In this document: positions 1-44,023 of the stretch, piece after piece
Layout: each line of letters begins with the position of its first letter
Position numbering within the stretch: position 1 is the stretch's first letter
Source: Clostridia bacterium
Lineage (GTDB): Bacteria; Bacillota; Clostridia; Christensenellales; CAG-138
Assembly: GCA_017438865.1 (NCBI GenBank)
Contig: JAFRUN010000067.1
Location: 1 to 44,023, forward strand
Reading direction: 5' to 3'
Length of the DNA: 44,023 bases
The notes under the pieces: generated by a model
Database searches by the model: none
What the model was told of the DNA's origin: nothing
The model's input: only the letters and a program-made list of their open reading frames with translations
Translations under genes and position numbers: made by a program

Positions 1-1041
1 AAGGCGGACTTCGTTTGCGTCACCGGCACGAACGGCAAAACGACCTGCACGGCGCTGACCGGCGAGCTCTTCAAGGCGGCGGGCAGAACGACCTTCGTGC
101 TCGGCAACATCGGCGTCGCGATCTCGGCGCACGCGCTCGAAACGAAGCCCGGCGACGTCGTCGTGGCGGAGACCGCCGCGCTGCAACTCGAAGGCAACGT
201 CCGCTTCCATGCGAAGGCGGCGGGCGTGTGCAACATCACGCCGGACCATCTCGACCATTTCGGCACGATGGAAAACTACATCGAAGCGAAGGCGAAGATC
301 CTCGACAATCAGACCGCGGACGATTACGCGGTGCTGAACTGGGACGACGAAACGGTCCGCGGCTTTGCGAAAAGGACGCCGGCGCATGTGCTGTACTTCT
401 CGCGCAAGACCGAGGTCGAAAACGGTATGTTCGTGCGCGACGGCATCCTCGTGTACCGCATGAACGGCGAAGAGCATACGCTGATGCCCGCCGACGAGAT
501 CCGCATCCCCGGCGCGCACAACCTCGAAAACGCCATGCTCTGCGCGCTTCTGGGACTTTCGCAGGGGATCGCGCCGGAAACGATCCGCGAGGTCTTCCGC
601 ACCTTTGCGGGCGTCGAGCACCGCATCGAGTACGTCTGCACGAAGCAGGGCGTGGACTACATCAACGATTCGAAGGGCACGAACCCGGCGAGCACGATCC
701 GCGCGATCGAGGCGATGAAGAAGCCGACCGTCCTGCTTTTGGGCGGCTATGACAAGCACATCGGCTTCGACGAGCTGTTCGACGCGTTCACGCCGATCGT
801 CAAGGCGTGCGTCGTGCTCGGCGATACGAAAAAACAGATTCTGGACTGCGCAAAAGCGCACGGCTATGAGCATCTCATGCATACGGCGGAAACGTTCCGC
901 GACGCGGTGGACAAGGCGCATAACCTTGCGGAGCCGGGCGACTGCGTGCTCTTGAGCCCCGCCTGCGCAAGCTGGGATATGTTTGACAACTACGAAATGC
1001 GCGGAATAGTATTCAAGGAGATCGCGCGCGCATACGAATAA
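1..1041 (+). CDS. murD: UDP-N-acetylmuramoyl-L-alanine:D-glutamate ligase MurD, 5' truncated by window edge
   Basis: Cytoplasmic Mur ligase that adds D-glutamate to UDP-MurNAc-L-Ala with ATP in peptidoglycan precursor synthesis. The frame is open from base 1 and yields 346 residues, so about 100 N-terminal residues (the UDP-binding domain) lie outside the window. Visible motifs: the ATP-binding P-loop GTNGKTT at fragment residues 8-14, the central-domain stretch NITPDHLDH, the NDSKGTNP segment opening the C-terminal domain, and LLLGGYDK. A GTG at 97 is only an internal codon. The gene ends 12 bases before ftsW with that gene's ribosome site (ggagga) between them, so the two are co-transcribed. 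The family assignment is firm; no frameshift is seen in the visible part. Confidence 0.96.
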   Translation, partial: KADFVCVTGTNGKTTCTALTGELFKAAGRTTFVLGNIGVAISAHALETKPGDVVVAETAALQLEGNVRFHAKAAGVCNITPDHLDHFGTMENYIEAKAKILDNQTADDYAVLNWDDETVRGFAKRTPAHVLYFSRKTEVENGMFVRDGILVYRMNGEEHTLMPADEIRIPGAHNLENAMLCALLGLSQGIAPETIREVFRTFAGVEHRIEYVCTKQGVDYINDSKGTNPASTIRAIEAMKKPTVLLLGGYDKHIGFDELFDAFTPIVKACVVLGDTKKQILDCAKAHGYEHLMHTAETFRDAVDKAHNLAEPGDCVLLSPACASWDMFDNYEMRGIVFKEIARAYE

Positions 1042-1053
1042 ACCGGAGGAATC

Positions 1054-2214
1054 ATGGCGGAACAGAAGGCGAAAAAAGAATCGGTATTCAAGCGCATCAA
1101 GAGTCTGCGGTTGACGCGCGGCAAGATGGACTTTTCCATCCTGCTCATGGTTTCCGCGCTTTGCGCGTTCGGCCTCGTCATGATCTTTTCCGCCAGCTAT
1201 TATTACGCGCAGCACTACTCCGGCGCAAACAACGACAGCTTCTATTATCTCAAGAAACAGCTTGTGTATCTGCTGATCGGCTATCCGGTCATGCTGATGG
1301 TTTCGATGATCGATTATCGCCTCATCGAGCGGCTGCGTTCGGTGTTTCTCGCGGTTTCGATCCTGCTGCTCATTGCGGTGCTCTTGTGGGGACAGGACTT
1401 AAACGGCGGCAAGCGCTGGCTGCCTGTCGCCGGCATCACGATCCAGCCGAGTGAGCTTGCAAAGTTCGGTCTGATGATCTTCATGTGCTCGTACATGTCG
1501 CGACACAAGAATGAGATGCACACGTTCCGCTTCGGCATGCTGCCCATGCTGATCGCCATCGGCTTTATCGCCGGGCTCGTCATGCTGCAGCCGAACATGT
1601 CCATGGCGGTCATCATCGGCTTCATCGGCGTCGTTCTTCTGTATCTCGGCGGATGCGATCTCAAGCAGCTGATCATCCTCGGCGTGATCGCGATCATCGG
1701 CTTCTTTGTGCTGGCGACGATGGCGGACTACCGCATGGACCGACTGCGCTCGTTTTCCAACCCCGAAGCCGACAAGCTCGGCAGCGGCTATCAGCTTCTG
1801 CAGTCGTACTACGCGATCGGCTCCGGCGGATTCTTCGGGAAGGGACTGAACAACAGCTATCAGAAGCTGCTGTATATGACCTACGGCGAATCGGACTTCA
1901 TCTTTGCGATCCTGTGCGAGGAGTTCGGCTTCATCGGCGGACTCATCGTGATCCTGATGTACGCGTGGATCGTGTTCCGCGGCATCGTGATCTCGATGCG
2001 CTGCCGCGACCGGTTCGGCAGTCTTCTCGCCGCGGGCATCTCGATCGTTTTCGGGTTCCAGGTGTTCGTCAACATCGGCGTCGTCACGGGGCTGCTGCCG
2101 ACCACCGGACAGTCGCTTCCGTTTATTTCGGCAGGGGGAACGTCGCTGATCGTCTTCCTTGCCGCAATGGGACTTCTTCTGAGCATCTCGCGCGACCTGA
2201 ACCCGCGGACATAA
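1054..2214 (+). CDS. ftsW: FtsW, SEDS-family septal peptidoglycan glycosyltransferase
   Basis: Polytopic membrane protein of 386 residues from the SEDS (FtsW/RodA/SpoVE) family, which polymerises lipid II at the septum with a class B penicillin-binding protein. A basic N-terminal tail of about 24 residues is followed by many hydrophobic helices. Family landmarks are the LNGGKRWL segment, the QPSELAK loop, the large extracytoplasmic loop ending in YGESDFIFAILCEEFGF, and the C-terminal LLPTTGQSLPFISAGGTS signature. The start ATG is set by a ggagga site just upstream. It sits between murD and murA in the division cluster. SpoVE, a sporulation paralogue of similar length, cannot be excluded from sequence alone, but the context favours the vegetative role. 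Confidence 0.95.
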   Translation: MAEQKAKKESVFKRIKSLRLTRGKMDFSILLMVSALCAFGLVMIFSASYYYAQHYSGANNDSFYYLKKQLVYLLIGYPVMLMVSMIDYRLIERLRSVFLAVSILLLIAVLLWGQDLNGGKRWLPVAGITIQPSELAKFGLMIFMCSYMSRHKNEMHTFRFGMLPMLIAIGFIAGLVMLQPNMSMAVIIGFIGVVLLYLGGCDLKQLIILGVIAIIGFFVLATMADYRMDRLRSFSNPEADKLGSGYQLLQSYYAIGSGGFFGKGLNNSYQKLLYMTYGESDFIFAILCEEFGFIGGLIVILMYAWIVFRGIVISMRCRDRFGSLLAAGISIVFGFQVFVNIGVVTGLLPTTGQSLPFISAGGTSLIVFLAAMGLLLSISRDLNPRT

Positions 2215-2271
2215 GCACATTCCCGTTCCGCATCGCATAAGATGCAGTATCATGCGGAAGGGACTTTGAAG

Positions 2272-3552
2272 ATGTCAAACTGGCTTGTGCGCGGCGGCGC
2301 GGTCCTGAGGGGGACGGTCCCGGTCCAGGGATCGAAGAACGCGGCGCTGCCGATTCTTGCGGCGACGCTGCTTGTCGAGGAGTCGATCCGGCTTCTGAAC
2401 TGCCCGGCGATCCGGGACGCGGAGAATATGCTCCGTATCCTCGAAACGCTCGGCTGCACGGTGAAGCGCGAGGGGGACGCGCTGATCGTCGACAGCCGCA
2501 CGGCGGACCGTTTCGTTCTGCCGACGGCGCTTTCCGGCGAGCTGCGCTCCTCGATCTTTCTGCTCGGCTCGGTGCTCTCGCGCTTTTCGGAGGCGGACGC
2601 CCCGTACCCGGGCGGGTGCGTGATCGGCAACCGTCCGATCGACCTGCATCTGGAAGGACTCCGGCGGCTGAACGCCGGCATCGAGGAACAGGGCGGACGC
2701 ATCCGCTGCACGGGCGGCAGCTTGAAAGGCGCGGTCGTGGATCTCAGCTATCCGAGCGTCGGCGCGACCGAGAACATCATGCTCGCCGCGTGCCGCGCGA
2801 AGGGCACGACGACGATCCGCAACGCGGCGTGCGAGCCGGAGATCTTTGACTTACAACAGTTTTTATGCGCCTGCGGATTTCTGGTTCGGGGCGCGGGCAC
2901 GCCGACGGTCACGATCGACGGCGTAAAAAAAGGACACGGCGCGAGCTACCGCATCATGCCGGACCGCATCGCGGCGGGGACGTACCTTGTCGGCGCGGCG
3001 ATCACCGGCGGCGACGTCACGGTCGCCGGCATGCAGCCGGAAACCGTCGATCCGCTGCTCAATAAGCTCGCCGAATGCGGATGCGAGGTCACGAAAAACA
3101 GCGATTCGGTGCGCGTTCGCGCAAAGGATCGCATCCGCGCGGTCGGCTTTACCGAAACGAGACCGTATCCGGGGTTTCCCACCGACCTACAGCCGCAGCT
3201 CTTCAGCTTGCTTTCGCGTGCGGACGGGACCTCGGTTCTCACGGAGAACGTGTTTGAAAGCCGGTTCCGGCACGCGCAGGAGCTGAAAAAGATGGGTGCG
3301 AAGAACCGCATCCTCGACCGCACGGCGATCATCACCGGCACGGACCGGCTGCACGGAGCGGACGTCACGGCGCACGACCTGCGCGGCGGCGCGGCGCTGG
3401 TGCTTGCGGGGCTCTCGGCGGAGGGCGAAACGCAGATCCGGTTTGCGGAGCGGATCGAGCGCGGCTATGAACGAATGGACAGCGTGATCGCGTCCCTGTG
3501 CGGAACGATCGCACGAAAGGAAAAAGACATTGGCGAAGAAGAACAAGCGTGA
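2272..3552 (+). CDS. murA: UDP-N-acetylglucosamine 1-carboxyvinyltransferase MurA (copy 1, division cluster)
   Basis: Catalyses the first committed step of peptidoglycan synthesis, transfer of enolpyruvate from PEP to UDP-GlcNAc; this is the fosfomycin target. The protein has 426 residues, the usual size. The catalytic Cys is present at about residue 116 in PGGCVIGNRP, the substrate-binding GSKNAA is near residue 20, and the C-terminal DLRGGAALVLAG carries the conserved Arg. I chose ATG 2272 over ATG 2242 because a ggaaggg site lies at the right distance before it and the resulting N-terminus (MSNWLVRGG) matches the family. The end overlaps the start of ftsQ. A second MurA with an intact Cys lies at 29366-30646, an arrangement typical of Gram-positive bacteria. 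Confidence 0.95.
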   Translation: MSNWLVRGGAVLRGTVPVQGSKNAALPILAATLLVEESIRLLNCPAIRDAENMLRILETLGCTVKREGDALIVDSRTADRFVLPTALSGELRSSIFLLGSVLSRFSEADAPYPGGCVIGNRPIDLHLEGLRRLNAGIEEQGGRIRCTGGSLKGAVVDLSYPSVGATENIMLAACRAKGTTTIRNAACEPEIFDLQQFLCACGFLVRGAGTPTVTIDGVKKGHGASYRIMPDRIAAGTYLVGAAITGGDVTVAGMQPETVDPLLNKLAECGCEVTKNSDSVRVRAKDRIRAVGFTETRPYPGFPTDLQPQLFSLLSRADGTSVLTENVFESRFRHAQELKKMGAKNRILDRTAIITGTDRLHGADVTAHDLRGGAALVLAGLSAEGETQIRFAERIERGYERMDSVIASLCGTIARKEKDIGEEEQA

Positions 3553-4912
3553 CGAAGAACGGGCGAGCTTCCTGTTCGACGACGACGCGGGCAGGGATCG
3601 GGATACGATCGACCTGTTCGGACCGGACGACGACGCGTTTGACGAGCCGGACGAGGAGCCGGACGACGAATCGGTCGGACCGGACGAAGAGGATCCCGCG
3701 CACGAACCGGACAAGCCGGAAAAAACGGACGGAGCGGACAAGCGGTCCGAGACGCCCGCATTTCGCTTCGACCGGTACGGACGCCGCATCGGAAACAAAA
3801 AAGCGCGGTACGGCAAGCGCAAGAACGCGCCGAAGGCGACGACCACCGTCGTCGAAAACGAAACCGTTGCAAAGCGCGAATACGACGACGCCCGTGCGCG
3901 AAGCGAAGCACGCGCCAAAAAACGCGCCCGCGAAGAGGCGAAAAAGGCGGCGTTGCGGAAGGCGGAGCGCCGCAAACGGCGGCAGCGCAGCTTTTCGACC
4001 ATGGTGCTGGGACTGATCGCCGTCGCGGTGCTTCTGGGACTCACATGGTTTGTGACGCGGCTGCAGAAGGTCAACGTGCCGTTCGTGCCGGAGGGATACA
4101 CCGCGCAGCAGATCGCCGATCTGTCGGGATTGAGCGCCAGGATCGGCAGGCGCAGCGCGCTTCTGATCAGCACACGCGACGTCGAAAAACACATCCGCGA
4201 GGCGGACACCTATCTTGACGCGACCGTCCGGTACGCCTTCCCGTCCACGATCACGATCACGGTGAGCAAGCGCGAGGAGGCGGCGTGCGTCCGCTGGGGC
4301 CCGCAGAACGAGTACCTTGCGATCATCGACGAAAACGGCACGGTGCTGAACGCGGCGGCGGAAACGGCGAGCGGACTGCTGATCGCCGACGGCATGAACA
4401 TCTCCAGCGCGGTCAACGGCGCGCGGCTCGGCGACACGAGCGACATTCAGGTCGCCGCGCTGATCCGGCTTCTCGGAAAGCTCAAGGAGCTGGGGATCCT
4501 CGAGCGCACCCCGCGCATCAACCGCATCGACATGACGGAGCTGATGCAGATCCGCATGTATGTGGAGGGCGCGCCGTATACGATCGAGGTCGGCGACACC
4601 TCGAACCTCGAAACGAAGCTGATGCTTCTGCAGAAGCACTGGGCGGAGATCATGGACGAGGCGGCGTCGTTCATCCGCAGCGGCAAGACCACCGCCACGA
4701 TCTATCTTTACAGCAAGGGCGGCGTCAACATCTCGCCTTACGAATCGGGCTATATGCTTCCGACGCTTGCGCCGGCGAGTTTTGCGCCGGTCACGCCCTC
4801 GCCGGACGGCGAGCCGAGCGCACCGCCGGAGGATCAGCCGACCGACGATTCCTACGGGCAGCAGCCCGCGGCGACGCCCATGCCGCATCAGGACAACCCG
4901 TTTACAGGTTAA
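3530..4912 (+). CDS. ftsQ: Cell-division protein FtsQ/DivIB with a long charged cytoplasmic tail
   Basis: Bitopic division protein that links the early and late divisome through FtsL/FtsB partners. One membrane helix lies near residues 158-176. It is followed by a POTRA-type region (about 180-250, VNVPFVPEGYTAQQI) and the FtsQ/DivIB beta domain (VRYAFPSTITITVSKRE, LAIIDENGTVL), then a Pro/Ser-rich C-terminal tail. The start is TTG at 3530, nine bases after an aaagg site and overlapping the end of murA by 23 bases. Unusual: the cytoplasmic tail is about 155 residues, first strongly acidic (15-70) and then strongly basic (85-153), much longer than in most DivIB proteins. The family call is good; the tail's function is unknown. 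Confidence 0.9.
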   Translation: MAKKNKRDEERASFLFDDDAGRDRDTIDLFGPDDDAFDEPDEEPDDESVGPDEEDPAHEPDKPEKTDGADKRSETPAFRFDRYGRRIGNKKARYGKRKNAPKATTTVVENETVAKREYDDARARSEARAKKRAREEAKKAALRKAERRKRRQRSFSTMVLGLIAVAVLLGLTWFVTRLQKVNVPFVPEGYTAQQIADLSGLSARIGRRSALLISTRDVEKHIREADTYLDATVRYAFPSTITITVSKREEAACVRWGPQNEYLAIIDENGTVLNAAAETASGLLIADGMNISSAVNGARLGDTSDIQVAALIRLLGKLKELGILERTPRINRIDMTELMQIRMYVEGAPYTIEVGDTSNLETKLMLLQKHWAEIMDEAASFIRSGKTTATIYLYSKGGVNISPYESGYMLPTLAPASFAPVTPSPDGEPSAPPEDQPTDDSYGQQPAATPMPHQDNPFTG

Positions 4913-4918
4913 ATAGTT

Positions 4919-4956
4919 CGGTCTGTTGAAACATTGTTTCAACAGACCGTTTTTTT
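4919..4956 (+). terminator. Rho-independent terminator after ftsQ
   Basis: A perfect 14-bp stem (4919-4932 with 4936-4949) around a three-base loop is followed by seven T residues. It begins six bases after the ftsQ stop and closes the murD-ftsW-murA-ftsQ operon. Confidence 0.93.
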
Positions 4957-5156
4957 CGGCTTCTGCCTGTCATACTGCGCATTCCCGGGCGGCGGAAGCC
5001 GCAGGGAGTCAAATCCGCCGTGCATGTCGCCGGATTTGACAGATTTGTGTGATACTTGTTCTTCCGGATTACGCGCCGAACGGCGACGCCGTTCGTTGTC
5101 CGGTCGGATTGACAAAGTAAAGGCAGGGACGTGCATGGCATGTCCTTTTTTTGCGC
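4957..5156. other. Convergent intergenic gap with two palindromes, no gene seen
   Basis: About 200 bases between the ftsQ terminator and the rpsR terminator hold no convincing open frame with a ribosome site. The region contains a 10-bp inverted repeat with a 13-base loop (5008-5017 with 5031-5040) and a 19-base near-perfect palindrome (5077-5095, centre A). A TTGACA-like hexamer near 5109 has no convincing -10 partner. This may be a degraded intergenic repeat or a structured RNA; nothing in the sequence decides between them. Confidence 0.5.
5008..5040. repeat. Imperfect-loop inverted repeat in the ftsQ-rpsR gap
   Basis: gtcaaatccg at 5008-5017 is the exact reverse complement of cggatttgac at 5031-5040, giving a 10-bp stem with a 13-base loop. 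No T-tract follows on either strand, so it is not an ordinary terminator. No other copy was noticed in the window. Confidence 0.6.
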
Positions 5157-5184
5157 AAAAAAACGGAACCCTTTCGGGTTCCGT
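5157..5184 (-). terminator. Rho-independent terminator after rpsR
   Basis: A nine-bp stem (5163-5171 with 5176-5184) with loop tttc on the + strand is followed, on the minus strand, by seven T residues (5157-5163). It lies about 30 bases beyond the rpsR stop and closes the rpsF-ssb-rpsR operon. Confidence 0.88.
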
Positions 5185-5215
5185 GCTAAGCGGTCTTGTT
5201 GTGACTGATTGGTTC

Positions 5216-5458
5216 TTACTCTGCGCAGTAGGGCAGCAGAGCCATGATCCGCGCGCGCTTGATCGCGACCGCGAGATCGCGCTGATGCTCGGCGCACACG
5301 CCGGACATACGGCGGGGCATGATCTTTCCGCTCTCGGAAATGAAGCCCTGCAGCTTTTTGATGTCCTTATAATCAATGGATGTGGCCTTCTCAACGCAAA
5401 AACGGCAAACTTTGCGTCTGCTTCTCGGACGACGGGGACGCAGTTTACGATCTTCCAT
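5216..5458 (-). CDS. rpsR: 30S ribosomal protein S18
   Basis: Small-subunit protein of 80 residues that binds 16S rRNA together with S6 on the platform of the 30S subunit. The diagnostic core is the CRFC motif followed by [19 protein letters not shown] and a basic C-terminal helix with [15 protein letters not shown]. The Cys residues (CRFC and GVC) suggest the zinc-binding form, an inference. A strong aggaggc site precedes the ATG. It is the last gene of rpsF-ssb-rpsR, 24 bases after the ssb stop. Length and sequence are normal. Confidence 0.97.
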
Positions 5459-5482
5459 GTGATGCCTCCTAAAAATTGATGA

Positions 5483-5902
5483 TTAAAACGGTAAGTCGTC
5501 GGAATTGATGTCCGTGAATCCGGCAAGATCCTGCGCGGGCGCCTGCGGACGCGGTGCGGAATAACCGCTGCCGGAATCGTCTGCGCTCTTGGGCGTCAGG
5601 AACTCGACCTCATCTGCCGAGACGTCAAGCGACATACGGGTGGTGCCGTCCTTCGCTTCGTAGGTCCGCGCCTGCAGCTCGCCGATGACGGCGACCTTGC
5701 GTCCCTTCTGCAGGTAACGCGCGCAGGTGTCGCCCAGCTGCCGCCAGGCGTTGATGCGGAAAAAGTCGGTTTGCTTTTCTCCGCTCTGGTTTGCGAAGCG
5801 CCGGTTGACGGCGATCGTGAAGGTGCAGATGGTCACGCCGCTGGGCGTGCTGCGCACTTCGGGATCATGTGTCAGGTTGCCGATCAAAGTAATCTTATTC
5901 AT
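5483..5902 (-). CDS. ssb: Single-stranded DNA-binding protein SSB
   Basis: OB-fold protein of 139 residues that coats single-stranded DNA in replication, recombination and repair. The N-terminal MNKITLIGNLTHDPEVR, the FFRINAWRQLGDTCARYLQKGRKVAVIGEL core and the acidic C-terminal tip DDLPF, which docks partner proteins, are all present, joined by a Gly/Pro/Ala/Gln-rich linker. A ggagg site precedes the ATG. Its place between rpsF and rpsR is a classical bacterial arrangement, and expression is probably from the promoter upstream of rpsF. Confidence 0.97.
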   Translation of the reverse strand: MNKITLIGNLTHDPEVRSTPSGVTICTFTIAVNRRFANQSGEKQTDFFRINAWRQLGDTCARYLQKGRKVAVIGELQARTYEAKDGTTRMSLDVSADEVEFLTPKSADDSGSGYSAPRPQAPAQDLAGFTDINSDDLPF

Positions 5903-5944
5903 GCTTTCGATTTCCTCCGTTCTTTCGTGCTGTTACTTTGGTTC

Positions 5945-6232
5945 TTATGCTTCCTTGCGAGTGACCATGTAGCGCATGAGCCGTTCATCGTTGCGCATGT
6001 TGCGCTCCAGCTCACGGGGCAGTTCCGGATTCGCGGAAAAGACGACCAGAACATAATAGCCCTCGGTCTTGTAGTCGATCGGGTACGCGAGGCGACGCTT
6101 GCCCCATACCTCGGTCTTCTCGATCTCGCCGCCGTTTGCGGTGATAATGTCGGCAAACTTATCCATGACGACCTTATCCGCTTCTTCATCAAGTTCGGGC
6201 GTGATCACGTACAAAACTTCGTACTGATTCAT
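5945..6232 (-). CDS. rpsF: 30S ribosomal protein S6
   Basis: Ribosomal protein of 95 residues that forms a heterodimer with S18 on 16S rRNA. The sequence MNQYEVLYVITPELDEE, the WGKRRLAYPIDYKTEGYYVLVVF core and RLMRYMVTR are typical. The frame extends far upstream without a stop, but the ATG at 6232 follows a strong aaggaggtg site and gives the family N-terminus. It is the first gene of its operon, 42 bases before ssb, with a clear promoter (6297-6325) and a structured 5' leader. Confidence 0.97.
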   Translation of the reverse strand: MNQYEVLYVITPELDEEADKVVMDKFADIITANGGEIEKTEVWGKRRLAYPIDYKTEGYYVLVVFSANPELPRELERNMRNDERLMRYMVTRKEA

Positions 6233-6246
6233 GTGTTTCACCTCCT

Positions 6247-6290
6247 TGTGGACTTGTGGCCTTCTTCTGAAGGCAAGAAGGACCGTTAGC
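6247..6290 (-). promoter_or_regulatory. Structured 5' leader of rpsF with two competing hairpins
   Basis: Between the promoter and the rpsF ribosome site the minus-strand RNA can form either ccttctt/aagaagg (6260-6266 with 6275-6281) or, inside the same bases, gccttc/gaaggc around an agaa loop. The two share sequence and exclude each other. S6:S18 is known in other bacteria to bind its own mRNA leader for feedback control. Whether this leader carries that exact motif cannot be settled by eye. Confidence 0.4.
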
Positions 6291-6296
6291 TTTCGT

Positions 6297-6325
6297 ACTA
6301 TATCACATCTTTTTCGGGAATGCAA
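6297..6325 (-). promoter_or_regulatory. Promoter of rpsF-ssb-rpsR
   Basis: On the minus strand TTGCAT (6320-6325), a 17-base spacer and TATAGT (6297-6302), with a TG just before the -10 hexamer (extended -10). Predicted start is near 6290, giving a leader of about 58 bases. Confidence 0.75.
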
Positions 6326-6374
6326 GGACTTTTTTCGGTTTTTTTCATGCGGCGCAGCCGCGTAAATGATTGGA

Positions 6375-6403
6375 TTGTATTCCGTCCTTCCTTGTGATAC
6401 AAT
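6375..6403 (+). promoter_or_regulatory. Promoter of holA placing the transcript start at the ATG
   Basis: TTGTAT (6375-6380), 17-base spacer, TACAAT (6398-6403). The expected +1, about seven bases past the -10, falls at or next to the holA ATG (6410). No Shine-Dalgarno sequence is present between them. Confidence 0.6.
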
Positions 6404-6409
6404 AGAACC

Positions 6410-7396
6410 ATGAACGAGAGCGAACTGTACAAACTGACAAACGCACGCATGCTGTCCGGCGCGTACCTTTTTGAGGGCGCGGAAGAACTGACCAAGCAGC
6501 AGGCGATCGACCGGATCACGGCGCTTCTGAACCCCGGCTTTACGGACCTGAACCTCAAGCGGCTGAAGGAACCGGACGTCTCCGCCGTGCTCGACGCCGT
6601 GCACGCCGTGCCGGTGTTCGACACGCTGTGCGTCACGGTGTTCACCGGGTTCGACGACGCAGTGCTCTTTGACGCGCTCGAACAGCGCAAGGCGACGGAC
6701 GCGCTGTTCCGTTCGGAGGGCAGCGTCGTGCTGTTCGTGCGCCGCGGCAAGGGGAAGGAAACGCCGTTTTCGAAGCTCTTTGCGGAAAAGGGCCGGCTGG
6801 TGTCGTTCGACGCGCTCACGGAGGACCGCGCGCAGAACATGGTTTCGATCCTGTGCGCGCGGCGCGGGGTGCGGCTCGACCGGCCGGAGGCGTACGAGCT
6901 GGTGAACATGGTCGGCACCGACGCGTACCGGCTGGAAAACGAGGTGTCGAAGCTCTGCGATTACGTCGGAAACGGCAGAACGATCACGCGGGACGTCCTG
7001 CGATTCGTCGTCACGCCGTCGGTCGAATACGAGGTCTTTCCGATGCTGAACGCGCTGCTTCTCGGCAACAAAAAGACCGCGATGCGCATGCTGACCGAAG
7101 CGATCAGGGACGGCAAGGAAAATCCGCTCAAGGTCGCGGCGTTCCTCGAAGGGCGCTTGAAGCAGATGCTGATCGCAAAGGAGCTGCTCGAAGACAAGCG
7201 TCCGCGTCCGGAGATTCTGAAGACGCTCGGCGGCAGTCCGAAGGCGGCGGAAATGACGATCAAAAACGCGCAGAAATTCCCGCTTCAAAAGCTGAAAAAC
7301 GCCGTCGCCGCCTTTGCGGAGATCAACGCCCGCATGAAGCAGGGGCTTCTGAACGAAGACGACGCCCTGATCCTTGCGATCTACAGAAGCTTCTGA
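6410..7396 (+). CDS. holA: DNA polymerase III delta subunit HolA
   Basis: Clamp-loader subunit that opens the beta clamp; 328 residues, normal for HolA. The N-terminal fold region (AYLFEGAEELTKQQAID) is followed by RKATDALFRSEGSVVLFV, the AEKGRLVSFDALTEDRAQNMV region, ELVNMVGTDAYRLENEVSKLCDYV typical of the lid domain, and the C-terminal collar (FLEGRLKQMLIAKELL ... DDALILAIYRSF). The start ATG has no ribosome site, and the promoter -10 ends only six bases upstream, so the message is probably leaderless. It is a single-gene unit ended by a hairpin at 7404. Assignment rests on the whole-length pattern, since the family lacks a short catalytic motif. Confidence 0.9.
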   Translation: MNESELYKLTNARMLSGAYLFEGAEELTKQQAIDRITALLNPGFTDLNLKRLKEPDVSAVLDAVHAVPVFDTLCVTVFTGFDDAVLFDALEQRKATDALFRSEGSVVLFVRRGKGKETPFSKLFAEKGRLVSFDALTEDRAQNMVSILCARRGVRLDRPEAYELVNMVGTDAYRLENEVSKLCDYVGNGRTITRDVLRFVVTPSVEYEVFPMLNALLLGNKKTAMRMLTEAIRDGKENPLKVAAFLEGRLKQMLIAKELLEDKRPRPEILKTLGGSPKAAEMTIKNAQKFPLQKLKNAVAAFAEINARMKQGLLNEDDALILAIYRSF

Positions 7397-7403
7397 ACGA
7401 TAC

Positions 7404-7429
7404 AAAAGACCGCGCAGAGCGGCCTTTTT
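7404..7429 (+). terminator. Terminator after holA
   Basis: The ccgc/gcgg core with loop gcaga extends outward through a G-C pair and an aaaa/tttt pairing with one mismatch, ending in five T residues. It lies just after the holA stop and can work in either direction. Confidence 0.65.
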
Positions 7430-7471
7430 CAGATTAAACCGATGGTTGCGTGAAAACAACCGAAGAACCCT

Positions 7472-7500
7472 TTTCAACAGGCGTACGGCTGTGATATACT
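7472..7500 (+). promoter_or_regulatory. Extended -10 promoter of tldD-pmbA
   Basis: TATACT at 7495-7500 with TG one base upstream (extended -10). The -35 position holds only tttcaa (7472-7477), a weak match. The distance to the tldD ATG is 45 bases. Confidence 0.5.
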
Positions 7501-7545
7501 TTTCTTAATCGGTCTGAGACCCGAATAACGAAAAGGAGTGTGCAG

Positions 7546-8931
7546 ATGATACAGGATTTATTGACAAACAAAAAGCATCTGTTTGCGGACGGCGCCAATA
7601 CGGAACTGCGCGCCCAGCGGAACACAAACCGCCAGGTCGTGCTTCTGAACGGCAATCTCGTCAACAACATGCAGAAGGATCAGTTCGGCGTATCCGCAAG
7701 AGTGTATGAAAACGGCGTTTACGGCTTTTCCTCCACGGCGGAATATACCGATGAGACCGTAAAGGAAGTGCTGAAGGCGGCAAGCGAGAACGCCGCGTTT
7801 CTGGCGCGTCACGCGGGCAAGGGCAAAGGTTTGTTCCGTCCGGAAAAGCCCGGCAGGATCATCCGGGCATACGATCTCACCGAAATCGAGCAGCGGACGT
7901 ACATCGAGTTTGCGTCGGCGCTGGACAGCTATATCGCGCAGAAGTATCCGGATCTTTTGAGCCGCACGGTCGTCGCGATGGCGGATTCCATGGAAAAGCT
8001 GCTGTGCGTCAGCAACGGCTGCGACGGACACAGTGTCCTGCCCAGAAGCTACATTCTTGTGATCATGAACTATCCGACGCCAGAAGGCAAGCCCGTGGAG
8101 CTCATGAAGATCTTCGGCGGCTGCGGCACGTTCGATCAGAATTTCCGAAAGCCCGAGGAATGCTATGCGGGGATCGACGAGCTTTACGACCGGATCCGGC
8201 AGAAGGCGGAGGGCGTTTATCCCGAAGCGGGCAATAAGACCGTGATCCTCGGCGGCGAGCTTTCCGGCATGCTTGCGCACGAGGCGGTGGGGCACACCGT
8301 CGAGGCGGACCTCGTGATCGGCGGTTCCGTTGCGGGACCGAATCTTCATAAACGCGTCGGCTCGGAGCTTGTGAACCTGACGGACTTTGCGCACACCGCG
8401 TTCGGAAAGCCCGCGCCGCTGCCGGTCTACGTCGATGACGAGGGCGTTGAGGCGACCGACGCCGTGCTGATCAAGGACGGCGTCCTGGTGGGCTACATGA
8501 ACAACCGCGACAGCGCCGAGCGCTTCGGCATGGTCCCGACGGGCAACGCGCGCGCGTATCTCTTCTCCGACGAGCCGCTGATCCGCATGCGCAATACGGC
8601 GGTCCTGCCCGGCACGTCAAAGCTCGCGGATATGATCGCGTCGATCGACGACGGATACTATCTTTTGGAGTCCAACAACGGGCAGGCGGACACCACCGGC
8701 GAATTTATGTACGGCGTGACCTTCGGCTACGAGATCAAGAAGGGCAAGCTGGGACGCGCACTGCTCGACACGACCGTTTCGGGCGTGGCGTTCGACATGC
8801 TCAAGACAGTCGATATGATCTCGGACGATATGACCTGGGTCAGCGCGGGCATGTGCGGCAAAAAGCAGCCGATGCCCGTCGGCATGGGCGGACCGGCGAT
8901 CCGGTGCCGCATCACCATCGGCGGACGGTAA
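7546..8931 (+). CDS. tldD: TldD-family zinc metalloprotease
   Basis: Catalytic partner of the TldD/TldE (PmbA) protease pair, known elsewhere for microcin maturation, antitoxin degradation and trimming of modified peptides. The protein has 461 residues. The metal-binding HExxxH motif is HEAVGH at about residues 245-250, followed by EADLVIGGSVAGPNLHKRVGSELV, YVDDEGV and a C-terminal domain with MYGVTFGYEIKKGKLGRAL. I use ATG 7546, seven bases after aaaaggag; the GTG at 7540 would be too close. The pmbA-like gene follows after 13 bases, so the proteins are probably made together. No nearby peptide precursor was found, so the substrate is unknown. Confidence 0.93.
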   Translation: MIQDLLTNKKHLFADGANTELRAQRNTNRQVVLLNGNLVNNMQKDQFGVSARVYENGVYGFSSTAEYTDETVKEVLKAASENAAFLARHAGKGKGLFRPEKPGRIIRAYDLTEIEQRTYIEFASALDSYIAQKYPDLLSRTVVAMADSMEKLLCVSNGCDGHSVLPRSYILVIMNYPTPEGKPVELMKIFGGCGTFDQNFRKPEECYAGIDELYDRIRQKAEGVYPEAGNKTVILGGELSGMLAHEAVGHTVEADLVIGGSVAGPNLHKRVGSELVNLTDFAHTAFGKPAPLPVYVDDEGVEATDAVLIKDGVLVGYMNNRDSAERFGMVPTGNARAYLFSDEPLIRMRNTAVLPGTSKLADMIASIDDGYYLLESNNGQADTTGEFMYGVTFGYEIKKGKLGRALLDTTVSGVAFDMLKTVDMISDDMTWVSAGMCGKKQPMPVGMGGPAIRCRITIGGR

Positions 8932-8944
8932 GGAGGGAAAAGCC

Positions 8945-10246
8945 ATGATCGAAACCTTGAAACAAACGGCAAAGAAAGCTGTTGAAGCTCTGAAAAACGA
9001 AGGCGCCGAAAAGGGCGAGAGCACCGTCACCTATACCGTCAAGCACGAGTTCAACGTGGACGGCGGCGAGTTCAGCCTGTTCCGCACGCTGTTCGACAAA
9101 AAGATGACGATGAGCGCGATCACGGGCGGCAAGCGCGGCGCGATCTCGCAGAACCGGTATGACGACGCGTCGATCGCGGAGAGCGCGAAGGCGTGCATGG
9201 CGGCGGCAGACGCTTCCGCGCCGGACGAAGCGTGGGACATCGCGCCGCAAATCAAAAACGAGGATTTCACGCTCGGCGAGGTCAAGCCCGATCTCGATAA
9301 GCTGTTCCTGCGCTGCAGGGAGCTGATGGAAACGATCAAAACCCGCTTCCCGAAGATCATCGTGGAACAGATGATCATCGATCACAACGAGACGTTCGAG
9401 GCGTTTGCAAATTCGAACGGCGCACTGTTCTCCACGCACAAGGGCAATTATTTCGCGGAATTGATGTTCAGCGGACACGAGGGAGAAAAGGCGACGTCGT
9501 TCTACGTCAGCATTCTGACGACGGAAGACCTTGACCGTCCGTTCATCGAATGCGGTTCGATCGAAAACGATCTTGCAAACGTGGAAAAGCAGATCGACAC
9601 CGAAAGCGTGGACGGCAAGTTCGAGGGCACGATGGTGCTGATGCCGCTGTGCTCCCTGGAGCTGATCGGCGGTCTGCTGATGAACTTTGCGGGCGATCAG
9701 GGACTTTTGACCGGCACGAGCCCGTGGAAGGAGAAGCTCGGCGAGCAGGTTGCGGATGAACGGCTGACCATTTCGATCGCCCCGCTCGACGGGCGGATCG
9801 TGTGCGGCGAACGCATCACGGGGGAGGGCTTCCCCGCGGAAAACTACGACCTGATCAAAAACGGCAGGCTGAACGCGTTTGCATTGAGCCTTTATTCCGC
9901 GAACAAGCTCGGGCTGCCCCGTGCAAAGAACGACAGCGACAACATCATCATCGAGGCAGGCGACAAACCGCTGGACGAAATCATCGCTTCGATCGACAGG
10001 GGCATTCTGGTCGGACGCTTCTCGGGCGGCGCACCCGCGCCGAACGGCGATTTCTCCGGTGTCGCAAAGAACAGCTTCCTGATCGAAAACGGCAAGATCG
10101 GTCCCGCGCTTTCGGAGACCATGATCAGCGGCAACTTTGCGGAGATGCTGTTCCGCCTGCGCGGCGTTTCAAAGGAGCAGATCGCGGCAGGTCTGTTCGT
10201 TCTGCCGTATCTTGCATTCGACGGCATCACGATCTCCGGAAAATAA
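8945..10246 (+). CDS. PmbA/TldE-like partner of the TldD protease
   Basis: Member of the TldD/PmbA superfamily, 433 residues, starting at an ATG preceded by aaggaggg. It shares the fold signature of TldD (VDGGEFSLFRTL, NGDFSGVAKNSFLIENGKIGPALSETMISGNFAEML) but has no HExxxH motif, as expected for the non-catalytic TldE-type subunit that shapes the shared substrate channel. It directly follows tldD and is closed by a terminator at 10261. Some genomes carry two TldD-like genes, but the missing metal site supports the E-type role. Confidence 0.88.
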   Translation: MIETLKQTAKKAVEALKNEGAEKGESTVTYTVKHEFNVDGGEFSLFRTLFDKKMTMSAITGGKRGAISQNRYDDASIAESAKACMAAADASAPDEAWDIAPQIKNEDFTLGEVKPDLDKLFLRCRELMETIKTRFPKIIVEQMIIDHNETFEAFANSNGALFSTHKGNYFAELMFSGHEGEKATSFYVSILTTEDLDRPFIECGSIENDLANVEKQIDTESVDGKFEGTMVLMPLCSLELIGGLLMNFAGDQGLLTGTSPWKEKLGEQVADERLTISIAPLDGRIVCGERITGEGFPAENYDLIKNGRLNAFALSLYSANKLGLPRAKNDSDNIIIEAGDKPLDEIIASIDRGILVGRFSGGAPAPNGDFSGVAKNSFLIENGKIGPALSETMISGNFAEMLFRLRGVSKEQIAAGLFVLPYLAFDGITISGK

Positions 10247-10260
10247 ACAGCAGACATAAC

Positions 10261-10291
10261 AATACCGCCGGTGCGTTCCGGCGGTATTTTT
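10261..10291 (+). terminator. Terminator after the tldD-pmbA pair
   Basis: An 11-bp stem (10261-10271 with 10278-10288) with a six-base loop, running into T residues. It sits between convergent genes, close to the end of the M32 carboxypeptidase gene. Confidence 0.9.
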
Positions 10292-10294
10292 GTG

Positions 10295-11788
10295 TCAATC
10301 GAGATGATACAGCGCAGAATACTTCTGCGTCAGATAGTCCGTGTAATACGTCGGATCGAACGGCGCGCCGAATGCTTCCTCCATCAGCTTGCCGGGCTCC
10401 TTCATGCAGCCGAAGCGATAGATATGCCCGGTCAGCCAGTCCACGATCGGTTTGAGATTGCCTTCTTTCACGTTGCCCCAGACGTCGATCTCCTGCTCCA
10501 TGCGCTTGATGAGCTGCGCGCCGTACGCGCTGCCGAGCGCGTAGGAGGGGAAGTAACCGAACAGTCCGCTTGCCCAATGCGAGTCCTGCAGAACGCCGCG
10601 GCGGTCGTCGGGAACGTCGACGCCGAGATATTCTTTATAGAGCCGGTTCCACTCGATGGGGAGTTCCTTCGGCTCGAGATCGCCGTTGAAGAGCCGCTTT
10701 TCGAGCTCGTAGCGGATCATCACGTGCAGCGAGTAGGTCAGCTCGTCCGCTTCGGTGCGGATGAGCGACGGTTCCGCCTTGTTGACCGCGACGTAGAATT
10801 CGTGCGCCGTGACGTCCTTGAGCTGCTCGGGGAAGATCTCCCGCATCCTCGGGAAGATCGCCTCGATGAACGGTTCGCTTCTGCCGATGATGTTCTCGAA
10901 GAAGCGCGACTGGCTTTCATGCACGCTCATCGAAACGCCGCAGCCGATCGGCAGCCGCGCGATCTCATCGGCAATGTTGCGCTCGTAGGTCGCGTGTCCG
11001 CCCTCGTGGATGACGCTGTACATCGATGCCTCCACCGCGTCCTCGTGGTAGTGCGTGGTGATGCGCACGTCGTATTTCGTGAACTCCGTGGTGAACGGGT
11101 GTTCGGTCTCGCCGATGATGCAGTGGTTTCTGTCGAGCCCCAGCACGTCCATCAGATAGTCCGAAAAGACGCGCTGATCGGCGACCGGATAATGCCGGTG
11201 CAGAAAATCGACGTTCGGCTGATCTTTGATCTTTGCGATCACGGGCACGAGCCGCTCGCGCACGGTTTTGAAGAACCGGTCGAGCGTTTCAGTGTTCAGC
11301 CCTTTTTCGTACGCGTCGAGCATCGTGTCGTAGACCGGCGCGTCGGGCCTGTAATACTTCGCAAACCGCCTGTTTGCCGCGACCAGTTTTTCGAGATGCG
11401 GCAGGAACATCGGAAAATCGCTTCTGCGTTTCGCCTCGTGCCAGACCTGGTCGGCGGTCGTCTGGTCGATCGTGTACTGCACATACTCGTCCTTCGGGAT
11501 GCAGGCGATGCGCGCGCGCTCCTCCGTGGCGAGTTCCGCGGTGCGGACGATCGCGGGATCGACCTCGCCGCGGTGTTCGAGGATCTCCTTCTGCATCGCT
11601 TCGGTCTCGGGCGAGGTGACCATATCGTACATCACCTCGGAGAGAACGCCGAACGTGTCGCCGACGATCGGTCCCGCGCCCTTCGGCATCACGGTGTTCA
11701 TGTCATAGCCCATCAGCCCCATCGCGTGCTTGTAGGCGCGGAGCTTTTCAAGGTATGCGCGATAGCGTTCAACGGTTTCCTGGATCAT
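10295..11788 (-). CDS. M32-family (Taq-type) metallocarboxypeptidase
   Basis: Broad-specificity zinc carboxypeptidase of 497 residues that trims residues from peptide C-termini. Family signatures: HEGGH at residues 261-265 (the HExxH zinc site), DVRITTHYHED just before it, HYPVAD near 199, ESQSRFFENIIGRS after the metal site, and the C-terminal YALGSAYGAQL. No signal peptide, so it is cytoplasmic. It is the last gene of an operon with the exported Ig-like protein (three bases upstream) and the C11 protease. Its ribosome site (aaaggag) lies inside the end of the upstream gene. A role in finishing peptide breakdown is plausible from family and position, but not shown. Confidence 0.95.
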   Translation of the reverse strand: MIQETVERYRAYLEKLRAYKHAMGLMGYDMNTVMPKGAGPIVGDTFGVLSEVMYDMVTSPETEAMQKEILEHRGEVDPAIVRTAELATEERARIACIPKDEYVQYTIDQTTADQVWHEAKRRSDFPMFLPHLEKLVAANRRFAKYYRPDAPVYDTMLDAYEKGLNTETLDRFFKTVRERLVPVIAKIKDQPNVDFLHRHYPVADQRVFSDYLMDVLGLDRNHCIIGETEHPFTTEFTKYDVRITTHYHEDAVEASMYSVIHEGGHATYERNIADEIARLPIGCGVSMSVHESQSRFFENIIGRSEPFIEAIFPRMREIFPEQLKDVTAHEFYVAVNKAEPSLIRTEADELTYSLHVMIRYELEKRLFNGDLEPKELPIEWNRLYKEYLGVDVPDDRRGVLQDSHWASGLFGYFPSYALGSAYGAQLIKRMEQEIDVWGNVKEGNLKPIVDWLTGHIYRFGCMKEPGKLMEEAFGAPFDPTYYTDYLTQKYSALYHLD

Positions 11789-11791
11789 AGG

Positions 11792-12328
11792 TTAACTCCT
11801 TTCGGGTTTGTCGTTTTCGGCATTGCCCGGCGCTTCGGCTGCGGCGGGAGCGGGCGCCGGCTTTTTTGCGGACGGTTTTCCGAGCAGCGCAAGCAGGATC
11901 ACGGACAGCACGCCGAGCGTGATCAGCACCAGCATCCGCCGCGCGTCGCGCACCGTCACGGAAACGGTCGATTCCGCCTCGCTGCCGGTCGCCGTGACCG
12001 CTTTCACATAGAGCTTCGTTTCGCCCGTGCCGTGCGCGATCACATGCAGCGTGCCGTCGTCCGAAAGGATCGCTTCCGCAACGGCGGGATCCGCGCTCAC
12101 GGCGGAAAAGGTCAGCGCGTCGCCGGAGCGCGCGGAAAAGCCCGCGGTGTAGGCGGGCAACGCCTTTGTCACGTCGTCGCGCGTGCCGAGGGGCAGCGTC
12201 AGCTTGACGTCGACCGTCTCCGGCACGGAAACGGCGGGCGCTTCCGGGGCGGTTCCTTCGGGCGCGCTCGCGCAGGCGAGCGTCAAAAGCAGCAGACATG
12301 CCGCAAGGATCGGTAAAAATCGTTTCAT
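11792..12328 (-). CDS. Exported Ig-like (BIG2-type) protein with C-terminal membrane helix
   Basis: 178 residues. A basic-hydrophobic leader (1-19, ending LTLAC) could be a poor lipobox at Cys19 or a signal-peptidase-I leader cut after ACASA. Residues about 37-127 read as a bacterial Ig-like domain (LTFSAVSADPAVAEAILSD followed by GTLHVIAHGTGETKLYVKA). A second hydrophobic helix spans 132-150 and is followed by a Pro/Ala/Lys tail. ATG 12328 is preferred because an aaagga site lies seven bases upstream; the ATG at 12343 that overlaps the upstream stop lacks a site. It lies between the C11 protease and the M32 peptidase. Function unknown; it may present or anchor the protease. Confidence 0.75.
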   Translation of the reverse strand: MKRFLPILAACLLLLTLACASAPEGTAPEAPAVSVPETVDVKLTLPLGTRDDVTKALPAYTAGFSARSGDALTFSAVSADPAVAEAILSDDGTLHVIAHGTGETKLYVKAVTATGSEAESTVSVTVRDARRMLVLITLGVLSVILLALLGKPSAKKPAPAPAAAEAPGNAENDKPERS

Positions 12329-12339
12329 ATCGGTTCCTT

Positions 12340-13959
12340 TCATTCGCCGAGCAGCCGTCCGAAGATGTCCTCGAGACCGAAGCTGCCGGCATACCAGTCG
12401 TCCCAATCGTCCGTTCCGCCGAACAGATCGAACCAGCCGCCCCAGTCATAGCCGCCGGAATAGGCGTCCCAGCCGTTCCAGCCGCCGAAATCGTAGAAGC
12501 CGGTCCCGGTCTGCACCGAGACGAACTTCCTGAGCCAGGTGACGTAGTCCGCGTCGATGCCCGCGTTCAGGAACACGCGCCGCAGCTCGTCGTAGAGGTC
12601 GCCGTCGCCGTAGGGCAGCGTCACCGAAAGCCCGGAAAGCGTCTTCTCGTCCTTTGTCGCGCCGAAATACGCGATCGTCTGCTCCAGCGCGGCGCGCAGC
12701 GCGCCGGACGTGTCGGAGGGGATATTTTCGGCAAGCGACAGGACGTCGGTGATGCAGTAATCGTCGAGCGAAGCGTCGCCGCCGAGATTCCAGCCGCCGA
12801 CCGCGCGGGGATGCGCGCGGCCGCTCGACTGCCGGAGCTGGCTGTAGTTTGCGGCGAGCAGCGCCTCCTCGTTCCGGTAGGCGAACTCCGCCCAGGCGGG
12901 ATAGAGCAGGGCGACGTACGCCTCGTCGATCAATGCAAGCGTCAGTCCGCCTTCCTGTTCCGCCGCCTTCACGGACGCGTCGATCGCAGTTTTCGCAAGC
13001 GCCGGCGTCGGGATCGCGGGATCCTCCGAAAGCGCGGAGAGCCATTCGCTGTGCGACCAGCCGCACGACGGCTCGAAGTCCTCGGAAAGAAGCGTGTAAT
13101 CGCAGAAATCGTACAGCGCGCAGCAGACCTCGAGCGACGACATGAGACAGCAGTCCATGCCGATGAGGTCGAAATACACGCCGCCGTCCGAAAGCGCCGT
13201 CTGCATCTCGTCGATGGTCAGCGACGCCGTGTACGGCTGAAACTCGTCATAGCCGAAGCCGTAGACCGGACCGCCGCCGTGGTTCCACAGCAGCAGGATA
13301 TAACGGTCGGCGGGGTAGTTCTGTTCGCCCCAGCGGATGAAGTCGGAAAGCGTCGAGGGGATCGTCGTGTCGAGCTGTCCCAGCGAACCGTCGACGAGCG
13401 TCAGTCCCGTTTCCGTCACGCGGTACCGTTCGGAACGGCGCGAGGAGATGCCGAAATACGGATCCCATTTCCGCGTGCCGACGGTTTCGACGAGGATGTT
13501 CACACGGTCGCTCTTTTTTGCGCGGACCATCTCGCGGAGGTCCTCGGTCGCCTCGCGGTATTCGGATTCGAGATCCGAGCCGTTCATCAGCACGAGGACC
13601 GTCACGGTGTCCGTTCCGTCGTTTTTCAAACGCACCTTTTTTTCGCGCACCCACGCCGCGGGATCGGGCGCGGTTTCGGCGGACTGCTGTCCGTCCCAGT
13701 CGAGCGGGGAAACGGCGCCGCCCGGTTCGGCCGGTTCGGGCGTCGCGGGCGCTTCGACCGGCGTCGCGGCGGGCGTATCGAAGACGGCCGGCTCGTCGAT
13801 CTCCGGCTTCAGACCGCTCGCGCAGCCGTCCGGTCCAAAGCACGCGCCGACGGTGCAGAAGCAGGTGCAGAGCGAACCGAAAAGCGCGACGATCACGACG
13901 ATCGCAACGACCGCTATGATCAGCCCCGCAAGTTTTCCGCTTTTGTTTCCCTGTTCCAT
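12340..13959 (-). CDS. Membrane-anchored C11 (clostripain-like) cysteine protease
   Basis: 539 residues. A membrane helix (about 11-30) is followed by a Cys-rich juxtamembrane stretch with six Cys within residues 31-46, a Pro/Ala linker (50-100) and a C11 caspase-like domain (about 118-500). The expected catalytic His is in NHGGG (His227) and the Cys in DCCLM (Cys271). Clostripain-type enzymes cut after basic residues and many self-process; no obvious self-cleavage linker is seen here. The C-terminus is an odd Gly/Trp/Asp/Tyr-rich tail of about 50 residues. ATG 13959 follows a gggag site. It has its own promoter (13986-14014) and heads the operon with the Ig-like protein and the M32 peptidase. 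Confidence 0.9.
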   Translation of the reverse strand: MEQGNKSGKLAGLIIAVVAIVVIVALFGSLCTCFCTVGACFGPDGCASGLKPEIDEPAVFDTPAATPVEAPATPEPAEPGGAVSPLDWDGQQSAETAPDPAAWVREKKVRLKNDGTDTVTVLVLMNGSDLESEYREATEDLREMVRAKKSDRVNILVETVGTRKWDPYFGISSRRSERYRVTETGLTLVDGSLGQLDTTIPSTLSDFIRWGEQNYPADRYILLLWNHGGGPVYGFGYDEFQPYTASLTIDEMQTALSDGGVYFDLIGMDCCLMSSLEVCCALYDFCDYTLLSEDFEPSCGWSHSEWLSALSEDPAIPTPALAKTAIDASVKAAEQEGGLTLALIDEAYVALLYPAWAEFAYRNEEALLAANYSQLRQSSGRAHPRAVGGWNLGGDASLDDYCITDVLSLAENIPSDTSGALRAALEQTIAYFGATKDEKTLSGLSVTLPYGDGDLYDELRRVFLNAGIDADYVTWLRKFVSVQTGTGFYDFGGWNGWDAYSGGYDWGGWFDLFGGTDDWDDWYAGSFGLEDIFGRLLGE

Positions 13960-13985
13960 GCGCCTGCTCCCTTCTTCAGATCAGT

Positions 13986-14014
13986 ATCATACCATAACCG
14001 GCGGCGGATTGCAA
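13986..14014 (-). promoter_or_regulatory. Promoter of the C11 protease operon
   Basis: Minus strand TTGCAA (14009-14014), 17-base spacer, TATGAT (13986-13991). The -35 abuts the stop codon of the upstream 171-aa gene. Confidence 0.75.
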
Positions 14015-14530
14015 TCAATGCCGTCCGAACAGCCGGTAAAACGGCACGCGCACCGTGCGGCGTCCGATCCCGATCGCATACGGATCGCGCTCCGTCCTTC
14101 TGCATTCCGTCCGGACGCCGAAAAAATACCGGAACGCAAGCCGCTGCGCGAAATGATACACGTCGCCCGTGTCGATCTCGATCGAACGGCAGGCGCGGTC
14201 GAGGACCGGTTTCGGGAACAGCAGCGTCGAAACGTGCCGCACGCGCCGGAAACCCTTCACGCAGAGATATGCGTTCAGATGGTATCTGATCTCAAACGTC
14301 AGACAGCGCTCGGAAAAGAGGAACGGCTCCGAGAACGCCGCTTCATATCGCTTTGAAAGCGTCTCCGCAAGGTACGCGCACAGCGGTTTCGAGCCGGTTT
14401 CGCGGCAGAGCGCCGCCCATCCGGCGGGATCCTTCGAGAGGTCGATCCGAAACCCCTCCGGAAGGATCTCCGTGCAGGAAAAGAGCAGCGCTTTTGCGGT
14501 ATTCCGTTCCGGTTCCGTCAGTTTTTTCAT
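14015..14530 (-). CDS. Unknown 171-residue protein
   Basis: Not recognised. Starts MKKLTEPERNTAKALLF; about 171 residues, no signal peptide, rich in Arg and aromatic residues, with a C-terminal basic segment ending VPFYRLFGRH. The pattern is compatible with a small soluble alpha/beta protein. The open frame runs further upstream through the ferredoxin gene, but ATG 14530 is the only sensible start. Minus-strand TATGCT (14542-14547) ends 11 bases before this ATG and no ribosome site is visible, so the leader would be four or five bases at most. The ferredoxin terminator lies upstream, making this a single-gene unit. No function is offered. Confidence 0.65.
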   Translation of the reverse strand: MKKLTEPERNTAKALLFSCTEILPEGFRIDLSKDPAGWAALCRETGSKPLCAYLAETLSKRYEAAFSEPFLFSERCLTFEIRYHLNAYLCVKGFRRVRHVSTLLFPKPVLDRACRSIEIDTGDVYHFAQRLAFRYFFGVRTECRRTERDPYAIGIGRRTVRVPFYRLFGRH

Positions 14531-14566
14531 ACTGCTATGGTAGCATACCCCGCGTTTTTTCGCAAC

Positions 14567-14590
14567 AAAAAACGGCTCCGGGGAGCCGTT
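14567..14590 (-). terminator. Terminator after the ferredoxin gene
   Basis: Nine-bp stem (14571-14579 with 14582-14590) followed on the minus strand by a run of T (14567-14572). It lies 15 bases beyond the ferredoxin stop. Confidence 0.85.
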
Positions 14591-14604
14591 TTCGTTCGTT
14601 CCGA

Positions 14605-14775
14605 TTATTCCGCCTTCGGTGCGCCCATCGGGCAGACCTCTGCGCAGTTGCCGCACTCGATGCACAGATCGGGGTTGATCTCGTACTTGCCGTCGCCCTC
14701 GGAAATTGCTTCTACCGGGCACTCTGCCGCACATGCGCCGCAGGAAATGCATTCATCCGTAATTTTGTATGCCAT
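14605..14775 (-). CDS. Small 2[4Fe-4S] ferredoxin
   Basis: 56-residue clostridial-type electron carrier. Two cluster motifs are complete: CISCGACAAECP (Cys 9, 12, 15, 19) and CIDCGNCAEVCP (Cys 38, 41, 44, 48). A strong gaggagg site precedes the ATG. The promoter TTGCAA-16-TATAAT lies upstream and a terminator follows, so it is monocistronic. It would serve low-potential oxidoreductases elsewhere in the genome, and no partner enzyme is adjacent. This is typical of anaerobic Clostridia. Confidence 0.97.
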   Translation of the reverse strand: MAYKITDECISCGACAAECPVEAISEGDGKYEINPDLCIECGNCAEVCPMGAPKAE

Positions 14776-14807
14776 TGTTTGATCCTCCTCAATTAGATTC
14801 CATCCTC

Positions 14808-14835
14808 ATTATAACAAATGTTTTTGATTTTGCAA
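14808..14835 (-). promoter_or_regulatory. Promoter of the ferredoxin gene
   Basis: Minus strand TTGCAA (14830-14835), 16-base spacer, TATAAT (14808-14813). Confidence 0.8.
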
Positions 14836-14961
14836 CCGTTTTTTTGCAACCTTTTCGGGAAGATTTCCGAACGAATCGTGCCGCTTTTCTTCGACCTTTG
14901 TCCGGTGCCTTTCATTCGACATCCGCCGCGGCGTATGCTGTCGGTCGGAAAGGAGGCGCAT

Positions 14962-15780
14962 ATGCTGTATTCGTTTCAGGAAGGTCTTTTGAATATGCCG
15001 CCGAAGCGGGATCCGGACCGTCGGCTTCTGCTTCTGCCCGTCGAGGAGATCAGAACCGTGCCGGATCGGCTCCGAAGGAACATCGACCGCGCGGCGATGA
15101 GCGAGCTCATGATCAGCATCGCGCAGATCGGGCTCGTGCAGCCGATCGTGGTCAGAAAGCTCCCGGAGGGCTACGAGCTGATCGCGGGCGAGCGGCGGCT
15201 TCGCGCCTGCAAGCTCCTCGGACATAAGGAGATCCCGTGCGTCGTCGTGCAGGCGGGGGAGGAACGGTGCGCCGTGATGGCGCTCTCCGAAAACCTTCAG
15301 CGCCGTCCGCTGCATTTTCTGGAGGAGGCGGAGCGGCTGAACGCGCTTCTGAACGGCGGCGCGATGACGGAGGAGAAGCTGTCGACGCTGCTCGGCAAGA
15401 GCGATCCGTACCTCGAAAACCGTCTGCGCCTTTTAAAGCTCCCGAAGGAAACGTGCGCGCGTCTGCGCGCCGGCGGTCTGTCCGAACGCCATGCACGCGC
15501 GCTGCTGCGGCTTGACGATACCGAACGGCAGCAGCAGGCGCTGGACCTGATCGAGCGGCGGAAGATGACCGGTCCCGCGGCGGAACGGCTCGTCGATTCG
15601 CTGACGAAAACGCCCGGCGCGGCGCCGATGCGCATCCTGCGCTTTTCGCGGGACTGCCGCCTGTTCGTGAACAGCGTCAAGGACTGCATCGACCAGCTCG
15701 AGGGCTCCGGCGTGACCGCCGATCTCATCGAGACGCGCCGCGACGACGGCGTGGACCTTCTGATCCGCGTCAGAACGTAA
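14962..15780 (+). CDS. ParB/Noc-family DNA-binding protein
   Basis: 272 residues. The N-terminal ParB (Spo0J) domain contains the CTP-binding box GERRLRA (76-82), IPCVVV and ALSENLQRR (107-115). An HTH-type central domain follows (MTEEKLSTLLGKSDPYLENRLRLLKLP; GGLSERHARALL). The C-terminal part is shorter and ends with a putative dimerisation segment. I use ATG 14962, preceded by aaaggagg; the frame opens earlier at 14818 but without a site. The N-terminus MLYSFQEGLL could be an amphipathic membrane-binding helix as in Noc. No parA/soj and no rsmG lie beside it, so the choice between Noc and chromosomal ParB is open. Confidence 0.85.
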   Translation: MLYSFQEGLLNMPPKRDPDRRLLLLPVEEIRTVPDRLRRNIDRAAMSELMISIAQIGLVQPIVVRKLPEGYELIAGERRLRACKLLGHKEIPCVVVQAGEERCAVMALSENLQRRPLHFLEEAERLNALLNGGAMTEEKLSTLLGKSDPYLENRLRLLKLPKETCARLRAGGLSERHARALLRLDDTERQQQALDLIERRKMTGPAAERLVDSLTKTPGAAPMRILRFSRDCRLFVNSVKDCIDQLEGSGVTADLIETRRDDGVDLLIRVRT

Positions 15781-15805
15781 AACGCCCGGCGAAGAACACC
15801 GGGCG
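15779..15805 (-). terminator. Terminator after the zinc-ribbon-repeat gene
   Basis: Stem cgcccgg (15783-15789) with ccgggcg (15799-15805), nine-base loop, followed on the minus strand by four T. It sits in the 39-base convergent gap after parB-like and may serve both sides weakly. Confidence 0.65.
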
Positions 15806-15819
15806 CACAGCCGTTTTCG

Positions 15820-16779
15820 TTATTTCATCCGGAACACGAGCGCGTGTTCGTCGAGCACGTCGCTTGCGGGCAGGTACAGCCGCGTCGCGTCCCTGGCGAG
15901 CCGGTAGTGATAGAGGATCAGCAGCACGCCGTCGAAGCCCTTCGGGACCAGCACGCCCTCCTCCCAGCAGAAGCGCAGCTCGCGGCCGTACCAGTCGTTC
16001 TCGAACGTCTCGCCCGCCTTCTGCCAGCATTTCACGCGCGTTCCGTACCAGTCCGCGGCAAACGTGCGGAAGCCGTCTTCGTCCTCGCGTGCGGACATCG
16101 CGTCGTCGACCGTGTAGTAATCGCCGTAGGTCCACGCCGCCTGCGCGCCGTTCTTTCTTGCGTCGTCGCCCGAAAACACCAGCCGGATCTTCACGATGCG
16201 CCATTCGTAGCCCTCGCGGGCGGGGAAGGTCTCATCGCCCTCGATCACGCGGTAGTCCGCGATCTCCGCGGTGCCGGTCACGTCGAGATCGCTGTCCTCA
16301 TAGGACGCGGTCGTATACGGCACGGGCACGCCGACCTCCATTTCGTTCGGCGTTTTTCCGGCAAGCGCGGGCGGCAGCGGTTCGCCCTCCGTATGTCCGC
16401 AGCGCGTGCACGTCGCGGGCGTCTGATAGGTCGCGTCCGTCATCGCGTGCCCGAGCGGTTCGCCGTGCGGTTCGCCGCAACGGGCGCAGATCTCGGGTTC
16501 GGTGCAGGTCGCGGGAAGATAAACGTGCCCGAGCGGCTCCTTGTGCAGTTCGCCGCAGCGCACGCACACCGACGGCTCGGTGCAGGTCTCGGTGTTGTAA
16601 ACGTGTCCCAGCGGTTCGCCGCGCGTTTCGCCGCAACGCGAACAGATCTCGGGTTCGGTGCACGTCGCCGCCGAGAATTCGTGGTTTTTAAAGAAGCAGG
16701 TCGTATAGATCAGGATCAGCACCGCGCCGATCGCCGCCGTGCCGACCGCAACGCCGATCCAAAGAAGAATCCGTTTCAT
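15820..16779 (-). CDS. Membrane-anchored protein with four 26-residue CxxC zinc-ribbon repeats
   Basis: 319 residues. An N-terminal membrane helix (7-25) is followed by four tandem repeats of exactly 26 residues (about 38-136), each with the pattern TCTEPxxCxRCGExxxEPLGH; the last copy replaces the first Cys by Tyr. The repeats resemble short treble-clef-like modules common in exported proteins of Clostridia. The remaining 180 residues form a beta-rich domain (EYGVPVPYTT-like start through YEWRIVKIRLVFSGDD and LLILYHYRLARDATRLYLP), similar in character to DUF4352/telokin-like exported domains, but I do not assign it. It has its own TTGCAA-type promoter. Function unknown; metal or peptide binding at the cell surface is an inference. 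Confidence 0.8.
   Translation of the reverse strand: MKRILLWIGVAVGTAAIGAVLILIYTTCFFKNHEFSAATCTEPEICSRCGETRGEPLGHVYNTETCTEPSVCVRCGELHKEPLGHVYLPATCTEPEICARCGEPHGEPLGHAMTDATYQTPATCTRCGHTEGEPLPPALAGKTPNEMEVGVPVPYTTASYEDSDLDVTGTAEIADYRVIEGDETFPAREGYEWRIVKIRLVFSGDDARKNGAQAAWTYGDYYTVDDAMSAREDEDGFRTFAADWYGTRVKCWQKAGETFENDWYGRELRFCWEEGVLVPKGFDGVLLILYHYRLARDATRLYLPASDVLDEHALVFRMK
16372..16668 (-). repeat. In-frame tandem repeat, 78-bp unit, 3.8 copies
   Basis: Encodes the four 26-residue CxxC modules of the protein at 15820-16779. Copies 1 to 3 are close at DNA level and copy 4 is diverged. Such arrays can change copy number by slippage or recombination. Confidence 0.8.
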
Positions 16780-16813
16780 GCGCTTTGCTCCCTTCTTCCC
16801 GCAATGTCTGTTT

Positions 16814-16842
16814 AGTGTATCATACGCATGCTTTGATTGCAA
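16814..16842 (-). promoter_or_regulatory. Promoter of the zinc-ribbon-repeat gene
   Basis: Minus strand TTGCAA (16837-16842), 17-base spacer, TACACT (16814-16819). Confidence 0.65.
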
Positions 16843-16880
16843 GTATACATCGCCGCCGGCGATTCGCGGCGATTCGTCCC

Positions 16881-16908
16881 AAAAACAAAAAACTCCCCAT
16901 CCGGGGAG
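16881..16908 (-). terminator. Terminator after cdsA
   Basis: Stem ctcccc/ggggag (16893-16898 with 16903-16908) followed on the minus strand by a T-rich run. It starts a few bases past the cdsA stop. Confidence 0.85.
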
Positions 16909-16915
16909 AAATAAT

Positions 16916-17734
16916 TTATACCGCGCGGAACAAAATGACCGCGAAGAACGCCACCGGCAGAGCAAAGCAGAAGCTGTCGATGCGGTCGATGAAGCCGCCG
17001 TGTCCCGGCAGCAGATCGGAGAAGTCCTTGATGCCCGCCTGCCGCTTGATCGCAGAGGCGCACAGATCGCCGAACTGTCCCGCGATCGTACAGAAGAACG
17101 ACGTGACGAGGTACACATGCCACGGGATCGGCGCGACGTCCCTAAGGATCACCCACGCGAGAAGCCCCAGCGCGGAGCCGAGCAGCGAACCGGAGATCGC
17201 GCCCTCGACCGTCTTATGCGGGCTGATCGACGGGCACAGCTTATGACGGCCGAACGCGCGTCCGAAAAAGTACGCGAACATATCGCACCCCGCGGCGGCA
17301 AACAGCGTGATCAGAAGCACGGGATAGAAGACCGCGTCCGCCTGAACGGAGAGGTACGCGTAGCCGAGGATGAACAGCGTCGGATACAGACAGACGATGC
17401 AGGAGCCGAGCACGTCGCGCATGGAGGTCTTTTTGAACAGCGCGCCCAGCAGCGCGAGCATGATCACGATACCGCCCGCGGTGAGATAGAACGCGGTTTC
17501 GTCCTTCAGATAAAACAGCACGCACAGGACGAGCGCAAGTCCGCGCGCCATCCACGGCGAGGTCTCAAAGCCCATGCGGTTCAGCGCGTCGGACATCTCG
17601 CGGGCGCAGAACCAGACCACGGCGTAGAAGAAGCAGAGCCGCGTGACGGGCCCGACGAGAACGCACGCGATCAGGCATGAAAGCAGCGCGGCGCCGGTGA
17701 TCACACGAACGAGCGTACCGCTTTTCCGTTTCAT
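16916..17734 (-). CDS. cdsA: Phosphatidate cytidylyltransferase CdsA
   Basis: Integral membrane enzyme that makes CDP-diacylglycerol from phosphatidic acid and CTP, the branch point of phospholipid synthesis. 272 residues with about eight hydrophobic helices. The family signature is split between SPHKTVEGAISGSLLG and the C-terminal GDLCASAIKRQAGIKDFSDLLPGHGGFIDRIDS, which holds the metal- and nucleotide-binding Asp residues. ATG 17734 follows aaaggagg. It has its own promoter (17763-17791) and terminator, so it is not co-transcribed with undecaprenyl diphosphate synthase or dxr as in many bacteria. Confidence 0.95.
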   Translation of the reverse strand: MKRKSGTLVRVITGAALLSCLIACVLVGPVTRLCFFYAVVWFCAREMSDALNRMGFETSPWMARGLALVLCVLFYLKDETAFYLTAGGIVIMLALLGALFKKTSMRDVLGSCIVCLYPTLFILGYAYLSVQADAVFYPVLLITLFAAAGCDMFAYFFGRAFGRHKLCPSISPHKTVEGAISGSLLGSALGLLAWVILRDVAPIPWHVYLVTSFFCTIAGQFGDLCASAIKRQAGIKDFSDLLPGHGGFIDRIDSFCFALPVAFFAVILFRAV

Positions 17735-17762
17735 ATCGCTTCCTCCTTTCCGTGATTGCAAC

Positions 17763-17791
17763 AGTATAGCACGGTTTCCGTTATTTGTCAG
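17763..17791 (-). promoter_or_regulatory. Promoter of cdsA
   Basis: Minus strand CTGACA (17786-17791), 17-base spacer, TATACT (17763-17768). The -35 lies in the last codons of the upstream small Feo gene. Confidence 0.75.
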
Positions 17792-17957
17792 CCCTTTTTT
17801 CGGAACAGGTTTTTCCGCACGCCGCGCAGTCGCCGCAGCACGCGGAGCGGTTTTCGCAGCAGGATCCGCCGCGCCTTCTGCGGCGGATCGCAAAGAACGC
17901 CGCCGCCGCGACCGCAAGCAGGACCAGCCCGAGAACGATCCAATCGACGGGTTTCAC
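17781..17957 (-). CDS. FeoB-associated Cys-rich membrane peptide
   Basis: 58 residues starting at GTG 17957, which overlaps the FeoB stop as GTGA. A single membrane helix (about 5-23) is followed by Arg residues and a Cys-rich tail (SCCENRSACCGDCAACGKTCSEK, eight Cys). This matches the small FeoB-associated Cys-rich family found directly after feoB in Bacillota; a role in ferrous-iron handling is presumed from context. It is too short to stand out in a long-ORF scan. Confidence 0.88.
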   Translation of the reverse strand: MKPVDWIVLGLVLLAVAAAAFFAIRRRRRGGSCCENRSACCGDCAACGKTCSEKRADK

Positions 17958-20308
17958 AGCCGGAACCCTCCGCCGATGAAGTGCACCAGGAACGCTGCGG
18001 CCCAGGCGATCGCGCACTGGAACAGCACGACGAGCGCCGCCCAGCCCCTGCCGAGCTCGCGCCGGATCGAGGCGATCGCCGCCACGCACGGCGTATACAG
18101 GAGGCAGAACGTCAAAAACGACAGCGCCGCAAGCGGGCTCAGAATGCTTTCGAGCATCTCTTTCGAGCCGAACAGCACGTTGATCGTGGAGACCACGCTC
18201 TCCTTTGCCATAAAGCCCGCAAAGAGCGCGGTGGACATACGCCAGTCGCCGAAGCCGAGCGGCTTGAAGATCGGCGCGATCACGCCTGCGATCACGGCGA
18301 GGATCGAATCGTGCTGATTCGTTACGATGTTCAGCCGGAAATCGAAGGTTTCGAGGAACCAGACCGCGACGGTCGCAATGAGAATGACCGTGAACGCACG
18401 CTCCAGAAAGTCCTTCGCCTTGTCCCACAGCAGCCGCAGCACGTTTTTCGCGCCGGGCAGACGGTAGTTCGGCAGCTCCATCACGAACGGGACCGCCTCG
18501 CCGCGGAACAGCGTGCCCTTTGAAACGAGCGCAAAGAGGATGCCGATGAGGATGCCGAAGACGTACAGCCCCACCATCACAAGCGCGGCATGGCGGGGAA
18601 AGAACGTGCCGGCGAAGAACGCATAGATCGGCAGCTTTGCCGAACAGCTCATGAACGGCGTCAGAAGGATCGTGAGTTTTCGGTCGCGGGCGGAGGGCAG
18701 CGTGCGGCTTGCCATCACGCCCGGCACGGTGCAGCCGAAGCCGATCAGCATCGGCACGATGCTGCGCCCCGAAAGCCCGATCTTGCGGAGCAGCTTATCC
18801 ATGACGAATGCAACGCGCGCCATATAGCCGGAATCCTCCAGAAGCGAGAGGAAGAAGAACAGCACGATGATGATCGGCAAAAAGCTCAGCACGCTTCCGA
18901 TGCCGGTGAAGATGCCTTTGATGATCAGCGAATGCAGGACGGGGCTGACGTTCCACGACGTGAGCGCGGCGTCGACGACGTTCGTCAGCGCGTCGATGCC
19001 CGCGGCAAGCAGGTCCTGCAGCGCCTTGCCGACCACATGGAACGTGAGGAAGAACACCAGACCCATGATGCCGATGAACACCGGGATCGCCGTGTATTTG
19101 CCGGTGAGAACGCGGTCGATGCAGCGGCTGCGCTTATGCTCCTTGCTCTCCTTCGGCTTGACGACCGCCGCGTCGCACAGCTTTTGAATGAACGAAAACC
19201 GCATATCCGCGATGGCGGCGGCGCGGTCCAGTCCGCGTTCCTCCTCCATCTGACAGATGATGTGTTCGACCATGTCGCGCTCGTTGTCGGAGAGCTTCAG
19301 CGCCTCGGTCACATACGGATCGCCCTCGACCAGCTTGCTTGCCGCGAAGCGGACCGGAATGCCCGCCTCCGCCGCGTGGTCCTCGATGAGGTGCATGATG
19401 CCGTGCAGGCACCGGTGCACCGCGCCGCCGTTCGCATCCCTGTCGCAGAAGTCGGTGCGCGTCGGCTTTTCCTGATACTGCGCCACGTGCATCGCGTGAC
19501 TGACGAGCTCGTCGACGCCCTCGTTCTTCGCCGCGGAGATCGGAATGACCGGGATGCCGAGGAGCGATTCCATTTCGTTGATGCGGATCGAGCCGCCGTT
19601 GCCGCGGACCTCGTCCATCATGTTCAGCGCAAGCACCATCGGCACGTCCAGCTCCATCAGCTGCATCGTGAGGTACAGGTTGCGCTCGATGTTCGTCGCG
19701 TCGACGATATTGATGATGCCGGTGGGCTTTTCGTCCAGAATGAACCGGCGGGACACGCGCTCCTCGTCGGAATAGGGAGAAAGGGAATAGATGCCGGGCA
19801 GGTCCGTGATCTCCGTGCCCGGATTGCCGCGGATCGCGCCGCCCTTGCGGTCGACGGTCACGCCCGGGAAGTTGCCGACATGCTGATTCGCGCCGGTGAG
19901 CTGGTTAAAGAGCGTCGTCTTGCCGCAGTTCTGGTTCCCCGCGAGCGCAAAGGTCAGCTTCGTGCCCTTTTTCAAAGGCGTCTCGGTCTCCTTGATGTGG
20001 AACCGCCCCGTTTCGCCGAGACCGGGGTGCTCGATCGCGGCGCGGCGTTCCGGCTTTTTCGGCGGTACGGCTTCCGTGTCCGAAAGCACCGCCGTGATCT
20101 TTTCCGCGTCCGCCACGCGCAGCGTCAGCTCGTATCCGTGGATCAGAAACTCCATCGGATCGCCCATCGGCGCGAGCTTCACAAGCGTCATCTTCACGCC
20201 CGGGATCACGCCCATGTCCAGAAAATGCTGTCGCAGCGCGCCCTCGCCGCCGACCGTTTCCACGGTCGCCGTCTGTCCCGGTTTCAATTCCCGCAGCGTC
20301 ATACCCAT
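17954..20308 (-). CDS. feoB: FeoA-FeoB fusion, ferrous iron transporter
   Basis: 784 residues. Residues 1-75 are a FeoA-type SH3-like domain (MTLRELKPGQTATVETVGG, FLDMGVIPG). After a linker, the FeoB G-protein domain starts at about 117 with P-loop GNQNCGKTT (124-132), switch GNFPGVTVDRKGG, DLPGIYSL, NMMDE and the guanine dissociation inhibitor region. The membrane domain carries the two Gate motifs (FGCTVPGVMASRTL, FMSCSAKLPIYAF). It imports Fe2+ across the membrane. Two in-frame starts, ATG 20308 and ATG 20302, flank the useful distance from ggagg (four and ten bases), so the exact start is uncertain. FeoA fused to FeoB is known in some anaerobes. A 7-bp hairpin (20322-20340) sits in the leader; no clear Fur or DtxR box is seen. 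Confidence 0.95.
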   Translation of the reverse strand: MGMTLRELKPGQTATVETVGGEGALRQHFLDMGVIPGVKMTLVKLAPMGDPMEFLIHGYELTLRVADAEKITAVLSDTEAVPPKKPERRAAIEHPGLGETGRFHIKETETPLKKGTKLTFALAGNQNCGKTTLFNQLTGANQHVGNFPGVTVDRKGGAIRGNPGTEITDLPGIYSLSPYSDEERVSRRFILDEKPTGIINIVDATNIERNLYLTMQLMELDVPMVLALNMMDEVRGNGGSIRINEMESLLGIPVIPISAAKNEGVDELVSHAMHVAQYQEKPTRTDFCDRDANGGAVHRCLHGIMHLIEDHAAEAGIPVRFAASKLVEGDPYVTEALKLSDNERDMVEHIICQMEEERGLDRAAAIADMRFSFIQKLCDAAVVKPKESKEHKRSRCIDRVLTGKYTAIPVFIGIMGLVFFLTFHVVGKALQDLLAAGIDALTNVVDAALTSWNVSPVLHSLIIKGIFTGIGSVLSFLPIIIVLFFFLSLLEDSGYMARVAFVMDKLLRKIGLSGRSIVPMLIGFGCTVPGVMASRTLPSARDRKLTILLTPFMSCSAKLPIYAFFAGTFFPRHAALVMVGLYVFGILIGILFALVSKGTLFRGEAVPFVMELPNYRLPGAKNVLRLLWDKAKDFLERAFTVILIATVAVWFLETFDFRLNIVTNQHDSILAVIAGVIAPIFKPLGFGDWRMSTALFAGFMAKESVVSTINVLFGSKEMLESILSPLAALSFLTFCLLYTPCVAAIASIRRELGRGWAALVVLFQCAIAWAAAFLVHFIGGGFRL

Positions 20309-20346
20309 TCATCCTCCGTCCGGTCCGTACACAACGGACCACGGAA

Positions 20347-20375
20347 ATTATACCGCATTCGTGCCGCGGGCGCAA
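20347..20375 (-). promoter_or_regulatory. Promoter of feoAB
   Basis: Minus strand TTGCGC (20370-20375), 17-base spacer, TATAAT (20347-20352). Confidence 0.75.
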
Positions 20376-20405
20376 GGGGAGGAAACGGTCGTTTCCCATC
20401 GTTTC

Positions 20406-20442
20406 AAAAAAAAACGCTTCCGATCCGTTCGATCGAAAGCGT
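20406..20442 (-). terminator. Terminator after the small lipoprotein gene
   Basis: Stem 20414-20425 with 20431-20442, 11 of 12 bases paired, five-base loop, followed on the minus strand by nine T (20406-20414). Confidence 0.88.
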
Positions 20443-20460
20443 CTGTTCGCAGCGATTGCG

Positions 20461-20706
20461 TCAGTTTCCCGCCGTTGCGCCTGCGCTCGGCGACGCCGCC
20501 GGCTCGGTCGGCATGACCGGCGCGACCGTATCCTCGGGCATCATGCTCGGAACGGGCGGCTGCGTCACAACAGGCGCCGCCGTCATGGTCGGCGCGGCAC
20601 TCGGCGCCTTCGTCGGCGTCGAAATGTTTCCGCGCGCGGAGCACGTGCAGCCGGCAAGCAGCAGCGTCAGAACGAGCAGCGGGATCAAAAAGAATCGTTT
20701 CATCAT
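20461..20706 (-). CDS. Small Thr/Pro/Ala-rich lipoprotein
   Basis: 81 residues. Signal peptide with clear lipobox LLAGC (Cys20), then a low-complexity Pro/Thr/Ala/Met region with no folded domain. Three ATG codons are possible; 20706 is six bases after aaaggag and is preferred to 20712, which touches it. It has its own strong terminator. No promoter is obvious. Likely a surface lipoprotein of unknown role. Confidence 0.75.
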   Translation of the reverse strand: MMKRFFLIPLLVLTLLLAGCTCSARGNISTPTKAPSAAPTMTAAPVVTQPPVPSMMPEDTVAPVMPTEPAASPSAGATAGN

Positions 20707-20764
20707 GCGCATCTCCTTTCGGTTCTTTTCCGTCAGTATGTCCGTCTTCGCCGCGGTTATACGC

Positions 20765-20793
20765 TTGCGGGACGTGGAAAACTATGCTATACT
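20765..20793 (+). promoter_or_regulatory. Promoter of ksgA placing the transcript start at the ATG
   Basis: TTGCGG (20765-20770), 17-base spacer, TATACT (20788-20793). Six bases separate the -10 from ATG 20800, so the expected +1 is the A of the start codon. No ribosome site exists. Confidence 0.72.
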
Positions 20794-20799
20794 GCGCGT

Positions 20800-21597
20800 A
20801 TGAGAGCAAGCGTCGCATTTGTCAAAACCGCATTATCGGAATTGAACGCAAACCCGAACCGCGCCCTCGGTCAGAACTTCTGCATCGACGGCGAGCGGCT
20901 TTCTTCCTGCGTCGACGCGATGACGCTTGCAAAAAACGTGATCGAGATCGGTCCCGGTCTCGGCGCCCTGACCGAGCTCCTGCTCGAAAAAAACGTCGCG
21001 CTCACCGCGGTCGAAAAGGACGAAGCGATGGCGGCGTATCTTCAAAAATCGCTCGCCGATCCGGATCTTGCGGTGATCGCGGGCGACGCGCTGAAATTCG
21101 ATTACAAAGCCGTGCAAAGGCCGTTTTCGGTCGTCGGCAATCTGCCGTACTACATCACCGCGCCGCTTTCGACGGCAGTTCTGAAGGCGCTGCCGGCGTC
21201 GTTTTACTGCATGGTGCAGAAGGAGGCGGCGGATCGCTTCTTCGCCGCGCCGAGGGACAAAAACTACGGACCGCTTTCGATTCTGGCACAGCTTTATTAT
21301 GACGCGAAGCCGCTTGCGGCATTCCCGCCGGACTGCTTTTATCCGAGCCCGGACGTGCAGTCGGTCTTCGTCGGCATGACGAAAAAACCGGACGCGCCGG
21401 AGGACGATCCCGCGGCGATTTTCGCGTTCTGCACCGCGCTTCTTTCCATGCGCCGCAAAACGATCAAAAACAATCTGAAACAATACGCAAACGCCGCGGA
21501 CGCGCTTTCTTCGCTCGGAATTTCGCCCGAGACGCGCGCGGAAACGCTTTCGCCCGAAACGTTCCTCTCCCTGTATCGTCTGCTGCAAATCGGATAA
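20800..21597 (+). CDS. rsmA: 16S rRNA (adenine1518-N6/adenine1519-N6)-dimethyltransferase
   Basis: KsgA/RsmA dimethylates two adjacent adenines in helix 45 of 16S rRNA with S-adenosylmethionine, a late check on 30S assembly. 265 residues. Motifs: LGQNFCID at the N-terminus, SAM-binding EIGPGLGALTE (47-57), the catalytic NLPYYITAPL and the C-terminal MRRKTIKNNLKQY. All are intact. The ATG lies six bases after a TATACT box with no Shine-Dalgarno, so the message is probably leaderless. It is a single-gene unit. Confidence 0.96.
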   Translation: MRASVAFVKTALSELNANPNRALGQNFCIDGERLSSCVDAMTLAKNVIEIGPGLGALTELLLEKNVALTAVEKDEAMAAYLQKSLADPDLAVIAGDALKFDYKAVQRPFSVVGNLPYYITAPLSTAVLKALPASFYCMVQKEAADRFFAAPRDKNYGPLSILAQLYYDAKPLAAFPPDCFYPSPDVQSVFVGMTKKPDAPEDDPAAIFAFCTALLSMRRKTIKNNLKQYANAADALSSLGISPETRAETLSPETFLSLYRLLQIG

Positions 21598-21695
21598 AAT
21601 TCCGGGAAAAAATCCCGAAAAGTTCACACGAAAAAAAGAGGATTCCGGCCCTCCTGCGTCGAATAAAGAAGTATCTTTGAAATAAAAACTTATAA

Positions 21696-21780
21696 TAAAC
21701 CTGTTTAGTAAACCTGTTTATTATTAAAAACATTACTTAATAAACCTGTTTCATAAATCTGTTTATATTAAACCGGTTTT
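21696..21780. repeat. Array of five 12-bp imperfect palindromes (TAAACCTGTTTA type)
   Basis: Copies at 21696-21707 and 21709-21720 (TAAACCTGTTTA), 21741-21752 (TAAACCTGTTTC), 21754-21765 (TAAATCTGTTTA) and 21769-21780 (TAAACCGGTTTT). Each has half-sites TAAAC/GTTTA around a two-base centre. Start-to-start distances are 13, 32, 13 and 15. The layout looks like protein-binding sites (operators or iterons) rather than a hairpin. It is not a CRISPR: the units are too short and the gaps uneven. Confidence 0.8.
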
Positions 21781-21783
21781 CTG

Positions 21784-21820
21784 CAAAAAAAGACTGCGAA
21801 GTTTCGATGCTTCGCAGTCT
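21784..21820 (-). terminator. Terminator after the FMN-binding lipoprotein gene
   Basis: Perfect 11-bp stem (21791-21801 with 21810-21820), eight-base loop, followed on the minus strand by a run of T (21784-21791). Confidence 0.92.
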
Positions 21821-21830
21821 TTATCGATGT

Positions 21831-22424
21831 TTATTTTTGTATGTTTCCGCGGTAATAATCCAGCGCGGCGTTGACCGCAAGGAGAACCGCGCGGGACGTC
21901 ACGGTCGCGCCGCTGATCGCATCGACGCCGTCGGCGCCTTCTCCGAACAGAGTGAAGGATTCAACGGAGCGGCCGACAAACTGTTCCTTGAAAAACGGTT
22001 CGTCCGCCTTCGTGCCCATGCCGGGCGTTTCGTTCATTTCGAGAAAGTAAATTCCCGTTGTAACGCCCTCCGGCGTGACGCCGAGCGCAAGCGTCAGCGG
22101 CGGATTGTATGCATTGTGATTCGTGACGACAATCGCATAACCGACCACGACCCCTTTTACATCTTCTGCAATCTCCGTGCGTGTAATATATGTACTACCG
22201 TATCGACCGTCACCGTATGGCCCATCCGCTGCTTCGATTTCGGTTTTGCGGACGGAGACGGCGTCGGGAAACAGCGCCAGGATTTCCGGAGGCGGCTGCT
22301 TTTCAAGCCGGATCTCCGTTATGAGCGTCTCGTACCGATCCTGCGCGGCATCGAACAGCCGGCAGCCGAACGCCGGCAGCATCAGCAAAACCAGCAGAAC
22401 GGCGATGATCCGTTTTTTCTTCAT
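21831..22424 (-). CDS. FMN-binding (RnfG-like) lipoprotein with flavinylation motif
   Basis: 197 residues. Lipoprotein signal with lipobox AFGC (Cys21). The C-terminal half is an FMN-binding domain: NETPGMGTKADEPFFKEQFVG followed by DAISGAT (168-174), the target motif for covalent FMN attachment to the Thr by ApbE-type transferases. It should therefore hold a flavin outside the membrane and take part in extracytosolic electron transfer. No other Rnf, Nqr or ApbE gene is in the window. aaggag precedes the ATG, 12 bases after the uvrB stop, so it is the last gene of the long minus-strand operon. The family is firm; the electron partners are unknown. Confidence 0.88.
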   Translation of the reverse strand: MKKKRIIAVLLVLLMLPAFGCRLFDAAQDRYETLITEIRLEKQPPPEILALFPDAVSVRKTEIEAADGPYGDGRYGSTYITRTEIAEDVKGVVVGYAIVVTNHNAYNPPLTLALGVTPEGVTTGIYFLEMNETPGMGTKADEPFFKEQFVGRSVESFTLFGEGADGVDAISGATVTSRAVLLAVNAALDYYRGNIQK

Positions 22425-22436
22425 AGAAACTGCTCC

Positions 22437-24464
22437 TTACTTGTGCGTCTTCTCTCTTGCGCGCCTGTGCGCGCCGATCTGACCGGGCTTCAGATCGCTC
22501 TTTCCGGTCTGCGGCTTTTCGCCCTTCAGGGCGAGGATCGCGTCCCTTAACTTCGCCGCGGTCTCGAACTCCAGCTCGCGCGCCGCCTGCTGCATCTGTT
22601 CGGTGAGGATCGCGATGCGCTCGCGTTTCTGATATTCGGTGAGTCGTTCGGGCGGTTCCTCCTCGCGCCGCGAGATGACCAGCGTGTCGTAGACCTTTTT
22701 CTGGATGGTTTTCGGCGTAATGCCGTGCTCCGCGTTGTAGGCGATCTGCTTCGTCCTGCGGCGGGCGGTCTCGTCCATGGCGCGGCGCATGGACGCGGTG
22801 ATCGTGTCGGCATAGAGGATGACGCGTCCCTCGGCGTTTCTGGCGGCTCTGCCGATCGTCTGGATCAAGCTGGTCTCGCTGCGCAGAAAGCCCTCCTTGT
22901 CCGCGTCGAGGATGGCGACGAGCCCCACCTCCGGAAGATCGAGCCCCTCGCGCAAAAGGTTGATGCCGACCAGCGCGTCGAACTCGCCGAGCCGAAGATC
23001 GCGGATGATCTCCATGCGGTCCAGGGTGTCGATGTCGCTGTGCATATAGCGCACGCGCACGCCCATGCGATCGAGGTACTCGGTCAGGTCCTCCGCCATG
23101 CGCTTCGTAAGCGTCGTAATGAGCGTGCGGAAGCCCTTTTCCGCCTGTATGCGGACTTCGCCTAAAAGGTCGTCGATCTGCCCTTTGACGGTGCGTACCG
23201 CGACCTCGGGATCGACGAGCCCCGTCGGACGGATGATCTGTTCGGCGACGACGGCGGCGCGGCTCATTTCAAAGCCCGCGGGCGTCGCGGACACGCACAC
23301 CATCTGCGGCACGCGCGCCATGAATTCGTCGAACTTCAGCGGGCGGTTGTCCCTTGCGCTCGGCAGACGGAAGCCGTACTCGACCAGCGCGTCCTTTCTG
23401 GCGCGGTCGCCGCGGAACATGCCCCCGACCTGCGGCAGCGTGACGTGGCTTTCGTCGATGAACATCAGAAAATCCTTCGGGAAATAGTCGAGCAGCGTAA
23501 ACGGCGGCTCGCCGGGTTTCCGTCCGTCGAAGTAGCGCGAGTAGTTTTCGATGCCGCTGCAGAACCCGATCTCCTGCATCATCTCGATGTCGTGCAGCAC
23601 GCGCGAACGGATGCGTTCGGCTTCCAGCGGTCGGTTGGTGTCGAGGAACATCTTTTCCTGCACCTCCATGTCCGCTTCGATCTCCTGAAGCGCCTTGTTC
23701 ATCTTCTCCTGCCCGGTCGCGTAGTGCGAGGCGGGGAAGATCGCCGCGTGGCTGCGGCGGGAAACGACCTCGCCGGTCAAAACGTTGATCTCCGAGATGC
23801 GCTCGATTTCGTCGCCGAAAAAGCCGATGCGCAGTGCCTTGTCCGTCCAGTTGACGGGGTAGATGTCGAGCGTATCGCCGTGCGCGCGGAACGTCCCGCG
23901 CGAAAAGTCCATGTCGTTGCGCTGGTACTGGTTTTCGATGAGCCGGCGCATCACGTCGCGCCGGTCGATCTCCATGCCCTCGCGGAGCGAAATCGACAGT
24001 TTCAGATATTCCGCGGGATCGCCGAGTCCGTAGATGCACGAAACCGACGCCACGATGATCACGTCGTTTCGCTCGTTTAAGGCGCAGGTCGCGGAGTGGC
24101 GCAGCTTGTCGATTTCGTCGTTCACGTCGATCGTCTTTTCGATGTAGGTGTCGCTTGCGGGCAGGTACGCCTCCGGCTGGTAGTAGTCATAGTACGACAC
24201 GAAGAACTCGACCGCGGAATCGGGGAACAGCTCCTTGAACTCGGAGCAGAGCTGCGCGGCGAGCGTTTTGTTGTGCGCAAGCACGAGCGTGGGCTTCTGC
24301 ACACGCTCGATCACCTTTGCCATCGTATAGGTTTTTCCGCTTCCCGTGACACCCAGAAGTACGGACAGGGGATTGCCGGCGTCGATGCTCTTTACAAGCG
24401 TTTCGATCGCCTGCGGCTGATCGCCCTGCGGCGCATAGGGGGAAACGACCTTGAATTGTCCCAT
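22437..24464 (-). CDS. uvrB: UvrABC excinuclease subunit B
   Basis: Nucleotide-excision-repair helicase-like subunit that verifies damage and hands the DNA to UvrC. 675 residues from ATG 24464, normal length. P-loop GVTGSGKT (38-45), the beta-hairpin region with [13 protein letters not shown], the DESH box ([11 protein letters not shown]), motif [11 protein letters not shown] and the C-terminal UVR coiled coil ([16 protein letters not shown]) are all present. The ATG shares its A with the stop of the Dabb gene (TGATG) and there is no strong ribosome site, so translation is probably coupled. A TTG one codon upstream is a less likely start. uvrA is not adjacent. Confidence 0.97.
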
Positions 24465-24748
24465 CAATACTCGAAATCGACCGTTTTAGAATCCAGCCGG
24501 TGCGCGTGGATATAGACGCGCGCCTTCTGGTGATCGGGGTGCTTATCGTAAACTTCGAGGTCTTCCTTCGATTTGAAATCGACGAGCAGCGCCATATCGT
24601 AGCTTCTGCCGGAATGCATGAAATCCGCGCCGATCTGCATTGAAACGATCTCGGGGATCTTATCGACGAGCGCGTACAGCGAGTCGCGCACGACCGGGAT
24701 ATTGACCGCGGGATCTTCAAACCGGAACAGAACGATGTGCTTGATCAT
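24464..24748 (-). CDS. Dabb (stress-responsive alpha/beta barrel) domain protein
   Basis: 94-residue single-domain protein of the dimeric Dabb fold: [44 protein letters not shown]. Family members have diverse or unknown roles and no catalytic residues can be assigned. ATG 24748 follows aaaggagg. The stop overlaps the uvrB start by one base, and deoD ends 13 bases upstream. Confidence 0.88.
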
Positions 24749-24761
24749 AAGTGCCTCCTTT

Positions 24762-25475
24762 TTATGCTTCCGCAACGGCGAGCGCGACGCGGATCATCTG
24801 GTCGAACGCGGTCTGCCGCTGTTCCGCCGTCGCCTCCTCGCGCGTGCCGATGATGTCGCTGATCGTGTCGATCGAAAGCGCCTTTTTGCCGAGCCGCGCA
24901 GCGTTCAGATAGAGCGCCGCCGCCTCCATTTCCACGGCGAGCACGCCCATTTTGCGCCACTGCTTCCACGCCTCCGGATCGTCGCCGTAGAACACGTCGG
25001 AGCTCAGCAGATTGCCGACCATACAGCGCGCGCCGATCGCCTCGCACGCGTCGACCGCTTTCCTTACGAGACCGAAATCCGCGATGGGCGCAAAGGTGCC
25101 GGGCAGGTTGAACTGCGCGGCGTAGTTCGAGTCGGTGCACGCGCCCATGCCGATGACGATGTCGAACAGCTTGAGATCGGGGTGATACGCGCCCGCCGAG
25201 CCGACGCGGATGATGCTTTCCACGCCGTAGAATTTGAACAGCTCGTAGGAATAGATGCCGATCGAGGGATTGCCCATGCCGCTCGCCATGACCGACACGC
25301 GCTTGCCCTCGTAGGTTCCGGTATAGCCGTACACGTTGCGGATCGAGGTCACGAGCTGCGGATCTTTCAGATACGTTTCCGCGATGAACTTTGCGCGCAG
25401 CGGATCGCCGGGCATCAGCACGGTTTTTGCGAAATCGCCGGGCTTTGCGGCGTTGTGGGGCGTTAAAGTCGTCAT
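24762..25475 (-). CDS. deoD: Purine nucleoside phosphorylase DeoD
   Basis: Phosphorolysis of purine (deoxy)nucleosides to base and (deoxy)ribose-1-phosphate for salvage. 237 residues of the hexameric bacterial class: MPGDPLRAKFIAE near the N-terminus (phosphate binding), RVGSAGAYHPDLKLFDIVIGMGA, and AVEMEAAALY for ribose/base binding. ATG 25475 follows aaaaggag. Upstream in the same operon lies a phosphohexomutase-family gene which could, in principle, also convert (deoxy)ribose-1-phosphate; that link is an inference. Confidence 0.95.
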   Translation of the reverse strand: MTTLTPHNAAKPGDFAKTVLMPGDPLRAKFIAETYLKDPQLVTSIRNVYGYTGTYEGKRVSVMASGMGNPSIGIYSYELFKFYGVESIIRVGSAGAYHPDLKLFDIVIGMGACTDSNYAAQFNLPGTFAPIADFGLVRKAVDACEAIGARCMVGNLLSSDVFYGDDPEAWKQWRKMGVLAVEMEAAALYLNAARLGKKALSIDTISDIIGTREEATAEQRQTAFDQMIRVALAVAEA

Positions 25476-25491
25476 AGCCGTTCTCCTTTTC

Positions 25492-27198
25492 TTATTTGAG
25501 TCCCAGGAGCTTCGTAAGGGTGCCGTCCATGTCGGCAAGGTATGCGTCGAGCTTCGCTTCGACCGCCGCATCCGTTTCCGCATGCGCGCCGAGATACAGC
25601 TTCAGCTTCGGCTCCGTGCCGGAGGGGCGCACGGCGATCCATGTGCCGTCGTCCGTCGTATAGCGGAGTACGTTCGAGGCGGGCAGTCCGGTCAGCCCGG
25701 GCTTTAAATAGTCCTCGACCTTTTTGACCTTTACACCCGCGATCGTTTCGAGCGGCGTGCTTCTGAGCAGCACCATTGCGTTTTTGATCGCTTCGATGCC
25801 CGCCTTGCCCTCGAGCGTGTAGGACTTGACCTTTTCGCGATACCAGCCGTAGGTTTCGTAGATCTCCATCAGCGCGTCGTACAGCGTCATGCCCTTTTCA
25901 CGATACACCACGCACGCTTCCGCCACGAGCATCGCCGCGCAGATTGCGTCCTTGTCACGGGCGAAGCCGCCGGCGAGGAAGCCGTAGCTTTCCTCAAAGC
26001 CGAACAGGAAGGTGCGTTCGTGCGTGCGCTCGCATTCCGCGATCTGTTCGCCGATGAAGCGGAAGCCGGTCAGAACCTCTTTTAGTTCCACGCCGAACTT
26101 TTCGGAGATCGCGTCCGCAAGCTGTGTGGAAACGATCGAGCGCACGATCAGCCCGTTGTTCGGGAGCTTGCCGGTCGCCTTGTAGGAGGAGAGCAGGGAG
26201 TGGATCAGGATCGCGCCGATCTGGTTGCCGGTGAGCACCGCCCACGTTCCGTCGGTCTTTTTCACCGCGAGTCCCAGCCGGTCGCTGTCCGGATCGGTGC
26301 CGATGATGACGGTCGCGCCGACCTCCTCCGCATAGCGGAACGCCAGCGTAAACGCATTCGGGTCCTCGGGATTCGGGGCGGTCACCGTCGGGAAGCTGCC
26401 GTCCGGCGCCTCCTGCTCCTTCACGACCGTGACGTTCGTCACGCCGATGCGCTTTAAGATCTCGCGCACGGGCACGTTGCCGCTTCCGTGCAGCGGGGTA
26501 TAGACGAGCTTCAGCTCATGCCCCTTTTCCTTCACAAGCTCCGGCTGCGTCAGAAGCGTCATGATCTTTCCGTAATAGATCTCGTCGATCTCCTTGCCGA
26601 TGAGCTTGATCGAGCCGTCGTTTACCGCCTCGTCGAACGGCTTGTACGCCGTTTTGAAGCCCTCGACCGTGCGGATCTTTTCGGTGATCGCGTTCGCTTC
26701 GTCCGGCGCGGACTGCGCGGCGCTTCTGCCGTAGACCTTGTAGCCGTTGTACTTCGGCGGGTTGTGGCTCGCCGTAATCACGACGCCCGCGTCGCATTTG
26801 AGCTCGCGCACGGTGAAGCTGAGCTGCGGCACGGAATGCAGCGTGGAATAAAGGAAGACCTGCACACCGTGCGCGGCGAGCACGCAGGCGGTCTCCTTCG
26901 CAAACAGGTCGGAGCAGTGCCGCGAATCGTACGCGATGCACACGCGCGGCTGCCCGTGTACACTTTCCTCGAGGTACCGCGCAAGACCTTCGGTCGCCTT
27001 GCGGACGTTGTAGATGTTCATGCGGTTGTCGCCCGCGCCCAGAATGCCGCGGAGTCCCGCCGTGCCGAATTCCAGCTCGGTATAGAAGCGTTCCTCGATC
27101 TCCTTCGGATCGTTTGCGATCGACCGGAGTTCGGCCTTGGTCTGTTCGTCGATATCGGGGCTGTTCAGCCAGAGTGCATAGCGTTCAGAAGCGTTCAT
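25492..27198 (-). CDS. Phosphoglucomutase/phosphomannomutase family enzyme (PgcA-like)
   Basis: Alpha-D-phosphohexomutase of 568 residues that interconverts sugar 1- and 6-phosphates through a phosphoserine. Conserved sites are complete: active serine TASHNP (142-147, Ser144), metal loop DPDSDR, sugar-binding GFEES and phosphate-binding RPSGTEPK. The length and the N-terminal FGTAGLRG fit the Gram-positive PgcA/YhxB group that feeds UDP-glucose and wall polymer synthesis. The sequence alone does not separate glucose from mannose or (deoxy)ribose specificity. Its ATG overlaps the stop of the Rlu gene (ATGA) and follows a gaggaaa site. Confidence 0.92.
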   Translation of the reverse strand: MNASERYALWLNSPDIDEQTKAELRSIANDPKEIEERFYTELEFGTAGLRGILGAGDNRMNIYNVRKATEGLARYLEESVHGQPRVCIAYDSRHCSDLFAKETACVLAAHGVQVFLYSTLHSVPQLSFTVRELKCDAGVVITASHNPPKYNGYKVYGRSAAQSAPDEANAITEKIRTVEGFKTAYKPFDEAVNDGSIKLIGKEIDEIYYGKIMTLLTQPELVKEKGHELKLVYTPLHGSGNVPVREILKRIGVTNVTVVKEQEAPDGSFPTVTAPNPEDPNAFTLAFRYAEEVGATVIIGTDPDSDRLGLAVKKTDGTWAVLTGNQIGAILIHSLLSSYKATGKLPNNGLIVRSIVSTQLADAISEKFGVELKEVLTGFRFIGEQIAECERTHERTFLFGFEESYGFLAGGFARDKDAICAAMLVAEACVVYREKGMTLYDALMEIYETYGWYREKVKSYTLEGKAGIEAIKNAMVLLRSTPLETIAGVKVKKVEDYLKPGLTGLPASNVLRYTTDDGTWIAVRPSGTEPKLKLYLGAHAETDAAVEAKLDAYLADMDGTLTKLLGLK

Positions 27199-28493
27199 CG
27201 TTTTTCCTCCGTAAAATCGTTCCAGTTCAGTTCTTTGGTGCTTTCAAAGGTTTTTCCGAGCACCGTCAGCTTTTTCGCAAGAAGCTGCTGACGGCGTTTT
27301 TTGTATCGTTTGTTCGCGTCGCGGTCGCCGTATTTGTCGTCGCCGAGCACCGGCGTGCCGAGCGCGGCAAGCTGCACGCGGATCTGGTGCGTGCGTCCGG
27401 TGTACAGCCGGATCTCGCAAAGGGACAGGTCGCGCTTCGTTTCGAGCACGCGCAGCGAAAGTTCCATGCGGAGCGCGTCCGGATCGGTCTCGCGGCAAAG
27501 CCGCATATACGCCGCGTCCGCGTCCTTTTTTGCAAAATGCGTATACGCACCGTCCTTCGGGCGGCCGACGACGACGGCGTGATAGATCTTCTGCGTTTCG
27601 TGCCGGTAGAACGCGTCCGAAAGAGTGTCGCGCATCGCCTCGGTACGGGCAAAGCATACAAGCCCCTCGGTGTTCGCGTCGAGCCGGTGCACCGGATACA
27701 GCGGATCGAACAGCGCGGACAGCTCGCCCAGAAGTTCGCCCTCGACCTCCGCGCCCGCGTTCTTGTCGACCACGAGCATGCCGTCGTCGAAATACACCCC
27801 GCTGCACACGTCGTGCGCGGGCAGAACCTTGATCGCCGCGGGGTATTCGTGCCACTTCGGCAGCGAATAGAAGGTCATCGGCTCCGAAAGCGTCGGATGC
27901 TTCACCGTGAGCATATACGACCAAAGCCGGATCTGCGTGCCCGGTTTTGCGTTCGGATGGTAGCGCATGTCGCCCACGATCGGAAGATTCCGACTCGATA
28001 ACTGCACGCGGATCTGGTGCGGTCTGCCGGTCAGAAGCTCGATGTCGAGCAGCGACGTGCCGTTTTCCCGCGCGATCGTACGGTAGCGGAGGATCGCTTT
28101 TTTCGCGCCCTCCGTGCCCTCGTTCACCACGCGCGTCGTGTTGGTGCGCTCGTCCTTAAAAAGCCAGTCCACGCATTCGCCGTGCGCGGGAGCGACGCCG
28201 TCGACGATCGCGACGTAACGCTTGTGCGCGGTGCGGTCCTTAAACTGCGCGGTCAGCCGCGCCGCCGCCTTGCTCGTCTTTGCAAAGACCGTGACGCCGC
28301 CGACGGGGCGGTCGAGCCGGTGCACGAGTCCGAGATACGCCTCGCCCGGCTTGTGATAGGTTTCCCTGATGTACGCCTTGCAGACGGAAAGCAGGTCGAT
28401 ATCGCCCGAAGCATCCGCCTGCACCGGCAGATTTTCGGGCTTTTCGACCACCAGAAGGTGGTTGTCTTCAAACAGGATATGCGGCGCGATCAT
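27195..28493 (-). CDS. Tandem double-domain RluA-family pseudouridine synthase
   Basis: 432 residues containing two complete RluA-type catalytic domains in one frame. Domain 1 (about 1-215) has HRLDRPVGG (Asp61) and GRPHQIRVQL (156-165). Domain 2 (about 219-425) has HRLDANTEG (Asp272) and GRTHQIRVQL (366-375). Both catalytic Asp residues and the RNA-binding RxHQIR segments are intact. RluA enzymes isomerise uridine in rRNA or tRNA and normally have one such domain, often after an S4 domain; no S4 domain is seen. ATG 28493 overlaps the stop of the methyltransferase (ATGA); ATG 28505 is an alternative start. The protein ends overlapping the next gene. The substrates are unknown and could be two sites. 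Confidence 0.9.
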   Translation of the reverse strand: MIAPHILFEDNHLLVVEKPENLPVQADASGDIDLLSVCKAYIRETYHKPGEAYLGLVHRLDRPVGGVTVFAKTSKAAARLTAQFKDRTAHKRYVAIVDGVAPAHGECVDWLFKDERTNTTRVVNEGTEGAKKAILRYRTIARENGTSLLDIELLTGRPHQIRVQLSSRNLPIVGDMRYHPNAKPGTQIRLWSYMLTVKHPTLSEPMTFYSLPKWHEYPAAIKVLPAHDVCSGVYFDDGMLVVDKNAGAEVEGELLGELSALFDPLYPVHRLDANTEGLVCFARTEAMRDTLSDAFYRHETQKIYHAVVVGRPKDGAYTHFAKKDADAAYMRLCRETDPDALRMELSLRVLETKRDLSLCEIRLYTGRTHQIRVQLAALGTPVLGDDKYGDRDANKRYKKRRQQLLAKKLTVLGKTFESTKELNWNDFTEEKR

Positions 28494-29353
28494 GTGTTTG
28501 TCCATCTTCCGCTTGCGCCGCAGGGCAGCACGAGTCCGCCGCGCGCGATCGGAAGCCCGATCTCGCCGGCTTCGGCATGTCCGCCTTTTACCGCAAGCAT
28601 CAATACGTCGGAAAGCACGGTCGGGGCAAGCCCGGTCGTGTAGGAATTGATGAGAAAGAAACAGGGATCGTCGGAAAGAAGCGCGGCGCACAGCTCGACG
28701 AGCGGGTAAAGATCGTTTTCGATCTTCCACATCTCACCGGTCGGACCTCTGCCGTAGCTCGGCGGGTCCATCAGGATGCCGTCGTAGCGGTTGCCGCGGC
28801 GGAGTTCGCGTCTGACGAACTTCACGCAGTCGTCGACGATGTAGCGGACCGGCGCGTCGGAAAGGTCCGAAGCCGCCGCGTTGTCCTTCGCCCAGGCGAC
28901 CATGCCCTTCGCCGCGTCGACGTGCACGACTTCCGCGCCCGCTTTTGCGCAGGCGCAGGTGGCTCCGCCGGTGTAGGCGAACAGGTTCAGCACCCTTGCC
29001 CGCCGTCCGGTTCGCGCCGAAAACGCGCGGATCCGCTCGCGCATCCAGTCCCAGTTGACCGCCTGCTCGGGGAAGAGCCCCGTGTGCTTGAAACCGGTCG
29101 GACGCACAATAAACTTAAGATCGCGGTAGGCGATCGTCCATTGCTCGGGCAGCGTCTTTTTGTACGTCCAGTGTCCGCCGCCGGAATTGCTCCGGAAATA
29201 GACCGCGTCGGCACGGTCCGCCGCGCGCTCGTCCATCGTCCAGACCGCCTGCGGATCGGGACGCAGCAGCGTCACGCCGCCCCAGCGCTCCAGCTTAAAA
29301 CCGTTGCCCGCGTCGAGGATCGCGTAGTCTTTCCATCCGGAAGCAAGATACAT
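28490..29353 (-). CDS. Class I SAM methyltransferase, RlmI/COG1092-like
   Basis: 287 residues. SAM-binding core VLNLFAYTGGATCACAKAGAEVVHVDAAKGMVAWAKDNA and the catalytic-type motif DPPSYGRG resemble the RlmI/RlmK rRNA methyltransferase group. The N-terminal PUA domain of classical RlmI is absent; instead there is a short beta-rich segment (MYLASGWKDYAILDAGNGFKLERWG as its start). A gggagg site precedes ATG 29353. It lies 12 bases after murA2 and overlaps the pseudouridine synthase, so both RNA modifiers would be made together. Nucleotide and position specificity cannot be read from the sequence. Confidence 0.85.
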   Translation of the reverse strand: MYLASGWKDYAILDAGNGFKLERWGGVTLLRPDPQAVWTMDERAADRADAVYFRSNSGGGHWTYKKTLPEQWTIAYRDLKFIVRPTGFKHTGLFPEQAVNWDWMRERIRAFSARTGRRARVLNLFAYTGGATCACAKAGAEVVHVDAAKGMVAWAKDNAAASDLSDAPVRYIVDDCVKFVRRELRRGNRYDGILMDPPSYGRGPTGEMWKIENDLYPLVELCAALLSDDPCFFLINSYTTGLAPTVLSDVLMLAVKGGHAEAGEIGLPIARGGLVLPCGASGRWTNT

Positions 29354-29365
29354 GGTTTCCTCCCG

Positions 29366-30646
29366 TTATTCTTCGTCGACGCGAAGGATGTCCGCGCCGA
29401 TCGCTCTGAACTTGGAATCGAGGTACTCGTAGCCGCGGTCGATGTATTCGATCTTGTGCACCCGCGTCTCGCCGCCCGCCATCAGCCCCGCGATGATCAG
29501 CGCCGCGCCGGCTCTGAGGTCGCTTGCGGTGATGTCCGTTCCGCGCAGCGCTTCCACGCCCTTGACGCGCGCCACGCGCTTGGCGATCGAAATGCTCGCG
29601 CCGAGCTTCCGGAGCTCCTTCACATGGTTGAACCGGTTTTCGAAGATGTTTTCGGTGATGACGCTCGTGCCCGTCGCCTCGGTCAGGTAAGCCATCATCG
29701 GCTGCTGCAGGTCGGTCGGGAAGCCGGGGTAGACCATCGTGCGGAAACTCACCGGACGCGGGCGGTCGTTCATCGTGACGCGCAGGAAGAAGTCGCGTCC
29801 GTCGTCGCCCTCGATCACGCGTGCGCCGCTTTCCATCAGCTTTGCGGAGATCGCCTCCATATGCGTCGGGATCACGTTCTTGATCACCACGTCGCCGCGC
29901 GTCGCCGCCGTCGCGATCATGTATGTGCCGGTCTCGATCTGGTCGGGGATGATCGCATACGCGCATCCGTGCAGCTTTTTCCGCCCCTGGATACGGATGA
30001 CGTCGGTGCCCGCGCCGCGGACCGAAGCGCCCATCATGTTCAGAAAGTTCGCCACGTCGACGACGTGCGGTTCCTTCGCCACGTTCTGGAGCACCGTCGT
30101 GCCCTCCGCCTTCGCCGCCGCGAGCATCACGTTGATCGTCGCGCCGACGGAGACGACGTCGAAGAAGATCTCCGCGCCTTTGAGCTTCGTCGCCTGCGCG
30201 CGCAGCACGTTGCGGCTCTCGTCCATGTAGATCTTGGCGCCGAGCGCGCGCATGCCCTTGATGTGCTGGTCGATGGGCCGGGGGCCGATCACGCAGCCGC
30301 CGGGCAGGGCAAGCTCGATCTCGCCGTACGCGCCGAGCATTGCGCCCAGAAGATAATAGGACGCGCGCATGGAGCTGACCTTATCGGACGTCGCGTCGCG
30401 CGTGTCGATCGAAGACGGATCGATGCGCATGCAGCCGCCCTCGGTCATGTCGACCTTCGCGCCGAGGCCGCGCAGAATGTCTCTGAGACTCTCCACGTCC
30501 GCGATGTTCGGCAGGTTTTCGAGAACGCACGGTTCTCCGGCGAGGATCGCCGCGGGAATGATCGCAACGGCGGCGTTTTTCGCGCCGCTGATCGTCACCG
30601 TACCCTCCAGCCGTTTACCGCCGTGAATGCTGTAAAAAGAGTTCAA
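29366..30646 (-). CDS. murA2: UDP-N-acetylglucosamine 1-carboxyvinyltransferase (MurA copy 2)
   Basis: Second enolpyruvyl transferase, 426 residues, with the catalytic Cys at about 118 in PGGCVIGPRP, GAKNAA near residue 21 and DLRAGAALIIAG. It is not a degenerate copy. The first start after an in-frame TGA is TTG 30646, ten bases from ggaagg; the resulting N-terminus MNSFYSIHGGKRLEGTVTISGAKN fits the family. It heads the minus-strand operon and has its own promoter (30694-30722). Gram-positive bacteria often carry two MurA enzymes with one dominant; which one is dominant here is unknown. Confidence 0.95.
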   Translation of the reverse strand: MNSFYSIHGGKRLEGTVTISGAKNAAVAIIPAAILAGEPCVLENLPNIADVESLRDILRGLGAKVDMTEGGCMRIDPSSIDTRDATSDKVSSMRASYYLLGAMLGAYGEIELALPGGCVIGPRPIDQHIKGMRALGAKIYMDESRNVLRAQATKLKGAEIFFDVVSVGATINVMLAAAKAEGTTVLQNVAKEPHVVDVANFLNMMGASVRGAGTDVIRIQGRKKLHGCAYAIIPDQIETGTYMIATAATRGDVVIKNVIPTHMEAISAKLMESGARVIEGDDGRDFFLRVTMNDRPRPVSFRTMVYPGFPTDLQQPMMAYLTEATGTSVITENIFENRFNHVKELRKLGASISIAKRVARVKGVEALRGTDITASDLRAGAALIIAGLMAGGETRVHKIEYIDRGYEYLDSKFRAIGADILRVDEE

Positions 30647-30693
30647 AGTTCACAATCCTTCCTCTTTGCAGATGCAAAGGTGGCTTTCTGTAT

Positions 30694-30722
30694 ATTTTAC
30701 CGGATTTCGGGCGTTCCGTCAA
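30694..30722 (-). promoter_or_regulatory. Promoter of the murA2 operon
   Basis: Minus strand TTGACG (30717-30722), 17-base spacer, TAAAAT (30694-30699). The leader that follows contains a short palindrome (ctttgca/tgcaaag, 30664-30678). Confidence 0.65.
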
Positions 30723-31567
30723 CCGTTCGCGCCCCATTCCGCATTGAATTGCCGTCCCCATTCCCGAAAGGTCCCGTCGACGTGCCAGTCGTAGAAGACT
30801 TCGTCGCACAGGTCGATCAGCACGGAATCCTTTTTCGCGATCGCGTAATACGGGATCGAACCGATCGCAAACGGCAGGATCTGCGTGCGCGATTCGTGCC
30901 ACGTCACGGCGACCGTCCGCGGCAGGCACACGCCGTCCACGGTGCCCGCGCGCAGCATCACGCGCATGGTATAGTAGTCCGCGCACGGATGCACGGCCAT
31001 CTCCGGCTCGGTCGAGTCGAGGTAATCATACAGCAGCTTTTCCGACGGCGTGTCCTCAAGCACGGCGATCGTCTTCTTCGCCAGCGAATCGAACGGCTCG
31101 TAGGCGAGGATCACGCACCGGTCGGTGAAGAACGGGACCGTGCTGCGCTCGTATCCGTCCTGCGGGAACTCCTGCATGCTCATCAGCACAAGGTCCAGCT
31201 CGCCGTCCGCCATGCGCCACGGCGCGGCGTACCGGTCGACCGGCACCAGCGAAAGCCCTTCGGTGTGCCCGAAGATCAGCGTGGCGAGCTGCTCGGCGAC
31301 CGCGCGCTCGTAGCCGGTCCCGTTCTGATACATGCCCGCAAGGTTTTCGTCCACGCCCACGCGCAGCACGCCGGCGCTGCGGATCACGTCCAGCTCGGGG
31401 CTCGACAGCGCGGTCGCGGTCGGTCGGTTGATCAGAACCAGCACGGTGACAAGCAGCAGAATCAGCGCGGCGGCGAGGACCGGCCTGATCGGAAGCCGAT
31501 CCTGCCATCCCGGCCGCAGCAGCCGCTTTTTCTTTTGCTTCAGTTGCTCGTTAAACTTTGTTTCCAT
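30719..31567 (-). CDS. Membrane-anchored family-3 solute-binding-like protein (orphan)
   Basis: 282 residues. A basic cytoplasmic stretch (1-28) and one uncleaved-looking helix (29-46) precede a periplasmic-binding fold of the amino-acid (SBP_bac_3) type: IRSAGVLRVGVDENLAGMY at the N-lobe, then DLVLMSMQEFP, FFTDRCVILAYEP and the C-terminal DLCDEVFYDWHVDGTFREWG. No ABC permease or ATPase is adjacent, so it may act as a sensor or as a receptor for a transporter encoded elsewhere. ATG 31567 has no good ribosome site. It is preceded, in frame and after a single TGA and one codon, by a ten-codon ORF that does have one. Confidence 0.8.
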   Translation of the reverse strand: METKFNEQLKQKKKRLLRPGWQDRLPIRPVLAAALILLLVTVLVLINRPTATALSSPELDVIRSAGVLRVGVDENLAGMYQNGTGYERAVAEQLATLIFGHTEGLSLVPVDRYAAPWRMADGELDLVLMSMQEFPQDGYERSTVPFFTDRCVILAYEPFDSLAKKTIAVLEDTPSEKLLYDYLDSTEPEMAVHPCADYYTMRVMLRAGTVDGVCLPRTVAVTWHESRTQILPFAIGSIPYYAIAKKDSVLIDLCDEVFYDWHVDGTFREWGRQFNAEWGANG

Positions 31568-31570
31568 GCA

Positions 31571-31603
31571 TCATGAACGGACGCCGTACGTCGCACTTTT
31601 CAT
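31571..31603 (-). promoter_or_regulatory. Ten-codon in-frame mini-ORF upstream of the solute-binding-like gene
   Basis: ATG 31603 follows ggagtagg and encodes MKSATYGVRS before TGA. The main ATG (31567) follows one codon later in the same frame. Translation of the main gene is therefore probably coupled to the mini-ORF, or the TGA is a recent mutation in a longer N-terminus. Confidence 0.4.
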
Positions 31604-31617
31604 CCTACTCCGATCAT

Positions 31618-31623
31618 ATTATA
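31618..31623 (-). promoter_or_regulatory. -10 element for the solute-binding-like gene
   Basis: Minus-strand TATAAT, 14 bases before the mini-ORF ATG. The -35 region is T-rich with no clear hexamer. Confidence 0.5.
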
Positions 31624-31654
31624 ACAAACATTCCGAAAATAGAAAAGAGAAACC

Positions 31655-31683
31655 TATACAAACCGGTGAAAAAATCGTATAAT
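31655..31683 (+). promoter_or_regulatory. Promoter of thpR-addB-addA operon
   Basis: TATACA (31655-31660), 17-base spacer, TATAAT (31678-31683). The leader is about 23 bases and carries the aaagggg ribosome site of thpR. Confidence 0.7.
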
Positions 31684-31712
31684 AACGGTATCAATGCGAA
31701 AAGGGGAACATT

Positions 31713-32234
31713 ATGCGCCTGTTTATCGCCGTGCCGCTGCCCAAAGACGTGCAGCGCGCCGTACTCACCGCGCAGGAGGGACTGCGTGTAAACAGCACCG
31801 CCGGGCGTTTCGTGCCCGCAGGCAATCATCACATCACGCTGCGGTTTCTGGGCGAGACCGACGCCCTTGCCGACGTCGCCGCCGCCATGCACGAGGCGGT
31901 GAAGGACGCGCGTCCGTTCGTGCTCCGGCTCGGCGCGCCCGGCTCGTTCACGCACGGCGGCGCGCGGACAAGCTATCTTTCCGTCGCCGGCGATCTCGAC
32001 GAGCTGAACCGCATTCACGAAACGCTCGAATCCGCGCTCTACGAGTACGGCTTCGCGGGCGGCAAGGTGCGGTTTTCACCGCACATCACGCTGGCGCGCG
32101 CGGTCGAACACGGAGATCTTTCCCGCGTCAACGTACCGAACGCGGCGTTCACCGTGCGTTCGATCGTGCTCTTTGAAAGCACCAACGAAAACGGGCGCAT
32201 GGTCTATACGCCCGTGCATACCGAGACGTTTTAA
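31713..32234 (+). CDS. thpR: RNA 2',3'-cyclic phosphodiesterase ThpR (2H family)
   Basis: 173-residue 2H phosphoesterase that opens 2',3'-cyclic phosphates at RNA ends (also called 2'-5' RNA ligase). The two catalytic HxT motifs are HITLRFLG (His40) and PHITLARA (His124). aaagggg lies six bases before the ATG. It is the first gene of an operon with addB nine bases downstream. The pairing with DNA-repair genes is noted; no mechanism connecting them is visible. Confidence 0.93.
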   Translation: MRLFIAVPLPKDVQRAVLTAQEGLRVNSTAGRFVPAGNHHITLRFLGETDALADVAAAMHEAVKDARPFVLRLGAPGSFTHGGARTSYLSVAGDLDELNRIHETLESALYEYGFAGGKVRFSPHITLARAVEHGDLSRVNVPNAAFTVRSIVLFESTNENGRMVYTPVHTETF

Positions 32235-32243
32235 GGAGGCGGC

Positions 32244-35200
32244 ATGGGAGCGTTGACGATCTTCCGCGGCGGCGCGCACACCGGCAAGAGCACCGCGCTG
32301 TACGAGCGTATCCGCGCGCACCGCGAAGCGGGCGAGCACGCGATCCTGCTCGTGCCGGAGCAGGCGACGTATGCCGCCGAACAAAAGCTCTGCCGCGCGC
32401 TCGGCGGGCTTCTGGGCGTCGAGGTGTTCAGCTTCGAGCGCTTCTCCGAGCGGCTTCTGGAGCGGTTCGGGCACGTCCGTCCGTTCCTGTCGGTCGAGGG
32501 ACGGCATATGGTGCTGCGCCGCGCCGCGTATCGGCAGCGCAGCAAGCTCACCGTTTTTTCGCGCGTGTCGCAGGCGAACGGCTTTGCGCAGACGATGGAC
32601 GAGTGGATCGGGCGGTTCAGGCAGAGCTGCATCACGCCGGACGATCTTGCCGCCGCGCTCGGCACGATGGATCCCGATTCGCTGCTGTATAAGAAGCTGC
32701 ACGACATCCTTCTCATCTACCGCGAAAGCGAAGACTTTTTATCGTCCCGCTATCTCACCGCGCAGGACCTTTTGACCGAGGCGCTCGCCGTTCTGCCGGA
32801 CGCGGGACTTTCCGATACCTATGTGTACGTCGACGATCTCGACCGCACCCGCGAACAGGTCATGCGGCTCCTGAAAGGGATCATCACCCACGCAAAGCAC
32901 GTCACGATCACGCTCCGCGCCGAGCCCGATCCGGCGCTTTCCGCCCTGTTCGAGCCGGAGGAGGCGCGCGCCGCGGCGCTTACGGCGTTCTGCGCCGAGC
33001 GCGGTTTCCCGGTCTCCGTCCGCACGTTTGAAACGCAGAGCGTACCGGTCGATCCGGCGCTCAATCATCTTGCGCGGGGGCTGTTCGCGCCCGATCCGAA
33101 GCCGTATCCGGAGGAGACCGACGCCGTGCGCGTCACCGGCTGCGCCACGCAGACGCTCGAAGCCGAGCAGACCGCCGACCGGATCCTGACGCTCGTGCGG
33201 GACGACGAAACGCTCCGCTATTCCGATATCGCGATCGTCGTGTCCTCGCTGGAAACGTACGCGCCGCTTTTGCGCCGCGCGTTCCGGCTGCGCGGCATCC
33301 CGCTGTTTTTCGACGCGTCGCGCCCGATCCTCGGGCATGCGGCGACCGATTTCGTGCTGTCCTCGGTGCGCGCGGCGACCGGCTCGCTGAACGTGAACGA
33401 CTTTCTGCATGTGCTGAAAAGCGGCTGTGCGGGCGTGTCCGCGTCCGACACCGAGATCCTCGAAAACTATCTGCTGCGCTACGGTCTGTTCGGCAGCGCG
33501 CTTTATTCCCCGCTTGCGATCGGCGAGGTGCCGGAGGCGGCGGAGCGGGCGCGCGCTTCGGTCGTGCCGAAGCTGCTTTCGCTGAAGGACGCGCTTTCAA
33601 AAAAAACCGCGGGCGAAAAGGTCCGCGGCGTATACGCGTACCTCCGGGACGCGGGGCTCAAAGAACAGCTCGAAGCCGAGGCGGACGCGCTTCTGAAAAC
33701 CGGCGAAGCCCAGGACGCGCAGACCTATGCGCAGATGTGGAACACGCTGATGACGCTGTTCTCGCAGATCGACGCGATCATGGGCGACGTGTCGATGGGG
33801 CAGAAGGAGTTCTGCGCCCTGCTCGAGGAGGGACTTTCAAGCTATTCGATCGGCGTTCTGCCGGGAAGCAGCGATCAGGTGGTGCTCGGCGATCTCGTCC
33901 GCACGCGCCTGAACCGCAGCAGAGTGCTGTTCCTTCTCGGCTGCACCGAGGGCGTGTTCCCGCCCGCGCGCAGCGACGACGCGCTTTTAAACGACGCGGA
34001 GCTAAAACGCATGGAAAACAGCGGGCTTCCCGTATGGGGCAATACGGCGCTGCTGTCCGCCGCCGACCGCCTGCAGCTTTACACCCTGCTTACCAAGGCG
34101 ACCGGCCGCATCTTTTTCTCGTACCCCTGCGCGGGCGCGTCGGGCGAGCTCGTCGTTTCGCCGGTCCTGAAAACCGTCGAAGCGCTGTTCCCCGAAAACC
34201 GCACGCAGATCGTGCTGTCCGCAGGCGACGCGCTCCCCGCAAACGCCGCGACGGGCTTTTCCGCGCTGTCGGAGCTTTTGCGCGTCTACCGCACCGAGGG
34301 ACATATCGGAAAGCGTCTTCCCGCGCTTCTGGACCGGTTTGAAGCCGATCCGGTGTACGCGGAGCCGACGAAGGCGCTTCTGGACGCGCGCGCGGGCACG
34401 AAGGCGGAGGCGCAGCTCGGAAAGACACTCGCGCACAAGCTGTACGGCGACGCGCCCATGATGAGCGCCAGCCGGCTCGAGCAGTTCGCCCGCTGTCCGT
34501 TCGCGCAGTATCTGAAATACGGCCTGAACGCCGAGGAGCGCAAGGAAGCGGCGGAACGCGCGGACAACGTGGGCACGTTCCTGCACGACGCGCTCGACAC
34601 GTTCGTCAAGACCGCGCAGGACGAGGGCAGAGATCTCAAAACCATGACGAACGCGGAGGCGGACGCGATCCTGAACCGCATCCTGCCGCCGCTGATCTCC
34701 GAACACAACGACGGCATCTTCGAGCGCAACGTGCGCCAGAGGGAGGCGCTGATCGTGCGCATCCGCATGATCCGCTGGTGCGTGTATTCCGTGCTGCGGC
34801 AGATCCGCGAGGGGCGGTTCAACATCGCGGCGACCGAGGCGGTCTTCGGGGGAGAAGGCGGGCTTCTGCCGGTTTCGCTCGTGCTGTCGGACGGCACGCG
34901 CATCCGGGTATACGGCAAGATCGACCGCATCGACAGAAGCGCCGACGGCACGATGTTCCGCATCGTGGACTACAAGACCGGCAGGAACCACAACTTCGAT
35001 CCGACGAAGTTCAGAAGCGGCGAAACGATCCAGCTTCCGCTGTATCTCGAAGCGGCGAAGCAGCTCGGCGGCGAGGCGGTGGGTATGTACTATATGCCGC
35101 TGACCGCCGACGCGCCCGAAACGCCCGACGAAACGCCGATGAATCCGCTGTCCGGCGTCACGGCTTCCGACGAAGCCGCGATCCGGGCGAGCGACGCGCT

Positions 35201-35498
35201 GTTCGACAAAAAATCCGAGCTCATCAGAAAGCTCGCCGTCAAAAAGGACGGGTATGCGGGCGATCTCGTGACGCGCGAAGCGCTGGAACGGCTGAAGGAA
35301 CAGGCGATGCGCACGGCGGCGGAGGCCGCGGAACGCATCCTGAACGGCGACGCGGACGTGTATCCGACCGCGGACGCGTGCACCTGGTGTCCGTACGGCG
35401 CGGTGTGCCGCTTCGACCGGCAGCTCGGCTGCCGCACGCGCGTCGTGCAGAAGATGAAGCTCGACGACCTTCTTTCGGAAGGAGGCGACGGGAAATGA
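32244..35498 (+). CDS. addB: ATP-dependent helicase/nuclease subunit B
   Basis: 1084 residues. AddB (RexB) is the Chi-recognising, nuclease-bearing partner of AddA in double-strand-break processing. N-terminal Walker-A-like GGAHTGKST (9-17) and PEQATYAAEQ, a large inactive helicase-like body, then the C-terminal RecB-type nuclease domain (RIVDYKTGRNHN, then the QLPLYLEAAKQ segment). Cys residues in SRLEQFARCPFAQY and the C-terminal CTWCPYGAVC match the four iron-sulfur cluster ligands of AddB. aaggagg precedes the ATG. Its stop overlaps addA by ATGA. Length is close to that of other AddB proteins. Confidence 0.95.
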   Translation: MGALTIFRGGAHTGKSTALYERIRAHREAGEHAILLVPEQATYAAEQKLCRALGGLLGVEVFSFERFSERLLERFGHVRPFLSVEGRHMVLRRAAYRQRSKLTVFSRVSQANGFAQTMDEWIGRFRQSCITPDDLAAALGTMDPDSLLYKKLHDILLIYRESEDFLSSRYLTAQDLLTEALAVLPDAGLSDTYVYVDDLDRTREQVMRLLKGIITHAKHVTITLRAEPDPALSALFEPEEARAAALTAFCAERGFPVSVRTFETQSVPVDPALNHLARGLFAPDPKPYPEETDAVRVTGCATQTLEAEQTADRILTLVRDDETLRYSDIAIVVSSLETYAPLLRRAFRLRGIPLFFDASRPILGHAATDFVLSSVRAATGSLNVNDFLHVLKSGCAGVSASDTEILENYLLRYGLFGSALYSPLAIGEVPEAAERARASVVPKLLSLKDALSKKTAGEKVRGVYAYLRDAGLKEQLEAEADALLKTGEAQDAQTYAQMWNTLMTLFSQIDAIMGDVSMGQKEFCALLEEGLSSYSIGVLPGSSDQVVLGDLVRTRLNRSRVLFLLGCTEGVFPPARSDDALLNDAELKRMENSGLPVWGNTALLSAADRLQLYTLLTKATGRIFFSYPCAGASGELVVSPVLKTVEALFPENRTQIVLSAGDALPANAATGFSALSELLRVYRTEGHIGKRLPALLDRFEADPVYAEPTKALLDARAGTKAEAQLGKTLAHKLYGDAPMMSASRLEQFARCPFAQYLKYGLNAEERKEAAERADNVGTFLHDALDTFVKTAQDEGRDLKTMTNAEADAILNRILPPLISEHNDGIFERNVRQREALIVRIRMIRWCVYSVLRQIREGRFNIAATEAVFGGEGGLLPVSLVLSDGTRIRVYGKIDRIDRSADGTMFRIVDYKTGRNHNFDPTKFRSGETIQLPLYLEAAKQLGGEAVGMYYMPLTADAPETPDETPMNPLSGVTASDEAAIRASDALFDKKSELIRKLAVKKDGYAGDLVTREALERLKEQAMRTAAEAAERILNGDADVYPTADACTWCPYGAVCRFDRQLGCRTRVVQKMKLDDLLSEGGDGK

Positions 35499-38400
35499 GT
35501 TTTACGCGTGAACAGGAGCGTGCGATCTCCCTTTCCGGAAACCTGATCGTCTCGGCGGCGGCGGGCGCGGGCAAGACCACCGTGCTCACCGAGCGCGTCT
35601 GCCGGCTCGTCAGCGAGGGCATGCCCGTCGACCGCATGCTGGTGCTCACCTTTACGCGCGCGGCGGCGGGTGAAATGAAAGCAAGGATATCGAAGCGCCT
35701 TTCGGAAGCGGCGAAAGCCGCGTCCGGCGCGCAGGCGGCGTACTTCCGCGAACAGGCGGCGGCGGTCGCCAACGCCAGCATTTCCACGATCGACGCGTTC
35801 TGCGCGAAGGTCGTGTTCCGGCACTTCTTCCGCGTGGGACTGACGCCCTCGTGCAAGACGCTCGACGAGACCGAAGCGGCGGTGCTCCGCGCCGAAACGC
35901 GCGAGGCGGCTCTGGACGCGCTCGCAAACGACCGTCCGGAGGACTACCGCACGCTGATCGTCGCGTTCGGCAGCGAGCCGAACCTGCTCGAAACGATGGA
36001 GGGGTTCGAGAACTTCCTTTCCGCGCAGCCGGAGCCGACGGGATGGATCGACCGGAACGAAGCCGCGCTCGACGATCCGGATGCGATGAGGGCGCAGCTT
36101 GCCCGTGCGACGGAAAGCGACCGGGCGGATCTCCGGCTCCATATCGACGAGCTGCAGCGCGAAACGGACAAGCTCTCGCCGGAATACGGAAAGGTTCTTT
36201 CAATTCTTTATGATCTTCTGTCGCGCGCCCGCGGCGCGCTGATGCAGGACACGCGCGAGGGCTACGCCGCGTCGCTTGCGGGGATCGTCGAAATGAAGGA
36301 TTCCCTGCGCTTCCCGAACGGAACGGACGAGGCGGACAAGGCGGGCGTACAGAAGGCGAAGTCCGCGTTCCGCGACCTCGTCAGGGAGCAGGCGGCGCGA
36401 AACGCCGTGCCGTTTGAGACGATGCTGGAAACGGAACGGCAGGCGGCGCCGGTCATGAAATCGTTTTACGCGCTGATGCGCGGGTATCTCGATCTCTTCA
36501 CACAGGCGAAGCGCGCGCAGAACGCGCTGGATTTTGCGGACCTCGAGCATATGACGATCGAGATCTTAAAGGACGACGAGATCGCCGCGGAATACCGCGA
36601 ACGGTTCCTCACGATCATCGTCGACGAGTATCAGGACAGTAACCGCGTGCAGGAAACGATCCTGAACCGCATCGCGCGGCCGGGCGGGCTGTTCTTCGTG
36701 GGCGACGTGAAGCAGTCGATCTACCGCTTCCGCATGGCGGAACCGTCGCTCTTCCTCGAAAAATGCCGCGATTTTCATGGAGACAGGGGCACGCGCGTCG
36801 ACCTCGGGCACAACTTCCGTTCCGGCAGGGCGGTCATCGACGCGGTGAACGCGGCGTTCGGCACGATCATGCGCGAAACGATCGCGGGCATCGAATACGA
36901 CGCGCGCGCAATGCTCATTCAGGGCGCGCCGGTGCCGGACGGCAAGGCGGAGCTGCACCTCTTCTCGCGCGAGAACGACCCCGAGGAGGAGGAATCCCTG
37001 GAGGACGCCGAGGCGGAGGCAAGGTTTGCCGCAAGGACGATCCTCGAACGTATGCAGCGTCCGGTCGCCGACGGAAAAGAGACGAGGGCGTGCCGCTTCG
37101 GCGACTTCGCCGTGCTTTTACGCAATAAGAATCACGCGCGCGTATGGGCGCAGACGCTGTCCGAGGCGGGCATCCCGTGTTATGCGCAGTCCTCGGGCGG
37201 ATACTTCGACGCGATCGAGGTCAAGCTGCTGATGAGCTTGCTTTCGGTGCTCGACAACCGGCGGCAGGACATTCCGCTGCTCGCGTCGCTGCGCTCGCCG
37301 CTGTTCGGCTTTACCGACGAAGAACTCTCCGAGCTTCGCGCGAAAGCGAAAAAGTGCGCGCTTCTGGACTGTCTGCTTGCGGCGCGCGAAACGAACACAA
37401 AGGTCGCCGCGTTCTTTGACAAAACGGAGCAATGGCAGGCGCTTTCGCGGCGGATCCCGCTGTCCGATCTCATCGAGCGCATCCTCGACGAAACGTACTA
37501 CCGCGAGATGGTCGGCGTGCTGGTCGGCGGCGATCAGCGCCTTGCGAACCTCGACGCGCTCGTCCGCGCGGCGGCGGACTGCGACGCAAGGGGCTTAAGC
37601 GGCGTACACGGGTTTCTGCGGTTCATGGAGAACGTCAAAGCGACGCAGAAGCTCGGCGCGGCGGCGACCGTCACGGCGGACGTCGTGCGCATCATGACCG
37701 TTCACGCCTCGAAGGGACTCGAGTTCCCGTTCGTGTTCTGCGGAGGGCTCGGCGGCACGTTCAACCGGAAGGACGAAACGAAGCCGCTGATCGCCGAGGC
37801 GAACCTCGGCGCGGGGCTCCGGTATTTCGACGCGTTCGGCGTAAAGCACGAAACGCTGGCGCACACGAACGCCGCGCGCGCGGTTTCGGACGCGTCGTGG
37901 GCGGAGGAACTGCGCGTGCTGTATGTGGGCATGACGCGCGCAAAGCAGGAGCTGTATCTTCTGGGCTCGCTGTCGAACGCCGAAAAGCGCATGGACGAGT
38001 GGAAGAACCCATCGCTGCTTTCGATCCGCAGATCGTCCTCGTCGCTGAAGCTCCTGATGCTGTCGCTGAACGGACGCGTGCCGACGGTCCTGCACAAAAA
38101 GAGCGAATTCGCCGCTGCGGGCGCGGGGCTTCCGGTCGGCGCGATCCCGCGTCCCACCGAAGCGGAGCGGCGGGATCTCACGGAACGGTTCGACTGGACC
38201 TACCCGCATCCGACCGTCGATACGCTGCCGGACAAGACCTCGGTCACGGCGCTCGAACGCGACGAGACGCCGGCGTTTGCCGAGCCCGCGTTCGAGACCG
38301 GCTACAGCGTTCTTTCGGAGGGCAGCGCGGTGCACCGCGCGCTGGAGCGTATCCCGCTCTTTGACGCAGCGAAGCGCAGCGCCTTCCTCGACGCGCTTTC

Positions 38401-38779
38401 CGGCGTGACGGACTTCCACGCGGACGCGATCCGCGCGTTTGCACGTTCGCCGCTGTTTGCGCGCATGACGGGATCGGGCCGCGTCGAGCGCGAATGGAGC
38501 TTCCTGTGCCCGATGCCCGCAAACGAACTGCTGCCCGGCACGGATTCCCGAGAGCCGGTGCTTCTGCAGGGCGTGATCGACGCGTGCTTTATCGAAAACG
38601 GCGCGTGGGTGCTGCTCGATTACAAGACCGACCGCGTCAAAGGCGATCCGGACGAATACGCAAAGAAGCACACGCGGCAGGTGACGCTGTACGCCGCGGC
38701 GCTCGAACGGCTGTCCGGCATTCCGGTGACCGAGCGTCACATCGTGCTGCTCGGCGCAAACGCGGAGGTGCGGGTATGA
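35495..38779 (+). CDS. addA: ATP-dependent helicase/nuclease subunit A
   Basis: 1094 residues. UvrD/Rep superfamily-1A helicase with a C-terminal RecB-type nuclease. Q-motif and P-loop FTREQERAISLSGNLIVSA then AAAGAGKTTV, motif Ia LTFTRAAAGEMKARI, motif II DEYQDSN, motif III VGDVKQSIYRFR, motif V VMTVHASKGLEFPFVF-like (IMTVHASKGLEF), motif VI LYVGMTRAKQELY, and nuclease VLLDYKTDRV with QVTLYAAALE. The start ATG overlaps the addB stop; the much longer open frame from 34778 is a reading through addB in another frame. It ends overlapping the methyltransferase start (ATGA). AddAB is the standard Bacillota replacement for RecBCD. Confidence 0.96.
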   Translation: MSFTREQERAISLSGNLIVSAAAGAGKTTVLTERVCRLVSEGMPVDRMLVLTFTRAAAGEMKARISKRLSEAAKAASGAQAAYFREQAAAVANASISTIDAFCAKVVFRHFFRVGLTPSCKTLDETEAAVLRAETREAALDALANDRPEDYRTLIVAFGSEPNLLETMEGFENFLSAQPEPTGWIDRNEAALDDPDAMRAQLARATESDRADLRLHIDELQRETDKLSPEYGKVLSILYDLLSRARGALMQDTREGYAASLAGIVEMKDSLRFPNGTDEADKAGVQKAKSAFRDLVREQAARNAVPFETMLETERQAAPVMKSFYALMRGYLDLFTQAKRAQNALDFADLEHMTIEILKDDEIAAEYRERFLTIIVDEYQDSNRVQETILNRIARPGGLFFVGDVKQSIYRFRMAEPSLFLEKCRDFHGDRGTRVDLGHNFRSGRAVIDAVNAAFGTIMRETIAGIEYDARAMLIQGAPVPDGKAELHLFSRENDPEEEESLEDAEAEARFAARTILERMQRPVADGKETRACRFGDFAVLLRNKNHARVWAQTLSEAGIPCYAQSSGGYFDAIEVKLLMSLLSVLDNRRQDIPLLASLRSPLFGFTDEELSELRAKAKKCALLDCLLAARETNTKVAAFFDKTEQWQALSRRIPLSDLIERILDETYYREMVGVLVGGDQRLANLDALVRAAADCDARGLSGVHGFLRFMENVKATQKLGAAATVTADVVRIMTVHASKGLEFPFVFCGGLGGTFNRKDETKPLIAEANLGAGLRYFDAFGVKHETLAHTNAARAVSDASWAEELRVLYVGMTRAKQELYLLGSLSNAEKRMDEWKNPSLLSIRRSSSSLKLLMLSLNGRVPTVLHKKSEFAAAGAGLPVGAIPRPTEAERRDLTERFDWTYPHPTVDTLPDKTSVTALERDETPAFAEPAFETGYSVLSEGSAVHRALERIPLFDAAKRSAFLDALSGVTDFHADAIRAFARSPLFARMTGSGRVEREWSFLCPMPANELLPGTDSREPVLLQGVIDACFIENGAWVLLDYKTDRVKGDPDEYAKKHTRQVTLYAAALERLSGIPVTERHIVLLGANAEVRV

Positions 38780-40053
38780 GCAGGGCTTTCCCCGAGGCGT
38801 TTCTGAAACGCATGAAAGAACAGCTCGGCGCGGATTTTCCGGCGTTTCTGGCCGCGCTGAACGAGCCGCCGAAAAAGGCGCTCTGCATCAATACGCTGAA
38901 AACCGGCCGGGAAGCGCTTTCCGGGCTTCTCGGTCTGCCGCTTCCGCCGCTTTGTGAGAATCCGGACGGCGCGGCGGTGCCTTCGGCGTTCAACCCGAAC
39001 GCAACGCCGCTGCACGCGGCGGGACTCTTTTATATGCAGGAGGCGACCGCGCAGGCGCCGGTCGCGATGCTCGATCTTCCGGACGAGCCGGTCGTGCTCG
39101 ATCTGTGCGCCGCGCCGGGCGGCAAGAGCGCGCAGCTTGCGGCGAAAATGCGCGGCGGTGTGCTGTTCAGTAACGAGATCGTCCCCTCGCGCGCGGAGGT
39201 GCTCTCGGGCAACCTCGAACGCATGGGCGTCACAAACGCGATCGTAACGAACGCCGGACCGAAGCCGCTGTGCGAACGGCTGGAAAACCGCTGCGACGCC
39301 GTGCTCGTCGACGCGCCGTGCGCGGGCGAGGCGATGTTCCGGAAGGACGAACAGGCGGTGCGCGACTGGTCGGCCGAACACGTCCTTACCTGTGCCGTTC
39401 GGCAGCGGGCGATCCTCGACGATGCCGCGAAGGCGGTGAAGCCGGGCGGACGGCTTCTGTACGCCACCTGCTCGTTCTCCCCGCAGGAGAACGAGGAGAC
39501 GGTGCGGCACTTTCTCGACGGGCATACGGATTTTTCGCTCGTTTCGATGCGGCGGTTCTATCCGCATACGAGCGCGGGCGAGGGACAGTTTGCGGCGCTG
39601 CTTTTGCGCGAGGGCGAGCGCGTTCCGTCCGCGTTCACGATCGGCAGAAGCGATAAGATCCCCGCGTTCGACGCGTTTTCGGAGCAGGTCCGGCTTCCCG
39701 AAGGACAGCTCCGGCAGTTAAAGGACGGTCGTGTGCTGCTTTTGCCCGCGATGCCGTTTCCGTTCGACGGCGTGAAGATCGTGCGGGCGGGGCTGCTGCT
39801 CGGCGAGGTCAAAGGCAGCCGCTTCGAGCCGGCGCACGCGCTGGCGGTCGCGGGAAAGACGACGCCGTTTCTGCGCGCCTGCGCGCTTTCCTTTGACGAG
39901 GCGATGCGTTATCTGCGCGGCGAAACGCTCTCAAAGGACGCGGAAAAGGGCTACGGCGCGGCGACGTACAAAGGGCACGCGCTGGGGCTTTACAAAGCGT
40001 CGGACGGCGTACTGAAGAATCACTATCCGAAAGGGTTAAGATTGTTGAAATAA
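38776..40053 (+). CDS. RNA (cytosine-5-)-methyltransferase, NOL1/NOP2/Sun (RsmF-like)
   Basis: 425 residues. SAM-binding LDLCAAPGGKSAQLA (109-123), catalytic DAPCAGEAMFRKDE (Cys182) and the second Cys in TCSFSPQENE (Cys232), the double-Cys arrangement of 5-methylcytosine RNA methyltransferases. The C-terminal region resembles the RsmF/YebU PUA-like part (VKGSRFEPAHALA, YLRGETLSKD). The likely substrate is 16S rRNA by family, but position is not readable. ATG 38776 overlaps the addA stop and follows ggaggtg. Confidence 0.92.
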   Translation: MSRAFPEAFLKRMKEQLGADFPAFLAALNEPPKKALCINTLKTGREALSGLLGLPLPPLCENPDGAAVPSAFNPNATPLHAAGLFYMQEATAQAPVAMLDLPDEPVVLDLCAAPGGKSAQLAAKMRGGVLFSNEIVPSRAEVLSGNLERMGVTNAIVTNAGPKPLCERLENRCDAVLVDAPCAGEAMFRKDEQAVRDWSAEHVLTCAVRQRAILDDAAKAVKPGGRLLYATCSFSPQENEETVRHFLDGHTDFSLVSMRRFYPHTSAGEGQFAALLLREGERVPSAFTIGRSDKIPAFDAFSEQVRLPEGQLRQLKDGRVLLLPAMPFPFDGVKIVRAGLLLGEVKGSRFEPAHALAVAGKTTPFLRACALSFDEAMRYLRGETLSKDAEKGYGAATYKGHALGLYKASDGVLKNHYPKGLRLLK

Positions 40054-40066
40054 GGGGGACGCACCG

Positions 40067-41341
40067 ATGGATCAGAACAAATTCGAGCGCTTCGACATGA
40101 AAAAACCGCCGTACCGCACGGCGTGGTATCTCAAACCGCTGACGTATCTTTTAAGCGCGCCGGACGTGAAAAAGCACGGCGCGATCATCAAAAAGACCGG
40201 CACGGAGGGCTTGAAGCCGCCGTACCTTCTGCTGTGCAACCACAACGCGTTTCTGGACTTCAAGGTCGCGACGAAGGCGATCTGGCCCGCGCGCGCAAAC
40301 TACGTCGTGGCGATCGACGGGTTCATCGGGCGCGAATGGCTTTTACGCCGCGTCGGCTGCATCTGCAAGCGCAAGTTCACGAACGACATCACGCTGATCC
40401 GGCAGCTCAGGCGCGTCGTCGAAAACGGCGATATCAACGTGATCTATCCCGAGGCGCGCTATTCGCTGTGCGGCACGACCGCGGTGCTGCCCGCGTCGCT
40501 CGGCAAGCTCTGTAAGCTTTTAGGCGTGCCGGTGGTCACATTCATCTGTCGCGGACACCACATCAATTCGCCGTTCTGGAACCTGCACGAGCGCGGCGTG
40601 AAGCCGACGGAGGCGGAGATGACGCTGCAGTTTTCGGCGGAGGAGCTGAAGACCGCGACGCCGGACGAGATCAACGAGCGGCTCGTCAGGGCGTTTCAAT
40701 ACGACGACTACGCGTGGCAGAAGGAGAAGGGGATCCGCGTGACGTATGAGAAGCGGGCGGAGGGGCTTCATAAGGTCCTGTACCAATGCCCTGCGTGCAG
40801 AACGGAGTATAGAATGGCGAGCGAGGGAACGCATCTCTTCTGCAGGGCGTGCGGCAAACGCTGGTTCTGTAATGAGGACGGGAGCTTGACTGCCGAGACC
40901 GGCGAAACGGAGTTTTCGCATATCCCGGACTGGTACGAATGGGAGCGCGCGAACGTGCGAAAAGAGGTCGAAGCGGGAACGTACGACAGCGGCGAGCTTC
41001 CTGTGACCGTGCGGTCGCTGCCGAACGCAAAGAAGTTCATCCTGCTCGGCGAGGGCACGATGCGCCACGATATGACCGGTTTCCATGTGTCCGGCGTCGA
41101 TCCGGACGGCGATCCGTTCGAGATGGAAAAGAACGTGCCGTCGCTGTATTCCTGCCATATCGAGTACGAATACCTCGGCAAATTCGGCGACTGCGTCGAT
41201 CTCAACACGCTTGAGGACACCTGGTACATCTATCCGCACGACTGCGATTTCGCCGTCACCAAGATGGCGCTCGCGACCGAGGAGCTGTATTTTGCCGATC
41301 GCAGGAAGAACGGACTTCCGGTGAAGCCGGGACTGGCGTGA
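40067..41341 (+). CDS. PlsC-like acyltransferase with C-terminal zinc-ribbon extension
   Basis: 424 residues. The N-terminal domain has acyltransferase motifs of the lysophospholipid (PlsC) family: NHNAFLD (His59, Asp64, the HX4D motif) and YPEARYS (127-133) in place of FPEGTRS. A four-Cys zinc ribbon follows (CPAC at 241-244, CRAC at 259-262) and then about 150 residues of unassigned, beta-rich sequence. Typical PlsC proteins stop near 200-250 residues, so this is an extended form. aaggggg precedes ATG 40067. It is the last gene of the thpR-addB-addA operon. Lipid acylation is inferred from motifs; the role of the ribbon is unknown. Confidence 0.82.
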   Translation: MDQNKFERFDMKKPPYRTAWYLKPLTYLLSAPDVKKHGAIIKKTGTEGLKPPYLLLCNHNAFLDFKVATKAIWPARANYVVAIDGFIGREWLLRRVGCICKRKFTNDITLIRQLRRVVENGDINVIYPEARYSLCGTTAVLPASLGKLCKLLGVPVVTFICRGHHINSPFWNLHERGVKPTEAEMTLQFSAEELKTATPDEINERLVRAFQYDDYAWQKEKGIRVTYEKRAEGLHKVLYQCPACRTEYRMASEGTHLFCRACGKRWFCNEDGSLTAETGETEFSHIPDWYEWERANVRKEVEAGTYDSGELPVTVRSLPNAKKFILLGEGTMRHDMTGFHVSGVDPDGDPFEMEKNVPSLYSCHIEYEYLGKFGDCVDLNTLEDTWYIYPHDCDFAVTKMALATEELYFADRRKNGLPVKPGLA

Positions 41342-41366
41342 GGGTGCTTCTCGTTCGGAGACCGGT

Positions 41367-42341
41367 TCAAAACGGCAGCTTGGCGGCGTCCGACAGGGTT
41401 CGGACGCCGTCTTTCGTTTCCGTGGGCAGCACGGTGACCGTAAACGTGCGGATCGATTTGAGATCGCCCATCAGCCCCAGAAGCTCGAACACGGACAAGC
41501 TGGATGTGAACGCGCCGCGCGTCGCTTTTCTGAACGCGGGCAGGTCCCACAGCGATACCCTGTCGAGGTATTTCACGATCCCCACGCCGAGCTGCGCCAT
41601 GTCGCGCGCACGCGTTTCGTCCGGCTCGTTCAGCATTTCGACGAACCGGTCGAGGTCGATCCCGGCGCCGTCTGCGGGAAGTTCCGGCGCAAAAGAAAAG
41701 AACGCTTCCATGCAGCCGAAATCCATGCACAGGTATGCGGGCGCGCGGTAGCCCAGGAGATTCTTTACCGTCCAGACGAGGTTCCAGCAGCCCTCACGCG
41801 TGCTTTCGGCGCGCGCCGTCGCAGTTCTGAGAGGCGCGGTATCGACCGAAGCGATCGACGCGTCCTTTCCGAGCGTATAGACCGTCGCCGCCGTTTCCAC
41901 GGGGATCGCCGCGACGATCGCTTCCGGCGGCGCCGCGTGAACAAGCAAAACGGCGATCGCCTCGCCGTTCTGCGTTCCGATCGCCATGAATTCCTTGACC
42001 TGTTCGCTGTAGACGCCGTCCCGCGGATGCGTCGCCTCCGCGACGGGCGCCGGGGAGGGAGAAGCCGTCGGCGTCGAAAGGACCGCCGGCGTGTGCGCCG
42101 CGCCCTCCGGCACCAGCGGAAGATAATACGGCGTCGGGGAGGGCGTTTCCGTGGGCGCGGGCGTCGGGGAGGGCGTGATTTCCGGCGTCGGCGCTGCCGT
42201 TGCGGGCGGCAGCGAGGGCTCCTGCGGGACCGGATCGCTCCTTCGGAAGTATTGCAGGAAAAGCAGAAGACCGACGAGCAGGAGCACGGCGACGGCGGAA
42301 AGCGTGACGATCAAAATCGTTTGTTTGCGCGAAAGCTGCAT
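41367..42341 (-). CDS. Membrane-anchored protein with degenerate LCP-like domain
   Basis: 324 residues. A membrane helix (about 9-28) is followed by a Pro/Thr/Ser linker (35-110) with repeated TPSPTP motifs and an extracytoplasmic domain. This domain has the layout of LytR-CpsA-Psr proteins (AIAVLLVHAAPPEAIVAAIPVET, a helix NLVWTVKNLLGYRAPAYLCMDFGCMEAFF, and a late FELLGLMGDLKSI). The Arg residues that hold the pyrophosphate in active LCP enzymes (in the IPRDT region) are not seen; the site reads IPVET. It may be an inactive relative. ggagg precedes the ATG. It is convergent with plsC-like and divergent from the ECF-kinase gene. Confidence 0.5.
   Translation of the reverse strand: MQLSRKQTILIVTLSAVAVLLLVGLLLFLQYFRRSDPVPQEPSLPPATAAPTPEITPSPTPAPTETPSPTPYYLPLVPEGAAHTPAVLSTPTASPSPAPVAEATHPRDGVYSEQVKEFMAIGTQNGEAIAVLLVHAAPPEAIVAAIPVETAATVYTLGKDASIASVDTAPLRTATARAESTREGCWNLVWTVKNLLGYRAPAYLCMDFGCMEAFFSFAPELPADGAGIDLDRFVEMLNEPDETRARDMAQLGVGIVKYLDRVSLWDLPAFRKATRGAFTSSLSVFELLGLMGDLKSIRTFTVTVLPTETKDGVRTLSDAAKLPF
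41384..41415 (+). terminator. Probable terminator of the thpR-addB-addA operon inside the convergent gene
   Basis: Nine-bp stem (41384-41392 with 41401-41409), eight-base loop, followed by tctttcgttt. It lies about 40 bases after the plsC-like stop and within the 3' end of the LCP-like gene on the other strand. Confidence 0.55.
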
Positions 42342-42428
42342 GGAAAAACCTCCGGAACGGGTTTTGTTTCGGTTAGCTTGCGCGGTTTTTTGCGTTTTAT
42401 CCGCGACGGTTTATATTATTTGAAACGG

Positions 42429-42457
42429 TTGCGTGCGGAAACAAATCATATTATAAT
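42429..42457 (+). promoter_or_regulatory. Promoter of the ECF-S/pantothenate kinase gene
   Basis: TTGCGT (42429-42434), 17-base spacer, TATAAT (42452-42457). The leader is about 22 bases with a ggagggg ribosome site. Confidence 0.78.
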
Positions 42458-42485
42458 AGGTTTATCTCTTTTCCGGAGGGGCAAC

Positions 42486-43874
42486 ATGAAACATGACTGG
42501 CTGCGCAAAATGATTCTGGCGGCGATCTTCATTGCGATGATCATATTGCTGGCGTTCACGCCGATGCTCGGCTACATCAAGATCGGTCCGCTGTCCATCA
42601 CGACCATCGGCATTCCGGTCATCATCGGTTCGATCATTCTCGGGCCGTATTACGGCATGCTGTTGGGCTTCGTATTCGGCATGACGAGCTTTTTGCAGTG
42701 CTTTATGGGCGACGCGTTCGGCGCGGCGCTGGTTGGGATTTCGCCGGTGTCCACGTTCATCACCTGCATCGTTCCGCGCGTGCTGGTCGGTCTCGTGCCC
42801 GCGCTTCTGTTCAAGCTCATCATGAAGCGCCCCACCAACAGCCGTTCGGTTGCGGTCTTTGTTTCCGCGCTTGCGGGCTCGCTCACCAACACGGTGTTCT
42901 TCCTCGGCTTTTTAGGACTGCTGTTCGGGCGCACCGAGTATATCAGGAGCATGCAGGTGCAGGCAGACGGCACGACGATCTCGCTTTTTGCGCTGCTCGT
43001 CGGCTTTGCGGGCGTCAACGCGATCGCGGAAGCGGTTGCCGTGGCGATCATCGCCCCGCCGGTATACTTTGCGCTGCAGCCGCATAAAAAGGTCGTCGGC
43101 GTCGATCTCGGCGCGTCCGGTACCAAGATCGTGCTGATGCGCGGCACAAAGCTTTTGAAATCCACGAAGCAGCAGCCGGGGGAGACGCTGGAGGAGGCGC
43201 TTGTGCGCTTCAATCCCGAGGATGCGAACTGCATCACCGTGACCGGCGTCGGCGCGGCGGCGCTGCCGGATACGATCCTCAAAAAAAAGGTCGTCAAGGT
43301 CGACGAGTTCGCGTCGCTGTACCGCGGCGCGTCGATCACGGCGAAGCGGCTGAACATGATCGTGGCAAGCGTCGGCACCGGCACCGCGTTCGTGCGCGTC
43401 ACGCCGTTCGGCGCGTGGCATCTCGGCGGCAGCGGCGTCGGCGGCGGCATGCTCGAGGGCATGAGCAAAAAACTGTTCGGCAGCTTCGATCCGAAGGCGC
43501 TGCAGGCGCTCGCCGCGGAGGGCAGACCGGAAAACTGCGATCTGCTCATCAAGGACGTCACAACGGGACAGATCGGCAACCTCACGCCGGAAACGACCGT
43601 TGCAAACCTCAGTAAAGCGGGCACGGCGGACGACGCGTCGCTTGCGCGCGGGCTCTATACGCTGATCTTCCAGAGCATCGGCGTCATGGGCGCGTTCTGC
43701 ACGAAGGCGCACCTCACCCGCACGATCTTTGTGTGCGGCACGATCCTCGATTCGCAGCCGATCGCAAAGGAAATGCTCGACGGCATTGCGAAGCTGCACA
43801 AGGTCAGGTTCGTGATCCCCGAAAACGCGGCGTTCATCACCGCGATCGGCTCGACAAGGCAGGTGCAAAGCTGA
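42486..43874 (+). CDS. Fusion of an ECF-transporter S component and a type II pantothenate kinase
   Basis: 462 residues with two parts. Residues 1-197 form an ECF S component with about six membrane helices and the usual TTIGIPVIIGSIILGPYYGMLLGFVFG-like signature. Residues 203-462 are a type II pantothenate kinase (ASKHA fold): phosphate loop VDLGASGTK (206-214), a candidate catalytic Glu in VDEF (Glu274), GTGTAFV (297-303) and GGSGVGGGMLEG (314-325). Stand-alone type II kinases have about 260-270 residues, so the kinase is complete. The five-residue joint (QPHKK) would place it on the cytoplasmic side if the topology is standard. ATG 42486 follows ggagggg; the open frame before it is not coding. 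The S-component substrate is inferred to be pantothenate from the fused enzyme. The energising ECF A/T genes are elsewhere. Confidence 0.88.
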   Translation: MKHDWLRKMILAAIFIAMIILLAFTPMLGYIKIGPLSITTIGIPVIIGSIILGPYYGMLLGFVFGMTSFLQCFMGDAFGAALVGISPVSTFITCIVPRVLVGLVPALLFKLIMKRPTNSRSVAVFVSALAGSLTNTVFFLGFLGLLFGRTEYIRSMQVQADGTTISLFALLVGFAGVNAIAEAVAVAIIAPPVYFALQPHKKVVGVDLGASGTKIVLMRGTKLLKSTKQQPGETLEEALVRFNPEDANCITVTGVGAAALPDTILKKKVVKVDEFASLYRGASITAKRLNMIVASVGTGTAFVRVTPFGAWHLGGSGVGGGMLEGMSKKLFGSFDPKALQALAAEGRPENCDLLIKDVTTGQIGNLTPETTVANLSKAGTADDASLARGLYTLIFQSIGVMGAFCTKAHLTRTIFVCGTILDSQPIAKEMLDGIAKLHKVRFVIPENAAFITAIGSTRQVQS

Positions 43875-43906
43875 TACGACTTTTTTCGGGAATTTGAAAA
43901 AAAGAC

Positions 43907-43935
43907 TTGCAATCCTGACGCGTATTTGTTATAAT
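43907..43935 (+). promoter_or_regulatory. Promoter of tRNA-Thr
   Basis: TTGCAA (43907-43912), 17-base spacer, TATAAT (43930-43935), 12 bases before the mature tRNA 5' end. Confidence 0.85.
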
Positions 43936-43947
43936 GCGCGTTGCAGC

Positions 43948-44023
43948 GCTGATGTAGCTCAGTAGGTAGAGCACGTCATTGGTAATGACGAGGTAGTCAG
44001 TTCGAATCTGATCATCAGCTCCA
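43948..44023 (+). tRNA. tRNA-Thr (anticodon GGT)
   Basis: 76 bases including an encoded CCA. Acceptor gctgatg/catcagc, D-stem gctc/gagc, anticodon stem cgtca/tgacg with loop ttggtaa (anticodon GGT at 43981-43983, reads ACC and ACT), variable loop aggta, T-stem gtcag/ctgat with loop ttcgaat, discriminator T then CCA at the window end. All stems pair, with one G-T pair in the T-stem. More tRNA genes could follow beyond the window. Confidence 0.97.

Follow-up and report, generated by a model that had tools for sequence, protein, structure and literature searches.

A PanT-kind ECF S component joined to a type II pantothenate-kinase-like domain in one clostridial chain, a candidate importer-kinase for pantetheine

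The window, by which we mean the whole 44,023-nucleotide stretch of DNA analysed here, carries a gene in which a PanT-kind ECF S component and a type II pantothenate-kinase-like domain are joined into one chain. The fusion is real: it is due neither to chance nor to a lost stop codon. We favour, with some confidence, an importer-kinase that in the cell most likely acts on pantetheine (or its disulfide), feeding CoaD and CoaE. Judged from gene content, its likeliest job would be to replace PanT, CoaX and CoaBC.

Results

A single frame encodes an S component and a kinase-like domain

The gene occupies positions 42486..43874 of the plus strand and reads in the window sequence as a single frame from ATG to stop, 462 codons without an internal stop, for a protein of 462 residues. 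Residues 1-198 (42486..43079, plus strand) form an S component domain of the PanT kind, on the evidence of Pfam, solved relatives and hydrophobicity. Pfam ECF_trnsprt (PF12822) matched residues 7-194 with 77.1 bits against a cut-off of 30.7, over the complete profile (1-169 of 169), and the residues up to 198 are strongly hydrophobic, in stretches that overlap and hence give no helix count. The top solved relatives of this part were the PanT chains 4rfs_S (E 8e-18) and 6zg3_C (E 1e-11); beyond these two, no S component among the solved structures was matched at E values up to 1. The domain therefore groups with PanT and not with the carrier of another vitamin, an outcome that the first-pass annotation of this DNA had named as damaging to its proposal.

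A linker of about four residues, the joint PHKK (residues 199-202, 43080..43091, plus strand, from the fusion alignment), leads from the S domain into the kinase-like domain (residues 203-462, 43092..43871, plus strand); its P199 is nearly invariant in 17 aligned fusions. The NCBIfam type II pantothenate kinase family PRK13317 matched residues 202-460 with 155.9 bits, below its equivalog cut-off of 234, Pfam Fumble matched residues 291-433 with 50.2 bits (gathering cut-off 28.5), and the top solved relatives were S. aureus PanK chains. In the nucleotide loop GVDLGASGTK (residues 205-214, 43098..43127, plus strand), G205, D207, G209, S211, T213 and K214 are invariant across the 17 fusions, and the alignment also shows the GTGT loop to be kept. 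Codon E274 (43305..43307, plus strand) lies opposite Glu70 of S. aureus PanK, presumably the catalytic residue; 89 of the 90 rows in the kinase alignment have Glu at this position, and the remaining row is partial, with a gap there. One chain thus holds both an S component and a type II PanK-like kinase, as had been proposed from the letters alone.

A Shine-Dalgarno-like GGAGG (42475..42479, plus strand) stands 6 nt ahead of the ATG, which bears out the ribosome site noted earlier. The promoter noted with it is less sure: a TATAAT is present at 42452-42457, but a consensus scan gave no -35 partner for it, returning instead a different, weaker site at 42420-42449. No ATG, GTG or TTG occurs in frame between codons 187 and 215. 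The nearest start-like codons are GTG 186 and, on the other side, GTG 216 and ATG 218, with CTG 197 in addition; because GTG 186 falls in the last helix and both GTG 216 and ATG 218 come after the nucleotide loop, the kinase is unlikely to have a clean start of its own. The upstream gene (41367-42341) is divergent and had no Pfam match, and on the 3' side a promoter-like site (43907-43935) precedes a tRNA-Thr (ggt; 43948..44023, plus strand, tRNA call). Given these neighbours, the fused gene looks monocistronic. The window also encodes, at 40067-41341, an acyltransferase-domain protein (30.1 bits), the second part of which is FtrD-like at a sub-threshold 17.7 of 26.3 bits.

The fusion recurs within one family

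Some match to the window protein was found in 92 of the 103 genomes of the window's family. In 28 of them, from five genera, both domains lie in one frame; these include 17 of the 23 genomes of the window's own genus (g1, window counted), and two partial cases, G093 and G047, the latter split by contig ends. Thirteen of the 28 genomes are at least 90% complete. A TAA flagged inside the G061 match proved by its coordinates to be that gene's own stop. The joined frame in 28 genomes rules out an assembly artefact or a stop codon removed by sequencing error, which the first-pass annotation had raised against itself; nor are the closest homologues two separate genes, since the nearest ones are fused as well. 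Among full-length fused relatives in other assemblies, identity to the window protein is 78-95% in the nearest type and 36-46% in the remaining types; named records of the nearest type include the uncultured Clostridiales RUG13758 and assemblies from sheep rumen and from the reticulum of water buffalo. Within the genus, seven comparisons gave a dN well below dS in the S part, the kinase part and the junction.

Outside the family no fused form was seen in samples of 347 genomes from the order, 391 from the class and 398 from the phylum, which overlap one another and partly the family, and in which the best four (order) or best six (class, phylum) candidates per genome were scored, so that misses are possible. 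This, with the 28 of 103, answers how common such fusions are, a point on which the earlier reading had offered no estimate. The kinase was present in 61 of the 391 class genomes and 19 of the 398 phylum genomes, in frames of 189 to 351 codons except for the window; in G643 and G694, both from the class, the match lacks the kinase front and so cannot show whether an S domain was joined. A search of the open-access literature yielded no report of such a fusion; an entry in a domain-architecture database or a subscription paper is possible.

The two partners also occur as neighbouring genes. An S-component gene lies directly upstream of the kinase, on the same strand, at 19 of the 46 best-scoring class and phylum loci (L093-L138), a lower bound, as the S profile derives from fused S domains and contig ends cut off some loci. 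Inside the family such pairs were found in G001, G033 and G030. The G030 pair (L040) has the kinase start four codons after the S stop, in the same frame; it is classed as two adjacent genes, so that the fused cases number 28 and the unfused ones 18, and the comparison of 46 with 57 genomes given below is unaffected. In relatives without this kinase, the S gene stands beside CoaX, for example in the same-genus G057, where CoaB is a divergent neighbour (L142).

CoaB is mostly missing where the kinase is present

CoaB was detected as the Pfam DFP domain, which was matched in all 14 control genomes; the other proteins sought were PanC, CoaX, CoaD, CoaE and EcfT. PanC, one of the checks suggested at the outset, was absent from all 103 family genomes. 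Across the family, DFP was found in 45 of 103 genomes, CoaX over its cut-off in 51 and CoaD over its cut-off in 93. Fusion genomes had DFP in none of 28 and CoaX over cut-off in two (G006, G075), and genomes with an unfused kinase had DFP in one of 18 (G088) and CoaX in one (G024, partial), versus 44 (DFP) and 48 (CoaX) of the 57 kinase-less genomes, among which a distant kinase may have been missed, the search having used the window's single sequence. For DFP in the 46 kinase-bearing genomes versus the 57 others, Fisher's test gave p 4e-16, a value that ignores kinship and is therefore too small. Because eight of the 57 kinase-less genomes were without both DFP and CoaX, some of the absences are draft gaps or missed kinases.

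The same pattern was seen inside single genera. DFP was found in 0 of 17 fusion genomes versus 6 of 6 others in g1, in 0 of 2 fusion genomes versus 8 of 10 others in g20, in 0 of 4 unfused-kinase genomes versus 7 of 7 others in g13, and in 0 of 1 with versus 1 of 1 without the kinase in g16. The contrast is weak in g23 (1 of 10 with the kinase, 1 of 3 without), and there is none in g10, g15 and g24, where four kinase-less genomes are also without DFP.

The later steps of the pathway and the shared transport module are mostly retained: CoaD over cut-off was found in 24, CoaE in 26 and EcfT in 27 of the 28 fusion genomes. The window's genome, 79.5% complete, gave CoaD (186 bits) and CoaE (188.4 bits) and no match for PanC or DFP. 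Its EcfT (CbiQ, 159.9 bits, at G000:C58) has two ABC ATPases directly upstream, and the EcfA1-EcfA2-EcfT module that the first-pass annotation proposed to look for is thus present; the frame after EcfT looks like TruA.

Some genomes depart from this pattern and count against it. G006 (L149) and G103 (L153), each 98% complete, keep CoaX and had no CoaB match; their CoaX would yield a dead-end product unless it has another role. G088 (L048, L147) is the sole counted family genome with both a type II kinase and CoaB; it had no CoaX match and is possibly a transitional state. In the wider class, DFP was found in 10 of all 60 kinase-bearing genomes, versus 15 of 20 without the kinase (the first kinase-less handles from G422 on), one of the 15, G433, being a trace. 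Four of the ten have a full-length DFP and six show it in short frames of 259-287 codons. In these six (G462, G552, G614, G653, G702, G770) the short frame matches CoaB in two pieces while the genome also carries the type II kinase; it is perhaps a divergent stand-alone CoaB. Where the kinase neighbourhood was read, in 28 class genomes, DFP was found in 1 of 17 with an S neighbour and in 4 of 11 without. Separately, G075 (L150) holds, besides the fusion, a CoaX-linked S pair very similar to the one of a sister species (L142); this genome is 62% complete and perhaps a mixed bin.

Substrate-site residues in the S domain and the kinase

Purified ECF-PanT transports pantothenate, and mutation has tied three PanT residues, W64, R95 and N131, to this substrate (PMC7755397, in part). 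The alignment with L. brevis PanT puts codon F64 (42675..42677, plus strand) opposite W64, R98 (42777..42779, plus strand) opposite R95 and N135 (42888..42890, plus strand) opposite N131, so that the Arg and Asn are conserved in the window S domain, with Phe in place of the Trp. Phe at the W64 position is also found in 24 of 26 CoaX-neighbouring relatives. R and N are kept in 21 of 21 kinase-neighbouring S domains, and each in 25 of 26 CoaX-neighbouring ones. Among the fused S domains, type C (9 rows) keeps all three residues, type B (L018-L020, L022-L024) has Thr or Ala for the Asn in 6 of 6, and type D, a single row (G006), has lost both R and N. Pantothenate and pantetheine have the pantoyl part in common, and most of these S domains probably still bind it.

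In the kinase, the 90-row alignment sets codon H312 (43419..43421, plus strand) opposite R113 of S. aureus PanK. That position is His in 83 rows, Arg in 6 and a gap in 1 (85 of the 90 rows are distinct). The six Arg rows form a separate classical clade, the gap row is partial, and the window's kinase clade accordingly has His in 83 of 84 rows, with one gap. We take the equivalent residue of human PANK3 to be R207. In the human enzyme, Arg207 hydrogen-bonds pantothenate (PMC8366970, in part). His at this position alone does not tell the route, because genomes with a His kinase and CoaB exist.

One kinase clade, several S types

In the kinase tree, the fused kinases fall into a single clade (SH-aLRT 98) that holds the window's genus as one group (98); L044, which is labelled solo there, represents the second half of the G047 fusion broken by contig ends. 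The S domains behave differently. AU tests, which were framed post hoc with the tree already seen and omit 8 of 87 rows that are long-branched or far off (the fused L039 among them), rejected a single clade for 26 fused S domains (p 0.001) and one clade for types A (11 rows) and B (6) of the window's genus (p 0.0005), and did not reject one clade for types A and C (p 0.139). Type B clusters (SH-aLRT 100) with S domains that neighbour a kinase gene in G030 and G001, members of the window's family from other genera, and in two genomes of another family. The trees are most simply read as a single fusion event, after which the S domain was exchanged at least once while the kinase stayed the same; alternatively, the short S domain may have changed fast.

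One clade of all kinase-linked S domains was likewise rejected (AU p 6e-61, under the same terms), and the tree, which requires six changes, does not cleanly separate the S domains linked to CoaX from those linked to the kinase. One S lineage stands beside CoaX in G032 (L146) and beside a type II kinase in G033 (L041) of the same genus (SH-aLRT 80). Because they do not separate cleanly, the substrate cannot be read from the S sequence by itself.

Discussion

Without CoaBC, phosphopantothenate is a dead end, and phosphopantetheine can proceed through CoaD and CoaE; for this reason pantetheine is the likeliest substrate of the fusion. We infer transport, kinase activity, pantetheine as the substrate and direct hand-over between the domains, along the following lines. 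The S domain would bind a pantoyl-bearing vitamer outside the cell, dock on the shared EcfA1-EcfA2-EcfT module and free the vitamer inside. S components have both ends inside, as seen in solved structures, and the kinase should thus be cytoplasmic. It could plausibly receive the vitamer directly from the S domain, and would trap it by phosphorylating its 4'-OH; pantetheine disulfide, if imported, would be reduced inside. The product, 4'-phosphopantetheine, would pass to CoaD and then CoaE, bypassing the CoaX, CoaB and CoaC steps. Import coupled to phosphorylation of one substrate, the logic first put forward for this gene, is thereby supported as likely. Human PANK3 forms a homodimer in which the protomers share the active sites (PMC8366970, in part), and by analogy the fusion may carry two S domains.

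The exchange of kinases fits this scheme. In B. subtilis, CoaA supports the use of pantetheine and CoaX does not (excerpt of PMC11487621), and the P. aeruginosa PanK-III is reported to be without affinity for pantethine in the part of a review that we cite (PMC12570885). As CoaX does not support pantetheine use, loss of CoaBC would be expected to bring replacement of CoaX, as seen. Against pantetheine, the same review mentions that the activity of S. aureus PanK-II is reported to drop with much pantetheine (PMC12570885, in part).

The substrate assumed in the first-pass annotation was pantothenate, and the gene inventory fits it less well than pantetheine: PanC is absent throughout the family and CoaB from every fusion genome, versus its presence in 44 of 57 kinase-less ones. 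Pantothenate may nonetheless be a substrate, as the S domain keeps two of the three PanT pantothenate-site residues. A protein that serves pantothenate only, with the CoaB and CoaC steps carried out by unrelated, unrecognised enzymes, is in our view unlikely. Its nearest S relative is a known pantothenate transporter, R98 and N135 are kept, and type II kinases are named for pantothenate; but CoaB, detected in 14 of 14 controls, was found in none of the 28 fusion genomes, 26 of these have lost CoaX as well although a pure pantothenate route has no need of that loss, and the pantothenate-contacting Arg is His in the window's kinase clade. Less likely again is a broad importer-kinase for pantoyl vitamers that accepts pantothenate and pantetheine, the pantetheine branch alone reaching CoA. 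The S lineage shared by G032 and G033 speaks for it, in that S may change little from one kinase partner to the other, whereas a pantothenate branch would waste ATP. That the kinase domain serves as a sensor or for coupling and acts on some other substrate, as another kinase of this fold, its fusion to a PanT-like S component being incidental, is very improbable: the domain misses the PRK13317 cut-off and another fusion's kinase part stops at 196.4 bits, yet two unfused kinases of the same clade reach it (269.4 and 234.8 bits), the nucleotide loop, GTGT loop and Glu are kept, and the S-kinase pairing recurs as neighbouring genes across class and phylum.

Returning to pantetheine import and trapping, we lean, somewhat less firmly, towards a wider reading in which a set of PanT-kind S components and the His-marked kinase clade make up a dedicated pantetheine module. 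This module would occur as a gene pair across Clostridia and as one chain in one family, with the S domain exchanged at least once under the same kinase, and would provide CoaBC-less bacteria of gut and rumen with the import step that they are missing. Some gut bacteria without CoaBC must import pantetheine or a derivative, and a 2019 survey found known B5 transporters in just 12% of about 90 CoaBC-less genomes (PMC6593275, in part). Two bifidobacteria without the genes of the CoaBC route depend on pantethine or CoA and are unable to use pantothenate, and the paper on them calls the precise transport mechanism undescribed (PMC8660834). The 2025 review gives the uptake route as unknown except for cysteinopantetheine, taken up through a cystine transporter (PMC12570885). 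In the open-access literature on pantetheine uptake, as far as these partial texts go and subscription papers aside, we found no named importer of the ECF kind. An importer and a kinase in one chain name both partners and make the question testable with one protein. If the reading is true, the labels "pantothenate kinase" and "PanT" in Clostridia may hide pantetheine salvage, and the vitamin exchange predicted for gut and rumen communities changes.

The fusion can be set against four known systems. It resembles PanT (L. brevis 4rfs, L. delbrueckii 6zg3) in belonging to the same S family over the whole domain, in keeping the equivalents of R95 and N131 and in having an ECF module in the genome; unlike PanT it has F for W64 and a kinase at its C terminus, and its genomes show no CoaB, so that pantothenate alone would not serve. 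Its kinase aligns end to end with S. aureus PanK, a type II enzyme (CoaW) like human PANK1-3, and keeps the nucleotide loop, the GTGT loop and the Glu70 equivalent; it differs from these enzymes in falling below the NCBIfam equivalog cut-off, in having His for R113, in being attached to a membrane importer and in sitting in genomes without a CoaB match. The canonical PanT-CoaX(-CoaBC) locus of the sister species likewise combines a PanT-kind S component with a pantothenate kinase, but there the kinase is of type III, the genes are separate and CoaB is kept (L142, L145). With the pantetheine shunt of Bifidobacterium and Clostridiales, as described in part of PMC6593275, the fusion genomes share the absence of PanC and CoaB and the presence of a PanK-like kinase, CoaD and CoaE; what sets the fusion apart from that shunt is that its importer is physically joined to its kinase.
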